From NCBI RefSeq assembly GCF_000368965.1, contig NZ_KB849779.1, positions 372,001 to 436,000 on the forward strand: a stretch of DNA of 64,000 nucleotides. Direction: 5' to 3'. The translations under genes were made by a program, and so were the position numbers. Origin of the DNA: Acinetobacter calcoaceticus DSM 30006 = CIP 81.8. Lineage in GTDB: Bacteria > Pseudomonadota > Gammaproteobacteria > Pseudomonadales > Moraxellaceae. The notes under the pieces were generated by a model that ran no database searches, was not told where the DNA came from, and was given only the letters and a program-made list of their open reading frames with translations. Numbering within the stretch: the first letter of the stretch is position 1; each line of letters opens with the position of its first letter. Shown in pieces: positions 1 to 64,000 of this stretch.

Positions 1-394
1 GAGCTGTGGTCTTTGGACAAAGCTCAGCAGCAGACGGATGACTCGATTCGTACCATTTTAAATAAAAACGTTTCCAGCCTGTTTTAAAGAACGAGTTAAA
101 ACCTAAGTCGTTATAAGTACTCGATGCTTTAATCCCACCTTGATCATATAAAGCTTTCGCTTCATCACGAATCATTTCCCAATTTTCATCCAACACTTTT
201 AAATCTTTAAAATGCTGAGTGTCGATATAAGGCTGATTCGGCACCTTTGAAAAGATGTACATTAAAAAGTTAATCGGTGCGAGTAAGGTTGAATGGTCAA
301 AAAATTGACGATAAAACGAGTGACGCACTTTGCCGCGATGTTGGATATACAATGCTGATATCACAAAAATCGCTAATATGATCCACTTAATCAT
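1..394 (-). CDS. lpxO: LpxO, lipid A acyl-chain beta-hydroxylase (5' part, cut by window edge)
   Basis: This reading frame begins at ATG 392-394 and runs off the left edge after about 131 codons. The protein starts MIKWIILAIF, a single membrane-anchoring helix at residues 2-16. It continues with stretches that match Salmonella LpxO as I remember it, namely GKVRHSFYRQFFDHSTLLAP, FSKVP, YNDLGFNSFFKTGWKRFYLK and LCPKTT. LpxO enzymes are Fe(II)/2-oxoglutarate-dependent hydroxylases of the aspartyl/asparaginyl beta-hydroxylase family. They add a 2-hydroxyl to a secondary acyl chain of lipid A at the inner membrane. The Fe-binding histidines would lie in the missing C-terminal part, so activity cannot be judged. 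The gene is transcribed away from fadB across a 570-bp AT-rich gap. Confidence 0.9.
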   Translation of the reverse strand, partial: MIKWIILAIFVISALYIQHRGKVRHSFYRQFFDHSTLLAPINFLMYIFSKVPNQPYIDTQHFKDLKVLDENWEMIRDEAKALYDQGGIKASSTYNDLGFNSFFKTGWKRFYLKWYESSHPSAAELCPKTTA

Positions 395-964
395 ATTGCT
401 ACTCTTTTAAAAGATTGGGGCAACTTCACCTTATATTTAAGGCAATAGAAACCGGAGATTTATTTAATTGGCGCAAATTTTAACAAAATTGACTTATAAA
501 AAGCCAATGTAAAAAATTAAGTCAAATGATAGAGATCATACTTTAAATAAAAAAAATAAATATACGTTATTTTTCCATAACTTTAAGGACTTAAAATTTA
601 TGCATATTCCTATTTTCTTTTATAGGCTATGACTTGAACAATTGACTTTTTTGACAAAAAGTTAAGCTTTAAAACTTAATCGTTTTTATATAAAAATTTG
701 ATAATTCCAATGCGTTATAAAGAAAAAATTAAATTAAAACAAATGACTTTGTTTTACACCTATCTTTATGATTTCTTTTATGCATTTACTAGAGATGAAT
801 TAAATAAAAAATAAGATGACCCTTGCGTCACGGCTTGATACAACTTGTCAGGTTTTTTTTAGATATAGTTATCGTAAGATTAGCGAAGCATAAATGTGTA
901 CCAAAGCTGTGCACACGCTTCATAACATCAATTTAGAAGTCCTCCAAAACCAAGGAGATCAGGC
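395..964. promoter_or_regulatory. lpxO-fadB divergent intergenic region
   Basis: This 570-bp AT-rich gap holds no convincing gene. It should carry the promoters of lpxO (leftward) and fadB (rightward). An interrupted inverted repeat, GAAGC at 885-889 with GTGT at 896-899 against ACAC at 913-916 with GCTTC at 917-921, lies just before fadB and could be an operator or a leader hairpin. A strong ribosome binding site (AAGGAG at 952-957) precedes fadB. I could not place a confident -35/-10 pair. Confidence 0.5.
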
Positions 965-3118
965 ATGATCCACGCTGGCAATGCCATTACCGTCCAAATG
1001 CTTTCGGACGGAATTGCAGAATTCCGCTTTGACTTACAAGGTGAGTCGGTCAATAAATTTAACCGTGCAACAATTGAAGATTTCCAAGCTGCTATTGCTG
1101 CGGTAAAAGCAAATAATGATATTAAAGGCTTAGTTGTTACCTCTGGCAAATCAACATTTATTGTTGGAGCAGACATTACCGAGTTTGGTGAAAATTTCGC
1201 TCAAGGTGAAAAAGCGATTGTTGACTGGCTTATGCCTGTTCACGAAATCTTCAATAGCTTTGAAGATTTAGACATTCCAAAAGTTGTTGCTATTAACGGT
1301 ATGGCGTTAGGTGGCGGTTTTGAAATGTGCTTAGTGTGTGACTATCGTGTGATGTCAGAAGCTGCACAAGTGGGCTTACCAGAAATTAAACTTGGTATTT
1401 ACCCAGGTTTTGGCGGTAGCGTACGTTTAAGCCGTGTTATAGGTATCGACAACGCGGTTGAATGGATGGCGATGGCTGCTCCTAAAAAACCGGCTGCTGC
1501 ATTAAAAGACGGTGCTGTAGATGCGGTTGTAGCTGCTGATAAATTACTTGATGCTGCAACAGATTTAGTTAAGCAAGCAATTTCTGGTCGTTTAAACTGG
1601 AAAGCAAAACGTCAAGAAAAACTTGATGCTGTAAAATTGAACCCGCTTGAACAAATGATGGCGTTCAACACAGCAAAAGGTGCTGTACTTGCTAAAGCGA
1701 ATCCTGCTCAATACCCTGCTCCAAAATTATTACTTGACTCATTACAAGCAGGTGCAAGCCTTGCGCGTGACGAAGCATTAAAAGCTGAAGCTGAAGGTTT
1801 TGCTAAAGCAGCAATTACTCCACAAGCTGGTGCATTGATTGGTTTATTCCTCAATGACCAAATTGTTAAGAAAACTGCTAAGAAACATGAAAAAGGTGCT
1901 CACCCTGTAAATCAAGCAGCTGTACTTGGCGCTGGTATCATGGGTGGTGGTATTGCTTACCAAGCGGCAAGCAAAGGCACTCCAATTATCATGAAAGATA
2001 TTGGTAATCCACAACTTGCTCTAGGTATGTCAGAAGCGAACAGCTTGTTAACTAAACAAGTTGAACGTAAGAAAATGAAACCTGCGCAAATGGGTGAAAC
2101 CCTTGCACGTATCCGCCCTACTTTAAGCTATGATGAGTTTAAAGAAGTCGACATCGTGATCGAAGCGGTTACAGAAAATCCAAAAGTTAAAGAAATCGTT
2201 CTTGCAGACACTGAAAAGCATGTTCGTGAAAACACGATTATTGCGTCTAACACGTCTACAATTTCAATTACACGTTTAGCGAAAGCATTACAACGTCCTG
2301 AAAACTTTGTTGGTATGCACTTCTTCAACCCAGTTCACATGATGCCATTGGTAGAAGTGATTCGTGGTGAAAAGACTTCTGAAGAAGCAATTGCAACAAC
2401 TGTTGTTCTCGCTCAAAAAATGGGTAAAACACCAATCGTTGTAAACGACTGCCCAGGGTTCTTGGTTAACCGCGTATTGTTCCCTTACTTTGGTGCATTT
2501 GACCTTCTTGTAAAAGACGGCGCAGACTTCCAGCAAGTTGACAATGTAATGTCTAAGTTTGGCTGGCCAATGGGTCCTGCTTACCTCATCGACGTTGTAG
2601 GTATCGACACTGGTGTACATGGTGCAGAAGTGATGGCTGAAGGTTTCCCAGACCGTATGAAGCCAGACTACAAAGGTTCAATCCAAGCAATGTACGAAGC
2701 TAAACGTCTTGGTCAAAAGAATGACGTTGGTTTCTACAAATACGAACTCGACAAGAAAGGCAAGAAAGCAAAAACTGTTGATCCAACAGCGTATGAAATC
2801 ATTGCTCCTTTCGTAACGGGTGAAAAACGCGAGTTTGATAACCAAGAAATCATTGACCGCATGATGCTTGCTTTCTGTAACGAAACAGTTCGTTGCTTAG
2901 AAGACAACATCGTTGCAACTGCAGCTGAAGCTGATATGGCAATGATTATGGGTGTAGGTTTCCCTCCATTCCGTGGTGGTCCATGTCGTTATATCGACCA
3001 AACAGGTGTTGCTGAATATGTTGCGCTTTGCGACAAATATGCACACTTAGGTAAGGCTTATGAAGCGCCACAAATGTTGCGTGACATGGCTGCTAACAAC
3101 AAAAAATTCTACGGTTAA
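965..3118 (+). CDS. fadB: FadB, fatty acid oxidation complex alpha subunit
   Basis: A 717-residue multifunctional enzyme of aerobic fatty acid beta-oxidation, with enoyl-CoA hydratase/isomerase and 3-hydroxyacyl-CoA dehydrogenase activities. It forms an alpha2beta2 complex with FadA in the cytosol. The N-terminal crotonase domain (about 1-190) shows the oxyanion-hole motif ALGGGFE and two candidate catalytic glutamates, E120 and E140. The NAD-binding fold begins with GAGIMGGG at 322-329. The dehydrogenase signature [15 protein letters not shown] follows, and a C-terminal dehydrogenase domain completes the protein. Length is close to E. coli FadB (729). The ATG at 965 follows AAGGAGATCAGGC, a good ribosome binding site. 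fadA begins 12 bp after the stop codon, so the pair is an operon. Confidence 0.97.
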
Positions 3119-3130
3119 GGAGCAACGTGA

Positions 3131-4303
<1,173 letters not shown>

Positions 4304-4325
4304 TTCTTAAATACTTCGTAAAAGA

Positions 4326-4352
4326 AATCCCCGCTTATGCGGGGATTTTTTT
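4326..4352. terminator. Bidirectional terminator between fadA and the convergent gene
   Basis: AATCCCCGC, loop TTAT, GCGGGGATT, then a run of T. The A-run before the stem on the other side also makes it work for the convergent minus-strand gene, whose stop codon lies in the T-run. Confidence 0.9.
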
Positions 4353-4842
4353 ATCGACCAGCTAATCCATTTTCGATTTTCTTCTGTAAATCTATAATAT
4401 CTTGAATATTCACTTTCATCGTACCCTCACGATAAGCATCAACATTACTTCGATTAATGTTCAAAGGTCTTAACATTTCAAAGATACCATTGGTTGGGTC
4501 AGAGGATTGTATTCCTCCTGCTACCGCTAAAATATATTCTTGCAGAAACGGAGAAAGTTGAGACAAATCTGGCTGCGCCATGACTGGCTGATAATCTACT
4601 GTAGTCATGCCTTCAGGGACTAAAGCATTCTGTATATCATAATGAGTTTTATACTCACGATGTTGCAGAGCCTGACGCACTTTTTTATCTTCTTGAAATG
4701 GTACAAACCCCACCTCTTCACGCAGCTCAGATTCAGCCATAACGCGAATTGTAGGTAACGTAGCGACCTCTTCAGCTTGAACAGTCGGCAACCCCATAAA
4801 AGCAAATGCAGCGATCAAAGCTGATTGTTTTAGAAAGTTCAT
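4351..4842 (-). CDS. Secreted protein of unknown function
   Basis: A 163-residue protein I do not recognise. The ATG at 4842 is preferred over an upstream TTG at 4854 because GGAG lies 10 bases before it. The N-terminus MNFLKQSALIAAFAFMGLPT ends in VQAEE, a clear Sec signal peptide with cleavage after AQA-like residues (about position 24). The mature part is acidic, without membrane segments or cysteines, and contains short predicted-helical stretches such as IQDIIDLQKKIENG near the C-terminus. It stands alone, convergent with fadA, and shares its terminator. It is probably periplasmic. No function is proposed. Confidence 0.75.
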   Translation of the reverse strand: MNFLKQSALIAAFAFMGLPTVQAEEVATLPTIRVMAESELREEVGFVPFQEDKKVRQALQHREYKTHYDIQNALVPEGMTTVDYQPVMAQPDLSQLSPFLQEYILAVAGGIQSSDPTNGIFEMLRPLNINRSNVDAYREGTMKVNIQDIIDLQKKIENGLAGR

Positions 4843-5121
4843 AACTTGCTCCAAAAATCAGTCACCCTATTCAAATTAAAAGATGATGATTAAATTAAAA
4901 GTATCTATAAATAGGCTACAACAAAGTCGAAGTCGATTCAGTAAGGCTCAGATAAACGGTAAATATAATTAAAATTTTTAATGTAATAGTAAGGTTCTTT
5001 ATAAAAATATTTTAGAAATTAGCCTGAATGTGACTAAGTCAGATCATACTGTTAGATTTAAATATTAAGATCTTTTGTTTATAGTCAGACTTTTATAAAT
5101 CCATTGAATTCAACAGAAATA

Positions 5122-5838
5122 ATGAACTTTAAAATATTAAATCAGAACATTCTCATGAGCTGCCTGCTAGTCAGTTTATTTCTCACTGGTTGTACGAGTA
5201 ATCGCGTTATTGGTGAAAGTACACGAGAGCTATTTACAAAATATGAGTCAGGCCATGAATGGATCACTTTAGTTGAGGATGATGTAATGGCATTCGGAAA
5301 GCCATCAATATCTCTCCCTAATGAACCGGAGAACAGTATTGTCATCGCAGGTAAAAAATATAGTTATGTCATTAGTAAAGGCGGTAACGATTTCATTCAA
5401 TTAATTAACCAGTTAAATCCACAATATATTCAAATAAGTAATGATCTGGATTTTATTGCACCTGCTTCCAACAGTAACCATTTTAGCGGGCACATGAGAT
5501 TTTCTTATAATCCGCCTCATGGAAAACTGAATGAAAAGGAACTAGCTTTATTCAAACAATATGGCGTGGTTCAGTGTGACTGCACAGAAAAATTAGAATC
5601 ACATAAATTTGATCTTAATCTTGAAGGAACTGTTTATCCTCCTGTAAACAATCTTAAAACAATAACCCATTTATCTAAGCCCTATCACGTCAGAATCAAA
5701 TATCTTCACGATAAAAGCGGAAAAGTGTCCTTATCAACTAAGGAGAAGTTAGCAAACTTGCCATTACTTCCTTTTGCCTTAACTTTCGATGTAATTGTAT
5801 TACCTTCTAAAATATTGGGTGTCCTTTATCAGCCTTAA
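5122..5838 (+). CDS. Putative lipoprotein of unknown function
   Basis: A 238-residue protein starting at ATG 5122. An in-frame TTG at 5104 would add six residues, with no better ribosome site. The N-terminus MNFKILNQNILMSCLLVSLF is followed by LTGC, a lipobox that places the acylated cysteine at residue 24. The mature region has a paired Cys-Asp-Cys (QCDC). A hydrophobic stretch near the C-terminus (LPLLPFALTFDVIVLP) resembles the C-terminal segment of small YceK-like lipoproteins, but I would not assign that family from this alone. It is monocistronic and ends at a bidirectional terminator shared with the following convergent gene. Confidence 0.7.
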   Translation: MNFKILNQNILMSCLLVSLFLTGCTSNRVIGESTRELFTKYESGHEWITLVEDDVMAFGKPSISLPNEPENSIVIAGKKYSYVISKGGNDFIQLINQLNPQYIQISNDLDFIAPASNSNHFSGHMRFSYNPPHGKLNEKELALFKQYGVVQCDCTEKLESHKFDLNLEGTVYPPVNNLKTITHLSKPYHVRIKYLHDKSGKVSLSTKEKLANLPLLPFALTFDVIVLPSKILGVLYQP

Positions 5839-5875
5839 TAAACTTTCAATGACAATAATGAGTTTTCAAAAAGTA

Positions 5876-5903
5876 AAATCCCCGATCAATACGGGGATTT
5901 TTA
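5876..5903. terminator. Bidirectional terminator
   Basis: AAATCCCCG, seven-base loop, CGGGGATTT and a T-run. It sits between the lipoprotein gene and the convergent hydrolase gene, whose stop codon starts at the next base. Confidence 0.88.
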
Positions 5904-6548
5904 TTAGTTCTCTAACATCTCTTTTAAAGAATTCACGACTTGTGGAAACGTCGTATAAGCTTCCCTTCCTAAAAAATGCCCGCCATTTGGTACTGTAATG
6001 TACGGCGCATCAATTTCTTTAGCGAATTGAATCGTAAGTTTTGGTGGAACCAAATCATCATTATCAGACAAATACACAAGCTTTTTCTTTATACGATGAA
6101 AGTAACTCGTGTCGACTTTGCTTTTTGTTATATAAGCATCGAGTGGAGAAAAATCTGAAATAGTTCCAGAAAATCCGGATACTAAAATCATTCCACCAAT
6201 GTTTTGATAATCATGTCTTTGTAAAAAGTGCAGTAACGTAATCACTCCTAAACTGTGTGCAACAAAATAGGTATTTTCATCCACACTAGGGATCTGTTGA
6301 TCTAAAACCTTCTGCCAAGCATCCACATCTGGATGCTCAGAATCTGGAAATGGAATTAAGGTAACCGTTGTATGTTCGTCTTCTATTTGATGTTTTAAAT
6401 CTAAAAACCAATGATCATCTATAGAAGCTGAATAACCATGAAGTACAAATATTTGACGCATGTTGTTCTCCCGAAGTTCAATTGTTTTGGCATTTGCAAC
6501 AAATGACATGAAGCCGAATAACACCAATAAAATGAGTTTTCTAATCAT
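5904..6548 (-). CDS. RBBP9/YdeN-like serine alpha/beta hydrolase
   Basis: A 214-residue small alpha/beta hydrolase. In the long version the nucleophile is S99 in VAHSLG, the acid is probably D164 in SDNDDLVP, and the histidine is H191 in GGHF. The oxyanion strand is IFVLHGYS. This triad arrangement fits the RBBP9/YdeN family, whose substrates are mostly unknown. Two starts are possible. ATG 6548 gives a plausible signal peptide (RKLILLVLFGFMSFVANA). ATG 6461 lacks it but has a much better ribosome site (GGGAG, eight bases upstream) and would give a cytosolic 185-residue protein like most family members. It is transcribed divergently from a MerR regulator and is the likely target of that regulator. 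Confidence 0.82.
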   Translation of the reverse strand: MIRKLILLVLFGFMSFVANAKTIELRENNMRQIFVLHGYSASIDDHWFLDLKHQIEDEHTTVTLIPFPDSEHPDVDAWQKVLDQQIPSVDENTYFVAHSLGVITLLHFLQRHDYQNIGGMILVSGFSGTISDFSPLDAYITKSKVDTSYFHRIKKKLVYLSDNDDLVPPKLTIQFAKEIDAPYITVPNGGHFLGREAYTTFPQVVNSLKEMLEN

Positions 6549-6578
6549 GGAACAAGTACCATTTTGAAAGATATAAAC

Positions 6579-6610
6579 ATGCTAAACTATGACACCGATG
6601 TTAAGGTCAA
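6579..6610 (-). promoter_or_regulatory. MerR-type long-spacer promoter for the hydrolase gene
   Basis: On the minus strand, -35 TTGACC (6605-6610) is followed by a 20-bp spacer and TAGCAT as -10 (6579-6584). A 19-20-bp spacer is the hallmark of promoters activated by MerR-family proteins. The spacer holds an imperfect dyad (ACCTTAACAT / GTGTCATAGT). It lies between the hydrolase and the divergent merR-like gene. Confidence 0.6.
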
Positions 6611-6619
6611 CCCTATTTT

Positions 6620-6985
6620 ATGAACCTTGCCAAAGTTGCCGAACTCACAAAAGTAAGCCCTCGTATGCTGCGTTATTATGAGAGTTTAGGGCTTATACAG
6701 CCTCATCGGGCGAGTAATAACTATCGAAGTTATACGCAAAAAGATATTGAAAATATTAAGAAAATTAAAATATTAAATGATGCAGGAATGAATCTAAAAG
6801 ACATTCAGGTCTTGTTGCCTTGTTTTGATTTAGATGAACGCGTATTTACGCTGTGTTCAGTAGTTCAAGAAAAGCTGCAAACTGAGCTCGTGCACGTGTC
6901 CCAGCAGTTAATCAAACTACAAACTTCTCAAAGTTTATTACAATCTTTTTTAACTAAAGGAAAAGCTAAGAGCACCAATCCATAA
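6620..6985 (+). CDS. MerR-family transcriptional regulator
   Basis: A 121-residue regulator. The N-terminal winged-helix motif is canonical: LAKVAELTKVSPRMLRYYES, then GLIQPHR and NNYRSY. A dimerisation helix follows (about 78-110). Two cysteines, C68 in LLPCF and C79 in TLCS, are present. They do not form the metal-site patterns of MerR, CueR or ZntR, so a redox, aldehyde or small-molecule signal is as likely as a metal. The ATG lies only 71 bp from the divergent hydrolase start, with the long-spacer promoter between them. Such an arrangement normally means the regulator controls the divergent gene and itself. The start is supported by alignment of the HTH, which begins at residue 2. Confidence 0.9.
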   Translation: MNLAKVAELTKVSPRMLRYYESLGLIQPHRASNNYRSYTQKDIENIKKIKILNDAGMNLKDIQVLLPCFDLDERVFTLCSVVQEKLQTELVHVSQQLIKLQTSQSLLQSFLTKGKAKSTNP

Positions 6986-7006
6986 ATTTTGATGCTCACG
7001 TTCAAT

Positions 7007-7765
7007 TTATTCTTTTAAATCTCCCTCTAATGCAGCTACGTTCCTTTTCTTAATTTTCTCAACTTTTGCATTCAGCTTTAAAACATCTTGGTAAAGCTGG
7101 TTAAATTTTTTGACTTGGGCATTTTCATGAAAAAAAATCATTTGGTCTTTCTTTTGCCATGGATAGTTTTTTAGAAGTTTAAACATTTCTTCTGCTTTAT
7201 CTAAAATTTGCAGTTCAATCATAAAAATTGCGTGATCTTGATCAGCCTTTTGTTGAGACCCCAATTTCATTTCCAGCAGTTGCCTCATCTCTGCATCCAC
7301 AGATAATTCCTGAACTTTTGCTAAGAAAGTTTTATGAATTTTTTCATATTGAGTTTGATATTTATCTGAAGCCGTACGAACATCGGCTAACATTTTTTCT
7401 GTTTCCACATACTTCTGTTTTTTATCAAGATCTAAACGATCAACATTTAAAAAAGTATCCCACTTGGCTGCTTTTAATTCTCTTAAATATTCATTACGTG
7501 CATTTATATTTTGAATCCAATAACTTAAGAGAAATTCTGAAATTTGCTTATAGTGACCTGCCAAACGTTTATCGTGAATATCAAGTTGGATGGGCTTAGA
7601 CCAGTCTTGTGCTTGGTCATAAAGCTGGTTCATTTTTTCAGTCATGACCACATCAAACATTTGGCTACTGTCTTTGGCCTGTTGCTGTTTGATATGTTGA
7701 TAGGTGAAAAAAATAATACTCGTGATAACAACCAGACTTGCAATTGCAATCAAAACTCGGCGCAT
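7007..7765 (-). CDS. Membrane-anchored coiled-coil protein of unknown function
   Basis: A 252-residue protein with no family I recognise. ATG 7765 is chosen because AGGAGG sits five bases upstream; the in-frame GTG six bases earlier overlaps that site. The N-terminus MRRVLIAIASLVVITSIIFF is a single membrane anchor followed by QHIKQQQ. The remainder is highly charged and helical, rich in Lys, Gln and Glu, and should form extended coiled coils facing the periplasm. Its stop lies about 20 bp from the merR stop (convergent), with no strong hairpin between them. Confidence 0.7.
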   Translation of the reverse strand: MRRVLIAIASLVVITSIIFFTYQHIKQQQAKDSSQMFDVVMTEKMNQLYDQAQDWSKPIQLDIHDKRLAGHYKQISEFLLSYWIQNINARNEYLRELKAAKWDTFLNVDRLDLDKKQKYVETEKMLADVRTASDKYQTQYEKIHKTFLAKVQELSVDAEMRQLLEMKLGSQQKADQDHAIFMIELQILDKAEEMFKLLKNYPWQKKDQMIFFHENAQVKKFNQLYQDVLKLNAKVEKIKKRNVAALEGDLKE

Positions 7766-7943
7766 ACACACCTCCTATTTCCCTTCTTATAGTTTTGCTC
7801 TTTATAGTTATGAAATAGAGCTTATATCTTCTTTATATGCCATTTATTTCACAATACGCAACACTCTATTCGCTATTCAAAGCTTTAAATCCTTGTACAT
7901 CATCCCTATTATGATGGGTAATTAAAATTTATGAGATTCTCCC

Positions 7944-8645
7944 ATGCGTGTTGATGTCTGGTCTGATGTAGTTTGTCCTTTCTGTTATATCGGCAAAAAA
8001 CGCCTTGAACATGTAGCTGCTGAAGCAGGTATTGAGCTTGAAATTCACTGGCATAGTTTTGAATTAGATCCTGATGCACCAGCAAAACATGACACATCCA
8101 ATACAGAACGTTTGGCTAAAAAATACGGCCGCACCTATGAAGAGATGGAAGAAATGGAGCGCAATATTGCGGCCATGGCTGCCTCTGAAGGTATTGATTT
8201 CCAATGGCAAAAGGCTAACTCTGGCAATAGTTTCAATGCACACCGTATTATTCACCTTGCACAAAGCAAAGGCTTAGGCAACCAAGCAAAAGAAGCTTTT
8301 TTTCATGCTTATATGACCGAAGGTTTGGCAATTGGTGAACGTGAGGTTGTTGAAGAAATCGCTTCTCGTATTGGTCTTGATAATGCCGAAGTTGAATTTG
8401 TATTAGATACAAATGAACTATCTGACTTTGTTCGTCATGACGAAAAAATTGCGAAAGAGCAGTTAAATGTTACTGGCGTGCCTTTTTTTGTATTTGATCA
8501 AAGAATTGCGCTTGCAGGTGCTCAACCACGTGAAGTCTTTTTAAACGTCTTAGAGCAAGCACAGCTCAAAGCAAATGCTGAAGAAGTTGAACAGGATGAT
8601 GCGGCTGTTTGTAATGATGAATCATGTGATATTCCACAGAAATAA
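7944..8645 (+). CDS. FrnE-like DsbA-family oxidoreductase
   Basis: A 233-residue thioredoxin-fold protein of the DsbA/FrnE group (2-hydroxychromene-2-carboxylate isomerase/DsbA-like). It begins MRVDVWSDVVCPFC, with the redox motif CPFC at 11-14 right at the N-terminus. It carries the family strand WHSFELDPDAP, a helical insertion, and the cis-Pro loop in VTGVPFFVFDQR. There is no signal peptide, so it acts in the cytosol, unlike DsbA. Homologues such as Deinococcus FrnE are disulfide isomerases linked to oxidative stress. The C-terminal tail has two extra cysteines (VCNDESC). It is monocistronic, and a terminator lies about 185 bp downstream. Confidence 0.9.
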   Translation: MRVDVWSDVVCPFCYIGKKRLEHVAAEAGIELEIHWHSFELDPDAPAKHDTSNTERLAKKYGRTYEEMEEMERNIAAMAASEGIDFQWQKANSGNSFNAHRIIHLAQSKGLGNQAKEAFFHAYMTEGLAIGEREVVEEIASRIGLDNAEVEFVLDTNELSDFVRHDEKIAKEQLNVTGVPFFVFDQRIALAGAQPREVFLNVLEQAQLKANAEEVEQDDAAVCNDESCDIPQK

Positions 8646-9004
8646 ATCAGCACAATTAAAAGTGTGATTAAATCGTATGTTTTATCACCATTTTAGCAAT
8701 AGAGCGTTCTAAAAAAAGAACTATCCAATTGTTTAAAATCAGTTTATCATTGCCGCTTAGAATATTCGCGCTGTAATGTTCTGTTTTTTATGTGTTTAAT
8801 GATCGGAATTTGAAGTTTCCTTGATCTATCATCCCCCTTAACTGGGGGATTTTTTTATGTAAAAATAATCGCTACTAGCTTAAACTTTTTAATTTATTTC
8901 AAATATGTAAGAAAAGTTAAATTTACTTAACTTTTGTGTCTCCCTCTTGATTTTATTAGAAAAATCAACAAAAGTGGAAACAACAACAAAACATAAAGAT
9001 AGAT
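8646..9004 (+). other. Intergenic region with candidate sRNA ending at a strong terminator
   Basis: This 359-bp gap has no ORF. It contains a small hairpin (GGAA TTTGAAG TTTCC) at about 8806-8821, then an intrinsic terminator at 8831-8856. The terminator is some 185 bp after the oxidoreductase stop. It could end that mRNA or an independent small RNA starting around 8760-8790. The following gene's promoter must lie between about 8860 and 9000. Confidence 0.4.
8831..8856 (+). terminator. Intrinsic terminator
   Basis: ATCCCCC, six-base loop, GGGGGAT and a T-run; plus-strand orientation. Confidence 0.88.
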
Positions 9005-10147
9005 ATGAAAACATTTCACGTAATGCCGTACCGGCAGCTTTTTGCACTTTTAACGCTTGGGTTTGGTTCGGTGTGCATAACTCATGCAGAGGCAACTCAT
9101 ACTTCTTCAACTCAAATGGTCGAAGGTTCAAGCTCTGGAGTCCAAACCGAAGCCACAACGGATGAAAATCTTCTAGATCAGATTCCGCGCTGGGTAGATG
9201 CGACCCCCACCATTTTTCCAGAGCAGTCTAATCAACCTATTGTTCCACCTACCGAACAAACAGAAGATCAAACATGGGTTGACCGTAAACAAAAGAACAT
9301 TCGTCATTGGGCCGATCGTACTTCTGAAAAAATTGATAACTGGTTTGGTGAAGTCGATCCACAGAAACCTGCTACAGCAACCATCCGCGTAATGGTCGAT
9401 AACTATTGGAATGAATACGATAACTTTGAAATTAAGCCCAGAATTCGCGGTAGGATTAAGCTACCTACTCTAGAAAAACGTCTAAGCGTCGTGTTTGGTG
9501 ATGACTCTTTAGATAACGAATTTGATAATAGCCCAGCCAATATTAACCAGAACCCGAATCAAGATTCAAATAAGAAGCTAGATGGTAAGCAAACTCGAGA
9601 TGACAACAGTTCAATCGCATTACGTTGGTCAGATTTCTCGAAAAAATTGCCTTTTGAAACAGATGCTGACTTAGGTATTCGTTCTGGAGACGATATTTAC
9701 GTTCGTTTAAAAGCATCGAGAGATTGGCAACTCCGTAATGATTTTAAGTTTTATGCTGAGCAAATTTATCGTTATGGCATAGACAGCGAAAACTACTTAC
9801 GTACTAATCTTGAACTTACACATGCCAAACCAAACCACCCGATTTTATCGAATCAGTTCAGCTTAACCTATGCCGATGACCAAGACGATGATTTAGAATG
9901 GGAAAACCGGACTTTCCGCCAACATAGTTTCTTTGCAAATAACCGTTTTAACTACGGTATTTATACCAGTGGTTATTACAGCGACAATGACTTGCGCCTA
10001 AATAGTTGGGGGCCTTTTGTTTCATGGCGCCAACCCGTTTTGCGTGAATGGTTCTTTGTTCAGGGAGATGTAAATTACATTAATGATCACCGCGAAGATC
10101 GCAATCATTATGTAAGCACATTCTTACGCCTAGAAGCACTTTTCTAA
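9005..10147 (+). CDS. Putative outer-membrane beta-barrel protein, first of two tandem paralogues
   Basis: A 380-residue exported protein I do not recognise by name. The N-terminus (MKTFHVMPYRQLFALLTLGF, then VCITHAEA) is a signal peptide ending near residue 30. A low-complexity Thr/Gln/Glu region (about 31-80) precedes HWADRTSEKIDNWFGEVDPQ. From about residue 120 the chain shows alternating amphipathic strands with periodic aromatics. It ends in RLEALF, a terminal Phe typical of proteins inserted by the BAM machinery. Most of the last 180 residues are shared with the next gene (NSWGPFVSWRQPVLREWFF against NSWGPYISWRQPVWRNWLF). The function is unknown. Confidence 0.72.
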   Translation: MKTFHVMPYRQLFALLTLGFGSVCITHAEATHTSSTQMVEGSSSGVQTEATTDENLLDQIPRWVDATPTIFPEQSNQPIVPPTEQTEDQTWVDRKQKNIRHWADRTSEKIDNWFGEVDPQKPATATIRVMVDNYWNEYDNFEIKPRIRGRIKLPTLEKRLSVVFGDDSLDNEFDNSPANINQNPNQDSNKKLDGKQTRDDNSSIALRWSDFSKKLPFETDADLGIRSGDDIYVRLKASRDWQLRNDFKFYAEQIYRYGIDSENYLRTNLELTHAKPNHPILSNQFSLTYADDQDDDLEWENRTFRQHSFFANNRFNYGIYTSGYYSDNDLRLNSWGPFVSWRQPVLREWFFVQGDVNYINDHREDRNHYVSTFLRLEALF

Positions 10148-10272
10148 ACTCATTAAGATCACCTTGGAACCTCATCCAAGGTGATCAATAATAAAATTTT
10201 TAAATAAAAATTTAAGCTTCGCATCTTAAGATATTGTTCTAATTTTCAATTTTGATTCTTGTCTTTAGAAAA

Positions 10273-11169
10273 ATGAATCAATTCTCTTCTTTCCCATTTC
10301 AAAATAGATCAACTTTCTTCATTTGTATTTATAGTTTGGGTATATTGGTTTTACTTCCTCATACTCAATTTTTTTATAATTCATCAAAACATCAACGGTC
10401 ACGGCGTTACCCCTATTCTTCTACGAGTTTCACTAAAGTCAAAAGACAATCACTTTCTCGCTCTCCTTGTGAACTAGAAACAAGCAATGCTTTATCAGAC
10501 GATGCTCTAATTCAAGAGCTTATAGCTGTATTTGGGAATGATACGTTATGGAAGCGTGCAACACAGCCTAAACAACCTTATAAAGCCTTGGGTAAGAAAA
10601 AAAAGAAGGCTTCATCAAATCAAATTGAACCAATTAATCCACTCACTGCAAGCTGGACCACCATTTCAACCTGGATGCCTTTTGAAAATAATCTTGATTT
10701 AGGTTCAAACTCAGAAAGTGATGTCTATGTACAATTTTTGGCCAAGAAAAAATGGAATTTAAGGCATAACATTAGTTTGGATACTGAACAGGTCTTTCGC
10801 TATGGTTCGACCAGCCGGCACTATACTGAAACTACCTTAAACCTAACGCAGAAAATGCAAGATAACACATTATTTTCAAATAAATTTAATGTAAACAAGA
10901 GCGAAAATGAAGATTACAACTGGGGAAATTGGACTTTTCAACAATTTGAGTTTGTAAAAGATAATAGTCTGACTTACGGTGTTTATAGTGGTGGTGTATA
11001 TACCAAAAATGATATGCGACTAAATAGCTGGGGACCTTATATTTCATGGCGCCAGCCTGTGTGGCGAAATTGGCTTTTTATGCAAAATGACCTTAACTTT
11101 TTTAACCATATTGATGATGATCCGAAACATCAACTCAGCGTTCAAATGAATCTAGAAGCTAATTTTTAG
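10273..11169 (+). CDS. Putative outer-membrane protein, diverged short paralogue of the preceding gene
   Basis: A 298-residue protein from ATG 10273; an in-frame start at 10252 would add seven residues. The C-terminal half parallels the upstream gene: DLGSNSESDVYVQF against DLGIRSGDDIYVRL, YGVYSGGVY against YGIYTSGYY, plus the shared NSWGP-SWRQPV block. It also ends in Phe (NLEANF). The N-terminal 100 residues are poorly conserved and basic, and the signal-peptide-like segment (STFFICIYSLGILVLLP) is weaker. I checked the other two frames at the T7 run near 10371 and found no frame that restores similarity. It therefore looks diverged or decaying rather than simply frameshifted. Export remains uncertain. 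Confidence 0.55.
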   Translation: MNQFSSFPFQNRSTFFICIYSLGILVLLPHTQFFYNSSKHQRSRRYPYSSTSFTKVKRQSLSRSPCELETSNALSDDALIQELIAVFGNDTLWKRATQPKQPYKALGKKKKKASSNQIEPINPLTASWTTISTWMPFENNLDLGSNSESDVYVQFLAKKKWNLRHNISLDTEQVFRYGSTSRHYTETTLNLTQKMQDNTLFSNKFNVNKSENEDYNWGNWTFQQFEFVKDNSLTYGVYSGGVYTKNDMRLNSWGPYISWRQPVWRNWLFMQNDLNFFNHIDDDPKHQLSVQMNLEANF

Positions 11170-11185
11170 TCAGAAATCACCAAGT

Positions 11186-11211
11186 TGTGGATAACTCTTT
11201 CTTTATCCACA
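11186..11211. promoter_or_regulatory. Two inverted consensus DnaA boxes
   Basis: TGTGGATAA (11186-11194) and TTATCCACA (11203-11211) are both exact matches to the high-affinity DnaA box. They face each other across eight bases. As RNA the same bases form a nine- to ten-bp stem just before the terminator. Confidence 0.5.
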
Positions 11212-11245
11212 AAAAAGCCCCTGAAGGTTCAGAGGCTTTTTTTTA
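11211..11245. terminator. Bidirectional terminator between the paralogue and htpG
   Basis: A-run, GCCCCTGAA, GG, TTCAGAGGC (one mismatch) and a long T-run. Both flanks suit convergent termination. Confidence 0.88.
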
Positions 11246-11252
11246 TACCGAA

Positions 11253-13172
11253 TTATTTCAGCAATAAGCTATTAATACGTTTTACATAAGCTGCCGGGTC
11301 TTCTGGTAAACCACCTTCAGCAATAACGGCCTGATCGAAAATCACATTTGCCAAATCATCAAAATGTTCTGAACCTTCAAGTTTTTTCACTAATGGATGT
11401 TCAGGGTTAATTTCTAAAATTGGTTTGATTTCAGGAACTTCTTGCCCCGCTTGTTTTAACATACGGATGAGTTGAGGTGATAACTCACCTTCGCTTGTTA
11501 CTAAACACGCAGGAGAATCGACCAGACGCGTAGTTACGCGTACTTCTTTGGTTTTCGCTTTCAATGAATCACTTAGCTTATCAACAACAGGTTTGAACTG
11601 TTCAGCTGCTTGCTCAAGTGCTTTTTTCTCTTCAGCATCTTGCAAGTCACCTAAATCAACCGCGCCTTTAGAGACATTCTTTAATGGCGTACCTTCAAAC
11701 TCTTGAACAAAGTTCATTGCCCATTCGTCAACACGCTCTGCCATTAATAATACTTCAATGCCTTTTTTCTTGAACAACTCAAGCTGTGGCGAGTTTTTCG
11801 CTGCCGCTAAACTATCAGCAGTCACATAATAGATGGCTTTTTGGCCCTCTTTCATACGTGCCTTATAGTCAGCGAAAGAAGTCGTTACTTCATCATTTGT
11901 TGAAGTCGCATAACGTAATAATTTTAAAATACGTTCGCGGTTACCAAAGTCTTCGCCCAAGCCTTCTTTAATAACTGAGCCAAACTCACTATAGAAGGTC
12001 TTGAATTTTTCTTGGTCTTTTTCATCTTCCGATTTAGCCAAACCATCAAGCACAGTTAATACACGGCGTGCATTACCTTCTCGAATCGTTTTTACATCAC
12101 GGCTTTCTTGCAACAACTCACGGCTGACATTCAGTGGTAAATCAGCACTGTCCACTACACCTTGAACAAAACGTAGATAATTTGGAATTAAATTATCCGC
12201 ATCGTCCATAATAAAGACACGTTTCACATAGAGCTTAATGCCCGCTTTTGCTTCACGAGTAAAAATGTCATGTGGCGCTTTACTTGGAATATAAAGTAAT
12301 TGGGTATATTCGGTACTACCTTCAACGCGGTTATGCGCCCAAGCTAGTGGTGCATCAAAGTCATGAGTTAAGTTTTTATAAAACTCAATGTACTGCTCTT
12401 CAGTCACTTCACTCTTGTTACGTGTCCATAACGCACTTGCCGAGTTGATCGCTTCCCACTCGCCAGTTTTGACCATTTGACCGCCTTTAGACTCTTCGCC
12501 TTCAGCCGCCTCTTCCTCTTGCCAAACTTCTTTTTGCATTTCAATTGGCAAGCTAATGTGATCAGAGTATTTATTAATGATCTGCTTAACTTTATGAGAT
12601 TCTAAATAATCCAGCGCGTCATCACGCAAGTGAAGAATGATGTCGGTACCACGTGAAGCCTTATCAATTTGCTGGACTTCGAACTCGCCTGTACCACCAC
12701 TAATCCAACGCACCCCTTCAGATGCATCTAGACCTGCACGGCGTGATTCCACCGTAATTTTATCGGCAACAATAAAACCTGAGTAAAAGCCAACACCAAA
12801 CTGACCAATCAACTGAGCATCTGCTTTTTGATCACCAGTCAATTTTGACATGAAATCTTTAGTACCCGATTTTGCAATGGTACCCAAGTTATCAATCGCT
12901 TCTTGCTGGTTTAAGCCAATACCGTTATCAGAAATCGTTAAAGTCTTATCTTCTTTATTTAAAATGACTCGTACATGTAAATCTGGATCATTTTCATAAT
13001 ATTCAGGATGATTAATTCCTTCAAAGCGCAACTTATCACATGCATCTGATGCATTAGAGATAAGCTCGCGTAAGAAAATCTCAGGGTTAGAATAGAGAGA
13101 ATGCGTCACTAAATGTAAAAGCTGTGCAACTTCCGCTTGGAAACTATAATTTTGTGATGCTTGTTCACTCAT
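11253..13172 (-). CDS. htpG: HtpG, Hsp90-family molecular chaperone
   Basis: A 639-residue cytosolic ATP-dependent chaperone, close to E. coli HtpG (624). The GHKL ATPase domain shows E36 and N40 in [16 protein letters not shown], the D82-NGIG motif, and the lid motif [11 protein letters not shown] starting at 123. The middle domain carries [15 protein letters not shown], and a C-terminal dimerisation domain follows. The start ATG is preceded by AAGGAG. Heat-shock control is usual for the family; I did not identify a sigma-32 promoter with confidence. The gene is monocistronic. Confidence 0.97.
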
Positions 13173-13274
13173 AAATCACTCCTTAAATTTTGAAGTCTGT
13201 TTGTTCTCGAATGCTTTATGAATGGAGTACTTCTAGAATTTTTCAATCCTGAATATTAAAAATTTTTACTCTAA

Positions 13275-13628
13275 TTAAAATGGGCCATGGCTTAGCACTC
13301 TATCTTGCAATATTGTGTCTAACTGCTTTTGACGTTGTTGATAAGCTTTAGCAATACAACTTACACCAGCAGCACAAGCATTTCTTTTTTTCAGCCATTG
13401 GTATTGAGCATCTTTCTGGCTATCACGCCCACCCATTGGTAAAGCATGCAGAACAATTTGATAGGTTGTTGCCATTTTTACATCTGCATCATTTAAAGAA
13501 CGGTTTTTACATATACTTTTTTCCGTTTTAGTTTTTGCAGCATCACACGAGAAACTTGCAGCTTGCAAACTCTGTGCAAAGGCAATACCACTAAAAAGAG
13601 CCAAATACATCGCTAATTTTTTGTTCAT
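13275..13628 (-). CDS. LprI-like (DUF1311) small periplasmic protein
   Basis: A 117-residue exported protein. The signal peptide spans about residues 1-24 (MNKKLAMYLALFSGIAFAQS, then LQAA). The mature part fits the LprI N-terminal domain family: SFSCDAAKTKTEKSIC, then a helix with QWLKKRNAC, then SCIAKAYQQRQKQLD. Four cysteines, C28, C40, C85 and C91, are placed to form two disulfides. Some members of this family bind and inhibit lysozyme, but most are uncharacterised, so that role is only a possibility here. It stands alone between htpG and ompW. Confidence 0.8.
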   Translation of the reverse strand: MNKKLAMYLALFSGIAFAQSLQAASFSCDAAKTKTEKSICKNRSLNDADVKMATTYQIVLHALPMGGRDSQKDAQYQWLKKRNACAAGVSCIAKAYQQRQKQLDTILQDRVLSHGPF

Positions 13629-13738
13629 GATTTTATTTCCATGTTTTGTAATGAATAAAAATTAGTTTAGAAAAAAATATGCATAAGATGTGTAGAAAAC
13701 TGTCTGTTTTATGCTTTTTTTAGTGCAAGTAAAACTCA

Positions 13739-13770
13739 TAAAAAAACCTCACATAAAATATATGTGAGGT
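13739..13770 (-). terminator. Terminator of ompW-like gene
   Basis: On the minus strand, ACCTCACATA, a five-base loop, TATGTGAGGT, then seven T. Confidence 0.85.
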
Positions 13771-13816
13771 GCCTGAGTCTAGGTTTATTATTATATTGTT
13801 CTATTTATTATTATGC

Positions 13817-14401
13817 TTAAAATTTATAGCTATAACCTAAAGTGTAAACAAATGGATTAATATCTAAATTAAATCTAGTCCCATCATTTAAAGTAACCTT
13901 CGGACTTAAATCAGCATAACGAACATCTACAAATACTCCCCAGTTTTTAGCATCAGCAGGCTGGAAATTAAAACCAACTTGTCCTGCTACACCAAAATCT
14001 TCTTTCACATCTTTTACAATGCCATCTTCATCCCAAGCAATAAATGCTGTAGCACCAACACCAATATACGGCGTGAAACGAGTCGAATTTTTAAAATTAT
14101 ATTTAGCAGTAATGGTTGGTGGTAACTGTTTAAGACTCGCTACTTTATTTCCATTTAGCAATACATCATGGTTAATTGGTGTTGCTAATAATAATTCAGC
14201 CGAAAATGGAGATTGGCCAAAAAAGTATTCTACTGATGGTGTAAATGCATATTCATTGTCTGCTTTAACTACAGTGTTTTCAGCAAGTGTCGTATCTTCC
14301 GAAGGAGCGACAACACTACCACCAAATTTCACTTGCCAGTTACCAGCAAAAGTAAAAGAAGACATCCCCATTAATGCAACAACCAAAGCTTTTTTGAACA
14401 C
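13817..14401 (-). CDS. ompW: OmpW-family outer-membrane porin
   Basis: A 194-residue eight-stranded beta-barrel porin. The best start is GTG 14401, eight bases after GGAG; the frame extends upstream to 14455 without a good ribosome site. The signal peptide is VFKKALVVALMGMSSFTFAG. The mature protein has the OmpW pattern: WQVKFGGSVVAP, PSVEYFF, LPPTITAKYNF, TPYIGVGATAFIAW, and a C-terminal strand ending GYSYKF. The terminal Phe is the BAM recognition residue. OmpW proteins form narrow hydrophobic channels; in Acinetobacter the protein has been linked to iron and drug responses. The gene is monocistronic, with its own terminator. Confidence 0.9.
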   Translation of the reverse strand: MFKKALVVALMGMSSFTFAGNWQVKFGGSVVAPSEDTTLAENTVVKADNEYAFTPSVEYFFGQSPFSAELLLATPINHDVLLNGNKVASLKQLPPTITAKYNFKNSTRFTPYIGVGATAFIAWDEDGIVKDVKEDFGVAGQVGFNFQPADAKNWGVFVDVRYADLSPKVTLNDGTRFNLDINPFVYTLGYSYKF

Positions 14402-14731
14402 TTTAATATCTCCAAACTTATTTATATTTATAATAAACATGTATTTTAAAATCATGCAATACTCATTATAAAATTATTTTATCTTTTATTTTTAAATATC
14501 TGTTTTAAATAAAATTATATATTAACCAACTATTTTAATTGGTTTTAAACCCAACCTTATTAATCAAGATTATTTTATATCACCAACCATTTTAATATAC
14601 TTTTTAATTCTGAGTATTTTAATATAATTTATTTTAAATACATCTTTTATTTATTCAATAAAAAAACCTTCTTAATTTAAATCTAAAGATCATCATTAAG
14701 AAGGTTAATCATTCAATATTTTATAAAAAAC
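14402..14731. promoter_or_regulatory. ompW upstream region and antiporter 3' region
   Basis: A 330-bp, very AT-rich gap. It contains the ompW promoter zone and, at its right end, the terminator of the antiporter gene. I see no gene or repeat in it. A near-continuous run of TTTTAAT-type words around 14500-14640 might favour H-NS binding. Confidence 0.4.
14659..14706 (-). terminator. Terminator of the antiporter gene
   Basis: Minus strand: ATTAAGAAGG-type 12-bp stem (AACCTTCTTAAT with its complement), an 18-base loop and a T-run. Confidence 0.75.
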
Positions 14732-16156
14732 CTATAAAACCATTGCAGCAATCCAGCCAAAAATTAATAGCGGAATATTAAAATGAATAAATGTAGGTAC
14801 AACCGTATCCCAAATATGATCATGTTGCCCATCTACACCTAAACCAGCTGTTGGCCCTAAGGTTGATTCAGAAGCTGGTGAACCTGCATCGCCTAATGCT
14901 GCTGCCGTCCCAATAAGGGCAATAGTCGCTAATGGTGAAAATCCAAACTGTACGCATAAAGGTACATAAATGACAGCAAGTACAGGTACACTTGAGAAAG
15001 ATGAACCAATACCAATTGTGACAAATAAACCAATACAAAGCATTAAGAAAGCCGCAAGTGCTCGGTTATCTCCGATAATATCGACTACACCGTTCACTAG
15101 CTGATTAATATCTCCCGTATGGGTCATTACCGATGCGAAGCCCGCAGCGGAAATCATAATGAAACCCACCAAGGCCATCATCCGCATGCCTTGTACAAAG
15201 ACATCATCTGCATCTTGCCACTTAAAAATTCCGGCGGTAGATAGAACAGCAAAACCGACTAAACCACCCAAAATCATTGAACCGGAATAGAGCTGTGCAG
15301 CGAGTGTCAGACCGATTGCAAGGAGTGCCATAAAAATGGTTTTCTTCGCAATCACTGGTGCCTGCTCTGCCTCATGCTTTAACTCTTCAGCATCTGCTTT
15401 TAAGTCAGCTGTTTCGACTTGAGTAGTTGCACGAAGAGGCTTATCTAAATCAATCGTTGTGGTTGGCGTAATAGCGCGATCGGCATAAATCCTTGGTTTC
15501 CGGTAGCTAATAAATACAGCAACCAAAGTACCTAAAACCATTCCTAAAACTGGAATGGCCATGCCAATTGACATCATCCCACGCTCTACATGCAAGCCGT
15601 ACGCCGCACCGACCTTGTTGATATTTCCCATCAAAATTTGTTCAAGGAAAATTGCACCAAACCCAACTGGAAGGAAAATATAAGTTCCGACTAAACCTAG
15701 CGTAAGCACACAGGCTGCTGCTCTACGGTCTAACTTTAAATGGTTCATTACCCGTAATAATGGCGGAACGAGTACAGGAATAAAGGCAATATGAACCGGA
15801 ATAAGGTTCTGAGAGAAAATAGCTGAAATAAGTAAAATACCTAATAGTAGATATTTCACTTTAGTTTGACGGCTTTTTCCCGCTTCCATTCCCAACAAAC
15901 CAATAAGTTTATGAGCAAGTAAATCAGGTAAACCAGATTTTGAAAGTGCTAGAGCGAATGCTCCTAGCACTGCATAGGCAAGTGCGACTTCAGCACCATC
16001 ACCAAGACCAGCGTTAAAGGCATCAACGGTTTGAGAAAGGCTTAAACCTGCTACGAGGCCGCCTACAATGGCAGAAACCACTAAAGTCAGTACGACAGAA
16101 ACGCGTGCCAGTGATAATAAAAACATCACTGCAATCGCAATAACGACAGCATTCAT
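14732..16156 (-). CDS. YuiF/NhaC-type Na+/H+ antiporter family transporter
   Basis: A 474-residue inner-membrane protein with about 12 hydrophobic segments and a charged cytosolic loop in the middle (about 225-270, including DLKADAEELKHEAEQAP). Conserved transporter motifs include FSQNLIPVHIAFIPVLVPPLL and the C-terminal GTAAALGDAGSPASESTLGP, characteristic of the YuiF/NhaC branch of the ion transporter superfamily. Members have been annotated as Na+/H+ antiporters or histidine/cation permeases. The substrate cannot be told from sequence. It is monocistronic. The gene upstream on the same strand is separated by a large hairpin. Confidence 0.85.
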   Translation of the reverse strand: MNAVVIAIAVMFLLSLARVSVVLTLVVSAIVGGLVAGLSLSQTVDAFNAGLGDGAEVALAYAVLGAFALALSKSGLPDLLAHKLIGLLGMEAGKSRQTKVKYLLLGILLISAIFSQNLIPVHIAFIPVLVPPLLRVMNHLKLDRRAAACVLTLGLVGTYIFLPVGFGAIFLEQILMGNINKVGAAYGLHVERGMMSIGMAIPVLGMVLGTLVAVFISYRKPRIYADRAITPTTTIDLDKPLRATTQVETADLKADAEELKHEAEQAPVIAKKTIFMALLAIGLTLAAQLYSGSMILGGLVGFAVLSTAGIFKWQDADDVFVQGMRMMALVGFIMISAAGFASVMTHTGDINQLVNGVVDIIGDNRALAAFLMLCIGLFVTIGIGSSFSSVPVLAVIYVPLCVQFGFSPLATIALIGTAAALGDAGSPASESTLGPTAGLGVDGQHDHIWDTVVPTFIHFNIPLLIFGWIAAMVL

Positions 16157-16177
16157 GAATAAATTCAGAGCAAAACA

Positions 16178-16226
16178 AAAGGCGATATTCTATCAGATTC
16201 AGATCTATGAAGCCGAAAATATCGCC
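16178..16226 (-). terminator. Terminator-like hairpin between hydrolase and antiporter
   Basis: GGCGATATT (16181-16189) and AATATCGCC (16218-16226) are a perfect nine-bp inverted repeat with a 28-base loop. The loop itself contains TTCATAGATCTGAA. On the minus strand the stem is followed by TTTTGTTTTG, which suits termination after the hydrolase gene. It could alternatively be a leader element or operator for the antiporter. Confidence 0.45.
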
Positions 16227-16257
16227 GAATTAACTGTTTTATGCAGTCACTCAATCA

Positions 16258-17130
16258 TTAAGCTTGAGCCTTAATAAACTGACGAATATGATCTGCAATT
16301 TTCGCAGGCTCACTCAGAATTGCCCAGTGATTTGCTTCAAGCTCTACATATTCAAATTTTTCTACCCACTTTGGCATAGCCTCAGTGATATATTCAGGGC
16401 TCACAAAAGTATCATATTTTAAAATAACCGCTTTAACTGGACATTGCGCATAACGTTGACGTGGGCCAGTTAAACGAGGAATAAAATTGGCACGATATAA
16501 ATTAATGCCATATTTACCATCAGCATTAATATTATTATTTAAAGGTAAATTACTTTTCCTCTCCAACTGAGTCAGAACTTTCCCCCATTTTTCAGGGCTA
16601 AAAAGAGACCACACTGTTGGCGCTAGTAATGGAAGATGGAATGCACCGATATACCATGATTTAGTTAATATTTTTAAAACATGGCTTGGTGCAGATTTAA
16701 ATTTGTCACGTAAGAATAAAGCTGCATGATCAAGACATGGCCCAGAAATTGTTGTATATGACAATAAACGCCCTTTAAATTTAGGCTCTGTTGCCGACTC
16801 CCAAGATTGGATCGAACCCCAATCGTGTGCAGCCATATGAAATTGACGATTTGGTAATAATTCATCAACGACTTCTTGTAAGTCTAGAGATAAACGCTCT
16901 AAACGGTAATCACGAATACGTTTTGGTATAGATGACAAACCCGCTCCACGTACATCATAGGTGACAATGTAGAAGTCATTGATTAAATGTTCAATGATTG
17001 ATTCCCATACTTCTTGATTGTCAGGATAACCATGTACTAAAACCAACGGTGTATTTTTTTCGTCGCCCCATGTCTTGGCACAAAGCGTTTGTTGGTCACT
17101 TGTTGTTACTGTATGAACTTTTGGCTGCAT
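16258..17130 (-). CDS. Alpha/beta hydrolase with Asp nucleophile (epoxide hydrolase/haloalkane dehalogenase-like)
   Basis: A 290-residue cytosolic hydrolase. ATG 17130 is used because AGGAA lies six bases upstream; an ATG six bases earlier overlaps that site. The oxyanion motif is HGYPDN at 33-38. The nucleophile elbow AAHDWGS places an aspartate, D103, where serine hydrolases have serine. HDWG is typical of epoxide hydrolases and haloalkane dehalogenases. The C-terminal catalytic histidine is in LEANHWAILSEP. A cap domain lies between about 130 and 220. The substrate is unknown. It is divergent from the DUF4442 gene, about 120 bp away. Confidence 0.85.
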   Translation of the reverse strand: MQPKVHTVTTSDQQTLCAKTWGDEKNTPLVLVHGYPDNQEVWESIIEHLINDFYIVTYDVRGAGLSSIPKRIRDYRLERLSLDLQEVVDELLPNRQFHMAAHDWGSIQSWESATEPKFKGRLLSYTTISGPCLDHAALFLRDKFKSAPSHVLKILTKSWYIGAFHLPLLAPTVWSLFSPEKWGKVLTQLERKSNLPLNNNINADGKYGINLYRANFIPRLTGPRQRYAQCPVKAVILKYDTFVSPEYITEAMPKWVEKFEYVELEANHWAILSEPAKIADHIRQFIKAQA

Positions 17131-17253
17131 AATCATTTCCTATCTTGTTTTTCAATCGATCATGTCGTTAGTCGGATAGAGCATTGCCATCAATATAAAA
17201 AAGATGATACTTATCTAGTATGAATACTGTTTCAATAAAAAAAATTGACTATT

Positions 17254-17739
17254 ATGGCTATTTTAAGAAGACTTCAGAACAATCCTACGATTTCAAAATT
17301 TCTATTTAATCACTACCCTCCTTATCGAGGAGCAGGGATTTATATTGAAATCATGAATTTAGAACTTTGTCATGTACGAGTAAAAATGCCTCTGACTTGG
17401 AAAAACCAAAATTTGGTTGGAACGCATTTCGGGGGCAGTATTTATTCAATGGTTGATCCATTTTATATGATGATTCTGCTGCATCATCTCGGATCAAAAT
17501 ATATTGTTTGGGATAAAGCTGCTGAAATTAATTTTCTTTCCCCTGGTCGAAGCACTGTGCATGCAGATATTCGAGTCGACTTGGCTGAAATTGAGCAAAT
17601 TCGTGAACTTGCCGACAACTTCGAACCTGTTTTAAGAACCTATCATTTAAACATTTTTGATGAAACTGGAGTAAGAATTGCTGAAGTTCAAAAAACGCTT
17701 TATATCAGACGTAAAAAAGCAAAACCCTTTCAACAATAA
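17254..17739 (+). CDS. DUF4442 hotdog-fold (thioesterase-like) protein
   Basis: A 161-residue protein starting at ATG 17254; an in-frame TTG nine bases earlier has no better ribosome site. The sequence matches the DUF4442/PaaI-like hotdog fold: YRGAGIYIEIMNLELCHVRV, then NLVGTHFGGSIYSMVDPFYM, then AEINFLSPGRSTVHADIRV. The HFGG loop and following helix correspond to the substrate region of hotdog thioesterases. An acyl-CoA substrate is plausible but not proven. It ends in a bidirectional terminator shared with the next, convergent gene. Confidence 0.82.
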   Translation: MAILRRLQNNPTISKFLFNHYPPYRGAGIYIEIMNLELCHVRVKMPLTWKNQNLVGTHFGGSIYSMVDPFYMMILLHHLGSKYIVWDKAAEINFLSPGRSTVHADIRVDLAEIEQIRELADNFEPVLRTYHLNIFDETGVRIAEVQKTLYIRRKKAKPFQQ

Positions 17740-17740
17740 A

Positions 17741-17769
17741 AATAAGCGCTGAATAAGCGCTTATTTTAT
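17741..17769. terminator. Bidirectional terminator
   Basis: AATAAGCGCT, loop GAATA, AGCGCTTATT then TTATT. It is shared by the convergent DUF4442 and lipoprotein genes. Confidence 0.8.
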
Positions 17770-17784
17770 TAATTTGCTAAATTT

Positions 17785-18141
17785 TTATTTTTTCTCTTCA
17801 ATCGCTGCACCAGCACCACCACCAATCGCACCGCCAATTGCAGCACCAGAGTCACCACCCAATATTGCTTTACCTACCACAGAACCGATACCCGCTCCGA
17901 TCGCACTCTTAGTCGTGGTTTGCTTACTACCGCCTTGGGTATTTGAACCAACACCAGCACCTACTGCTGCGCCTAAGCCTGCACCCACACCACCGCCTAC
18001 ATGGTTACCTAAACCACCACCTAGTGCACCACCTGCTGCTGCTGCACCAATACGCTGGTCAGATGGACTCATATTTTGACAACCTGTAAACATAAGCGTA
18101 GACAGCATCACAGCAGAAACTAATCCAATTGTTTTTTTCAT
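17785..18141 (-). CDS. Glycine-zipper lipoprotein, downstream paralogue
   Basis: A 118-residue lipoprotein from ATG 18141; upstream in-frame starts have no better ribosome site. The signal peptide MKKTIGLVSAVMLSTLM ends in the lipobox FTGC. The mature protein is almost entirely Gly/Ala repeats of the glycine-zipper type (GGALGGGLGNHVGGGVGAGL, GAGIGSVVGKAILGG, GAAIGGAIGGG). It ends EEKK. Proteins of this kind (SlyB/YmgG/OmpA-associated group) insert helix pairs into membranes and sit in the outer membrane envelope. It is a tandem paralogue of the gene 200 bp upstream (QNMSPSDQRIG against QNASPESKRIG). Each gene has its own terminator. Confidence 0.82.
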   Translation of the reverse strand: MKKTIGLVSAVMLSTLMFTGCQNMSPSDQRIGAAAAGGALGGGLGNHVGGGVGAGLGAAVGAGVGSNTQGGSKQTTTKSAIGAGIGSVVGKAILGGDSGAAIGGAIGGGAGAAIEEKK

Positions 18142-18297
18142 GACCATACTCACTATTATCTGTTCTAATAAAAAGCATAATCCTCTTTTATGAGGAATTT
18201 GATCAGATTGTGTTATTCGTCTGTCCTAATCGATTGATATTTTGTAAAGCTCTTCCTTTTATACCTACTCATTGAAATTTTAATTATAAAAAAGGCA

Positions 18298-18331
18298 TAA
18301 AAAAGAAGTCTCTAATAAGATAAAGACTTCT
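18298..18331 (-). terminator. Terminator of the upstream glycine-zipper gene
   Basis: Minus strand: AGAAGTCT stem, 12-base loop, AGACTTCT, then TTTTTT. Confidence 0.8.
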
Positions 18332-18358
18332 AAGGTTTAAACATTATTAAGGGTACTT

Positions 18359-18724
18359 TTAGTACTTCCCTTTCTTCTCTTCATAGGCTGCGCCTGCACT
18401 ACCACCTAGTGCTCCACCTGCAGCAGCACCAGTGTCGCCACCAATTACTGCTCCACCTAATACCGCACCGACACCAGCACCAATTGCGCTATTACGAACG
18501 GTTTTACTACTAGACCCTTTTGCATTAGCTGCAACACCTGCACCGAGTGCCGCTCCTAAACCTGCACCAATATTACCGCCCACATGTTTACCGACGGCAC
18601 CACCTGCACCACCACCAATCGCAGCTGAACCAATACGTTTACTTTCTGGGCTTGCATTCTGGCAACCAACAAATAAAGTTGTTGACATCAACCCAACACT
18701 AACAATCATCATCATTTTTTTCAT
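18359..18724 (-). CDS. Glycine-zipper lipoprotein, upstream paralogue
   Basis: A 121-residue lipoprotein. ATG 18724 is preferred because GGAG lies eight bases before it. The signal peptide MKKMMMIVSVGLMSTTLF is followed by the lipobox FVGC. The mature part holds glycine-zipper repeats (GGGAGGAVGKHVGGNIGAGL, GAGVGAVLGGAVIGG) and ends EEKKGKY. It shares its whole architecture with the neighbour downstream, which points to a local duplication. It is probably anchored in the outer membrane. The gene is separated from rpoC by the rpoC terminator. Confidence 0.82.
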   Translation of the reverse strand: MKKMMMIVSVGLMSTTLFVGCQNASPESKRIGSAAIGGGAGGAVGKHVGGNIGAGLGAALGAGVAANAKGSSSKTVRNSAIGAGVGAVLGGAVIGGDTGAAAGGALGGSAGAAYEEKKGKY

Positions 18725-18851
18725 TAGATTTACTCCAGTCTTCATAAGCAGGTAGCCTAATATGTTTTTGTGGAGGGTTTATCCCGCTTAAGTAATAAAA
18801 TAATGGCTCTTCAATATGTTTTTGTAATTACCACTTTTAATTGTTATAAAT

Positions 18852-18879
18852 AAAAAAGGCACCCTTAGGTGCCTTTTTT
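18852..18879 (-). terminator. Terminator of the rpoBC operon
   Basis: AAAAAA GGCACC, loop CTTA, GGTGCC TTTTTT, 16 bp after the rpoC stop. The hairpin is symmetrical. Confidence 0.92.
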
Positions 18880-18894
18880 AGTGCCAGTCCAAAC

Positions 18895-21800
18895 TTAGAA
18901 TTGTTCTGAGTTTAATGCTTGGCTGAATGCTTGGTCTACTTCGCTGAAGTCATTGTGAAGCTCATGTTCAGCAGCTTCTGCTTCTTGACGACGACGTTCT
19001 AGGTGATATGCAAGACCAGTACCAGCTGGAATCAAGCGACCCACTACAACGTTTTCTTTCAAGCCACGTAAATCATCTTCTTTACCTGTTACAGCCGCTT
19101 CAGTTAACACACGAGTTGTTTCCTGGAACGATGCAGCAGAGATGAACGAGTCAGTAGAAAGCGATGCTTTAGTGATACCCATCAATAGACGTTCGAACTT
19201 CGCAGGGAACTTGTTCTGAGCCAAGACAGCTTGGTTCTCTTGTACCATGCGGATGTAATCCACTTGCTCGCCTTTGATGAAGCTTGTATCGCCACCATCG
19301 GTGATATCAACTTTACGCAACATTTGACGTACGATAACTTCAATATGTTTGTCGTTGATTTTTACACCTTGGAGACGGTATACGTCTTGAACTTCGTTCA
19401 CGATGTAGTTAGTTAATGCAACTTCGCCTTTCAAACGTAAGATGTCATGCGGGTTTTGTGGACCATCAGAAACAGTTTCACCACGGTTCACATGCTCGCC
19501 TTCAAACACGTTGATTTGACGCCATTTTGGAATCAACTCTTCGTAGATCTCAGAACCATCATCAGGGCTAATTACCAAACGGTTTTTACCCTTAGTCTCT
19601 TTACCGAAGCTTACAACACCTGAAACTTCAGCAAGAATTGCATGTTCTTTCGGCTTACGTGCTTCGAACAAGTCAGCTACACGCGGAAGACCACCGGTAA
19701 TATCACGAGTACGTGATGTTTCTTGTGGTACACGACCAATAACGTCACCCACACCAATCGTTTCGCCATCGCGAACAGTTACGATTGTGTTTTGTGGCAA
19801 GAAGTAGAACTGTTCGCCGCCATCTGTTGTATCCAACACGATCGCAGGACGTAAATCTTTACCAGAAGCAGGACGAGCTGTTACAGGTAAGATTTCAACA
19901 GTAGTCATACCAGTTGCATCATCAGTTTTTGATGTTGCAGTTACGCCATCAGCAATTTGGCTGAAACGTGCTTTACCAGCAACTTCTGTTACTAATGGAT
20001 GTGTATGCGGATCCCAAGTCGCCACAATACCGCCAGCTTCTACAGATTCACCATCTTTCAACAAGATGCTTGCACCGTAAGGAAGTTTATAGCGCTCGCG
20101 TTCACGACCTAAATCATCGGCAATACCAATTTCACCTGAACGAGAAACTGAAACCAAGTGACCTTTTGCATGCTGTACAGTTTTCACGTTATGGAAACGT
20201 ACAGTACCTTTGTTACGTACTTGAACACTGTTTGCAGCAGAAGTTCGGCTCGCAGCACCACCAACGTGGAACGTACGCATCGTTAACTGTGTACCTGGTT
20301 CACCAATAGACTGTGCTGCCATTACACCTACTGATTCACCTGGGTTAACCAAGTGACCACGTGCAAGGTCACGGCCATAACATCTAGCACATACACCAAA
20401 AGCAGATTCACAAGCAATTACTGAACGTACTTTGACTTCATCCACACCCGCTTCTTCAAGATGAGCTGCGATTTTTTCGTCAATTAACGTACCGCGAGGT
20501 AATACAACTTCATCATCAGATGCACGACGTACATCTTCAGCAGTTACACGACCTAATACACGGTCACGTAATGGCTCGATAACATCGCCACCTTGAATGA
20601 ATGGAGTCATTACTAGACCACCCGCTGTACCACAGTCAGGCTCAGTAATTACCAAATCTTGTGCTACATCTACAAGACGACGTGTCAAGTAACCAGAGTT
20701 CGCAGTTTTTAATGCTGTATCGGCCAAACCTTTACGCGCACCGTGTGTTGAAATGAAGTACTGAAGTACTGTCAAACCTTCACGGAAGTTCGCTTTAATC
20801 GGCGTTTCGATAATCGAACCGTCTGGTTTTGCCATCAAGCCACGCATACCAGCAAGCTGACGAATCTGTGCCGCACTACCACGGGCACCAGAGTCAGACA
20901 TCATATAGATGCTGTTGAATGATTTTTGCTTCTCGTCTTCACCTTGTTTGTTTTTCACAACGGTATAAGACAAGTTATCCATCATTGCTTTAGCAACTTG
21001 GTCGTTTGTACGCGCCCAGATATCGACAACTTTGTTATAACGCTCACCAGCAGTTACGAAACCTTGTTCGAACTGTTGTTCGATTTCACGAACTTCTGTT
21101 TCTGCTTTATCAATAATTGTGTGCTTAGTAGGTGGAATTAACATGTCTTCCATACCTACAGATACACCTGAACGAGTCGCTTGACGGAAGCCCAAGTACA
21201 TTAATTGGTCAGCAAAGATAACTGTATCTTTCAAACCAAGTTTACGGTAACAAGAGTTGATTAACTTTGAGATATTCTTTTTAGTCATCTCAAGGTTGAT
21301 CATGTCAAAGCTTAAGCCTTGTGGAACAACTTCCCAAAGCAAACAGCGACCTGGTGTTGTCTCAACAATAATAGTGCCGTGTTCACGCTCACCATCTTCA
21401 TTGATAACAGTTTGATGCACACGTACTTTAACACGAGCATGAATCGCAACCTGACCAGTTGCAAGTGCACGGTTTACTTCGTGAGTATCAGCAAACACCA
21501 TGCCTTCGCCTTTAGCATTTATTGCATCACGTGTGATGTAGTAAAGGCCTAAGACAACGTCCTGAGAAGGAACGATGATCGGCTCACCATTTGCTGGTGA
21601 CAAGATGTTGTTTGTTGACATCATCAATGCACGAGCTTCTAACTGTGCTTCAAGTGTCAATGGAACGTGTACCGCCATTTGGTCACCATCGAAGTCGGCG
21701 TTAAACGCAGCACAAACGAGTGGGTGAAGACGGATGGCCTTACCTTCAATAAGAATAGGTTCAAATGCTTGAAGACCTAAACGGTGAAGTGTTGGCGCAC

Positions 21801-23088
21801 GGTTCAACATTACTGGATGTTGACGAATTACAGAAGCAAGAACGTCCCAAACTTCTGGAGTCTCACGCTCAACCATTTTCTTCGCAGCTTTAATGGTTGT
21901 TGCCTGACCTGAAGCTTGTAGTTTCGCGAAAATGAATGGCTTGAATAATTCAAGTGCCATTTTCTTCGGAAGACCACATTGGTGAAGACGTAAAGTAGGA
22001 CCTACAGTAATTACCGAACGACCAGAATAGTCAACACGCTTACCTAGTAAGTTCTGACGGAAACGACCTTGTTTACCTTTGATCATATCTGCCAAAGATT
22101 TTAACGGACGTTTGTTAGAACCAGTAATTGCACGACCACGACGACCGTTATCAAGCAATGCATCTACAGACTCTTGTAACATACGTTTTTCGTTACGTAC
22201 GATAATGTCTGGTGCTGCAAGATCAAGAAGACGCTTCAAACGGTTGTTACGGTTAATGACACGACGATATAAATCGTTCAAGTCAGAAGTCGCGAAACGA
22301 CCACCTTCAAGTGGAACTAATGGACGTAAATCAGGTGGAAGTACAGGAAGTACATTCATCACCATCCATTCTGGCTTGTTGTTTGAATCGTTGAACGCTT
22401 CCATCAATTTCAAGCGCTTAGACGCTTTTTTCAACTTCGTTTCAGAAGTTGTTTGAGGAATTTCTTCACGTAAACGTGCGATTTCAGCTTCAAGATCGAT
22501 ATCTTTTAATAAGTCCTGAATCGCTTCTGCACCCATTTTCGCAGTGAATTCATCACCGTGTTCTTCAAGTGCATTGAAGTATTCTTCGTCTGTTAAAAGT
22601 TGATACTTTTCAAACGGAGTCATACCTGGGTCAGTTACAACGTATGATTCGAAATACAATACACGTTCGATATCACGAAGCGTCATATCAAGTAATAAAC
22701 CGATACGAGATGGTAACGATTTTAAGAACCAGATATGTGCAACTGGAGAAGCGAGTTCAATGTGACCCATACGTTCACGACGAACTTTCGCTGTAGTTAC
22801 TTCAACGCCACATTTTTCACAAATGACGCCTTTGTATTTCATACGCTTGTATTTACCACACAAGCATTCGTAATCTTTTACTGGACCAAAAATTTTGGCA
22901 CAGAACAAACCGTCACGTTCTGGTTTAAAAGTACGGTAGTTAATTGTCTCAGGTTTTTTAACTTCACCATGAGACCATGACTTAATCATTTCTGGTGACG
23001 CAAGACCAATACGGATACGGTCAAACTCAATTGGTGCATGACCATCTGAGTCCGTTTTCTTACGCATGATATCGAGCAAGTCTTTCAA
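18895..23088 (-). CDS. rpoC: RpoC, RNA polymerase beta' subunit
   Basis: A 1397-residue catalytic subunit of RNA polymerase. The start is TTG 23088, seven bases after GGAG. The frame continues 27 bases upstream to 23115, but those codons lack a ribosome site and the protein family begins at (M)[10 protein letters not shown]. Zinc ribbon 1 is [20 protein letters not shown]. The active-site Mg motif is NADFDGD. Trigger-loop and bridge-helix regions are intact ([39 protein letters not shown]). It follows rpoB after 86 bp and ends at a strong terminator. Confidence 0.98.
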
Positions 23089-23174
23089 TTTTTTTCTCCG
23101 TGTGTCGGGAAGCAACGCTTACCCGACTGGGTCACAAATATTGTTTTTTCCTAAAAAATCGTGAGTCTTACGAC

Positions 23175-26100
23175 TTAGTCACCATTTTTCAGTTCAATGT
23201 TGATACCTAAAGAACGGATCTCTTTGGTCAATACGTTGAACGATTCAGGCATACCCGGATCCATATAATGGTTACCATCTACAATATTCTTATAGATGCG
23301 TGTACGACCTTCAACGTCATCCGACTTAACAGTTAACATCTCTTGAAGTGTATATGCTGCGCCGTAAGCTTCGAGTGCCCAGACCTCCATCTCACCGAAA
23401 CGCTGACCACCGAATTGTGCTTTACCACCAAGCGGTTGTTGAGTAACAAGTGAGTAAGAACCTGTTGAACGCGCATGCATTTTGTCATCAACCAAGTGGT
23501 TCAATTTGAGCATATACATGTAACCTACAGTTACAGGACGATCAAACTGTTCACCCGTACGACCATCAAACAATACTGTTTGACCAGTACGCGAAATATC
23601 AGCTAATTCAAGTAAGTCTTTAATTTGACTTTCTTCAGCACCATCAAATACAGGAGTAGCTAAAGGCACACCAGCACGTAAGTTGCCTGAAAGTGCTAAG
23701 ACTTCAGCATCAGTTAAGCTATCAAGATCTTCTTGCTCGCCGCCGACTTTGTTATAAATCTTGTCTAAGAATTCGCGAAGTTCTAAAACTGTGCGCTGTT
23801 CTTTCAACATTTTTTCGATTTTATCACCAAGCCCTTTAGCTGCCATACCCAAGTGAGTCTCAAGAATCTGACCCACGTTCATACGAGATGGTACACCCAA
23901 TGGGTTCAATACGATATCTACCGGCACACCGTTAGCATCGTGTGGCATGTCTTCAACAGGTAAAATGTTAGATACAACACCTTTGTTACCGTGACGACCA
24001 GCCATTTTATCACCAGGCTGAATACGACGTTTAACTGCTAGGTAAACTTTAACAACTTTCAGAACACCTGTTGTTAACTCATCACCAGTCGAAAGCTTAC
24101 GTTTCTTCTCTGCAAACTTCTCATCAATTTCTGCGCTCTTCTCTTTCAAGAACACTTGAATTTGAGATAAACGTTCAGCAATTGCTTCATCTGTAGGTTG
24201 GATTTCAAGTAAGTCAACAAGCTCTAAACCAGACAACATACCGTCAACGAGCTTGTCGCCACGTTTAGTCGAACCACCACCGTTAGACTCTTGGCCGTTA
24301 AGCAAACGAATTACACGCTCACGAGCTGCTTCTTCAAAGATCTTGTATTCTTCTTTCAAGTCTTTACGGTAAGCGTCAAGTTGTGCTTTTTCAATTGCCA
24401 TCGCACGGTCATCTTTCTCTAAGCCATCACGCGTGAAGACTTGAACATCGATAACTGTACCTTTAGTACCAGATGGAACACGTAAAGATGAGTCTTTAAC
24501 GTCAGCCGCTTTCTCACCAAAGATTGCACGAAGCAATTTTTCTTCAGGAGTTAACTGAGTTTCACCTTTAGGCGTTACTTTACCAACAAGGATGTCACCA
24601 GCAGTAACTTCCGCACCAATATAAACGATACCAGATTCATCAAGTTTAGAAAGTGCAGCTTCACCTACGTTAGGAATATCGGCAGTAATTTCTTCTGCAC
24701 CTAACTTAGTATCACGCGCTACACATGATAATTCTTGAATATGAATAGAAGTTAAACGGTCTTCTTGAAGTACACGCTCAGATAATAAAATCGAGTCTTC
24801 GTAGTTGTAACCATTCCACGTCATGAACGCTACACGCATGTTTTGACCAAGCGCAAGCTCACCCATATCTGTTGACGGACCGTCTGCCAAGATGTCACCG
24901 CGAGCAACTTTGTCGCCCAAATTCACGATAATATTTTGGTTGATACAAGTGTTTTGGTTAGAACGTGTATATTTAATGAGATTGTAAATATCTACACCAG
25001 CCTCACCTGCAATCATTTCATCTTCGTTTACACGAATAACGATACGAGAAGCATCTACATATTCAATCGCACCACCACGGTTTGCGATCACACATACGCC
25101 CGAGTCACGTGCAACGTTCGCTTCCATACCTGTACCTACAAGCGGTTTATCCGCACGTAGAGTAGGAACCGCCTGACGTTGCATGTTTGAACCCATCAAT
25201 GCACGGTTCGCGTCATCGTGTTCAAGGAATGGAATAAGCGATGCAGCTACAGATACAACCTGCTGTGCAGATACATCCATATGCGTCACTTTTTCAGGTG
25301 GCATACGTACAAAGTCACCTTGGTGACGAACAGAAACAAAATCTTCTGTTAAGTTACCATCTTTATCTATCGCAGAATCGGCCTGTGCAATAACAGTACC
25401 TACTTCTTCAATAGCAGAAAGGTATTCAACAGCATCAGTTACTCGGCCATCTACCACTTTACGGTAAGGTGTTTCCAAGAAACCAAAATCATTTGCTTTT
25501 GCATAAACAGAAAGCGAGTTGATCAAACCAATGTTTGGACCTTCCGGCGTTTCAATTGGACATACACGACCATAGTGAGTTTGATGTACGTCACGTACTT
25601 CAAAGCCCGCACGTTCACGTGTTAAACCACCAGGTCCAAGCGCTGATACACGACGCTTATGTGTAATCTCAGATAATGGGTTGTTTTGATCCATAAACTG
25701 AGACAATTGGCTTGAACCAAAGAATTCTTTGATCGCAGCTGCAACTGGTTTTGCGTTAATGAGATCTTGCGGAGATAAATTATCTGTTTCTGCTTGGCTT
25801 AAACGTTCTTTAACAGCACGTTCAACACGAACCAAACCAACACGGAATTGGTTTTCAGTCATTTCACCAACAGAACGTACACGACGGTTACCCAAGTGAT
25901 CGATATCATCGACTTCACCTTTACCGTTACGGATTTCAACTAATGTACGTAATACATCGATGATATCTTCGTGCGATAAAATACCTTCTACTTCACGTGA
26001 CTTCTGGTCAGTACCAACTTCGTATGGGCGACCCAAACGACGGTTGAATTTCATACGACCTACTGGAGATAAGTCATAACGTTCAGAAGAGAAGAATAAG

Positions 26101-27263
26101 TTATTAAATAAGTTTTCAGCAGCTTCTTTTGTTGGTGGCTCGCCTGGGCGCATTACTTTATAGATTTCAACTAATGCTTCTTCACGACCAGATGTTGTGT
26201 CAGCACGTAATGAGTCAGCAACAAATGAACCACGGTCAATATCGTTCGTAAACAAGATATTGAACTGTTTAACACCGCCTTCTGCCAGTTTCACCATAAC
26301 TTCATGGCTTAACAATGTATTTGCAGCAATCACATCACCATTACGTAAAGTAATATCTTCGGCAGTGATACGCTCATACAGGTACTCATCAGGAACTGAT
26401 AGCTTAGCTAAACCAGAAGCTTCCATTTGACGTACGTGACGTGCATTAATACGTTTACCTTGCTCAACAATGATTTTACCGTCATTGTCTGCAATATCAA
26501 ATTGCGCCATTTCGCCACGCAGACGATCTGGAACGAGGTCAATTTGATAGCTACCCATATCAAGATATACAGGCACTTTTTCATAGAACAAATTCAAAAT
26601 TTGTTCATTGTTATAACCCAATGCGCGCAACACAACAGTTGCTAATAATTTACGACGACGGTCAATACGTACATAAACTAAATCTTTTGCATCAAATTCA
26701 AAATCTAACCATGAACCACGGTAAGGAATAATACGTGCAGAATAAAGTACTTTACCACTTGAATGTGTTTTGCCTTTATCGTGATCAAAGAACACACCAG
26801 GTGAACGGTGTAATTGAGATACGATTACACGCTCAGTACCATTGATCACAAAGGTACCATTATCTGTCATGAGTGGCATTTCACCCATGTAGACTTCTTG
26901 TTCACGTACGTCTTTAATAGATTTAGTTTCGCGATCTTTAATAATCAAACGAATTTTTACGCGCATTGGTGCCGCATAAGTCGAACCACGTAAAATACAT
27001 TCACGCACATCAAACTCAGGCTTACCAAGGCTATACTCAACAAATTCTAAAGCAGCATTGCCAGAATAACTTTCTATAGGGAAAACTGAACGAAATGCGG
27101 CTTGGAGACCGATATCTTCGCGGTTTTTTGGAGATTTGCCACCTTGCAAGAACGTTCTATACGAATCGACCTGGATCGAAAGTAAGTACGGTGCTTCCAT
27201 TACTTGGGGCAATTTACCAAAATTCTTACGGATCCGTTTCTTTTCGGTATATGAGTATGCCAT
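23175..27263 (-). CDS. rpoB: RpoB, RNA polymerase beta subunit
   Basis: A 1362-residue subunit that forms, with beta', the RNA polymerase active centre. It begins [17 protein letters not shown] with a good ribosome site (AGGACTCCAG). The rifampicin region reads [20 protein letters not shown] then [11 protein letters not shown], with no resistance substitution at the usual Asp, His and Ser positions. The C-terminal clamp motifs ([39 protein letters not shown]) are present. It lies about 305 bp downstream of rplL, with an attenuator-like hairpin pair in the gap. Confidence 0.98.
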
Positions 27264-27498
27264 CTGGAGTCCTCGGAAAGTAAACCAAGCCCGCCTGCAG
27301 AACGGGCTCAGAAGGAATTACACAGGCCGATATGGCCACCACTGTTTACAAATGCTGCAATTTTTAGTGGTATTAAAACGCTTAACAATATTTTTTAAAA
27401 AGAAAAATATTGGTAAACATTTGAAATTACTCTGATTATTCTAAAACACGACAATTATTGTACAGAACAAACAAAAATCGAGCCGATTATTGTAACGC

Positions 27499-27529
27499 AA
27501 AAAGGCTGATGACCCAAGAGCCATCAGCC
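27499..27529 (-). terminator. Attenuating terminator between rplL and rpoB
   Basis: Minus strand: GGCTGATG, loop, CATCAGCC, then TTTTTG. It is canonical in form, but rpoBC lies downstream without an obvious strong promoter, so partial termination is expected. Confidence 0.75.
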
Positions 27530-27536
27530 ATTTTAT

Positions 27537-27560
27537 GGAGCCGATTTAAAAACCGACTCC
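27537..27560 (-). other. Second hairpin after rplL
   Basis: GGAGTCGG and TCGGCTCC pair with two G-U wobbles around an eight-base loop, immediately after the rplL stop. There is no T-run. It may be a processing or RNA-stabilising stem. Confidence 0.5.
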
Positions 27561-27568
27561 TTTTACAA

Positions 27569-27934
27569 TTACTTAAGTGTAACTGTAGCACCAGCTTCTT
27601 CAAGTTTCTTCTTAAGTTCTTCGCCTTCTTCTTTAGAAATGCCTTCTTTAAGAACTTGTGGAGCACCTTCAACTAGGTCTTTAGCTTCTTTAAGACCAAG
27701 GCCAGTTGCTTCACGAACTGCTTTAATTACAGCTACTTTGTTAGCACCAAAAGAAGTCAACTCAACGTTGAATTCAGTTTGTTCTTCAGCAGCAGCAGCA
27801 GCAGGAGCAGCAGCTACAGCTACAGCAGCAGCAGATACGTTGAATTTTTCTTCAAAAGCAGAAATAAGTTCAACAAGTTCAAGAACAGTTTTTTCAGCAA
27901 CTGCGTTTAGGATTTCTTCGTTTGTTAAAGCCAT
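27569..27934 (-). CDS. rplL: Ribosomal protein bL12 (L7/L12)
   Basis: A 121-residue stalk protein of the large ribosomal subunit; dimers bind L10 and recruit translation factors. It shows the N-terminal dimerisation domain ([20 protein letters not shown]), an Ala-rich hinge (about 35-50), and the C-terminal domain with [15 protein letters not shown] and [10 protein letters not shown]. The start is preceded by TTGGAG. It follows rplJ closely, as in most bacteria. Confidence 0.97.
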
Positions 27935-27982
27935 GAGATTAACTCCAAATGGGTATTGAATGGTGTGGAAGTAGATTTAAGC

Positions 27983-28489
27983 TTAAGCAGCTTCTGACTC
28001 GTTTTTCTCTTGAAGCGCTGTAAGTAAGCGACCCAATTTCGAAATAGGAGCTTGAAGAACAGATGCGAGCATAGTAAGCGCTTTTTCTTGGTTTGGAAGG
28101 TTTGCGATAACGCTAACTTCAGCACCTTGATAAAGTTTGCCGTCAAATGCAGCAGCTTTTAATTCAAATGCTTTATTAGTTTTAGCAAATTCTTCAAACA
28201 AGCGTGCAGCTGCACCCATATCGTCTTCAGAAGTTGAGAATGCTAAGATTGTTGGGCCAACAAGGTTGTCATTCAAGACTGCAAATTGCGTATCTTGAAG
28301 AGCACGTTTAGCCAAAGTATTACGTACAACGCGTGTAGCAACACCTAGTTTACGAGCTTCAACACGAAGAGCAGTTAATTGCTCAACAGTTAAACCTTGA
28401 TAGTCAGCAACAACGGCAGCGAACGCTGTAGAAGCAGTTTGAGCCACTTCAGCAACGATCTGTTTTTTGCTTTCAATAAGAAGAGCCAT
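27983..28489 (-). CDS. rplJ: Ribosomal protein uL10
   Basis: A 168-residue protein that forms the base of the ribosomal stalk, carrying L12 dimers. It begins MALLIESKKQIVAEVAQTAS and shows the family region VVADYQGLTVEQLTALRVEA and VVRNTLAKRAL. The ribosome site is AGGAGG. In many bacteria the L10-L12 complex represses its own mRNA by binding the leader; the 315-bp structured leader before this gene supports the same control here. Confidence 0.97.
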   Translation of the reverse strand: MALLIESKKQIVAEVAQTASTAFAAVVADYQGLTVEQLTALRVEARKLGVATRVVRNTLAKRALQDTQFAVLNDNLVGPTILAFSTSEDDMGAAARLFEEFAKTNKAFELKAAAFDGKLYQGAEVSVIANLPNQEKALTMLASVLQAPISKLGRLLTALQEKNESEAA

Positions 28490-28804
28490 TGTAAAACCTC
28501 CTAACGGTGATTTATGTACTCAAAAAAGTACACTCCCAATTCGCAAGTCAACAAAGATTTGACTTACACGCGGAGGAGGAATAAATCACACCACCGCGTC
28601 TACGCAGGCTGGGCTATTAAGAAGATATTCAAAAGAAGTCTCTTCGCCTGTGGTCTTTGACGCTGATAAATTTACATTTATCAATTCAAAGTCCGCCTGA
28701 TGAGTGAGGAAACAAAGCATTACTTTGAATGAGTATAAAAAATCTATGATTTTTTATACTCTGCCCTCAATCAGGACTTTAAAATTCTTGACCAAGTTTT
28801 AAAC
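28490..28804 (-). ncRNA. Structured rplJ leader (L10-leader-like region)
   Basis: A 315-bp non-coding gap between rplA and rplJ, with extensive potential RNA structure in the minus-strand transcript. In order: an outer stem, AGTCC-TGAT-TGAGG at 28765-28778 against 28690-28709 with two three-base bulges; a perfect 14-bp hairpin inside it at 28731-28761; and a second long hairpin at 28655-28691. An unpaired purine-rich stretch and the rplJ ribosome site follow. The position and role match the L10 leader, where L10-L12 binds. I cannot confirm a covariance-model match by eye. Confidence 0.6.
28731..28761. repeat. Perfect 14-bp inverted repeat in the rplA-rplJ gap
   Basis: GAGTATAAAAAATC, three-base loop, GATTTTTTATACTC. 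It is the inner hairpin of the rplJ leader structure. Confidence 0.85.
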
Positions 28805-29500
28805 TTAGTTAGAAACGTTGCTTACATCAACAGTAAGACCAGGACCCATAGTTGAGCTCAAAGTGATCTTTTTGATGTATACACCTTTAGAAGTTGCAGG
28901 TTTTAACTTTTTCAAGTCAGCAACTAAGGTTTCAACGTTTTGACGGATAGCAGCAGCATCAAAGCCTAACTGACCGATCGCAGCATGGATAATACCCGCT
29001 TTGTCTACACGGTAACGAGCCTGACCAGATTTAGCGTTTTTAACAGCATTCGCTACATCAGGAGTTACAGTACCAACTTTAGGGTTTGGCATTAAACCAC
29101 GTGGACCAAGGATTGTACCGAGCTTACCAACAACACGCATAGCGTCAGGAGCAGCGATTACAACATCAAAGTTAAGGTTTCCACCTTGGATGCTTTCAGC
29201 AAGGTCATCAAAACCCACGATGTCTGCGCCAGCTTCTTTAGCAGCTTCTGCTTGCGCGCCTTGAGCAAATACCGCCACACGTACAGTTTTACCAGTACCA
29301 GCAGGTAATGTAGTCGCACCACGAACAACCTGATCAGATTTACGCGGGTCTACACCAAGGTTTACAGCTACATCTAAAGATTCTTTGAACTTCGCAGCAG
29401 GTAAGCTGTTAAGAACTTGAACCGCTTCTTCCAAAGTGTAAACTTTGTTTGCTTCAACAGCAGCAGCAATGGCTTTTTGACGTTTAGTTAACTTTGCCAT
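28805..29500 (-). CDS. rplA: Ribosomal protein uL1
   Basis: A 231-residue protein of the ribosomal L1 stalk, which helps release deacylated tRNA. It begins [20 protein letters not shown]. The rRNA-binding signature is conserved: [20 protein letters not shown], and [13 protein letters not shown]. In many bacteria L1 also represses the L11 operon mRNA. It starts 3 bp after the rplK stop and is co-transcribed with it. Confidence 0.97.
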
Positions 29501-29503
29501 GTC

Positions 29504-29932
29504 TTATAGCTCCACTTCCAAGCCCATAGAACGTGCAGAACCAGCGATGGTACGTACACGTGCGTCTAAATCAGCACCAGTTAAATCCGGTTCTTTAGTA
29601 GTCGCAATTTCTTCCAACTGAGCACGAGTCAACTTACCAACTTTAGTTTTGTTTGGTACAGGTGAACCTTTTTGGATACCAGCAGCTTTCTTAAGAAGAA
29701 TAGAAGCTGGTGGAGTTTTCATGATGAATGTGAACGACTTGTCGTTGTACACAGTAATCACTACAGGAATTGGAAGACCTTGTTCAACTTTTTGTGTAGC
29801 AGCATTGAATTCTTTACAGAATGCCATGATGTTTACACCACGTTGACCTAATGCAGGACCAATTGGTGGAGATGGATTTGCTTTACCAGCTGGAACTTGC
29901 AGCTTGATATAGCCGTCAATCTTCTTAGCCAT
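29504..29932 (-). CDS. rplK: Ribosomal protein uL11
   Basis: A 142-residue protein of the GTPase-associated centre. It starts [20 protein letters not shown], with the proline-rich switch [20 protein letters not shown]. The C-terminal rRNA-binding domain contains [16 protein letters not shown]-like sequence ([13 protein letters not shown]). It is the first gene of the rplKA pair, after a 109-bp gap from nusG that contains one hairpin. Confidence 0.97.
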
Positions 29933-30005
29933 TTTAAAATACCTCTGGGTACAAACGCCGCTAGGCTCCCCAATGTTTACGCTACACTTTTATTACAACA
30001 ACAAT

Positions 30006-30022
30006 GCCCGATAAAATCGGGC
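30006..30022. other. Hairpin between nusG and rplK
   Basis: GCCCGAT AAA ATCGGGC is a perfect seven-bp stem. The T-run lies on the plus-strand side (GTTTTT), while the minus-strand side, the direction of transcription, reads ATTGTTGTTG. It is therefore not a good terminator for nusG, and may be a processing or pause site. Confidence 0.5.
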
Positions 30023-30041
30023 GTTTTTCAACCAATTAAGA

Positions 30042-30575
30042 TTAAATCGTTTTTTCGACTTGGCGAAATTCGAGTTCAACCTGAGTTGGTCGATTAAATA
30101 CGTTAATCGTCAACGTTAAACGTGACTTCTCGTATTGAACTTCTTCCACAACACCTTTAAAGTCTGTGAATGGACCGTCAATAACAAGTAATTCTTCGCC
30201 TGGCTCAAACATCGTCTTAGGACGTGGTGCTTCACCAGTATTACGTACACGCGCAAGAATCGCATCCGCTTCACGCTGAGTGATTGGTGCTGGTTTTTCA
30301 GGTGTACCACCGATAAAGCCTAGAACCTTTGGACATTCTTTAACGATATGCCAAGTATCATCATTCATTTCCATTTCAACTAACACATAGCCAGGAAAGA
30401 ATTTGCGCTCAGATTTACGTTTCTTACCATCCTTCATTTCTACCACTTCTTCGGTAGGAACAAGGACATCACCAAAGCTATCAGCAACAGCGCTACGCTG
30501 GATTCGTTCTGTAAGTGAACGTAACACTTGTTTTTCATAGCCAGAGTAGGCATGAATAATGTACCAACGTTTCAT
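30042..30575 (-). CDS. nusG: NusG transcription elongation/termination factor
   Basis: A 177-residue factor that binds RNA polymerase through its NGN domain (MKRWYIIHAYSGYEKQVLRS, then FPGYVLVEMEMNDDTWHIVK) and Rho or ribosomal S10 through its C-terminal KOW domain (VIDGPFTDFKGVVEEV, SRLTLTINVFNRPTQVELEF). Length matches E. coli NusG (181). It lies 7 bp after secE, the usual secE-nusG operon. Confidence 0.97.
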   Translation of the reverse strand: MKRWYIIHAYSGYEKQVLRSLTERIQRSAVADSFGDVLVPTEEVVEMKDGKKRKSERKFFPGYVLVEMEMNDDTWHIVKECPKVLGFIGGTPEKPAPITQREADAILARVRNTGEAPRPKTMFEPGEELLVIDGPFTDFKGVVEEVQYEKSRLTLTINVFNRPTQVELEFRQVEKTI

Positions 30576-30582
30576 AGCTCTT

Positions 30583-31023
30583 TTACCCGATAATCAACTT
30601 AATTAACCAACCCAAACCATAGTCAAAGCACCATAAAACCAATGATGCAACAACTACAACCAATAGAACCTGCCACGATGTGGTGACTGTTTCTTGTTTT
30701 GTTGGCCAAGTTACTCGACGCAATTCGACTCGTGCATCTTTTAGCAAACGAACGAAGCCTTTACCTTGATGGGTGGCGTATAATAAACCTAAAGCCACAA
30801 CGATACAAGCAAAAATTGCCCCAACGCGCACCCAAATATTGTTTGCAGGTGCCCAATGCGCTGGTAAATACTGATTCGCCATAACAGCTAAAACCAATAA
30901 TGCAATCGCAATCACCCATAGAACAATATCTAGAGGCGAACCAGAACGAACAACTTCAGCAGAATTATTTCTTTGAGGAATTGGCGCGTCGCTCAATGCG
31001 TCACGCGATTTATCATTCGACAT
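30583..31023 (-). CDS. secE: SecE, protein translocase subunit
   Basis: A 146-residue inner-membrane subunit of the SecYEG channel. After a polar N-terminus (about 1-30) there are three hydrophobic helices: DIVLWVIAIALLVLAVMA, the segment around IFACIVVALGLLYATH, and VLLVVVVASLVLWCFDYGL. The conserved cytosolic motif ELRRVTWPTKQETV precedes the last helix. This is the three-helix form seen in gammaproteobacteria, where many bacteria have one helix. It is followed by nusG. Confidence 0.96.
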   Translation of the reverse strand: MSNDKSRDALSDAPIPQRNNSAEVVRSGSPLDIVLWVIAIALLVLAVMANQYLPAHWAPANNIWVRVGAIFACIVVALGLLYATHQGKGFVRLLKDARVELRRVTWPTKQETVTTSWQVLLVVVVASLVLWCFDYGLGWLIKLIIG

Positions 31024-31098
31024 TTTTGTACTCGTCGTAGAACTCGCGACTTATTATATGAACAACTAAGCCAGCATCAAGCTTTTTATTTCAAAATA

Positions 31099-31174
31099 TG
31101 GCAGGCCAGGAGGGACTCGAACCCCCAACATTCGGTTTTGGAGACCGACGCTCTACCAATTGAACTACTGACCT
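31099..31174 (-). tRNA. tRNA-Trp (anticodon CCA)
   Basis: A 76-nt cloverleaf with encoded CCA end. Acceptor AGGTCAG pairs with CTGGCCT with one mismatch region. The anticodon loop is TCTCCAAA, giving CCA, and the T-loop is GGTTCGAGTCC. It lies between tuf and secE, the same place as in E. coli. Confidence 0.95.
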
Positions 31175-31234
31175 ATAATGCAAGTTGAGAGCCAAAGCCC
31201 TCAACCTGAGACGTAATCCGTCACTATATTATGC

Positions 31235-32425
31235 TTATGCAGTTACTTTCGCAACAACACCAGCACCTACAGTACGACCACCTTCACGGATCGCAAAACG
31301 TAGACCTGGGTCCATTGCGATTGGGTGGATTAATTCTACTGACATTTCAACGTTGTCGCCTGGCATAACCATTTCAACGCCGTCTTGTAATTGGATTGCG
31401 CCAGTTACGTCAGTTGTACGGAAGTAGAACTGTGGACGGTAACCGTTAAGGAATGGAGTATGACGACCACCTTCTTCTTTAGAAAGTACGTATACTTCTG
31501 CATCGAATTTAGTGTGCGGCTTGATTGTACCTGGTTTAGCAAGTACTTGACCACGTTGTACGTCTTCACGCTTAGTACCACGTAGAAGAACACCACAGTT
31601 CTCGCCTGCACGACCTTCGTCAAGCAATTTACGGAACATTTCTACGCCAGTAACTGTAGTTGTTTGAGTATCACGGATACCAACAATTTCAACTGATTCG
31701 CCTACTTTCACGATACCAGCTTCTACACGACCAGTTACTACTGTACCACGGCCAGAGATAGAGAATACGTCTTCGATTGGCATTAAGAATGCTTTGTCGA
31801 TAGCACGTTCTGGTTCTGGAATGTAAGAGTCAAGCGCTTCAACAAGAGCAAGAACTGAAGGCTCACCATATTGACCAGCATCGCCTTCCAACGCTTTAAG
31901 CGCAGAACCACGGATAACTGGAGTATCATCACCTGGGAAGTCATAAGTAGAAAGAAGTTCACGAACTTCCATTTCTACTAATTCAAGTAATTCTTCATCA
32001 TCAACAAGGTCACACTTGTTCAAGAATACGATGATGTAAGGTACACCAACCTGACGAGAAAGAAGGATGTGTTCACGAGTTTGTGGCATTGGACCATCAG
32101 TCGCAGCACATACAAGGATCGCGCCGTCCATCTGAGCAGCACCAGTAATCATGTTTTTAACATAATCGGCGTGGCCCGGGCAGTCTACGTGAGCGTAGTG
32201 ACGGATTGGAGAATCGTATTCTACGTGTGAAGTATTAATTGTAATACCACGTGCTTTTTCTTCAGGTGCTGAGTCGATTTGTGAGTAATCTTTCGCTTCA
32301 CCGCCGTAAGTTTTTGCACAAATAGTTGCAATCGCAGCAGTTAAAGTTGTTTTACCATGGTCAACGTGACCGATTGTGCCCACGTTTACGTGTGGCTTAT
32401 TACGTTCAAACTTAGCCTTAGCCAT
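31235..32425 (-). CDS. tuf: Elongation factor Tu
   Basis: A 396-residue GTPase that delivers aminoacyl-tRNA to the ribosome. The GTP motifs are intact: [10 protein letters not shown], the switch region [23 protein letters not shown] and SALKAL. Domains 2 and 3 follow and end in [11 protein letters not shown]. Many Acinetobacter carry two tuf genes; this one is the tRNA-linked (tufB-like) copy. It sits between tRNA-Thr(GGT) and tRNA-Trp. Confidence 0.98.
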
Positions 32426-32571
32426 GTTTATAGTCCTCGTTTACGTCGAACACAATTCTGAGTAAGACCCAGCATCGACATATCGCCTAAAAAATCAAAC
32501 ACCCAATACTTGAAAAGCAGACTAATAAGCCTGCTTTTTAAATCTTTGTAGAAAACCTACTAAACTGTATC

Positions 32572-32646
<75 letters not shown>

Positions 32647-32659
32647 GATTATCCTTCGA

Positions 32660-32735
32660 TGGAGCGGGAGACGAGGGTCGAACTCGCGACATGCAGCTTG
32701 GAAGGCTGCCGCTCTACCAACTGAGCTACTCCCGC
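32660..32735 (-). tRNA. tRNA-Gly (anticodon TCC)
   Basis: A 76-nt tRNA with encoded CCA. Acceptor GCGGGAG pairs with CTCCCGC, and the anticodon stem-loop GCAGC CTTCCAA GCTGC gives TCC. Confidence 0.95.
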
Positions 32736-32772
32736 ACGATGCTGGTATACTTAGCACTTCAATCGAAGTTAA

Positions 32773-32856
32773 TGGTGGTGAGAGAAGGATTCGAACCTTC
32801 GAAACTTTCGTAGCGGAGTTACAGTCCGCCCCCTTTGACCGCTCGGGAATCTCACC
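32773..32856 (-). tRNA. tRNA-Tyr (anticodon GTA)
   Basis: An 84-nt tRNA with the long variable arm typical of tRNA-Tyr. Acceptor GGTGAGA pairs with TCTCACC, the anticodon loop CTGTAAC gives GTA, and CCA is encoded. Confidence 0.95.
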
Positions 32857-32909
32857 ACTTCACACTTATTTCAGTGTTATTCTTCACTTAACAACTTCAC
32901 ACTTTTAGA

Positions 32910-32985
<76 letters not shown>

Positions 32986-33026
32986 GCTTCTTAGTGTTTC
33001 GTACGTTTCGTATCGGAACGGTGTGC

Positions 33027-33054
33027 AGTTTAGCAAAACTTCCAAACGATGCAA
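33027..33054 (-). promoter_or_regulatory. Promoter of the tRNA-tuf operon
   Basis: Minus strand: -35 TTGCAT (33049-33054), a 16-bp spacer, -10 TAAACT (33027-33032). The C-rich stretch GCACACC follows at the expected start site, in keeping with a stable-RNA promoter that could be under stringent control. Confidence 0.6.
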
Positions 33055-33083
33055 GTGGTTTTTTTAAAAAAATCGCTAAAAAC

Positions 33084-34577
33084 TCATAAAATCAATCCGT
33101 TTGATGATAATTCAACCGCTTTGATCACTGCGCGAGCTTTTATTTGTGTTTCATTCCATTCTGATTCAGGATTTGAGTCTGCAACCAGCCCTGCTCCAGC
33201 CTGCACATACACCTTTTTATCACGGATAACACACGTACGGATTGCAATCGACATGTCCATTTCACCATGCCAACCTAAATACCCCACTGCCCCGCCGAAA
33301 ACGCCTCGCTTAACAGGCTCAACTTCATCAATGATTTCCATTGCACGAATTTTCGGTGCGCCAGATAGAGTACCTGCTGGAAAGGTTGCCTTAAATACAT
33401 CTAAGGCATCGATATCATCACGAACTTCACCTTGCACATTTGAAACAATGTGCATGACATGCGAATAGCGCTCAATCACCATTTGATCAGTAACTTTAAC
33501 CTTACCAATTTTAGAAACTCGACCAACATCATTTCGACCAAGGTCAATCAACATTAAATGCTCTGCTATTTCTTTTTCATCAGAAAGTAAATCTTTTTCT
33601 AAAGCGATGTCTTCTTCTTTAGTTTTTCCACGCGGTCTTGTACCTGCAAGCGGACGAACTGTCGCAATACCATTTTCCAGACGAGAAAGAATTTCTGGTG
33701 ATGATCCTACAATATGGAATGGTTTGTTATCTGTAATTGTTTGACCCTGCACCAAAAACAAATATGGTGAAGGGTTTAAATGACGTAAAGCACGGTAAAC
33801 TTGCAAAGCCTCACCATCAAAGTCCGAAACCATACGCTGGCCCGGAACAACCTGCATAACATCGCCCGCTCTAATGTATTCTTTTACCTTCTCAATTGTT
33901 TCAAGGAACTTAGCCTTACCCGTAATCGATTCAAAATGAGGCGGTGTATGCGGCTTAGCTTGCAAACTCACTGGTGTAGCTAATAACTGCTCTAATTGAT
34001 CTAACTTTTGCTGAGCATCTTCATAAGCATCTGGCTGCGTTGTATCAGCATGGATAATTAAAAACAAAGTATCTTTAAGGTTATCGAAAACAATGACTGT
34101 CTTTGATAGCATCAACCACAAGTCTGGTAAAGCAATTGGATCAGCAGCAGGTACATTCTTTAAGCGCGGCTCAATATAACGAACTGCATCATAGCCCAAA
34201 TAACCAACTAGCCCGCCAGTAAAACTTGGTAATGCTGGCAGAAGCTCAGCTGGTGGCACTGTAAATTGCTTCTGAAATTCACGAATATATTGAAATGGAT
34301 CTAGGCAATCTTCTTGTGTGATCGAACCATCAGCATGCTGTATAGACAAGACCCCTGCATTACATGAAAAAACTGTCGATTCGCCTAAACCGATCATGGA
34401 GTAGCGCGCCCAGTTTTCACCACCTTCGACAGACTCAAATAAATAAGCTTGTTTTTGGTCCTTAAAACGAGCAAAAACAGATAAAGGTGTTTCCGTATCT
34501 GCCAAACGCTGGCGATAAACTGGAATCGTGTTGTAACCTGATGCCTTAAGTTGTTCAAATTGCGCTAATGTAGTCAT
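33084..34577 (-). CDS. trpE: TrpE, anthranilate synthase component I
   Basis: A 497-residue enzyme converting chorismate to anthranilate, with ammonia supplied by TrpG (not in this window), the first step of tryptophan synthesis. The C-terminal chorismate-binding domain is complete: VVPGQRMVSDF, FHIVGSSPEILSRLENG, RPLAGTRPRGKT, LIDLGRNDVGRVSKIGKV, and TLSGAPKIRAMEIIDEVEP. The N-terminal domain binds feedback tryptophan in relatives. It follows gph with a 109-bp gap containing a short ORF and competing repeats. trpE here stands apart from trpGDC, as is usual in Acinetobacter and Pseudomonas. Confidence 0.97.
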   Translation of the reverse strand: MTTLAQFEQLKASGYNTIPVYRQRLADTETPLSVFARFKDQKQAYLFESVEGGENWARYSMIGLGESTVFSCNAGVLSIQHADGSITQEDCLDPFQYIREFQKQFTVPPAELLPALPSFTGGLVGYLGYDAVRYIEPRLKNVPAADPIALPDLWLMLSKTVIVFDNLKDTLFLIIHADTTQPDAYEDAQQKLDQLEQLLATPVSLQAKPHTPPHFESITGKAKFLETIEKVKEYIRAGDVMQVVPGQRMVSDFDGEALQVYRALRHLNPSPYLFLVQGQTITDNKPFHIVGSSPEILSRLENGIATVRPLAGTRPRGKTKEEDIALEKDLLSDEKEIAEHLMLIDLGRNDVGRVSKIGKVKVTDQMVIERYSHVMHIVSNVQGEVRDDIDALDVFKATFPAGTLSGAPKIRAMEIIDEVEPVKRGVFGGAVGYLGWHGEMDMSIAIRTCVIRDKKVYVQAGAGLVADSNPESEWNETQIKARAVIKAVELSSNGLIL

Positions 34578-34592
34578 GAATTTTTCTCTAAT

Positions 34593-34654
34593 ATGGTTTC
34601 GATTTAAAACGGTGTTTTTCTAGTTTCGATTTAGACACGCCATCGAAAAACCAT
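34593..34654 (-). promoter_or_regulatory. Repeats before trpE that can form alternative hairpins
   Basis: On the minus strand, ATGGTTTTTCGAT (34642-34654) can pair either with ATCGAAAC at 34623-34630 or with ATCGAAACCAT at 34593-34603. The two downstream copies are direct repeats of TAAATCGAAAC. The pairings exclude each other, and the second lies just before the trpE ribosome site. Confidence 0.4.
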
Positions 34655-34666
34655 ACGCTTATTCAT
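34631..34666 (-). CDS. Possible 11-codon leader peptide before trpE
   Basis: ATG 34666, seven bases after GGAGA, encodes MNKRMVFRWRV and stops at TAA 34631-34633. It contains a single tryptophan codon. It overlaps the left arm of the repeats that can fold in two ways. This is the layout of a leader peptide, but one Trp codon is few for classical attenuation, so the call is tentative. Confidence 0.35.
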   Translation of the reverse strand: MNKRMVFRWRV

Positions 34667-34686
34667 GCTGATCTCCATTTCACTCA

Positions 34687-35355
34687 TTAGATAATTAACT
34701 CAGCCAAACTATCAACTACTTGCTGAGGTTGGCAATCATAGATATTTTCTCCATGATTATAGCCATAGCTAACCACAATACAATCAATTCCCGCGCGGCG
34801 TGCAGCCTCAATATCATTACTTGAATCGCCAATCATTAGCGAGTGCGAAGCAGATATCTTTAAACTTTGCATACAATGCAACAAAGGTAATGGATGTGGT
34901 TTTCTCTCTGGCAAGCTATCACCACCCAGTACAACTTGAAAATAAGAAGAAAGTTCCAATGCATCCAGCAATCCTTGGGCAAGTTGCACAGGCTTATTGG
35001 TAACACATGCCATATGTATATTCAAAGTTTTACAATGCTTTAAAAACTCAGTTACTCCAGGATAAATTTGAGTATTTACACAAAGCTCTGCACCGTATAC
35101 ATCTACAAATTTTTGTAATAAAACTTTATGTTGTTCGGTGTCTAATTTTCCAAATATATGAAGCAAAACACTTTCACAAAGTTTTGAAGCTCCTTTACCC
35201 ACCCATTCTCGTATTTGTGCTTCAGTTACCAATGGCCAACTTAGCGCGTCTAAACTTAAATTCATGGATCGATATAAATCAGCTGCAGAGTCAACTAACG
35301 TTCCATCTAGGTCAAATAAAATTAAATCGCGCTTATTTAGTTGTGCAACAGACAT
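34687..35355 (-). CDS. gph: Phosphoglycolate phosphatase-like HAD hydrolase
   Basis: A 222-residue HAD-family phosphatase. ATG 35355 follows AAGAAG closely; the open frame extends 13 codons upstream without a ribosome site. Motif I is LILFDLDGTLVDSAADL with the nucleophile Asp and acid/base Asp. Motif II is in MACVTNKP, motif III is the Lys of ERKPHPLP, and motif IV is MIGDSSNDIEAARRAG. This matches Gph, which removes phosphate from 2-phosphoglycolate formed in DNA repair. The gph-trpE order is conserved in pseudomonads and relatives. An alternative phosphosugar substrate cannot be excluded. Confidence 0.88.
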   Translation of the reverse strand: MSVAQLNKRDLILFDLDGTLVDSAADLYRSMNLSLDALSWPLVTEAQIREWVGKGASKLCESVLLHIFGKLDTEQHKVLLQKFVDVYGAELCVNTQIYPGVTEFLKHCKTLNIHMACVTNKPVQLAQGLLDALELSSYFQVVLGGDSLPERKPHPLPLLHCMQSLKISASHSLMIGDSSNDIEAARRAGIDCIVVSYGYNHGENIYDCQPQQVVDSLAELII

Positions 35356-35373
35356 CTTCTTATACTCAAAATT

Positions 35374-35399
35374 AAAAAGGCATGCGTTTAGCATGCCTT
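35374..35399 (-). terminator. Terminator of the FHA gene
   Basis: Minus strand: GGCATGC, loop TAAAC, GCATGCC, then TTTTT. It lies 20 bp after the FHA stop and just upstream of gph. Confidence 0.85.
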
Positions 35400-35420
35400 G
35401 ATTGTAAAAGCACCAATGGA

Positions 35421-36050
35421 TTATTTAAAGAACAACCATGCCAATAAAGCTAAGATTACTAAAATAATAATAGTGATTAAACCAACTGAAGCATTCTTCT
35501 GCTGCTCTTTTTCTTCAGCAACACGAGAAACAGGCTCATCAAAAGCAACAGGTGTCTGTTGTGTTTGTACATTAACATCTACACCTTCTGGGATCGGTGC
35601 AGGTTTTGGAATAGAGATATTCTGTGGCATCCCATCGCGACTGACTTCTATTTCAGCAGCGCGCTCTGTAAGGCTTGGCATACCTTGATCGCTTAAATCT
35701 TGAGATGGAGCCGTATTTACAGGTTCTGCTTCAATTTCAGGCAAATCCTCTATTTCCTGCACAGGCGCTAATACAGAAAATTTAAAGCTAGCAAATTGAA
35801 CAATATCACCATCATGCAGCTGTTTTTCTTGCTCAATACGAATATCGTTTATGAATGTGCCATTCGATGAATTAAGGTCTTGTACCCATAGCAATTGATC
35901 TTTTAAAAGCAATGCAGCGTGGCGACGTGAAATTTCAGCAGCTTGTAACAACACATCAGCATCTTGATGGCGCCCTACCAACATATCACGATCAATACTA
36001 ATTTCTTGGCCAGTAATTTCGCCAGTAACTGCTTGTAATTTCCAAGTCAT
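35421..36050 (-). CDS. FHA-domain protein with C-terminal membrane anchor
   Basis: A 209-residue protein. The N-terminal forkhead-associated domain (about 1-95) keeps the phosphothreonine-binding signature: VGRH near 25-28, SRRHAAL near 41-47, and NSSNGTFIND near 60-69. A disordered, Pro/Gln/Glu-rich linker (about 100-180) follows, with a final hydrophobic helix, GLITIIILVILALLAWLFF, ending in one Lys. It is a tail-anchored protein with the FHA domain in the cytosol. FHA domains read Ser/Thr phosphorylation; I see no Ser/Thr kinase in the window. The partner is unknown. Confidence 0.82.
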   Translation of the reverse strand: MTWKLQAVTGEITGQEISIDRDMLVGRHQDADVLLQAAEISRRHAALLLKDQLLWVQDLNSSNGTFINDIRIEQEKQLHDGDIVQFASFKFSVLAPVQEIEDLPEIEAEPVNTAPSQDLSDQGMPSLTERAAEIEVSRDGMPQNISIPKPAPIPEGVDVNVQTQQTPVAFDEPVSRVAEEKEQQKNASVGLITIIILVILALLAWLFFK

Positions 36051-36280
36051 AACCCTATCCCACTACCATCATATTTTATGTAATGATAGCAACATTATCA
36101 CGAAACCACATATAACAATAAAAAGGATAAATTGTTATTTATACTAAAAATAATTTTAAATTAATAACTTATATGTCTAACACTAACTTTTAAACATATC
36201 TAAAATAAGAAACAAGCTGCCTAAACAGCTCGCTTCTTAAATAATTTCTCACAACCAATGAAACTACAAATATACTTAAA

Positions 36281-36610
36281 TTATAATTTCGTATAACTTA
36301 CTATTTTATAGCCTGCATTAAATCTGTAGGGATAATCTTGGATTGAGCCACACCCCAACAAGGCTTTCTCATTTCCAACAATGTCTATCTGTTGAGTCCA
36401 TTTCACTGTCTGGTTCTTTGCATTTACATATGATATTTCATAAACAACCCTATATGGAATATTGTCCAAGTTAAGAACATAGACCACATTTCCAGCAAAA
36501 CAACCACTGGTAGTTGGAGATAAAAATCCACTTGTAATAATGGGTGCGGCATAAGAGCTGCTAGCGAGTAAAAACATAATTATTCCCGCAATATAAGATT
36601 TTTGTTTCAT
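36281..36610 (-). CDS. Small secreted protein of unknown function
   Basis: A 109-residue protein with a clear signal peptide (MKQKSYIAGIIMFLLASSSY, cleaved after YAA or nearby). The mature part is about 88 residues, beta-rich in appearance, with two cysteines (TSGCFAG and LLGCGSI) that could form one disulfide. I do not recognise a family. It lies alone between gspD and the FHA gene in an AT-rich setting, with gaps of about 230 and 140 bp that hold no other feature I can support. Confidence 0.65.
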   Translation of the reverse strand: MKQKSYIAGIIMFLLASSSYAAPIITSGFLSPTTSGCFAGNVVYVLNLDNIPYRVVYEISYVNAKNQTVKWTQQIDIVGNEKALLGCGSIQDYPYRFNAGYKIVSYTKL

Positions 36611-36748
36611 TTTTTCATACCTATTATAAAGTTTTCAATTTGGTTTAAAATCATAAAAAGCTATTGATTAATAAAAGTTATAAGTATTAATGAATTACAT
36701 CTCCTTCAATAATTAATAATTCACTTGATTAAAATATAATATTAACAT

Positions 36749-38920
36749 CTATTTTCTCAAATTTGGAGCAGTGGATGACATAGGAATATTACTTGATGGA
36801 ACTTGATTGTAGCTTTTTGGTTGAGTTGCAATACTTGGCGGTGTCATCTTTTGATTATAGACATCATCAACCTGTTCAGGCAGTTTGGCAAAATTGCCAT
36901 TTTGATCCATCGCTAATTGTAAGGTGTAAAGTTGATTATAGCGCTGCTGAGACAAACGGCGCACATCATTCGCATCACCAACAATCGTTGGATGAATAAA
37001 GACGAGAAGATTACGTTTTACATTGCTTCGAGTATCCGAGCGGAATAACCTACCTAGGTATGGAATACTGCTTAACCCAGGAATACCTTGACGGTTAAAT
37101 TCAACATCATCCGACACTAAACCACCCAAGACTACTGTCTGTCCATGCTCAGCCAATACAGCTGTTTTTATAGCACGTTTGTTTGTAATCAAATCGGCAG
37201 CCTGCCCCTTACTCGCCTGAACATTTGAAACTTCTTGTTCAATTTCAAGTCGAACTGTGCCATTTTCACCTATGTGAGGTATAACTTTTAATGTGACCCC
37301 GACATCTTTACGTTCAACAGTTGTGTATGGATTGATACCTGTACTGTTTGTAGTGACCGACCCTGTTACAAATGGAACGTTCTGACCTACAACAATATAA
37401 GCTTCTTCATTGTCCATCGTTACAATAGAAGGAGTAGACAATAAATTAGATGCTGTATTCTCTTTTAGAGCTTGAATTAAAGCTCCATAAAGTTGGCGAG
37501 AACCATCTGCACCCTCTTTATATTTCCCTAGTGCTATTGAACTACCTGCTCCAATTGCACTTCCCAAACCAGAAGCACCACCTGTTAAATAACCAGCTGC
37601 CAGTGAAGCTAGACTTGAACCTGCATTCGTAAAATTAATTAAACCGATACCACTATTAATATCACCAAGTGCCCATTGCACCCCTAATTGATCGGCATCT
37701 TTACCCGAAACTTCAATAATGGCAGCTTCAATTAAAACTTGTTGACGACGAATATCAAGCTGCTGGATGGCAGATTCAATTTCACGCATTAATTGTGGAT
37801 CAGCCTTAACCACTAACGAGTTTTGGGCATTATCCGCGATAATGCTCACACCATTTTGGCTAAAGCTAGAGATACTGTTCTGATTGTTGTTATTTGAATT
37901 ACCATTTAGGTTAATAGATGGAGTAGAAATTGAGCTACCATTTGAACCAGATGTATTTGAGCTGGAATTCTGGTTATTACCCATTAAATTATTAATCGGA
38001 TTCGACGAGTTAGAAGAACCATTATTACTATTTGACGAAGAAACAGCCTGCCCCGTTACAAGGCCTTGTAAAATCTCTGATAAATTTTTTGCACTTGCAT
38101 ATTTCAGTCGGAAAACTTTTAAGCCGCCTAAACGGTCTGCCGAAGGCACATCCAGCATCTCAATCATGTGGCGAATGCGCTTACGTGTTTCAGGATCACC
38201 CTTTACCAAAATACGATTCGTTCGGTTGTCTGCAATAATACGAATACGTGCACCACTAAAATCTTTCGAAGCTCCCGTTGCACTCATCGCCTCAAGTTGA
38301 GTAATGATTTCTTCTGCCTGACTCGATTGCAAGTTAATGGCTTCAATATCATTTTGCCCCGTACCATCAAGGTTACGAATGATATTTTCAAGTTGGTAGA
38401 TATTCGCAGCCCGGTCCGAAACAATCAGCGCATTAGTGCCTGCTATCGCAGCCATATGTGCAAATTGAGGCATTAAAGGGCGAAGTGCTGGAATTAAGTC
38501 ATTTGGATTGGTATTTTCAAGCCAAATCACTCGAGTGACGATTTGATCACCACGCAGTCTATTTCTAGAATCGTAAGGAATTCCCGAATTTTTAACATTG
38601 CTATCCGGCACCAGTTTAATGGTGTTCCCAGAAGGAATTGCCACCACCCCATTTACATTTAAGACCCCAAGAAACAGATCATAAACTTCATCTTTATTGA
38701 GGGGTTTATTCGATATTACTGTGACATTGCCACGTACTCGCGGATCTACTGCAAAGTTTTTCCCCGTGATGTCCGCAACTTCATTAATAAATGCAGTTAA
38801 GTCAGCATCACGTAAATTGATCTTCCATGTCTGGGCATAGACGCTGCTGCTCACTGTCGCAATCAATGGGGCTGCTGCAAGTAATGCCCAAAGTGGACGT
38901 TGATGATTCAATAAAGCCAT
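36749..38920 (-). CDS. gspD: GspD, type II secretion system secretin
   Basis: A 723-residue outer-membrane channel subunit. After a signal peptide (about 1-29, ending SSVYA) come the N0 domain (TWKINLRDADLTAFINEVAD), the N1-N3 domains (IVTRVIWLENTNPNDLIPAL; IRIIADNRTNRILVKG; VFRLKYASAKNLSEIL), and the secretin domain (LIEAAIIEVSGKDADQLGVQ; NEEAYIVVGQNVPFVTGS; VVLGGLVSDD; IPYLGRLFRS). The N3 domain carries a long Asn/Ser-rich insertion (about 292-355). T2SS exports folded lipases and proteases in Acinetobacter. gspC lies 41 bp upstream in the same operon. Confidence 0.95.
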   Translation of the reverse strand: MALLNHQRPLWALLAAAPLIATVSSSVYAQTWKINLRDADLTAFINEVADITGKNFAVDPRVRGNVTVISNKPLNKDEVYDLFLGVLNVNGVVAIPSGNTIKLVPDSNVKNSGIPYDSRNRLRGDQIVTRVIWLENTNPNDLIPALRPLMPQFAHMAAIAGTNALIVSDRAANIYQLENIIRNLDGTGQNDIEAINLQSSQAEEIITQLEAMSATGASKDFSGARIRIIADNRTNRILVKGDPETRKRIRHMIEMLDVPSADRLGGLKVFRLKYASAKNLSEILQGLVTGQAVSSSNSNNGSSNSSNPINNLMGNNQNSSSNTSGSNGSSISTPSINLNGNSNNNNQNSISSFSQNGVSIIADNAQNSLVVKADPQLMREIESAIQQLDIRRQQVLIEAAIIEVSGKDADQLGVQWALGDINSGIGLINFTNAGSSLASLAAGYLTGGASGLGSAIGAGSSIALGKYKEGADGSRQLYGALIQALKENTASNLLSTPSIVTMDNEEAYIVVGQNVPFVTGSVTTNSTGINPYTTVERKDVGVTLKVIPHIGENGTVRLEIEQEVSNVQASKGQAADLITNKRAIKTAVLAEHGQTVVLGGLVSDDVEFNRQGIPGLSSIPYLGRLFRSDTRSNVKRNLLVFIHPTIVGDANDVRRLSQQRYNQLYTLQLAMDQNGNFAKLPEQVDDVYNQKMTPPSIATQPKSYNQVPSSNIPMSSTAPNLRK

Positions 38921-38961
38921 AACTTGCGATAATTCCTAACTCTTATGGTGACGTGTTATCA

Positions 38962-39798
38962 CTAAAAATTTTGTTGTATGGTCATCACTTGATCACCACG
39001 TTTTATTTCTATTTTCACTTGCCCAGCTCGACGAGCTTGTTCAAGTAACTGCACATCCGTTTGTCCTTGCCCAACCGTTTGACCATTTAAAGAAACAATC
39101 CGGTCACCCGGCCTTAAACCTAACTTATTTCGAAGTGCAGTGGGTGTACGTTCTGTAACTTCAAAACCTTCACTTGAGTTACCGCTTACACCCATATCAC
39201 GTAGATATTGTTCACGGTTCCCTTGCATTTGCTGAATAGCCTGTCCCAGCGCTTCTTGAGTCGTATTAACAGGTGCCGATGGTTGAGACGCTGTAGCAGT
39301 TGGTTGTGAGGCATCTGGCGTCATGGGCTGATATAAACCGTTTGGCAAACCTTTGAACTGAAGTTCACGAGTACTGCCATTACCTTGACGCAATATAACG
39401 TGATCCCAATAAACTTCTGCCAACTGATAAGATGTAGAGCCTATTGTTTCCCCCACCCGATATCGGTCAGCAGTATTATCAAGCTTAATCACCGCTGAGG
39501 AAAAACGGTTCGGATAGCCCACCATCACACCCTGCAATTCTAGGTTGACATTTTCCTGAGCTGCATTGGCTGAAGGTTCATTAAAAATCGAAAAAGTACT
39601 AATGTTAGGAATTTGCGGCTGCTGTGATCCCAACTCTACCCGATCGAATTGCATCATTTGGGGAGGTGCAATGACCCACCAAAATAATGAAGCTAATTTC
39701 CAACACAGCCATAAAATTAAAAAGGCAAATACGATAACACTTAAGCGATCTAATTTTTGCCATTGTAGTTGCTGTAATTTTTCAATCCATACTTTCAT
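38962..39798 (-). CDS. gspC: GspC, type II secretion system inner-membrane protein
   Basis: A 278-residue bitopic protein that links the inner-membrane platform to the secretin. A short cytosolic N-terminus precedes one membrane helix (about 20-42, VIVFAFLILWLCWKLASLFW). The periplasmic homology region (LQGVMVGYPNRFSSAVI, YRVGETI, AEVYWDHVILRQG) binds GspD N0. A Gln/Pro/Thr-rich linker leads to a C-terminal PDZ domain (LGLRPGDRIVSLNGQTV). It starts 2 bp after the gspN stop region and is co-transcribed with gspN and gspD. Confidence 0.93.
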   Translation of the reverse strand: MKVWIEKLQQLQWQKLDRLSVIVFAFLILWLCWKLASLFWWVIAPPQMMQFDRVELGSQQPQIPNISTFSIFNEPSANAAQENVNLELQGVMVGYPNRFSSAVIKLDNTADRYRVGETIGSTSYQLAEVYWDHVILRQGNGSTRELQFKGLPNGLYQPMTPDASQPTATASQPSAPVNTTQEALGQAIQQMQGNREQYLRDMGVSGNSSEGFEVTERTPTALRNKLGLRPGDRIVSLNGQTVGQGQTDVQLLEQARRAGQVKIEIKRGDQVMTIQQNF

Positions 39799-39800
39799 TA

Positions 39801-40544
39801 TTAGTTACTCCCTTGTATTAAGGGTTGACGAGAACTAATGACAAAAGTATCTAAACCAGCTTTTCCATCATAAGACGGAATATTCAGTAATAATCTTTGT
39901 GTAAGCTGCACATCAAGCATCATATTGGCATCTAATAGAAGATTTGCCATTTTTTGACTGCGTTGATCACGTATATCAATCTGTAATTGGCCATTTTGAT
40001 CCGTTAACTGCCCATTTAAAGAAGGCATATTCATCCGGTCTTGACGGTCACCAATATTATAAATTAAAGCACCACCACCCCAATGCAATTGACCATCAAC
40101 TGCAGCGAAACCTTGCTCTTTTTTATAATTAAAATCAATATCTTTTAACTGGATACTGTTCACAGGCCATTGCCAGTTCACAATTTGTTTTAATGTTTCA
40201 GGCGCAATTTGACCATTCATTGCTCTAACAAGTACTTTTTTACCAACACCATAGGCCATTACCCCAGATAATTGGGTATTTCCACTATGGATATCCACAT
40301 CAGCCGCGAACCTTAATAAAAACAGGTCAAGAGGTCTAGTTTTCCAATGAATCGAGCCTCTCAAAGTACCGCGCCGCCAATCTGCTTGGCCCTGCCAGAT
40401 ATTTCCACTTACATTGTGTAGAGTTTGATTATTCTTTGAAAATTTAGAAATAAGCCACGTCGCTGGGATCTGTAAAATAATAAAAATTAAAAATGCAATG
40501 AGGGCAAATAACCACCACTTCCACTGCTTAGACTTTTTCTTCAT
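39801..40544 (-). CDS. gspN: GspN, type II secretion system accessory protein
   Basis: A 247-residue protein with one N-terminal membrane helix (WLFALIAFLIFIILQIPATW) and a periplasmic region of the GspN type. Family features are TLHNVSGNIWQGQADWRRG and PLDLFLLRFAADVDIHSG. GspN is not found in all type II systems and its exact role is unclear. Here it leads the gspN-gspC-gspD operon; the remaining gsp genes are not in this window, which fits their scattered arrangement in Acinetobacter. Confidence 0.85.
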   Translation of the reverse strand: MKKKSKQWKWWLFALIAFLIFIILQIPATWLISKFSKNNQTLHNVSGNIWQGQADWRRGTLRGSIHWKTRPLDLFLLRFAADVDIHSGNTQLSGVMAYGVGKKVLVRAMNGQIAPETLKQIVNWQWPVNSIQLKDIDFNYKKEQGFAAVDGQLHWGGGALIYNIGDRQDRMNMPSLNGQLTDQNGQLQIDIRDQRSQKMANLLLDANMMLDVQLTQRLLLNIPSYDGKAGLDTFVISSRQPLIQGSN

Positions 40545-40643
40545 TCAGCCTTACCAACATGCAAATTATCGTCCTTATTTTGAGAGTAGCTCCCTAGTCT
40601 GACATTATGCATACTTTTTCAACATCGCCAATTCACTTCATAT

Positions 40644-40668
40644 AAAAAAACCAAGCAATCAGGCTTGG
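40644..40668 (-). terminator. Orphan intrinsic terminator
   Basis: Minus strand: CCAAGC, loop CTGATT, GCTTGG, then seven T. It lies 163 bp beyond the H-NS gene's own terminator. Confidence 0.8.
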
Positions 40669-40831
40669 CTTCTGTATTAAGACTATAAGTTGAACGTATG
40701 ACAAAATCATGAAAACTGGCCAATCAACTTACTAAACGTACATTTGATCTCAACAATCTATTTAAAGATGAATTTAAACACTCAAATTTTTAAATAATAT
40801 TTATAGCAAAATTTTAAATATTTTCATGCAT

Positions 40832-40862
40832 AAAAAAGCCAGGCAAATTTGCCTGGCTTTTT
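40832..40862. terminator. Terminator of the H-NS-like gene
   Basis: AAAAAAGCCAGGC, AAATTT loop, GCCTGGCTTTTT. It is symmetrical and lies 16 bp after the stop. Confidence 0.9.
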
Positions 40863-40877
40863 AGATCAGCAATACAA

Positions 40878-41204
40878 TTAGATTAAGAAATCTTCAAGTT
40901 TTGCGCCTTTTTCAATTTCAGCAACTAACCAGCGTGGTTGTTTACCACGACCAGTCCAAGTCTCTTCAGAATTGTTTTTGTTACGGTAACGCGGTTCAAC
41001 AGATTTACGTGTTGTTTTCTTACGTTTTTGAGCACCAAACTCAAGAAGTTGTTCAACACTAAAACCTACATTTTCAGCGATCTCGATAATTTGATTATAA
41101 GCATCTTCGATTGCTTGATCTTTTTTACTTACAATTAAAGCTTCAGCTTCTTCTTGTAAACGTTTTAACTCTTCAACAGATAATTCACTGATATCCGGTT
41201 TCAT
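40878..41204 (-). CDS. hns: H-NS-family nucleoid-associated protein
   Basis: A 108-residue DNA-binding protein. ATG 41204 is used because GGAG lies 9-10 bases upstream; the frame extends nine codons further without a ribosome site. The N-terminal half is a coiled-coil oligomerisation region (SVEELKRLQEEAEALIVSKK). The C-terminal DNA-binding domain has the H-NS hook TWTGRGKQPRWL. Acinetobacter H-NS silences AT-rich and horizontally acquired genes and affects virulence traits. It is monocistronic, with its own terminator. Confidence 0.93.
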   Translation of the reverse strand: MKPDISELSVEELKRLQEEAEALIVSKKDQAIEDAYNQIIEIAENVGFSVEQLLEFGAQKRKKTTRKSVEPRYRNKNNSEETWTGRGKQPRWLVAEIEKGAKLEDFLI

Positions 41205-41398
41205 TAATAAACACTCCAGTCTTACAGACAATTCAAAATAATACAGACAAAATTTAAAAACATAAAATCAAGACCAATATTATTTATAATCCATTCAATA
41301 AGCAATAGTTTGAAAGCCGTGTTCATCAGAATAATCAAAAAAATTACCTTTTAATTACATTATCAATTATAAATGACATATATTTTATTAATATTTAT

Positions 41399-41839
41399 TT
41401 AAGATAAATGTATTAAGTCATGTCCAACAGTTTTTTCTAGCTCAATAATTTTTTGTTTTATTTCCTGAGGTATTTCACATTTTCGTTCTGTTAATTTATC
41501 TACGCATACCATAACAGCTTCACCCGTAGCTACGATTTGTTGTTGTGTTTCGCTCCATAATATATAAGCCATACGGAATGCACTATTACGGAGCTCTTCC
41601 ACGCGAACACCAACTTTCAATACATCGGGATAAAAAACGGGCTTTAAGTATTTGCATTGGCTTGAAGCGACAACGGTATATAATTGTGGGGTTAATATAT
41701 TTATCGCTTCCATATATAAAATACGTGAGCTTTCAATATATCGATAATATTGTACATTATTGACATGACCAAAAGCGTCCATATCTCCCCACGCTACTTT
41801 CTGTTCATATATTATCGGGTAGACAGACAGTTCTTTCAT
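41399..41839 (-). CDS. 4HBT-type acyl-CoA thioesterase
   Basis: A 146-residue hotdog-fold protein of the 4-hydroxybenzoyl-CoA thioesterase/YbgC group. The signature is WGDMDAFGHVNNVQYYRYIE, with the catalytic Asp in the DxDAFGHVNN motif (D19/D21) and H25. It lacks membrane segments. GAGG before the ATG overlaps the end of hemY, and the gene begins 7 bp after the hemY stop, so it is probably the last gene of the hem operon. The natural substrate is not known. Confidence 0.86.
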   Translation of the reverse strand: MKELSVYPIIYEQKVAWGDMDAFGHVNNVQYYRYIESSRILYMEAINILTPQLYTVVASSQCKYLKPVFYPDVLKVGVRVEELRNSAFRMAYILWSETQQQIVATGEAVMVCVDKLTERKCEIPQEIKQKIIELEKTVGHDLIHLS

Positions 41840-41846
41840 TTTTACC

Positions 41847-43040
41847 TCATATTTTAAATTTTAAAAAATTCGCATCATTTTCAAAGATTAGGTTTAACTG
41901 ATTGATTAACACTTCATCTTCTTTAAGGGTAGACTTAATACGCAAATAGCTCATTAAAATATTATCTGGATATAATGTTAATAATGTTTCAGCCTCTGCT
42001 TGACGTCCGGTTGCCATATAGACATGCCATTTTGCAAAAGTTAAAACTGGCAAATTCATATATTGATTTTCAAGCTCAATAATTTTTTCTTCGACATCAG
42101 CATAGTCTGGAACCTGTTTAAGCAATTGTTGCTGAAACCATAGGTAAAACACTTCTGGATCAAACTGCTCTTTTAATAAGTGTAGTGTTAAGGCTGCATG
42201 CTGCATGCTCATATCAGGTATACGTGCTAATAGTTTGAGCCATAACAACTTACTGCTATAAGGTCGAGTTTGGATCTCAGACTCTAAATCCAGATAACGT
42301 TGTTGCAATGCTTGTAAGTCATCAATAGAAGCTTGAGCAAATTGCTGAAGAAGCTGCTGCAACCATAAATCACGGTGTTCAGCATCTAATAATCCATACT
42401 TCATTGACCGTAAATATACCCATGGATGTTGCAGCGCTAATTGCCCCCATAAAGCAGTTAATCTTTGCTGGTAGGCGGTTTCTATTTCCACAAGCCAAGG
42501 CGACAACTGATGCTGGTATAAAAATTCAAGATGAGTTAATGCACGGTCAGCTTCGTTTTCAGCTAAGAAGATTTCGATTCGCTGTAACTCGGCCAATTCA
42601 AATGCCATGGGTGGTGATTGATCTAAAGCAGCCAATGCTTTTGGATAGTCTCCACTTAAAACCAGAAACTTGGCATCAATAATATTTTTTAAAAGCCCTG
42701 ATTGAGTAAAAACACGTTCAATAAATACACGTTGGTCTTCGGCAGCCTCTAATAACCAAACAATACCTAATTGTTCATAGGGATGAAGGTTTTTAAATTG
42801 GAAGATGTTTTCACTTTTTCTTTGCTCACGAGAGGAATAACGTTTAATCCAAAGCCATACGAGTTGTGCAATAAAACTTACTACCACAAAAGCAAGGGTT
42901 AATCCCCAGACATTTGTTTGCAACTGCAATTGTCGCCAGTAGATATAGACATACCCCATTCCATAGCCATAACTAAATAAAGCTAAAGCTGCAAAGAGTA
43001 TTAAGCTAATTACGAAATAAACCGACAGGAGGTATTTCAT
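41847..43040 (-). CDS. hemY: HemY-like inner-membrane protein
   Basis: A 397-residue protein of the proteobacterial HemY family, distinct from the Bacillus HemY oxidase. Two membrane helices lie at the N-terminus (YFVISLILFAALALFSYGYG and VWGLTLAFVVVSFIAQLVWL). The rest is an all-helical TPR-like domain facing the cytosol or periplasm (for example DYPKALAALDQSP and EADRALTHLEFLYQ). Its role in heme metabolism is inferred from its constant position after hemCDX. It follows hemX by 9 bp with AGGAGG before the start. Confidence 0.85.
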   Translation of the reverse strand: MKYLLSVYFVISLILFAALALFSYGYGMGYVYIYWRQLQLQTNVWGLTLAFVVVSFIAQLVWLWIKRYSSREQRKSENIFQFKNLHPYEQLGIVWLLEAAEDQRVFIERVFTQSGLLKNIIDAKFLVLSGDYPKALAALDQSPPMAFELAELQRIEIFLAENEADRALTHLEFLYQHQLSPWLVEIETAYQQRLTALWGQLALQHPWVYLRSMKYGLLDAEHRDLWLQQLLQQFAQASIDDLQALQQRYLDLESEIQTRPYSSKLLWLKLLARIPDMSMQHAALTLHLLKEQFDPEVFYLWFQQQLLKQVPDYADVEEKIIELENQYMNLPVLTFAKWHVYMATGRQAEAETLLTLYPDNILMSYLRIKSTLKEDEVLINQLNLIFENDANFLKFKI

Positions 43041-43049
43041 ATCTCCTCC

Positions 43050-43892
43050 TTATGAACCAATTAGACCAAGTGTAGATAATTTAGGAACAGGCACTACCGA
43101 TAAATTTGCCACTTTAGCAATACGTTTTTTTAACCGCTGACTCGTTGCATCAGGCATTTCATCTAGCTTTTGCATCACCGATTGCAACTCATTTTGGTAC
43201 TCTGTCATTTTCCCTTGATTTAGTGCCTGTTCAGCAATTAATAATCTTAATTGCACTTCTTTGAGCACTACACTTCGATTCATTAAATTAATAGACGGCG
43301 TTTCTACTTTTTCTATACGGAACCATTTTTTCCACCAAGACACAGACTCGGATTGATCCATCTCAAGTTTAGGCTGAACTAAGGCTTGCTGAATATTTTT
43401 ATCAATACTCTGTAATAAATCGTCAATCAATTGATGGCGTTGATTTTGGGCCAATGTGAATTGTTGAACTGCCTGTTTATCCTGCTCAAGCGATTGGTTC
43501 AAGCTATGTTGCAATGCAGGGGCAATTTCATAGTGTAGAAGAGATTGCTGTAACTGGTTTAATTGATCAACTGCGTAAATCAATTGTTGCTGATCAATTG
43601 CAAATTGAATTAAATCTAACTTTTGTTTAATTAAAACTGTAGGGGCAATACCCATCGGCGGGACTTCTAAATGGCCGGCCGGACTCAGTTTATTCCCTGT
43701 ATTTACAGGTTGATTCTGTAATTGTCGTTGTAAAGCAACCAATTGATCATTTAGATTGGCATAGTGCTGTTCTGATTGAAGCAAACTTTGCTTAAGCTCG
43801 GGAACAGTACGAGAAATTTGCCACATATCGTAACTGAGCTTAGCCAACCAAGCCACGCCCAGTAAAATGATGATAGAAACAAGTTTTCTCAT
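43050..43892 (-). CDS. hemX: HemX-like membrane protein (putative uroporphyrinogen-III C-methyltransferase family)
   Basis: A 280-residue protein with one N-terminal membrane helix (LVSIIILLGVAWLAKLSYDM) and a Gln-rich coiled-coil periplasmic domain. It keeps the HemX region WWKKWFRIEKVETPS followed by RSVVLKEVQLRLLIAEQALN. The family is often labelled uroporphyrinogen-III methyltransferase, but the domain is not a methyltransferase fold and the label comes from fusions and gene context. It sits between hemD and hemY with 8-9-bp gaps. Confidence 0.85.
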   Translation of the reverse strand: MRKLVSIIILLGVAWLAKLSYDMWQISRTVPELKQSLLQSEQHYANLNDQLVALQRQLQNQPVNTGNKLSPAGHLEVPPMGIAPTVLIKQKLDLIQFAIDQQQLIYAVDQLNQLQQSLLHYEIAPALQHSLNQSLEQDKQAVQQFTLAQNQRHQLIDDLLQSIDKNIQQALVQPKLEMDQSESVSWWKKWFRIEKVETPSINLMNRSVVLKEVQLRLLIAEQALNQGKMTEYQNELQSVMQKLDEMPDATSQRLKKRIAKVANLSVVPVPKLSTLGLIGS

Positions 43893-43900
43893 ACGAATCC

Positions 43901-44668
43901 TTATAATGCCTGAATGTGATGAATCATCCCCGAAGGCGATAAATTTTCAAGTTGAATAATGTGAAAATGAGCCTGTTGCTGATCGCGATATTCTTTAACA
44001 ATTTGAAAAAGACGTGGTCCTAAAACCAAATATACACAATCAAGTTGTACATTATTTTTTGAACAAAGCTCTAACCAATACTTCCAGCTCGCCTCACTCG
44101 TAATTAAGACCAGCCATTTGTTTAAATTATAATTTGAATTCTGTGTCAGATGTTTGAATGTGGAATATGAGGCTTCTGGGCACTGCCGATGATATAAAAC
44201 GAAATTTAAAATCTGGATGCCTTGCTGCTGCAAAGTCTCCATCATGAATTGACGGCCACCTTCTCCTCGCCAAAAAGCGACGCTACCAGCTTGTTTCATA
44301 TTATGGAGAATAGGGAGATTCAACATTCCCTCAGAGGTTTCAACATCTGGAATATGTGCTTCTATTCCATATCCATTTAGACAATTGGCCGTTGACTGCC
44401 CAACAGCAATCCACTGAATATGTTTTAAATCACTGAGCTTTAAACCGCTTTGCAGTAAATACTTCATCCCCACATCAACAGCGGTTGGACTCACTACAAC
44501 GATAGCTTGTGCCTTAACTAATTGTTGGTAAAGCTGAAGTAAATGTTCGAAAAAAGGTTTAGCAACGAGTTCTAAAAGAGGTAAAGACTCAACCTGACAA
44601 CCTTCATTTTGCAAAACTTCTGTTAATTCTGCAGCCCGAGAATCAGGTCGAGTATTAATAAACAACAT
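43901..44668 (-). CDS. hemD: HemD, uroporphyrinogen-III synthase
   Basis: A 255-residue enzyme that cyclises hydroxymethylbilane with inversion of ring D to give uroporphyrinogen III. The sequence is typically variable but shows family landmarks: LFINTRPDSRAAELTEVL at the N-terminus, VVSPTAVDVGMKYLL, IAVGQSTANCLNGYGIEAHIP with VETSEGML, and WRGEGGRQFMMETLQ. It begins 3 bp after hemC, so the two consecutive pathway enzymes are translationally close. Confidence 0.9.
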   Translation of the reverse strand: MLFINTRPDSRAAELTEVLQNEGCQVESLPLLELVAKPFFEHLLQLYQQLVKAQAIVVVSPTAVDVGMKYLLQSGLKLSDLKHIQWIAVGQSTANCLNGYGIEAHIPDVETSEGMLNLPILHNMKQAGSVAFWRGEGGRQFMMETLQQQGIQILNFVLYHRQCPEASYSTFKHLTQNSNYNLNKWLVLITSEASWKYWLELCSKNNVQLDCVYLVLGPRLFQIVKEYRDQQQAHFHIIQLENLSPSGMIHHIQAL

Positions 44669-44671
44669 AGC

Positions 44672-45589
44672 TTAGTAGAGAGCCTTTAATAGCTCACCAG
44701 CACCTTGATCAAGTAAGTTTCGAGCAAGGTTTTCACCCAATTGCTGAGCATTGCTGGCTTCATCTGTCAGTTCAGCACGTAATAATGTTTGACCATCAGC
44801 ACTTCCGACACGACCTTCAATATGGATTTGTCCATTGTGTAGTGTGGCATAACCTGCAATTGGGACCTGACAGCCGCCTTCAAGATAAGCATTAAAGGCA
44901 CGCTCAGCACGCACACAAACATCTGTTTCTTGGTGTAATAACGGTTGAATTAAAGCTAATACTTCGCTGTCAGCTGCCCGGCATTCCAAACCCAATGCAC
45001 CTTGCCCCACAGCAGGTAAGCTAATATCTGGTGTTAAACAATGACGAATACGTTCTGACAACCCTAAACGTTTCAAACCAGCACTAGCCAAAATAATGGC
45101 ATCGTATTCACCATCATCTAGCTTCGCTAAACGTGTTCCAACATTTCCACGCAAATCAATAATTTGCAAATCAGGGCGTTGTTTTAAAATCTGAGATTTA
45201 CGACGTAAACTTGATGTACCAACTTTTGCACCTTGAGGTAGATCAGCAAATTTTTCAAATTGATTTGAAACGAAAGCATCTAATGGATCTTCACGTTCAC
45301 AAATTACTGCCAAGGTTAAACCTTCTGGTAAAGCCATCGGGACATCTTTCATTGAATGTACGGCTAAATCTGCACGCCCATCTAAAAGTGCTGCTTCTAA
45401 CTCTTTAACAAACAGCCCTTTCCCACCAATTTTTGCTAAAGGCGTATCTAAAATTTTATCGCCCTGCGTGACAAATTTGACCAACTCCACCGTTAAATCC
45501 GGGTGAAGCTCCTGTAATCGGGCACGAATATATTCTGCCTGCCAAAGAGCAAGTGGGCTTTGTCGTGTAGCAATTTTCAAGGTTTTCAT
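44672..45589 (-). CDS. hemC: HemC, porphobilinogen deaminase (hydroxymethylbilane synthase)
   Basis: A 305-residue enzyme that joins four porphobilinogens into hydroxymethylbilane. ATG 45589 begins [20 protein letters not shown], the conserved N-terminus; the frame runs nine codons further without support. The dipyrromethane cofactor cysteine is in [12 protein letters not shown]. Other motifs include [14 protein letters not shown] and [20 protein letters not shown]. It is the first hem gene, 101 bp after the AlgR-like regulator. Confidence 0.96.
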
Positions 45590-45690
45590 AAATTCAAGCA
45601 TGGGCTGGTCAAACAATACACCCTAAACTTAACTTGATCCCTTAAAATTGCAAGTAAAATCTCGCACGTCCAAGATAACTCTTTTTAAGT

Positions 45691-46431
45691 TTAGAGCTGA
45701 TGAATCCGGTCTCTAAGCATAGATAAATGTCGACGGCTCACCGAAAGTCGTTCATCTAAACCACGTAATCGAACCTGATATTGCCCCGAACTGACCAACT
45801 CCAATCCATCTAAATAGGCAACAGCAACCAACGCATTGCGATGAATACGAATGAATTGATCTGCAAATTCGGTTTCAAGCTCTTTTAATGTTTCATCAAT
45901 TAATACACTGCCATTTTGGTGACGCACCGTGACATATTTCTGATCTGCTAAAAAATAATAAATATTCTCAACAGGAATCAGCTCAACCCCACGATAGGTT
46001 TTTGCGGCAATTTGATGTCGCTGTGTTTTTAGATCATGTAAAAAATCATGTTGCGGCAAAGCATTGAGCTGTGCTCGAGTAAGCTGCGTCAGTTGACTAA
46101 AAACTTGTTCAAGTTCTTGAGGGTCAATCGGTTTAAGAAGATAAGCTTGAGCCTGAGATTTAAACGCTTCCAATGCATGTTGATCATAGGCTGTACAAAA
46201 TACAATCGCAGGTCTAGGGCTCAGCTGACTTAACTGTTCTGCACAGACAAGACCATTCATACCTGGCATTTGAATATCAAGTAAGATTACATCCGGTTGA
46301 TGAAGCCGCGCCTGTTCCAAGGCTTCCTGTCCATGATGAGCCGTTGATACAACTTCATGTCCCATCTTTGAAACTAAACGTGATAATCGCTCCACTGCAA
46401 GTGGTTCGTCATCACAAATCAGCACCTTCAT
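45691..46431 (-). CDS. algR: AlgR-like LytTR-family response regulator
   Basis: A 246-residue response regulator. The receiver domain (about 1-118) has the acidic pair DDE near residue 7, the phospho-acceptor Asp in VILLDIQMPGMNG, and the Lys of YLLKPID. The C-terminal LytTR DNA-binding domain (about 140-245) shows IYYFLADQKYVTVRHQNGSV and FIRIHRNALVAV. In Pseudomonas the equivalent AlgR-FimS pair controls alginate, pili and virulence; the target genes here are unknown. It is followed by hemC and preceded by its kinase, the same order as algZR-hemCD in Pseudomonas. Confidence 0.9.
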   Translation of the reverse strand: MKVLICDDEPLAVERLSRLVSKMGHEVVSTAHHGQEALEQARLHQPDVILLDIQMPGMNGLVCAEQLSQLSPRPAIVFCTAYDQHALEAFKSQAQAYLLKPIDPQELEQVFSQLTQLTRAQLNALPQHDFLHDLKTQRHQIAAKTYRGVELIPVENIYYFLADQKYVTVRHQNGSVLIDETLKELETEFADQFIRIHRNALVAVAYLDGLELVSSGQYQVRLRGLDERLSVSRRHLSMLRDRIHQL

Positions 46432-46491
46432 TAATCCTCCTTGTCACCGTTAACTTGATCCATTTTTTTATGGTTAACTCTGACTAACTTA

Positions 46492-47631
46492 TTATTTTGT
46501 TTGATATTGATAGCTCATAATGGTGGTATATAAGGTTTCACCTTTATAAACCTGAAATCTAACGGAGTTCCCATAATATGCTTTCAGGCGTTGTTTTACA
46601 TTTTCAAGCGCGATTCCATGCCCTTTCCGTGAATTTATTGTATCGTCTGTATATGGGTTGGTAATGACTATACTGACCTGATTTTGCAATATTTCAACCA
46701 ATACCCCTATGGTTGCCTTACCCATCATTGGTTCTACCCCATGAAAAATACTATTCTCTAACAAAGGTTGTAATGTCAATAAAGGAATGGTGATCTGTTT
46801 CAGTTGCACAGGTGAAAGTTCAATTTTCCAATCTACTTTTAAACGCTCTCCCAAACGTACCTGCTCAATCATTAAATATTGTTTACTCAACTCGATTTCT
46901 TCATGCAGACTCACCAATTTCAATTCTTGGAAGCTTGCGCGAAATAAACGTGACAGGCTAATCAACATACCTTCTGCTTTATCTGGGTCTATCGCAATTA
47001 AGCTCACCACATTATTTAAACTATTAAATAAAAAATGGGGATGAATCCGCGCTTGCATAGCCTGAATACGGGCATTTAACTCTGCATATTGTTGATGTAG
47101 CCATTGCTCTCTCACATAGAGATAGCGCAAGCAGAAAGCCCCCAGTAATATCCCGTAGCTTAGATATAAAGGCACATTGCTAAAATAAGTGCTCCAGCCC
47201 TGTGTTAAAGAAGCATGTTTATTTAAAAGACCAAACTGAAAAAAATTACTTATTAAGGTCGTCAAAACAACAATAGCTTGCAGCATGACAAAACCGATAG
47301 CCAAGGCAAATTCTTGACGTAACCCACTAAAAAAATGCTGAAAGCGTTCAACCAAGGCAAAAAACGACAATATTACCCAGTTAATAAAAACGATGTACTG
47401 TAAAAGACGTCCACCGCTTAATGCTTGCCATGACTGAGCTTCAGCCAGTGCCAAAACCAGTGCCAAAATGTTACTTGCGATAATTAATTCGAATAAGTGT
47501 TGCCAACGACCGTTTTTCGTAAAAAAATAGGAGGAATTTTGATTTCGGTATGCTGTAGGAAACAACTTTGTTTGTTGAGCTTCGGCAAGTGATATACTCT
47601 TTTTTATTTTACTGAGCCACCATGACCACAT
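46492..47631 (-). CDS. algZ: AlgZ/FimS-like sensor histidine kinase
   Basis: A 379-residue kinase of the LytS/AlgZ (His_kinase) family. About four hydrophobic segments (roughly residues 48-175) form a membrane sensor without a large periplasmic domain. The kinase motif [18 protein letters not shown] near residue 198 contains the family's conserved His. The ATPase part has [19 protein letters not shown] and [13 protein letters not shown]. Start ATG 47631 has AGGGGG about nine bases upstream, inside the divergent argH coding sequence; an in-frame TTG at 47637 is too close to that site. The gene overlaps argH head-to-head by 10 bp. Confidence 0.87.
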
Positions 47632-49055
47632 CTTCAAATCCCCCTAATTCAGTAACCCCAGACCAAACCTCAGGTATGTGGGGTGGTCGTTTTTCTGAAG
47701 CGACGGATGCTTTTGTAGCCGAATTTACCGCCTCTGTTCAGTTTGACCAGCGTTTTTATAAACAAGACATCGCTGGTTCGATTGCGCATGCTACCATGCT
47801 TGCGAAAGTTGGCGTACTCACAGAAGCAGAACGCGATGATATTATTGAAGGTTTAAGCACCATTCGCTCAGAAATTGAGGCTGGAACCTTTGAATGGCGC
47901 ATCGATCTTGAAGATGTTCACATGAACATTGAATCACGTTTGACTCAACGTATTGGTATTACTGGTAAAAAATTACACACTGGGCGTAGCCGTAACGATC
48001 AGGTTGCAACCGATATTCGTCTTTACCTACGTGACGAAATTGATGACATTTTAAAATTATTAGAGCGCTTACAAAAAGGCTTGTTAGGCTTGGCTGCCAA
48101 AAATGTAAACACCATTATGCCTGGCTTCACCCACCTACAAACTGCACAGCCAGTGACTTTTGGTCATCACCTGTTAGCATGGTTTGAAATGTTAGTGCGT
48201 GACTCTGAGCGTCTTCAAGATTGCCGTAAGCGTGTCAACCGTCTGCCACTTGGTTCTGCCGCTCTTGCTGGCACAACTTATCCGATTGACCGCGCTTACA
48301 CAGCAGAACTATTAGGTTTTGAAGCTGTATGTGAAAACTCACTTGATGCTGTATCTGACCGTGACTTTGCCATTGAGTTTAATGCAGCTGCGTCTTTAAT
48401 TATGATGCATTTATCACGTATGTCAGAAGAACTGATTCTTTGGACTTCTGCACAGTTCAAATTTGTGAATATTCCTGATCGTTTCTGTACTGGTTCTTCA
48501 ATCATGCCACAGAAGAAAAACCCAGATGTTCCTGAACTGATCCGTGGTAAATCAGGTCGTGTATTTGGTGACTTAATTAGCTTACTTACGCTCATGAAAG
48601 GTCAACCATTGGCGTACAACAAAGACAACCAAGAAGATAAAGAACCTTTATTTGATGCAATTGATACGGTTCGTGGTTCACTTATGGCTTTCGCAGACAT
48701 GATTCCTGCATTAGTTCCAAATATTGAAATTATGCGTGAAGCTGCACTTCGTGGATTCTCTACTGCAACCGATCTTGCTGACTATTTAGTGAAAAAAGGC
48801 GTTGCTTTCCGTGATGCGCATGAAATTGTAGGTAAAGCAGTTGCATTAGGCGTAGCTGAAGAAAAAGATTTATCTGAATTAACGCTTGAGCAATTACAAC
48901 AATTCTCTGACTTAATCACAGCAGATGTGTTTGATAAAGCTCTAACACTAGAAGCTTCAGTAAATGCACGTGATCATATTGGTGGAACTTCACCAAAACA
49001 AGTAGAAGCCGCAATTGCTCGTGCCCACAAACGTTTAGAACAGTTATACGCTTAA
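47622..49055 (+). CDS. argH: ArgH, argininosuccinate lyase
   Basis: A 477-residue enzyme that splits argininosuccinate into arginine and fumarate, the last step of arginine synthesis. The family signature [12 protein letters not shown] is present, along with [39 protein letters not shown] and [20 protein letters not shown]. An 18-residue polar N-terminal extension precedes the conserved MWGGRF; an internal ATG at 47676 would remove it, but has no better ribosome site. It is divergent from the AlgZ-like kinase with overlapping starts. yggX follows by 9 bp. Confidence 0.96.
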
Positions 49056-49064
49056 GGATAAAAC

Positions 49065-49334
49065 ATGAGTCGACAAGTATTTTGCCGCAAATATCAAAAG
49101 GAAATGGAAGGTCTAGACTTCGCTCCTTTCCCTGGTGCTAAAGGCCAAGATTTTTTTGAAAATGTTTCTAAGCAAGCATGGCAAGAATGGTTACAACACC
49201 AAACAACGCTAATTAATGAAAAACGCCTAAATGTGTTTGAACCAGAAGCGAAGAAGTTTCTTGAGGAACAACGTGAGAAGTTTTTCAATAATGATGAAAG
49301 CGTAGAAAAAGCTGAAGGCTGGAAACCAGAATAA
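49065..49334 (+). CDS. yggX: YggX, Fe(II)-trafficking/oxidative damage protection protein
   Basis: An 89-residue cytosolic protein matching the YggX family end to end: [40 protein letters not shown], and [20 protein letters not shown]. The conserved Cys is C7. YggX protects iron-sulfur enzymes against oxidation and is thought to handle labile iron. It starts 9 bp after argH with AAGGA before the ATG, and ends at a strong terminator. Confidence 0.95.
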
Positions 49335-49361
49335 TCGGTTTGTTTCAGCTTACTCATCATT

Positions 49362-49399
49362 AAAAAGGCGGGTCTATATACATAGACCCGCCTTTTTTT
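49362..49399 (+). terminator. Terminator of argH-yggX
   Basis: GGCGGGTCTAT, loop ATAC, ATAGACCCGCC, then seven T: an 11-bp perfect stem. Confidence 0.93.
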
Positions 49400-49571
49400 A
49401 CGTGAAACTTACACAAGCATAAAAAGCCTTACATAGAGCGAACAGGACTCTACATGACATAAAAAAGCGAAGAACTTAATATCAATTCATAGCAAGAAGA
49501 ACACGATCCCTGTCGTGTTTATGCACTTGATTTTCTGTCCTGAACTTCCCCCAAAGTTCGGGACATTTTTT
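49400..49571 (+). ncRNA. Candidate small RNA between yggX and phoU
   Basis: This region lies after the yggX terminator and ends in a second strong plus-strand terminator, so it is probably a separate transcript. Its 3' part has a hairpin ACACGA/TCGTGT (49501-49518), a short A/U-rich linker, then the terminator stem. That layout is typical of Hfq-bound sRNAs. There is no ORF with a ribosome site. The 5' end is uncertain; a weak TTACAT (49429) and TACATG (49451) pair would place it near 49462. Confidence 0.5.
49537..49571 (+). terminator. Orphan intrinsic terminator (end of candidate sRNA)
   Basis: GTCCTGAACTT, loop CCCCCA, AAGTTCGGGAC (one G-U pair), then ATTTTTTT. Confidence 0.88.
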
Positions 49572-49590
49572 TATCTATTATTTAAAAAAA

Positions 49591-49620
49591 TAAAAAAGCC
49601 TTGTTTCAAACAAGGCTTTT
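49591..49620. terminator. Terminator of phoU
   Basis: AAAAAAGCCTTG, TTTCAAA loop, CAAGGCTTTT; 19 bp after the phoU stop on the minus strand and symmetrical. Confidence 0.85.
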
Positions 49621-49638
49621 AAATATTTCAGCTTAAGA

Positions 49639-50361
49639 TTACTTTTCGTGGACTTTGGCTTCAATTTCTTCAATTTTGGTATGGCGGGCATCAAAGCCTT
49701 TTGCCATGTAAATCACTTGCTCAGCAATGTTACGGGCATGATCACCAATACGCTCTAAAGAACGTAACACCCACATCACATTAATTACACGAGCAATATG
49801 ACGTGGATCTTCAATCATATAAGTCATTAAAGTACGTGTTGCTGACTGGTATTCACGGTCAATATCTGCATCGGCTAAAAGCACACGCAAAGCTTGATCT
49901 GCATCTAAACGCGCAAAAGCATCAAGTGCATCATGAATCATGACACGAACTTGGTTACCAATATGACGAGTTTCCATATAGCCACGTGGAGAACCACCTT
50001 CTTCACAGAGGTTTTGCGCAATACGGGCAATTTTTGCAGCTTCATCACCAATACGCTCAAGGTCAGTATTGGCTTTGCTCATCGCAATAACCATACGCAA
50101 GTCGATCGCTGCCGGATGGCGACGTGCCAAAATTAGCGTAAGACCTTCATCAATATCACGTTCATATTGATTGACGGCGTTATCTTTAAATTGAACATCA
50201 ATCGCTAAATTTGCATCTGTATCAAGCAAGGCATGAATTGCGTTCGCCACCTGTTGTTCGACCAAGCCACCCATGGTCATGAACTTTGTGTTTACATCTT
50301 GCAAATCTTCATTAAATTGAGAAGAAATATGATGGCTTAACACCGGATTACTTGGACTCAA
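49639..50361 (-). CDS. phoU: PhoU, phosphate signalling regulator
   Basis: A 240-residue protein of two PhoU repeats (three-helix bundles). Start TTG 50361 is chosen because GGAGG lies six to seven bases upstream; the open frame continues to 50406, but those codons contain that site. Family motifs are HHISSQFNEDLQDVNTKFMT, MGGLVEQQV, RRHPAAIDLRMVIAMSKANT, DLERIGDEAAKIARIA and LRSLERIGDHARNIAEQVIY. PhoU couples the Pst phosphate transporter to the PhoR kinase and represses the Pho regulon. The pst genes are not in the window, so phoU stands alone here. Confidence 0.93.
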   Translation of the reverse strand: MSPSNPVLSHHISSQFNEDLQDVNTKFMTMGGLVEQQVANAIHALLDTDANLAIDVQFKDNAVNQYERDIDEGLTLILARRHPAAIDLRMVIAMSKANTDLERIGDEAAKIARIAQNLCEEGGSPRGYMETRHIGNQVRVMIHDALDAFARLDADQALRVLLADADIDREYQSATRTLMTYMIEDPRHIARVINVMWVLRSLERIGDHARNIAEQVIYMAKGFDARHTKIEEIEAKVHEK

Positions 50362-50469
50362 GGGAAGCCTCCAACATGATGGCGCAGGAATAAAATGATT
50401 GAGCATTAGAACACAGCAATCATTAAGTTTTTATGACAAAATTAAAATTCAGATAAAAGCTTTTTTTGC

Positions 50470-51816
50470 TCACTGATAGGTTAGCCAGCTGTTTAATTCG
50501 ACCAGATCTTTTTCGCCTAACTGGCCCACCGCAGCTTTTAACCGAAGTACATTCAATAAGTAGTCATACTGACTATTAAGATAATCCTGTTTTGCCGAAA
50601 AAGCATTACGCTGCGCCAATAAAACATCAACCATACTTTTTAAGCCTTCGTTATAACTCGCTTTTGAAGCTTGAGAAACAAGCGAAGATGAATCCATGGC
50701 AGCTTTTCGTGCTTCGAGTTTTGCCTGGTCTGTATCTACCTGCATAAAGGCACTTTTCACATCAACATTGGCACGGCGAATAGCTGCATCAAGTTGTGCC
50801 TGAGCTTTACTGGCCTCTACAGTCGCTTTTTTAATGGATGTTCGTGTACGCCCACCATTAAATAAATTCCAGTTCATTTCCACACCGACCTGATCAAATT
50901 TTCCATCAGTCGAGATGAGGGTCTCTGGGGTCTGTTTGGTATAACCATAGCTCGCCACAGCATCTATTTGAGGATAAAGCGCAGCTTTTTCCACACGGCG
51001 CTGATCTTCGCTATATTGTTGCTGTAAACGTGCTTGTTGAATCTTTAGATTTTTTTGCTGGGCCAAAGAAAGCCAATCATTAAGCTGGGCTGGATACGGC
51101 TTTTGAAAATTAAAATCACCACGCAATACTGCAAGCTTATCTTGATAAGCACCAATATATTCGGAAAGTTGTTCTTGCGCTAAAAGTAATTGAACATTGG
51201 TTGAAATACGATTGGCTCTGGCATTTTGATATTGAGCATTTGCCTCACTCACATCACTACGCGCCACCAAACCCTCTTTGAGCTTGGCATTCATCATATT
51301 GAGTTGCTCAAGCAAAGCTTTTTCTTCTTGTAAGTATGCAACGCTTAATGCCTGCTGACGCAGCACATTAAAATAGGCTTCTGCTACATTTAAAACATGA
51401 TCTTGTTTCTGCAGCCTTAAAGTGATTTCACTTAAGGCAACCGAAGTTTTAACTTGCTTATAACCTTCCCAAGCATCCATTCGAAATAGTGGCTGACGTG
51501 CAGTTAAAGTCGCTTGACGAGTAGTAGACGTATTACTCACCAAGGCATCTGAAAGCCCTTCCTGATCAACTCCAGGAAAATTAGAACGCTTCACCGTTTG
51601 CCGATTACGAGTAATATTTCCAGACAATGTGACGGTTGGTAATAAGGCACCAGTTGCCAAGCCTAAATTAAGTTGATCTGCTTCAAATTGTTGTTGATTG
51701 GCTTGCCATGTCGGGTCATTTTGTTTTGCGCGCTCATATGCTTCAACTAAATCTAGAGCAAAACTGGAAGATGCAAAACTCCAAAGGCCAACAGCGACCA
51801 TTAATTTTATTTTCAT
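50470..51816 (-). CDS. tolC: TolC-family outer-membrane efflux/secretion channel
   Basis: A 448-residue outer membrane factor. The signal peptide is MKIKLMVAVGLWSFASSSFA; the mature protein starts LDLVEAYERAKQNDPTW, the classical TolC N-terminus. Two OEP repeats follow, with coiled-coil helices forming the periplasmic tunnel (for example VEASKAQAQLDAAIRR and NEGLKSMVDVLLAQRNAFSA). Length fits the AdeK/TolC group, and the full-length sequence resembles E. coli TolC more than the RND-linked channels. It lacks a lipobox and has no adjacent pump genes, so it may serve several systems. Confidence 0.9.
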   Translation of the reverse strand: MKIKLMVAVGLWSFASSSFALDLVEAYERAKQNDPTWQANQQQFEADQLNLGLATGALLPTVTLSGNITRNRQTVKRSNFPGVDQEGLSDALVSNTSTTRQATLTARQPLFRMDAWEGYKQVKTSVALSEITLRLQKQDHVLNVAEAYFNVLRQQALSVAYLQEEKALLEQLNMMNAKLKEGLVARSDVSEANAQYQNARANRISTNVQLLLAQEQLSEYIGAYQDKLAVLRGDFNFQKPYPAQLNDWLSLAQQKNLKIQQARLQQQYSEDQRRVEKAALYPQIDAVASYGYTKQTPETLISTDGKFDQVGVEMNWNLFNGGRTRTSIKKATVEASKAQAQLDAAIRRANVDVKSAFMQVDTDQAKLEARKAAMDSSSLVSQASKASYNEGLKSMVDVLLAQRNAFSAKQDYLNSQYDYLLNVLRLKAAVGQLGEKDLVELNSWLTYQ

Positions 51817-51896
51817 TGTTCAAATCAACGATAAAACTTGCCTTTAAGACTAAGAAAAATTCCAAGCAAACTCAAGCCATTAAAAGTTTTAGTTTT

Positions 51897-52802
51897 TTAA
51901 GCGTTCTCATTTTTTGACAATATTAAAATACAAATGAAAATCAAAAACATGCCTATCCATCCCACCCATGAAATATGCTCACCAATCAGCACGATTGCAA
52001 AAAGCGCGGCAACTAAAGGTTCAAATAAAGTTAAGGTCGTCGCTTTACTGGCATTTACTGTTTTTAGACCAAAGCCAAAAAGTAAATAACCCAAAAACAT
52101 AGGAATCAGCATCATATAACCAGCAACAAGTAAATTGGTTGAACTTTGCAACAACCCTCCACCTGTAACCAGTAAAGTAGGAAGCAAAATAACTGCCCCA
52201 CCACCCATAATCATGCCCATTGCAGCTTTAGCAGCAACACCCCGATCTATTAATCTTTTAGCAGCCCATGAATAAAGTGAATAAGTTGTAGCCGCGACAA
52301 GCCCAAGAAAAATACCGAAGATTTTATTCCATTCATTTGTACCCTCTTGGAGCGCATGGTTTTCACCCATGGATAACAAACTTACGCCAATAACACCAAA
52401 AATAAAACTTAAGAACCAGATCGCTGACAAAGACTTCCGATCAAAGAATCGTTCTAAAATTGCTGCGATCAGTGGCGCTGCACCAATAGAAACCACGGTG
52501 CCAATCGTAATTCCTGCATAATGCATTGAGGAATAAAAGGCCAAAGGATAAATACCAACTGCCGCAACCCCTAAAAGCAGTATTAGAAGGTTTTGCTTTA
52601 TAAATTGACGGTTTTCTCGAATAGCCCGCGATGCAACCAAAGCTTGCAAAAGACCTCCGCCCCCCATAGCCACAGCACCAATAGCGAGTGGTCCAAGTGT
52701 TGGTGCAAATGCGGCTGCAGTACCTGTTGTTCCCCATAAAACAGAGGCAACTAAAATTGCAATTGTGCCGCCATAACTACTATTTTTAATGAGGCTAATC
52801 AT
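51897..52802 (-). CDS. EamA-family (DMT) drug/metabolite exporter
   Basis: A 301-residue inner-membrane protein with ten hydrophobic helices arranged as two EamA repeats (about 14-145 and 160-297). The first repeat begins GTIAILVASVLWGTTGTAAA; the second ends with TLTLFEPLVAALFAIVLIGE, a hallmark of the family. Its start overlaps the end of the TetR gene by 8 bp, so the two form an operon and the regulator probably controls this exporter. The substrate is unknown. Confidence 0.88.
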   Translation of the reverse strand: MISLIKNSSYGGTIAILVASVLWGTTGTAAAFAPTLGPLAIGAVAMGGGGLLQALVASRAIRENRQFIKQNLLILLLGVAAVGIYPLAFYSSMHYAGITIGTVVSIGAAPLIAAILERFFDRKSLSAIWFLSFIFGVIGVSLLSMGENHALQEGTNEWNKIFGIFLGLVAATTYSLYSWAAKRLIDRGVAAKAAMGMIMGGGAVILLPTLLVTGGGLLQSSTNLLVAGYMMLIPMFLGYLLFGFGLKTVNASKATTLTLFEPLVAALFAIVLIGEHISWVGWIGMFLIFICILILSKNENA

Positions 52803-53376
52803 GTTGGCCTTCTCTCTTTAGAAGATCTTCTGCCATTTGTTTTGCTAAGAGGAGTTGACGACTACTTCCTTCCAACCCTGCTCTTGCCATAGAACCTTCT
52901 AAAAGAAAGGAAAGCTGTGTAGCCACGTAGCTAACGCGCTGCGAGTCTGGTATTAATTTTTTTAAATGTTCAGCAACAATAGCCTCAACTTCTTCTTTAT
53001 GCTGTCTTACCGCACTTCGTCCTGCGCTATTCGCTGGAAACTCAGCCGCAGCATTCAATAACCCACATCCTCGAAAGCCTTTTTCATAGGCAAATTCTGC
53101 ATGGTCTTGATAGGCATCAAACACTGCCAAAATAGCTTCTGTAGCTGATTTCGTTTGTTCTAAACGTTTTTGATAAAGATTAAGCCACTCCTGATGCCGC
53201 GCAGCAATGTAGGCATCAACAAGCTCACCTTTTGAAGAAAAGTTATTGTAAAGCGACATCTTAGCAACATCTGCTTTTGCCGTAACCGAGTTAATTCCAG
53301 TTGCAGTAATGCCATCGTTATAAAACAAAGTTGCTGCTGCATCGAGAATTTTCTGTCTCGCTGTTTTATCATTCAT
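52795..53376 (-). CDS. TetR-family transcriptional regulator
   Basis: A 193-residue repressor. The N-terminal HTH (about 5-50) reads RQKILDAAATLFYNDGITAT, GINSVTAKADVAKMSLYNNF. The C-terminal ligand domain contains GFRGCGLLNAAAEFP, which places it in the group with a TetR_C_33-like domain often found with DMT or oxidoreductase genes. A near-perfect operator dyad lies just upstream. The gene overlaps the DMT exporter by 8 bp. Confidence 0.9.
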   Translation of the reverse strand: MNDKTARQKILDAAATLFYNDGITATGINSVTAKADVAKMSLYNNFSSKGELVDAYIAARHQEWLNLYQKRLEQTKSATEAILAVFDAYQDHAEFAYEKGFRGCGLLNAAAEFPANSAGRSAVRQHKEEVEAIVAEHLKKLIPDSQRVSYVATQLSFLLEGSMARAGLEGSSRQLLLAKQMAEDLLKREGQHD

Positions 53377-53390
53377 AGTTTTGTTTTTAA

Positions 53391-53404
53391 GTAGACCGAT
53401 CTAC
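53391..53404. promoter_or_regulatory. Probable TetR-family operator
   Basis: GTAGACCGATCTAC: five-bp arms GTAGA/TCTAC around a CG centre. It is similar in kind to the TAGACC-type boxes of NemR/YxaF-like repressors. It lies 15 bp upstream of the TetR start, in the only promoter region of the operon. Confidence 0.6.
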
Positions 53405-53484
53405 CTAATAATAAAGATTTCTAACAATGATGCAATCTTTTTCCGAGTTATAATTTGAGCAATGTTCACTTCGATAAAAATACA

Positions 53485-54570
53485 ATGATGAAAAAATTTC
53501 TAATGATGAGTGTGTGCAGCGCCCTACTTTTATCTGGATGTAATAAAACATCGCAGCAAGATCAAGCTGTTTCTAAAGAGCAAAAATCAACTGTACAAAA
53601 GCCTGTAAGCAAACCAGATAACGGCTGCATACAGATCAATGCCGCAATACAGAAGATTAATCAGAACAGTAAAATAGAAGACTTAAATCAAATTAATGAG
53701 AAGCTAAAAGCATGTGTGCCATCTTTAAAAAATGATGAACAGCTTAAGCTTATTAACGCATCAACTACCATGTATCAACGTTTTCTAAAGCAAGACTACA
53801 CTGACAAAACAGCCAGAGCTTTTGAAGCTTTTGGCTATGCTGTTTTAGAACAAAAACAACGAGACCCTAAGAAAGTCATCCAAAGCCAGAAAAAATTATT
53901 CGACCAACTTAGTCCACGTGACCAATACCTACTTCAACATAATGGTGAAGCCAATATTGACCTCCTTTATCAAGGTGAAGGCATGTTTACTTATAGACGT
54001 CAGCCAAACTATCTAGTCGATGTTTTTTCTAAAGCCTTAACCGTGGACCAAAAAGAGTTCTTAACTCGTATGGCCAAAGACAATCAGGATATTTTCTATA
54101 ACGATGGTGCTTTGGCTGTTTCATGGAAGGAACTTACTGAACGAGCACTTTTTTGGGAAAAATTTACTCAAAAATATCCAAAGAGCCACTTTATTGGTGA
54201 TGCAAAATTACTCTTTAACGAATATCGCTATTTTATTTTCTTTGGCCTAGATAACACCCCTGTTTCAGATGAATATGCACCGAACACATGGTTTGATAAA
54301 GATGCTCTTGAGCAAATCCGTTTTCTATCTACACAGAGCCAGTCGAGTTTAGCGAAACCTGCCCAGCAATTTCTTAAATTTATTACCACGCCTGTAGAAG
54401 AGCGCAATAAGCAATTTAAAATAGATCTAACTGAGAAAAATGGCGATAAAAAATCAAATTATCAGATTACTCATGAACAACTTGAGCAGCTATTAAAATT
54501 TGATTCGCCATGGAACACTGAAGTCTATCGTGACTGCCATATAGATGCCGTTTGTATAGATACAAATTGA
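53485..54570 (+). CDS. Putative lipoprotein of unknown function
   Basis: A 361-residue protein from ATG 53485; the next codon is also ATG and a TTG at 53455 lacks support. The signal peptide MMKKFLMMSVCSALL ends in the lipobox LSGC, followed by a Gln/Ser/Lys-rich linker. The body is mostly helical and charged (for example LNQINEKLKACVPSLKNDEQ). Four more cysteines are present, two of them near the C-terminus (RDCHIDAVC). I do not recognise a domain. It is monocistronic, with no clear terminator before the thiC leader. Confidence 0.7.
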   Translation: MMKKFLMMSVCSALLLSGCNKTSQQDQAVSKEQKSTVQKPVSKPDNGCIQINAAIQKINQNSKIEDLNQINEKLKACVPSLKNDEQLKLINASTTMYQRFLKQDYTDKTARAFEAFGYAVLEQKQRDPKKVIQSQKKLFDQLSPRDQYLLQHNGEANIDLLYQGEGMFTYRRQPNYLVDVFSKALTVDQKEFLTRMAKDNQDIFYNDGALAVSWKELTERALFWEKFTQKYPKSHFIGDAKLLFNEYRYFIFFGLDNTPVSDEYAPNTWFDKDALEQIRFLSTQSQSSLAKPAQQFLKFITTPVEERNKQFKIDLTEKNGDKKSNYQITHEQLEQLLKFDSPWNTEVYRDCHIDAVCIDTN

Positions 54571-54608
54571 CAATGCCAGCCAACCTAAATCATGTTAGTC
54601 TGTAATTC

Positions 54609-54728
54609 GCTTGACGGAGCGCGAGTAATAGCTCGCTGAGATTGTGTAAATTTTGTGTTATCGCAACACAAGTTTGATCACAAGTACCGTTGAACCTGAT
54701 CAGGTTAAGACCTGCGTAGGAATCAAGC
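54609..54728 (+). ncRNA. TPP riboswitch (THI element) before thiC
   Basis: The conserved core is plain: GCGCGAGTAATAGCTCG, then CTGAGAT, and on the 3' side GAACCTGATCAGGTTAAGAC followed by CTGCGTAGGAATCAAGC. P1 pairs GCTTGA (54609-54614) with TCAAGC (54723-54728). Thiamine pyrophosphate binding would lower thiC expression. The 100 bp that follow include an ATTTATCT/AGATAAAT hairpin (about 54750-54770) with no T-run, which suggests translational rather than termination control. Confidence 0.92.
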
Positions 54729-54797
54729 CATCTAAAAACTAAAGCCTCAAATTTATCTAGTAAAGATAAATCCGCCATCGTTTTTGGTCGTGCTTGA

Positions 54798-56705
<1,908 letters not shown>

Positions 56706-56740
56706 ATATTCAAAAAAAACACTTGCCTAGCCATGATTCT

Positions 56741-56776
56741 CAGTTAGGATGAAATAAATAGATTTTATCCTGACTG
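56741..56776 (+). promoter_or_regulatory. Long hairpin immediately before nudF
   Basis: CAGTTAGGATGAAAT (56741-56755) pairs with ATTTTATCCTGACTG (56762-56776) in a 15-bp stem with two G-U pairs and a six-base loop. It ends four bases before the nudF ATG and has no T-run. Confidence 0.5.
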
Positions 56777-56780
56777 GCTC

Positions 56781-57416
56781 ATGAGCATTGTTGAACATCC
56801 AAGCTATATATCTGAAGATGTCGAAATAACATCCCGTGAATATGTATTCCGCGGTTTTATTCAGGTTGAAAAAGTCAGCCTTCGACATCGTCTATTTAAC
56901 CAGTCTGAATATACCCCTGTAATACAGCGCGAGCTTATTCAGCGCCCTGAGGCTGCAGGTGTTCTACTCTACAACGATCAAAAACAACAGTTCGCATTGA
57001 TTGAACAGTTTCGTGTTGGCGCTTTAGATGACTCTCACTCTCCATGGCAACTGGAAATAATCGCAGGCGTGTTAGACGGTGATGAAACACCCGAGAGTTG
57101 TATTCGTCGAGAGAGCCTCGAAGAGTCAGGGTGTACAGTTCAGGATTTACAACATCTATTTAGCTTTTATCCGTCAGCTGGTGCGTGCTCGGAGTTATTT
57201 CATCTCTATGTTAGCGAAACCGATTTACCTGCTGAAGGCGGTGTTTTTGGTGTAGATAATGAAGGTGAAAATATTCAACTGCACTTATTTAATTATAGTG
57301 AAATCCAGACGTTACTCGACAGCGGACGTTTAAGAAATGCTCCTGTCATTATGGCATTACAATGGCTGTCTCAACACATCACAACGATAATAAAATCCGA
57401 CGAGGTAGGACGGTGA
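56781..57416 (+). CDS. nudF: NudF-like Nudix hydrolase (ADP-ribose pyrophosphatase)
   Basis: A 211-residue Nudix enzyme similar to E. coli NudF, which splits ADP-ribose into AMP and ribose-5-phosphate. The Nudix box spans GVLDGDETPESCIRRESLEE followed by SG; it fits GX5EX7REUXEEXG except that Ser replaces the usual hydrophobic residue after RE. Upstream motifs AAGVLLYNDQ and ALIEQFRVGA, and downstream FYPSAGACSELFHLYV, are family features. The gene overlaps cpdA by a shared GTGA. No good ribosome site is visible, and a long hairpin covers the region. Confidence 0.9.
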   Translation: MSIVEHPSYISEDVEITSREYVFRGFIQVEKVSLRHRLFNQSEYTPVIQRELIQRPEAAGVLLYNDQKQQFALIEQFRVGALDDSHSPWQLEIIAGVLDGDETPESCIRRESLEESGCTVQDLQHLFSFYPSAGACSELFHLYVSETDLPAEGGVFGVDNEGENIQLHLFNYSEIQTLLDSGRLRNAPVIMALQWLSQHITTIIKSDEVGR

Positions 57417-58225
57417 CTTTTCAAGTCTCAACACTTTCACAAAAAGACCATGTCATTATACAAATTACCGATACTCACTTATTGGAGTATCCGCACTTAG
57501 AATTTGTGGGGATGAATCCTGAAGAAAGTTTTCATGCAATTATTCAACAGATCCTGAAAAAACATCCTGAAACTGATGCCATTATCCATACTGGAGATCT
57601 GGCTCAAGCACCAACGCCTATTACGTACAAACGTTATATTCAATATATGCAAACGTTAGGTCTGCCATTTTTTCAGACACTGGGTAATCATGATAACGTT
57701 GACCATTTTCCATTGCATAAAGAAAACCATCAGGAACCTGTGGTGATTGGCTTAGGAAACTGGCGTGTTATTTTATTAAATAGTGCGGTACAAGGTCAGA
57801 TTGATGGACACCTGTCACCAGAACAACTACAAAATTTAGCGACATTACTCGAAGAATTTTCAGATAACCCTGTTTTATTGGCTTGTCATCATCATCCTTT
57901 TGCAATGAAATCCAAATGGATTGATCATCACAAGTTACAAAATTCTAATGCATTGCTTACAACATTAGCTCCATTTAAAAATGTAAAAGCTTTAGTCTGC
58001 GGGCATGTTCACCAAGACTCACTCAACACTTGGCAAGGAATCGAATTTTTCTCGACCCCATCGACCAGTGTTCAGTTTAAACCGTTTAGTAATGACTTTG
58101 CCCTAGACCAAAATGCTCCCGGCTACCGTTACATTCGTCTAAAAAACGATGGTAGTTTTGAAACCGAAGTCTTCCGTCTTGAAAATTTTCAGGGCCTTAT
58201 AAATACTGATATTTCAGGCTATTAG
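57413..58225 (+). CDS. cpdA: CpdA-like 3',5'-cyclic AMP phosphodiesterase
   Basis: A 270-residue metallophosphoesterase. GTG 57413 is the chosen start; it overlaps the nudF stop (GTGA) and has AGGTAGGA just upstream. The frame is open to 57362 within nudF. Metal-site motifs in order: QITDTHLLE, HTGDLAQAP, TLGNHDN, ACHHHPF and CGHVHQD. This is the class III (CpdA/Icc) pattern, an enzyme that hydrolyses cAMP to AMP. The nudF-cpdA pair is conserved in gammaproteobacteria. Other phosphodiester substrates are possible. Confidence 0.9.
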   Translation: MTFQVSTLSQKDHVIIQITDTHLLEYPHLEFVGMNPEESFHAIIQQILKKHPETDAIIHTGDLAQAPTPITYKRYIQYMQTLGLPFFQTLGNHDNVDHFPLHKENHQEPVVIGLGNWRVILLNSAVQGQIDGHLSPEQLQNLATLLEEFSDNPVLLACHHHPFAMKSKWIDHHKLQNSNALLTTLAPFKNVKALVCGHVHQDSLNTWQGIEFFSTPSTSVQFKPFSNDFALDQNAPGYRYIRLKNDGSFETEVFRLENFQGLINTDISGY

Positions 58226-58288
58226 CTCTATTTTTTATATGCTTATATGCAATTATGACTAGGGTAAACACGTTTTGAAAATATTTAC

Positions 58289-58355
58289 GGGTCGGAATGA
58301 CTATCATCTTGCAGGAAAAATCTATATGATGACGACCCGATGGTAAAATCCATCG
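58289..58355 (+). promoter_or_regulatory. Inverted repeats in the dksA leader
   Basis: GGGTCG (58289-58294) and TCATC (58304-58308) pair with GATGA-CGACCC (58328-58338). A second hairpin, CGATGG (58338-58343) with CCATCG (58350-58355), follows directly. They lie between the cpdA stop and the dksA start. Confidence 0.45.
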
Positions 58356-58435
58356 ATGGTTTTCTATAAAAACACTTGCATATCACCATATTTTTTGCGT
58401 ATAGATAATACGTGTATGATGAGGAATGCCCTATT

Positions 58436-58972
58436 ATGGCGAATGACAACCACAACCAAGTTTTGGATGAACATACAGAAGTTGTAGTGGAAGGTGAAAA
58501 AGCTTCTGCAAAACGTGCACGTAAAGTGAAACCTAAAACTTCTGATATAGGCACAACTGCAAGTTTATTTGGTATTGCACCTTATCAACCTAAGAAAAAT
58601 GAAGAGTACATGTCTGAAGGACAGCTCGAGCATTTCCGACAAATTCTGCAAGCATGGAAAGCTGAATTGATGTCTGAAGTTGATCGTACGTTGAATACGA
58701 TGCAAGACGAATCAACTGCATTGCCAGATGTAAATGACCGTGCTACCCAAGAAGAAGAGTTTGCAATTGAATTGCGTACACGTGACCGTGAACGTAAGTT
58801 AATTCGTAAAATCGAACAATCTATGGAAGCCATTAAAAATGAAGACTATGGTTTCTGTGAAACGTGTGGTATCGAAATCGGCTTACGTCGTTTAGAAGCA
58901 CGTCCAACGGCAACTTTATGTATTGATTGCAAAACTTTGGCAGAAATCAAAGAGAAGCAAAATAACGGTTAA
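58436..58972 (+). CDS. dksA: DksA, RNA polymerase-binding stringent-response factor
   Basis: A 178-residue factor that enters the RNA polymerase secondary channel and works with ppGpp at stable-RNA and amino-acid promoters. ATG 58436 follows GAGGAA; eight further in-frame codons upstream are unsupported. The coiled coil carries the acidic tip LPDVNDRATQEEE (DxxDxA). The C4 zinc finger is CETCG...CIDCK. The N-terminus has an extra basic stretch (KASAKRARKVKPK) compared with E. coli DksA (151). It is followed at once by gluQ, as in many gammaproteobacteria. Confidence 0.96.
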   Translation: MANDNHNQVLDEHTEVVVEGEKASAKRARKVKPKTSDIGTTASLFGIAPYQPKKNEEYMSEGQLEHFRQILQAWKAELMSEVDRTLNTMQDESTALPDVNDRATQEEEFAIELRTRDRERKLIRKIEQSMEAIKNEDYGFCETCGIEIGLRRLEARPTATLCIDCKTLAEIKEKQNNG

Positions 58973-58973
58973 T

Positions 58974-59870
58974 ATGACCGAGGTAACTCTTAAAGAGAAA
59001 CCTAGCTTTGCATATTCAGGCCGGTTTGCGCCATCGCCAACCGGCCCTTTGCATTTTGGATCACTCATTACTGCCGTTGCCAGTTATTGTGATGCAAAGG
59101 CCCATCATGGCACATGGCTCGTTCGTGTCGAAGACACAGATATCCCTCGTATTTATCCCGGCAGTGAAGATCATATTCTCACATCACTGGAAGCCTTCCA
59201 GTTCGAACCCGATGCAGAAATCATCTTTCAAAAAAACCGTTTAGACATTTATGAAAGCGTATTAGACCAACTTAAAAAAGAGGGTCTTATCTATGCTTGT
59301 CAATGTACGCGCAAAATGCTGGGTTCAAATGCAATCTACGCCGGAACTTGCCGCAATCTAGGGCTTGATTTTCAAGGACAAGCGATTCGGGTAAAAGTTC
59401 AAGATCAACAGATCTGTTTTGATGACCGACTACAAGGAATTCATTGCTCTAATCTGCAACACGACCTTGGAGACTTTGTTCTTAAACGCCGTGACGGGAT
59501 TATTAACTATCAACTTGCCGTAGTTGTTGATGATTATCTGCAAGGCATTACCCATGTCGTTCGAGGCGCAGACCTATTAGATAATACTGAACGGCAGATC
59601 TGGCTTGGTGAGCTCCTAGGTTACCCTAAACTAAGCTATATGCACCTCCCCCTCGCCATGAACGATCAAGGGCAAAAGCTTTCTAAGCAAAACCTTGCTC
59701 AAGCACTCGATTTGTCAAAAGCTCCTCAATTGCTGCAACAAGCAATACAAGCACTAGGACAACCTAACGTTGATTTAGACCAGCCTAAAGTTATGCTTAA
59801 ACAAGCAGTAGCGCAGTGGAATGTAGATTTAATTCCACATGTAGAGCAGCTGAGTGGAACATATCTATAA
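58974..59870 (+). CDS. gluQ: GluQ, glutamyl-Q tRNA(Asp) synthetase
   Basis: A 298-residue paralogue of the GluRS catalytic domain that attaches glutamate to queuosine in tRNA-Asp. ATG 58974 begins 1 bp after the dksA stop; the open frame extends back into dksA. The HIGH-like motif is in APSPTGPLHFGSLITAV, zinc ligands are in CQCTRK and YAGTCR, and the KMSKS-like motif is GQKLSKQN. There is no anticodon-binding domain, as expected. The dksA-gluQ operon arrangement supports the call. Confidence 0.95.
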   Translation: MTEVTLKEKPSFAYSGRFAPSPTGPLHFGSLITAVASYCDAKAHHGTWLVRVEDTDIPRIYPGSEDHILTSLEAFQFEPDAEIIFQKNRLDIYESVLDQLKKEGLIYACQCTRKMLGSNAIYAGTCRNLGLDFQGQAIRVKVQDQQICFDDRLQGIHCSNLQHDLGDFVLKRRDGIINYQLAVVVDDYLQGITHVVRGADLLDNTERQIWLGELLGYPKLSYMHLPLAMNDQGQKLSKQNLAQALDLSKAPQLLQQAIQALGQPNVDLDQPKVMLKQAVAQWNVDLIPHVEQLSGTYL

Positions 59871-59872
59871 AT

Positions 59873-59902
59873 AAAAAAACCCGATATCAAATCGGGTTTT
59901 TT
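59873..59902. terminator. Bidirectional terminator between gluQ and ftsW
   Basis: AAAAAAACCCGAT, five-base loop, ATCGGGTTTTTT. Confidence 0.92.
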
Positions 59903-59919
59903 AATACCTAAATACTCAA

Positions 59920-61116
59920 CTAGAAGTTTGATTCTTCCCTTTCTGGGTTAACTTCTTGTGTTGAAGCATCAATCTTTAAGATCAAGCTAATCATCGCAGC
60001 ACACATCATTAAAGATGTACCACCATAACTAATAAATGGCAGAGTCAAACCTTTAGTTGGCATCAACCCCATATTCATACCCGCATTTACCAAGATCTGG
60101 AGCAAGAAAATAATACTAATGCCGTAAGCCAAATAACCTGCGCGAAGGTAATGATGTTTCAATGCACGATGACCAATTTTGATACAGCATGCTAGCATCG
60201 AGAAAGATAATATAATGACAATCGAAATACCAAAGAAACCGAACTCTTCGCCTAACACTGCCAACATAAAGTCAGTATGTGCTTCTGGCAAATAAGATAG
60301 CTTTTGTACACTGTGCCCTAAGCCTGTACCAAACCATTCACCACGGCCAAAGGCCATTAACGCATTTGATAACTGGTAACCAACCCCTAATGGATCTGCC
60401 CAAGGGTCAGTAAATGAAATCAAACGCTGGAAACGGTAAGGCTCAAACAAAATTAAAAAGACAATACCGGTTACAATCGCACCCAACATAATTAAGAACT
60501 GTGTTGGCGGCGCACCAGCTAAAAAGAACACACCAACCATCATCAATACAATTACGATCGTAGCACCCAAGTCAGGCTCAGCAATAATCAAACCGACCGT
60601 GATTGCCATAACCCCACTTAAACGCAATAAGCCTTTCCAATGAGTACGAACCTCTTTGGCACGGCGCACAACGTAGTCTGCGGTAAAGATTGCCATCATG
60701 ACTTTGGCAACCTCGGTTGGCTGCAAAGTAAAGCCACCGATCTTAATCCAACGTGTAGAACCATTGACTTCTGAACCCACTACTAAAGCAGCAAGCAAAA
60801 GAACCATCGTCAACAACCACAACGGGAAAGTATTTTTAAACCACGTATTAAGTGATATCCGATAGGTCAAATAAGCCACCACAGCCGCAGCGACAATCGA
60901 AATACCATGACGAATCACATAGTGAAACGGGTTTTCATGCATATATTCAGCATAGGGCATCGAAGCAGATGCGACCATCACTGAACCGATACACAATAAT
61001 GCAACGACACAGAAAATCAGGACATTACGTGGCGTCACTTCCGCTGGCCATTTAGGCAATATCCGTTCATACCAATGATTGATTTTCTGGATTGTGGTCT
61101 GAGCTAAGCCTGCCAT
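59920..61116 (-). CDS. ftsW: FtsW, septal peptidoglycan glycosyltransferase (SEDS family)
   Basis: A 398-residue SEDS-family membrane protein with about ten helices, acting with FtsI (PBP3) in septal peptidoglycan synthesis. SEDS landmarks are GSTRWIKIGGFTLQPTEVAK, ADPLGVGYQLSNALMAFGRG, LPEAHTDFMLAVLGEEFGF and GLMPTKGLTLPFISYGGTS. FtsW rather than RodA is indicated by the neighbour murD, the usual division-cell-wall cluster order. The start has only a weak ribosome site. murD lies 24 bp upstream on the same strand. Confidence 0.94.
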   Translation of the reverse strand: MAGLAQTTIQKINHWYERILPKWPAEVTPRNVLIFCVVALLCIGSVMVASASMPYAEYMHENPFHYVIRHGISIVAAAVVAYLTYRISLNTWFKNTFPLWLLTMVLLLAALVVGSEVNGSTRWIKIGGFTLQPTEVAKVMMAIFTADYVVRRAKEVRTHWKGLLRLSGVMAITVGLIIAEPDLGATIVIVLMMVGVFFLAGAPPTQFLIMLGAIVTGIVFLILFEPYRFQRLISFTDPWADPLGVGYQLSNALMAFGRGEWFGTGLGHSVQKLSYLPEAHTDFMLAVLGEEFGFFGISIVIILSFSMLACCIKIGHRALKHHYLRAGYLAYGISIIFLLQILVNAGMNMGLMPTKGLTLPFISYGGTSLMMCAAMISLILKIDASTQEVNPEREESNF

Positions 61117-61140
61117 ACTACATTCCTAATCATGTTTTCT

Positions 61141-62556
<1,416 letters not shown>

Positions 62557-62596
62557 TCAGTTTGAACTTTATTCATCTTTTTTTGTGTCAGTGCGT

Positions 62597-62624
62597 AAAA
62601 AAGCCATCAATATGATGGCTTTTT
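62597..62624. terminator. Terminator of the feoB operon
   Basis: AAAAAAGCCATCA, three-base loop, TGATGGCTTTTT; 24 bp beyond the stop of the last gene. Confidence 0.85.
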
Positions 62625-62647
62625 AGACGAAACAAGAAATACTAAAT

Positions 62648-62899
62648 TTATTGCCATTTAATCGGCTTAATTTCTTGAACTGTATTCGTAGGTTTATCTT
62701 CACTTGAGCAACCACAGCCGCCAGCACAGCCAAAGGTCATTTTTGGCTTAAGCCATTTTGCCAAGGTTGTCCAACCCTGCTTTTCACAAAGTGAAGAGAG
62801 TGTAGAAAAGACTGAATTTGCTGTTTTTGGAAATACTTTCTTAAAAACAACAACAGCACTCCAACTCACTAAAACCGCAATAATCAGATATTGAATCAT
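62648..62899 (-). CDS. Small Cys-rich membrane protein of the feo locus (DUF6587-like)
   Basis: An 83-residue protein. ATG 62899 follows AGGAGG; the frame is open for 39 more codons, which overlap feoB. The N-terminus MIQYLIIAVLVSWSAVVVF is one membrane helix. A basic region follows, and the C-terminal part has the Cys cluster FGCAGGCGCSS. Small proteins of this layout often follow feoB in gammaproteobacteria, in the position of FeoC, and may help iron transport or protect FeoB. It is not a winged-helix FeoC. The gene begins 20 bp after the feoB stop. Confidence 0.82.
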   Translation of the reverse strand: MIQYLIIAVLVSWSAVVVFKKVFPKTANSVFSTLSSLCEKQGWTTLAKWLKPKMTFGCAGGCGCSSEDKPTNTVQEIKPIKWQ

Positions 62900-62919
62900 G
62901 TACAACCTCCTTTCTTGCC

Positions 62920-64000
62920 TTAACCCCAATAGTGGGAAGCAATTTGATAGGTAACAAACGATGCCAAATAAGCCAAGCCGAACAGATATGCAGTCATGAC
63001 AGCAACATGTTTCCATGAACCTGTTTCACGTCGTACCGTTGCCAATGTGGCCAAACAATGTGGAGCATAAATGAACCACACTAAAAGCGATAATCCTGTT
63101 GCAAAAGACCAACCCGAGCCATCTGCACTAATCAGATGTGACAAACCTTGAGCTACAGCATCGTCACTCGTTGCAGACAAGGCATAAACTGTACCTAATG
63201 CTGCCACTACAACTTCACGAGCTGCCATTGCTGGAATTAAAGCAATACAGATTTGCCAGTTAAAACCAATTGGAGCAAATACAGGTTGAATAAGATGTCC
63301 GAGCATACCGGCAAAACTATAATCTATCGCAGGTAATGTCGCCCCTTCTGGTGGCTGTGGGAAAGTACACAAAAACCAGAGCAAAATAGAAAGCGCAAAA
63401 ATGATTCCACCGACACGTTTCAAGAAGATCTTCGCGCGATCCAGCAAACCAATTCCCACACTTTTTAAATCGGGGAAACGATAACTCGGCAGCTCTAGCA
63501 GTAAAGCATGCTGTGACTTATCTTTTTGCAAAAACTTCATTAAAAATGAAACGCAAAGAGCACTCACAATACCAGCCATATACAGACCAAATAGCACCAG
63601 ACCTTGTAAGTTGAAAATACCCCAGATCATTTTCTCTGGAATAAAGGCCGCAATCAGCAAAGCATATACGGGTAAACGTGCCGAACAGGTCATTAAAGGT
63701 GCAACCATAATGGTCGTAAAACGATCACGAGGGTCACTAATACTACGCGTTGCCATAATTCCCGGTACTGCACAGGCAAAGCTTGAAAGTAAAGGAATAA
63801 AAGCTCGCCCACTTAAGCCAGCTTGAAACATTAATTTATCAAGCAAGAATGCTGCACGCGGTAAATAACCTGATTCTTCTAATACTAAAATGAAGAAGAA
63901 CAAGATTAAAATTTGTGGCAAGAACACAACTACGCCACCTGCACCCGCGATAATTCCGTCAACAACCAAACTATGCAGTAGGGGCTGTGTAATCACGCTT
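62920..64000 (-). CDS. feoB: FeoB, ferrous iron transporter (3' part, cut by window edge)
   Basis: The last 360 codons of FeoB, open to the right edge of the window, so the start and the GTPase domain lie outside. The membrane core is clear: GVVVFLPQILILFFFILVLE, ESGYLPRAAFLLDKLM, GLSGRAFIPLLSSFACAVPG (first Gate motif, with the Cys) and RAKIFLKRVGGIIFALS. The second gate region has FNWQICIALIPAMAAREVVV. FeoB imports Fe(II) across the inner membrane using its GTPase. Only the C-terminal transport portion can be verified here. Confidence 0.95.
   Translation of the reverse strand, partial: SVITQPLLHSLVVDGIIAGAGGVVVFLPQILILFFFILVLEESGYLPRAAFLLDKLMFQAGLSGRAFIPLLSSFACAVPGIMATRSISDPRDRFTTIMVAPLMTCSARLPVYALLIAAFIPEKMIWGIFNLQGLVLFGLYMAGIVSALCVSFLMKFLQKDKSQHALLLELPSYRFPDLKSVGIGLLDRAKIFLKRVGGIIFALSILLWFLCTFPQPPEGATLPAIDYSFAGMLGHLIQPVFAPIGFNWQICIALIPAMAAREVVVAALGTVYALSATSDDAVAQGLSHLISADGSGWSFATGLSLLVWFIYAPHCLATLATVRRETGSWKHVAVMTAYLFGLAYLASFVTYQIASHYWG

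What the first reader, a model, noticed from the sequence alone, without database searches (positions are those of the whole stretch)
34593..34666. Short ORF and mutually exclusive hairpins before trpE
In the 109-bp gph-trpE gap, an 11-codon ORF with a good ribosome site (MNKRMVFRWRV) overlaps an arm that can pair with either of two direct repeats (TAAATCGAAAC). This is the geometry of an attenuator or translational switch. There is only one Trp codon and no U-run terminator, so classical attenuation is unlikely. Arrest of a ribosome on the leader, or a switch over the trpE ribosome site, is conceivable.
Basis: partly seen in the sequence, partly recalled or inferred. Interest (0 to 1): 0.5.

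Follow-up and report, generated by a model that had tools for sequence, protein, structure and literature searches.

The report
Conserved tryptophan-gene leader peptide
A tiny 11-codon gene just before the tryptophan-synthesis gene trpE is kept in nearly every species genome held for its genus, and probably lets a ribosome that pauses on its tryptophan codon open a hairpin that otherwise hides the start of trpE.

Summary
A leader ORF with Arg-Trp-Arg at its core (usually M-x5-F-R-W-R) precedes trpE in 172 of 174 genomes of the genus that have trpE. The third base of the Arg8 codon was free in the search, yet it is CGA in 172 of 172; CGA is 7% of Arg codons in 40 window ORFs. The start codon lies exactly 7 codons before it in 165 of 172. 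The leader core can pair with sequence just before the trpE ribosome site: better than shuffles (68 clusters, Stouffer z -9.0) and better than swapped partners (p 0.0001), unlike neighbouring arms. Mutually exclusive hairpins are not supported: the first repeat is marginal (-5.9 against -14.2 kcal/mol) and rarely kept. None of 130 spacers has a terminator-like hairpin. Likely mechanism, inferred: translational attenuation, a ribosome waiting at the Trp codon frees the trpE ribosome site. ORFs with R-W-R, W-R-W or R-R-W near their end precede trpE in 54 of 77 other loci of the order; in Pseudomonas the motif usually ends the upstream gph frame (75 of 79 loci). Rfam, NCBIfam and ten literature searches gave no description of it.

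The parts
34631..34666 (-). leader ORF MNKRMVFRWRV, 11 codons plus stop
   Evidence: Read; an ORF with FRWR (LRWR in 5) is in 172 of 174 genomes of the genus with trpE.
34671..34676 (-). ribosome-binding site of the leader (GGAGAT)
   Evidence: Sequence; GGA, GAG or AGG lies upstream of the leader start in 162 of the 165 leaders with the 7-codon spacing.
34638..34649 (-). conserved core TTTTCGATGGCG: last base of codon 6, Phe7 TTT, Arg8 CGA, Trp9 TGG, first two bases of Arg10
   Evidence: Arg8 CGA 172 of 172, Arg10 CGT 86, CGA 58, CGG 28, codon 7 TTT 167 of 172 (CGN-TGG-CG was the search pattern). The exact 12-mer occurs twice in the whole genome, the other copy on another contig.
34642..34656 (-). 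5' arm of the trpE-sequestering hairpin, inside the leader ORF
   Evidence: Duplex with the trpE-proximal partner -13.4 kcal/mol; arm specificity and own-against-swapped partners, partition function.
34592..34606 (-). 3' arm (second repeat and flank, TAAATCGAAACCATA), directly before the trpE ribosome site
   Evidence: Expected 12.4 pairs with the 20-nt arm; repeat found in 16 of 17 (window and 16 closest); ATCGAAA near trpE in 36 of 113 others, where other sequences pair instead.
34623..34633 (-). first repeat TAAATCGAAAC, containing the leader stop codon; not a conserved pairing partner
   Evidence: Intact in 6 of 17, ATCGAAA near the core in 0 of 113 others, 0.03 expected pairs with the arm.
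34584..34590 (-). weak trpE ribosome-site-like sequence TAGAGAA
   Evidence: Read; masking the core raised predicted accessibility of the trpE start region above shuffles in 41 of 49 clusters.
33084..34577 (-). trpE, anthranilate synthase component I (regulated gene)
Evidence: ORF; strong tblastn-type matches in 174 of 175 genomes of the genus.
34687..35394 (-). gph-like phosphatase ORF upstream; mechanical start, the likelier start is the internal ATG giving MSVAQL
   Evidence: ORF; the Pseudomonas homologue's frame usually ends in the leader motif.

Best explanation
This is a genus-wide trpE leader peptide that controls trpE by translational (ribosome-mediated) attenuation. Shown by sequence comparison: a conserved short ORF with Arg(CGA)-Trp-Arg at a fixed distance from its start, and a predicted hairpin, supported by comparison, in which codons from about Met5 to Trp9 pair with the sequence just before the trpE ribosome site. 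Inferred: when charged tRNA-Trp is plentiful, the ribosome passes the core and leaves at the stop codon, the core pairs with the trpE start region, and trpE translation is low. When charged tRNA-Trp is scarce, the ribosome waits with CGA in the P site and UGG in the A site, covers the core, and leaves the trpE start region open. The rare CGA codon directly before UGG is proposed to make a single Trp codon a usable sensor.
For: ORF: 172 of 174 genomes with trpE; CGA 172 of 172 against 7.3% of Arg codons in 40 window ORFs; start exactly 7 codons upstream in 165 of 172, while residues 2-5 vary. Pairing of the core arm with its spacer: mean z -1.09, Stouffer -8.97 over 68 clusters; arms shifted by 9, 18 and 27 nt give -1.13, +1.77 and +2.88; own partners -11.47 against swapped -10.26 kcal/mol, p 0.0001. 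Fraction of core paired with the trpE start region 0.594 against 0.273 in shuffles, above in 46 of 49 clusters; masking a ribosome footprint at CGA-UGG opens that region by 0.198 against 0.080, above in 41 of 49. Arm and partner change together in L057, L060, L345-L348, L351 and L354. Terminator-like hairpin in 0 of 130 spacers.
Against: No expression data: response to tryptophan, transcript start and translation of the ORF are untested. A control that kept the last 16 nt of the spacer intact showed no excess gain (27 of 49 clusters, p 0.50); it retains much of the partner. Three of 49 clusters fall below their shuffles in pairing: L062 and L220 (no pairing at all) and L048. Taken one by one only 23 of 110 sequences reach p below 0.05. 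Clusters are not independent by descent. A single Trp codon is a weak sensor by classical reasoning. Outside the genus the pairing signal is weak (Stouffer -2.13 over 54 loci).
Confidence: 0.6

Rival explanations
1. Nascent-peptide arrest: the peptide M-x5-F-R-W-R itself stalls the ribosome (with tryptophan or another ligand, or on its own), and codon supply is secondary. The hairpin over trpE is still the output.
For: Arg8 and Arg10 are as invariant as Trp9, and the distance from the start is 7 codons in 165 of 172. R-W-R fits the Arg/Lys-X-Arg/Lys context at which ketolides stall ribosomes (PMC8298421, start of abstract seen in the listing). [quoted passage not shown]
Against: Codon 8 is CGA in 172 of 172, which selection on the peptide alone does not explain. 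Phe7 is Leu in 5 of 172. No arrest was tested.
Confidence: 0.2
2. Transcriptional attenuation by Rho: a stalled ribosome on the leader protects the RNA, while release exposes the spacer to Rho.
For: No intrinsic-terminator-like hairpin in 130 spacers, and the leader ORF is conserved even where the predicted hairpin is absent (L062, L220).
Against: The pairing with the trpE start region itself appears to be under selection. Rho sites were not tested.
Confidence: 0.1
3. The conserved core is an RNA or DNA site (protein or small-RNA binding), and the ORF is incidental.
For: Synonymous TTC at codon 7 and CGC at codon 10 are seen in 0 of 172, and codon 8 is only CGA.
Against: An in-frame start, mostly with a ribosome site, is kept in 172 of 172. 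In the order the motif is read near the end of an ORF in 57 of 77 loci (54 after setting three aside), against 1 of 77 on the other strand. In Pseudomonas it is in frame with gph.
Confidence: 0.05
4. Classical trp attenuator with two mutually exclusive hairpins and a terminator.
For: Gene context and a Trp codon in a short leader ORF fit.
Against: One Trp codon in the core, terminator-like hairpin in 0 of 130, first repeat not conserved.
Confidence: 0.03

Closest known systems
trp operon leader of Escherichia coli (trpL attenuator; recalled, from no call)
   Same: Short leader ORF with Trp codon(s) and a neighbouring Arg codon before trpE.
   Different: One Trp codon in the core instead of two in tandem, no terminator-like hairpin, output predicted on translation; no Rfam match beyond a chance hit.
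Attenuation of trpE and trpGDC in Pseudomonas putida (Olekhnovich and Gussin 2001; title seen only in the reference list of PMC8297930; the paper is not held)
   Same: Same order and gene; 78 of 79 Pseudomonas loci read here, one of them labelled P. putida, carry a related R-W-R-W-R end before trpE.
   Different: Two Trp codons in ARWRWRA, usually in the gph frame. Whether that paper describes this element could not be read.
Translational attenuation of the erm type (recalled)
   Same: Short leader ORF; a stalled ribosome opens a hairpin that hides the downstream ribosome site (predicted).
   Different: Proposed signal is charged tRNA-Trp instead of a drug; biosynthetic gene; stall not shown.
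TnaC leader of the tryptophanase operon (recalled)
   Same: Short Trp-containing leader, no intrinsic terminator.
   Different: The conserved motif here (R-W-R) is not one I recall from TnaC; controls synthesis rather than breakdown. Not compared by any search.

Membership tests
Classical trp transcription attenuator | leader ORF before a trp biosynthesis gene | tested here: met
   172 of 174 genomes with trpE
Classical trp transcription attenuator | tandem Trp codons in the leader | tested here: not met
   One Trp codon in the core; a second Trp among residues 2-8 and 10 in 1 of 165 aligned leaders
Classical trp transcription attenuator | U-run terminator and competing antiterminator | tested here: not met
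   0 of 130 spacers with a terminator-like hairpin, 0.5 expected; first repeat not conserved. In 67 order loci 5 had one, 1.7 expected.
Rfam RNA families | match to a curated covariance model | tested here: not met
   One chance match at E 9.9 in 501 bases of the window; none in 10 of the order loci
Translational attenuation (erm-type logic) | leader ORF with its own ribosome site | tested here: met
   Comparative evidence only; translation itself not measured
Translational attenuation (erm-type logic) | downstream ribosome site hidden by pairing that involves the leader ORF | tested here: met
   Predicted, and supported by shuffles and partner swaps; control showed no difference
Translational attenuation (erm-type logic) | ribosome stall at a defined codon induces the downstream gene | not testable with these tools
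   Only modelled by masking
NCBIfam curated families | match of a leader peptide to a curated leader family | tested here: inconclusive
   8 leaders of 20 or more residues scanned: 7 matched nothing, the Pseudomonas one matched the C-terminus of a Gph model.

The most novel reading that the evidence does not exclude
An order-wide class of trpE leaders in which a CGA-UGG codon pair inside an Arg-Trp-Arg peptide is the sensor: a slow codon (or an arrest-prone nascent peptide) tuned so that one Trp codon suffices, mostly working without a terminator, and carried either by a short ORF or by the tail of the upstream gene gph.
Probability: 0.3. Interest if true: 0.8.

Novelty: new variant of a known kind. 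Interest (0 to 1): 0.6.

Why it matters
It would show how a single tryptophan codon can serve as a regulatory sensor, and give trpE of this genus a defined control element. It also poses a sharp, testable question: why is a rare CGA codon kept before the Trp codon in 172 of 172 leaders of the genus and in 44 of 54 other leaders of the order? The Pseudomonas case, where the end of the gph frame appears to double as the leader, shows how such elements may move between short ORFs and host genes.

Tried and rejected
Two mutually exclusive hairpins: rejected, the first repeat is not conserved and is marginal in energy. Intrinsic terminator: 0 of 130 spacers of the genus, 5 of 67 loci of the order against 1.7 expected. 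Repeated genomic element: the exact core occurs twice in the genome, once at this site. The same leader before trpG of the window's own genome: not seen by eye. Rfam and NCBIfam: no leader family. Single-sequence folding: not informative (z -0.59). Per-sequence shuffles: mean z -1.07, p below 0.05 in 23 of 110 distinct sequences. Accessibility control keeping the last 16 nt: no difference (27 of 49, p 0.50); then a full-spacer shuffle; both are reported. Pairing across the rest of the order: weak. Promoter scan: 12 sites against 10.5 expected, not informative. Pattern TTTCGATGGCG in 175 genomes: 173 have a match somewhere, but chance matches are common (the reversed control also matches) and the list was cut, so it was not used as a count. 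Literature: ten searches listed no paper that I could recognise from title and abstract start as describing this leader in Acinetobacter; of the papers listed I read passages of five (PMC8297930, PMC8632094, PMC2965389, PMC1173090, PMC2395257), none of which mentions it there. Subscription papers are not held. Rho sites, transcript starts and macrolide dependence were not tested.

Dropped before counts: L168, L169 and L188 were set aside in the order set (57 became 54) because I judged their hits to be chance matches, those of L169 and L188 in rpe-like coding sequence; one search printed all three, searches left them out. L262 had no upstream sequence (80 became 79). G169 has no full trpE match (175 became 174). 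In one search the start was misassigned to an internal Met in the closest group; one search corrects it. Order and class loci were the best trpE matches of their searches, not a random draw.

Full report
WHAT IS THERE. In the gap is an 11-codon ORF, MNKRMVFRWRV, with a GGAG ribosome site. Its stop codon overlaps the first of two TAAATCGAAAC repeats. The second repeat lies just before a weak trpE ribosome-site-like sequence.

CONSERVATION IN THE GENUS. I searched the 175 genomes held for the genus. 174 have a strong trpE match; G169 has only a weak match of the related kind. I read the upstream region of all 174: 130 and 44. 172 have the leader ORF; L341 (G147) and L363 (G148) do not. The search pattern asked for CGN-TGG, in most cases followed by CG, so TGG and the first two bases of codon 8 were given; the rest was free. 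Counts over the 172: Arg8 codon CGA 172; Arg10 CGT 86, CGA 58, CGG 28; codon 7 TTT 167, TTG 3, TTA 1, CTT 1. An in-frame ATG lies exactly 7 codons before CGA in 165, and the other 7 have an in-frame ATG at another distance. Residues 2 to 5 vary (residue 2 is Asn in 81 of 165, residue 5 Met in 76); residue 6 is Val in 124 of 165. In 40 window ORFs of 200 or more residues CGA is 7.3% of Arg codons. So the peptide R-W-R, particular codons and the length before them are all kept.

THE HAIRPIN. I tested whether the leader core pairs with the spacer before trpE. With 172 sequences reduced to 68 clusters (spacers under 80% alike), the 20-nt core arm binds its own spacer better than dinucleotide-shuffled spacers (mean z -1.09, Stouffer -8.97, negative in 52 of 68). 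Arms shifted upstream by 9, 18 and 27 nt give Stouffer -1.13, +1.77 and +2.88. Own spacers bind better than those of other clusters (-11.47 against -10.26 kcal/mol, p 0.0001 from 10,000 permutations). An earlier run on 49 clusters of 130 sequences gave Stouffer -7.01 and p 0.0004. One by one the test is weak: p below 0.05 in 23 of 110 distinct sequences. Partner sequences shift and change with the arm: L057 and L060 (ATATTTCGAT with ATCGAAATA), L346, L347 and L354 (partners ending CATTGA), L345 and L348 (ACTTTT with AAAAGT). The sequence ATCGAAA itself is near trpE in only 36 of 113 genomes outside the closest group. In the partition function 0.594 of the core pairs with the trpE start region, against 0.273 in shuffles (above in 46 of 49 clusters). 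Masking a ribosome footprint around CGA-UGG raises accessibility of that region by 0.198 against 0.080 in shuffles (above in 41 of 49); masking upstream codons raises it by 0.058 against 0.027. A control that shuffled only the spacer outside its last 16 nt showed no difference (27 of 49, p 0.50); it leaves much of the partner in place. Clusters are related by descent, so these p-values are optimistic.

WHAT IS NOT SUPPORTED. The first repeat is not a conserved alternative partner: 6 of 17 in the closest group, ATCGAAA near the core in 0 of 113 others, 0.03 expected pairs in the window. Of 130 spacers none has a terminator-like hairpin (0.5 expected by shuffle).

BEYOND THE GENUS. I read 77 loci of other genera of the same order: 69 of the 115 genomes (its best trpE matches) and 8. 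57 have R-W-R, W-R-W or R-R-W within six codons of an in-frame stop in the 220 nt before trpE, against 1 of 77 on the opposite strand; three hits were set aside as chance, leaving 54. Examples are L174 with FRWRH, L122 with RRWRW and L128 with WRWRNWW. In the 54 the Arg codon before the last Trp is CGA in 44, CGC in 8 and CGT in 2, while CGA is 7.1% of Arg codons in the trpE stretches held for the same loci. In 79 named Pseudomonas loci with upstream sequence, 78 have the motif (opposite strand 2 of 79); 76 end LARWRWRA, and in 75 the frame is open for more than 150 codons. In the two unnamed loci L224 and L225 that frame is a gph-like gene, and an NCBIfam Gph model includes this tail. In 28 class-level loci 9 had a hit and none on the opposite strand. 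Core-to-spacer pairing is weak across the order (mean z -0.29, Stouffer -2.13 over 54 loci), and 5 of 67 order loci have a terminator-like hairpin against 1.7 expected, so the output mechanism may differ there.

MECHANISM. Shown by comparison: a conserved leader ORF, conserved codons, and pairing over the trpE start. Inferred: a ribosome waiting at UGG when charged tRNA-Trp is scarce covers the core and opens trpE; with ample Trp-tRNA the ribosome leaves and the hairpin closes. In most bacteria CGA is read by the inosine tRNA that also reads CGU and CGC (abstract of PMC3711424, seen in the listing). That such reading is slow in bacteria is recalled; inhibitory CGA-CGA pairs are described for yeast in the abstract of PMC6301793 (listing). 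That a slow codon before UGG makes one Trp codon sufficient is my proposal, untested. The alternative is peptide arrest: R-W-R has the Arg/Lys-X-Arg/Lys form at which ketolides stall ribosomes (abstract of PMC8298421, listing).

KNOWN OR NEW. Rfam has no real match and NCBIfam no leader family. Ten literature searches listed no paper that I could recognise as describing this leader in Acinetobacter (calls and papers in Tried and rejected). Attenuation of trpE in P. putida is in print (Olekhnovich and Gussin 2001), seen only as a reference in PMC8297930 (passages read); a legend of that paper also reports 3' ends next to a potential upstream ORF before trpGDC in P. aeruginosa. I file the element as a new variant of a known kind, ribosome-mediated control of trp genes.

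Noticed in passing
L224, L225, L226 and named Pseudomonas loci L233-L312: In Pseudomonas the gph frame usually ends in ...LARWRWRA (75 of 79 loci with a frame open for more than 150 codons), so the end of an enzyme gene appears to double as the trpE leader; in L226 (genome of L200) the same tail is a separate short ORF.
   Followed up: partly
window 34638-34649 and order loci L114-L200: CGA directly before the Trp codon is kept in 172 of 172 leaders of the genus and 44 of 54 others, although it is about 7% of Arg codons; predicted pairing does not involve it in every species.
   Followed up: partly
L341 (G147) and L363 (G148): The two genomes of the genus with trpE but no leader; in L363 the upstream sequence does not look like the usual gph end.
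   Followed up: no
G169: A genome of the genus (99% complete) without a full trpE match, possibly a tryptophan auxotroph.
   Followed up: no
L062, L082, L085, L095, L220: Group that keeps the leader ORF (MNMITFFRWRRS in L062); its two cluster representatives (L062, L220) show no predicted pairing of the core with the trpE start.
   Followed up: no
window 35377-35399: Terminator-like hairpin on the minus strand between an FHA-like gene (by eye) and gph, which may separate gph-trpE from the gene upstream.
   Followed up: no
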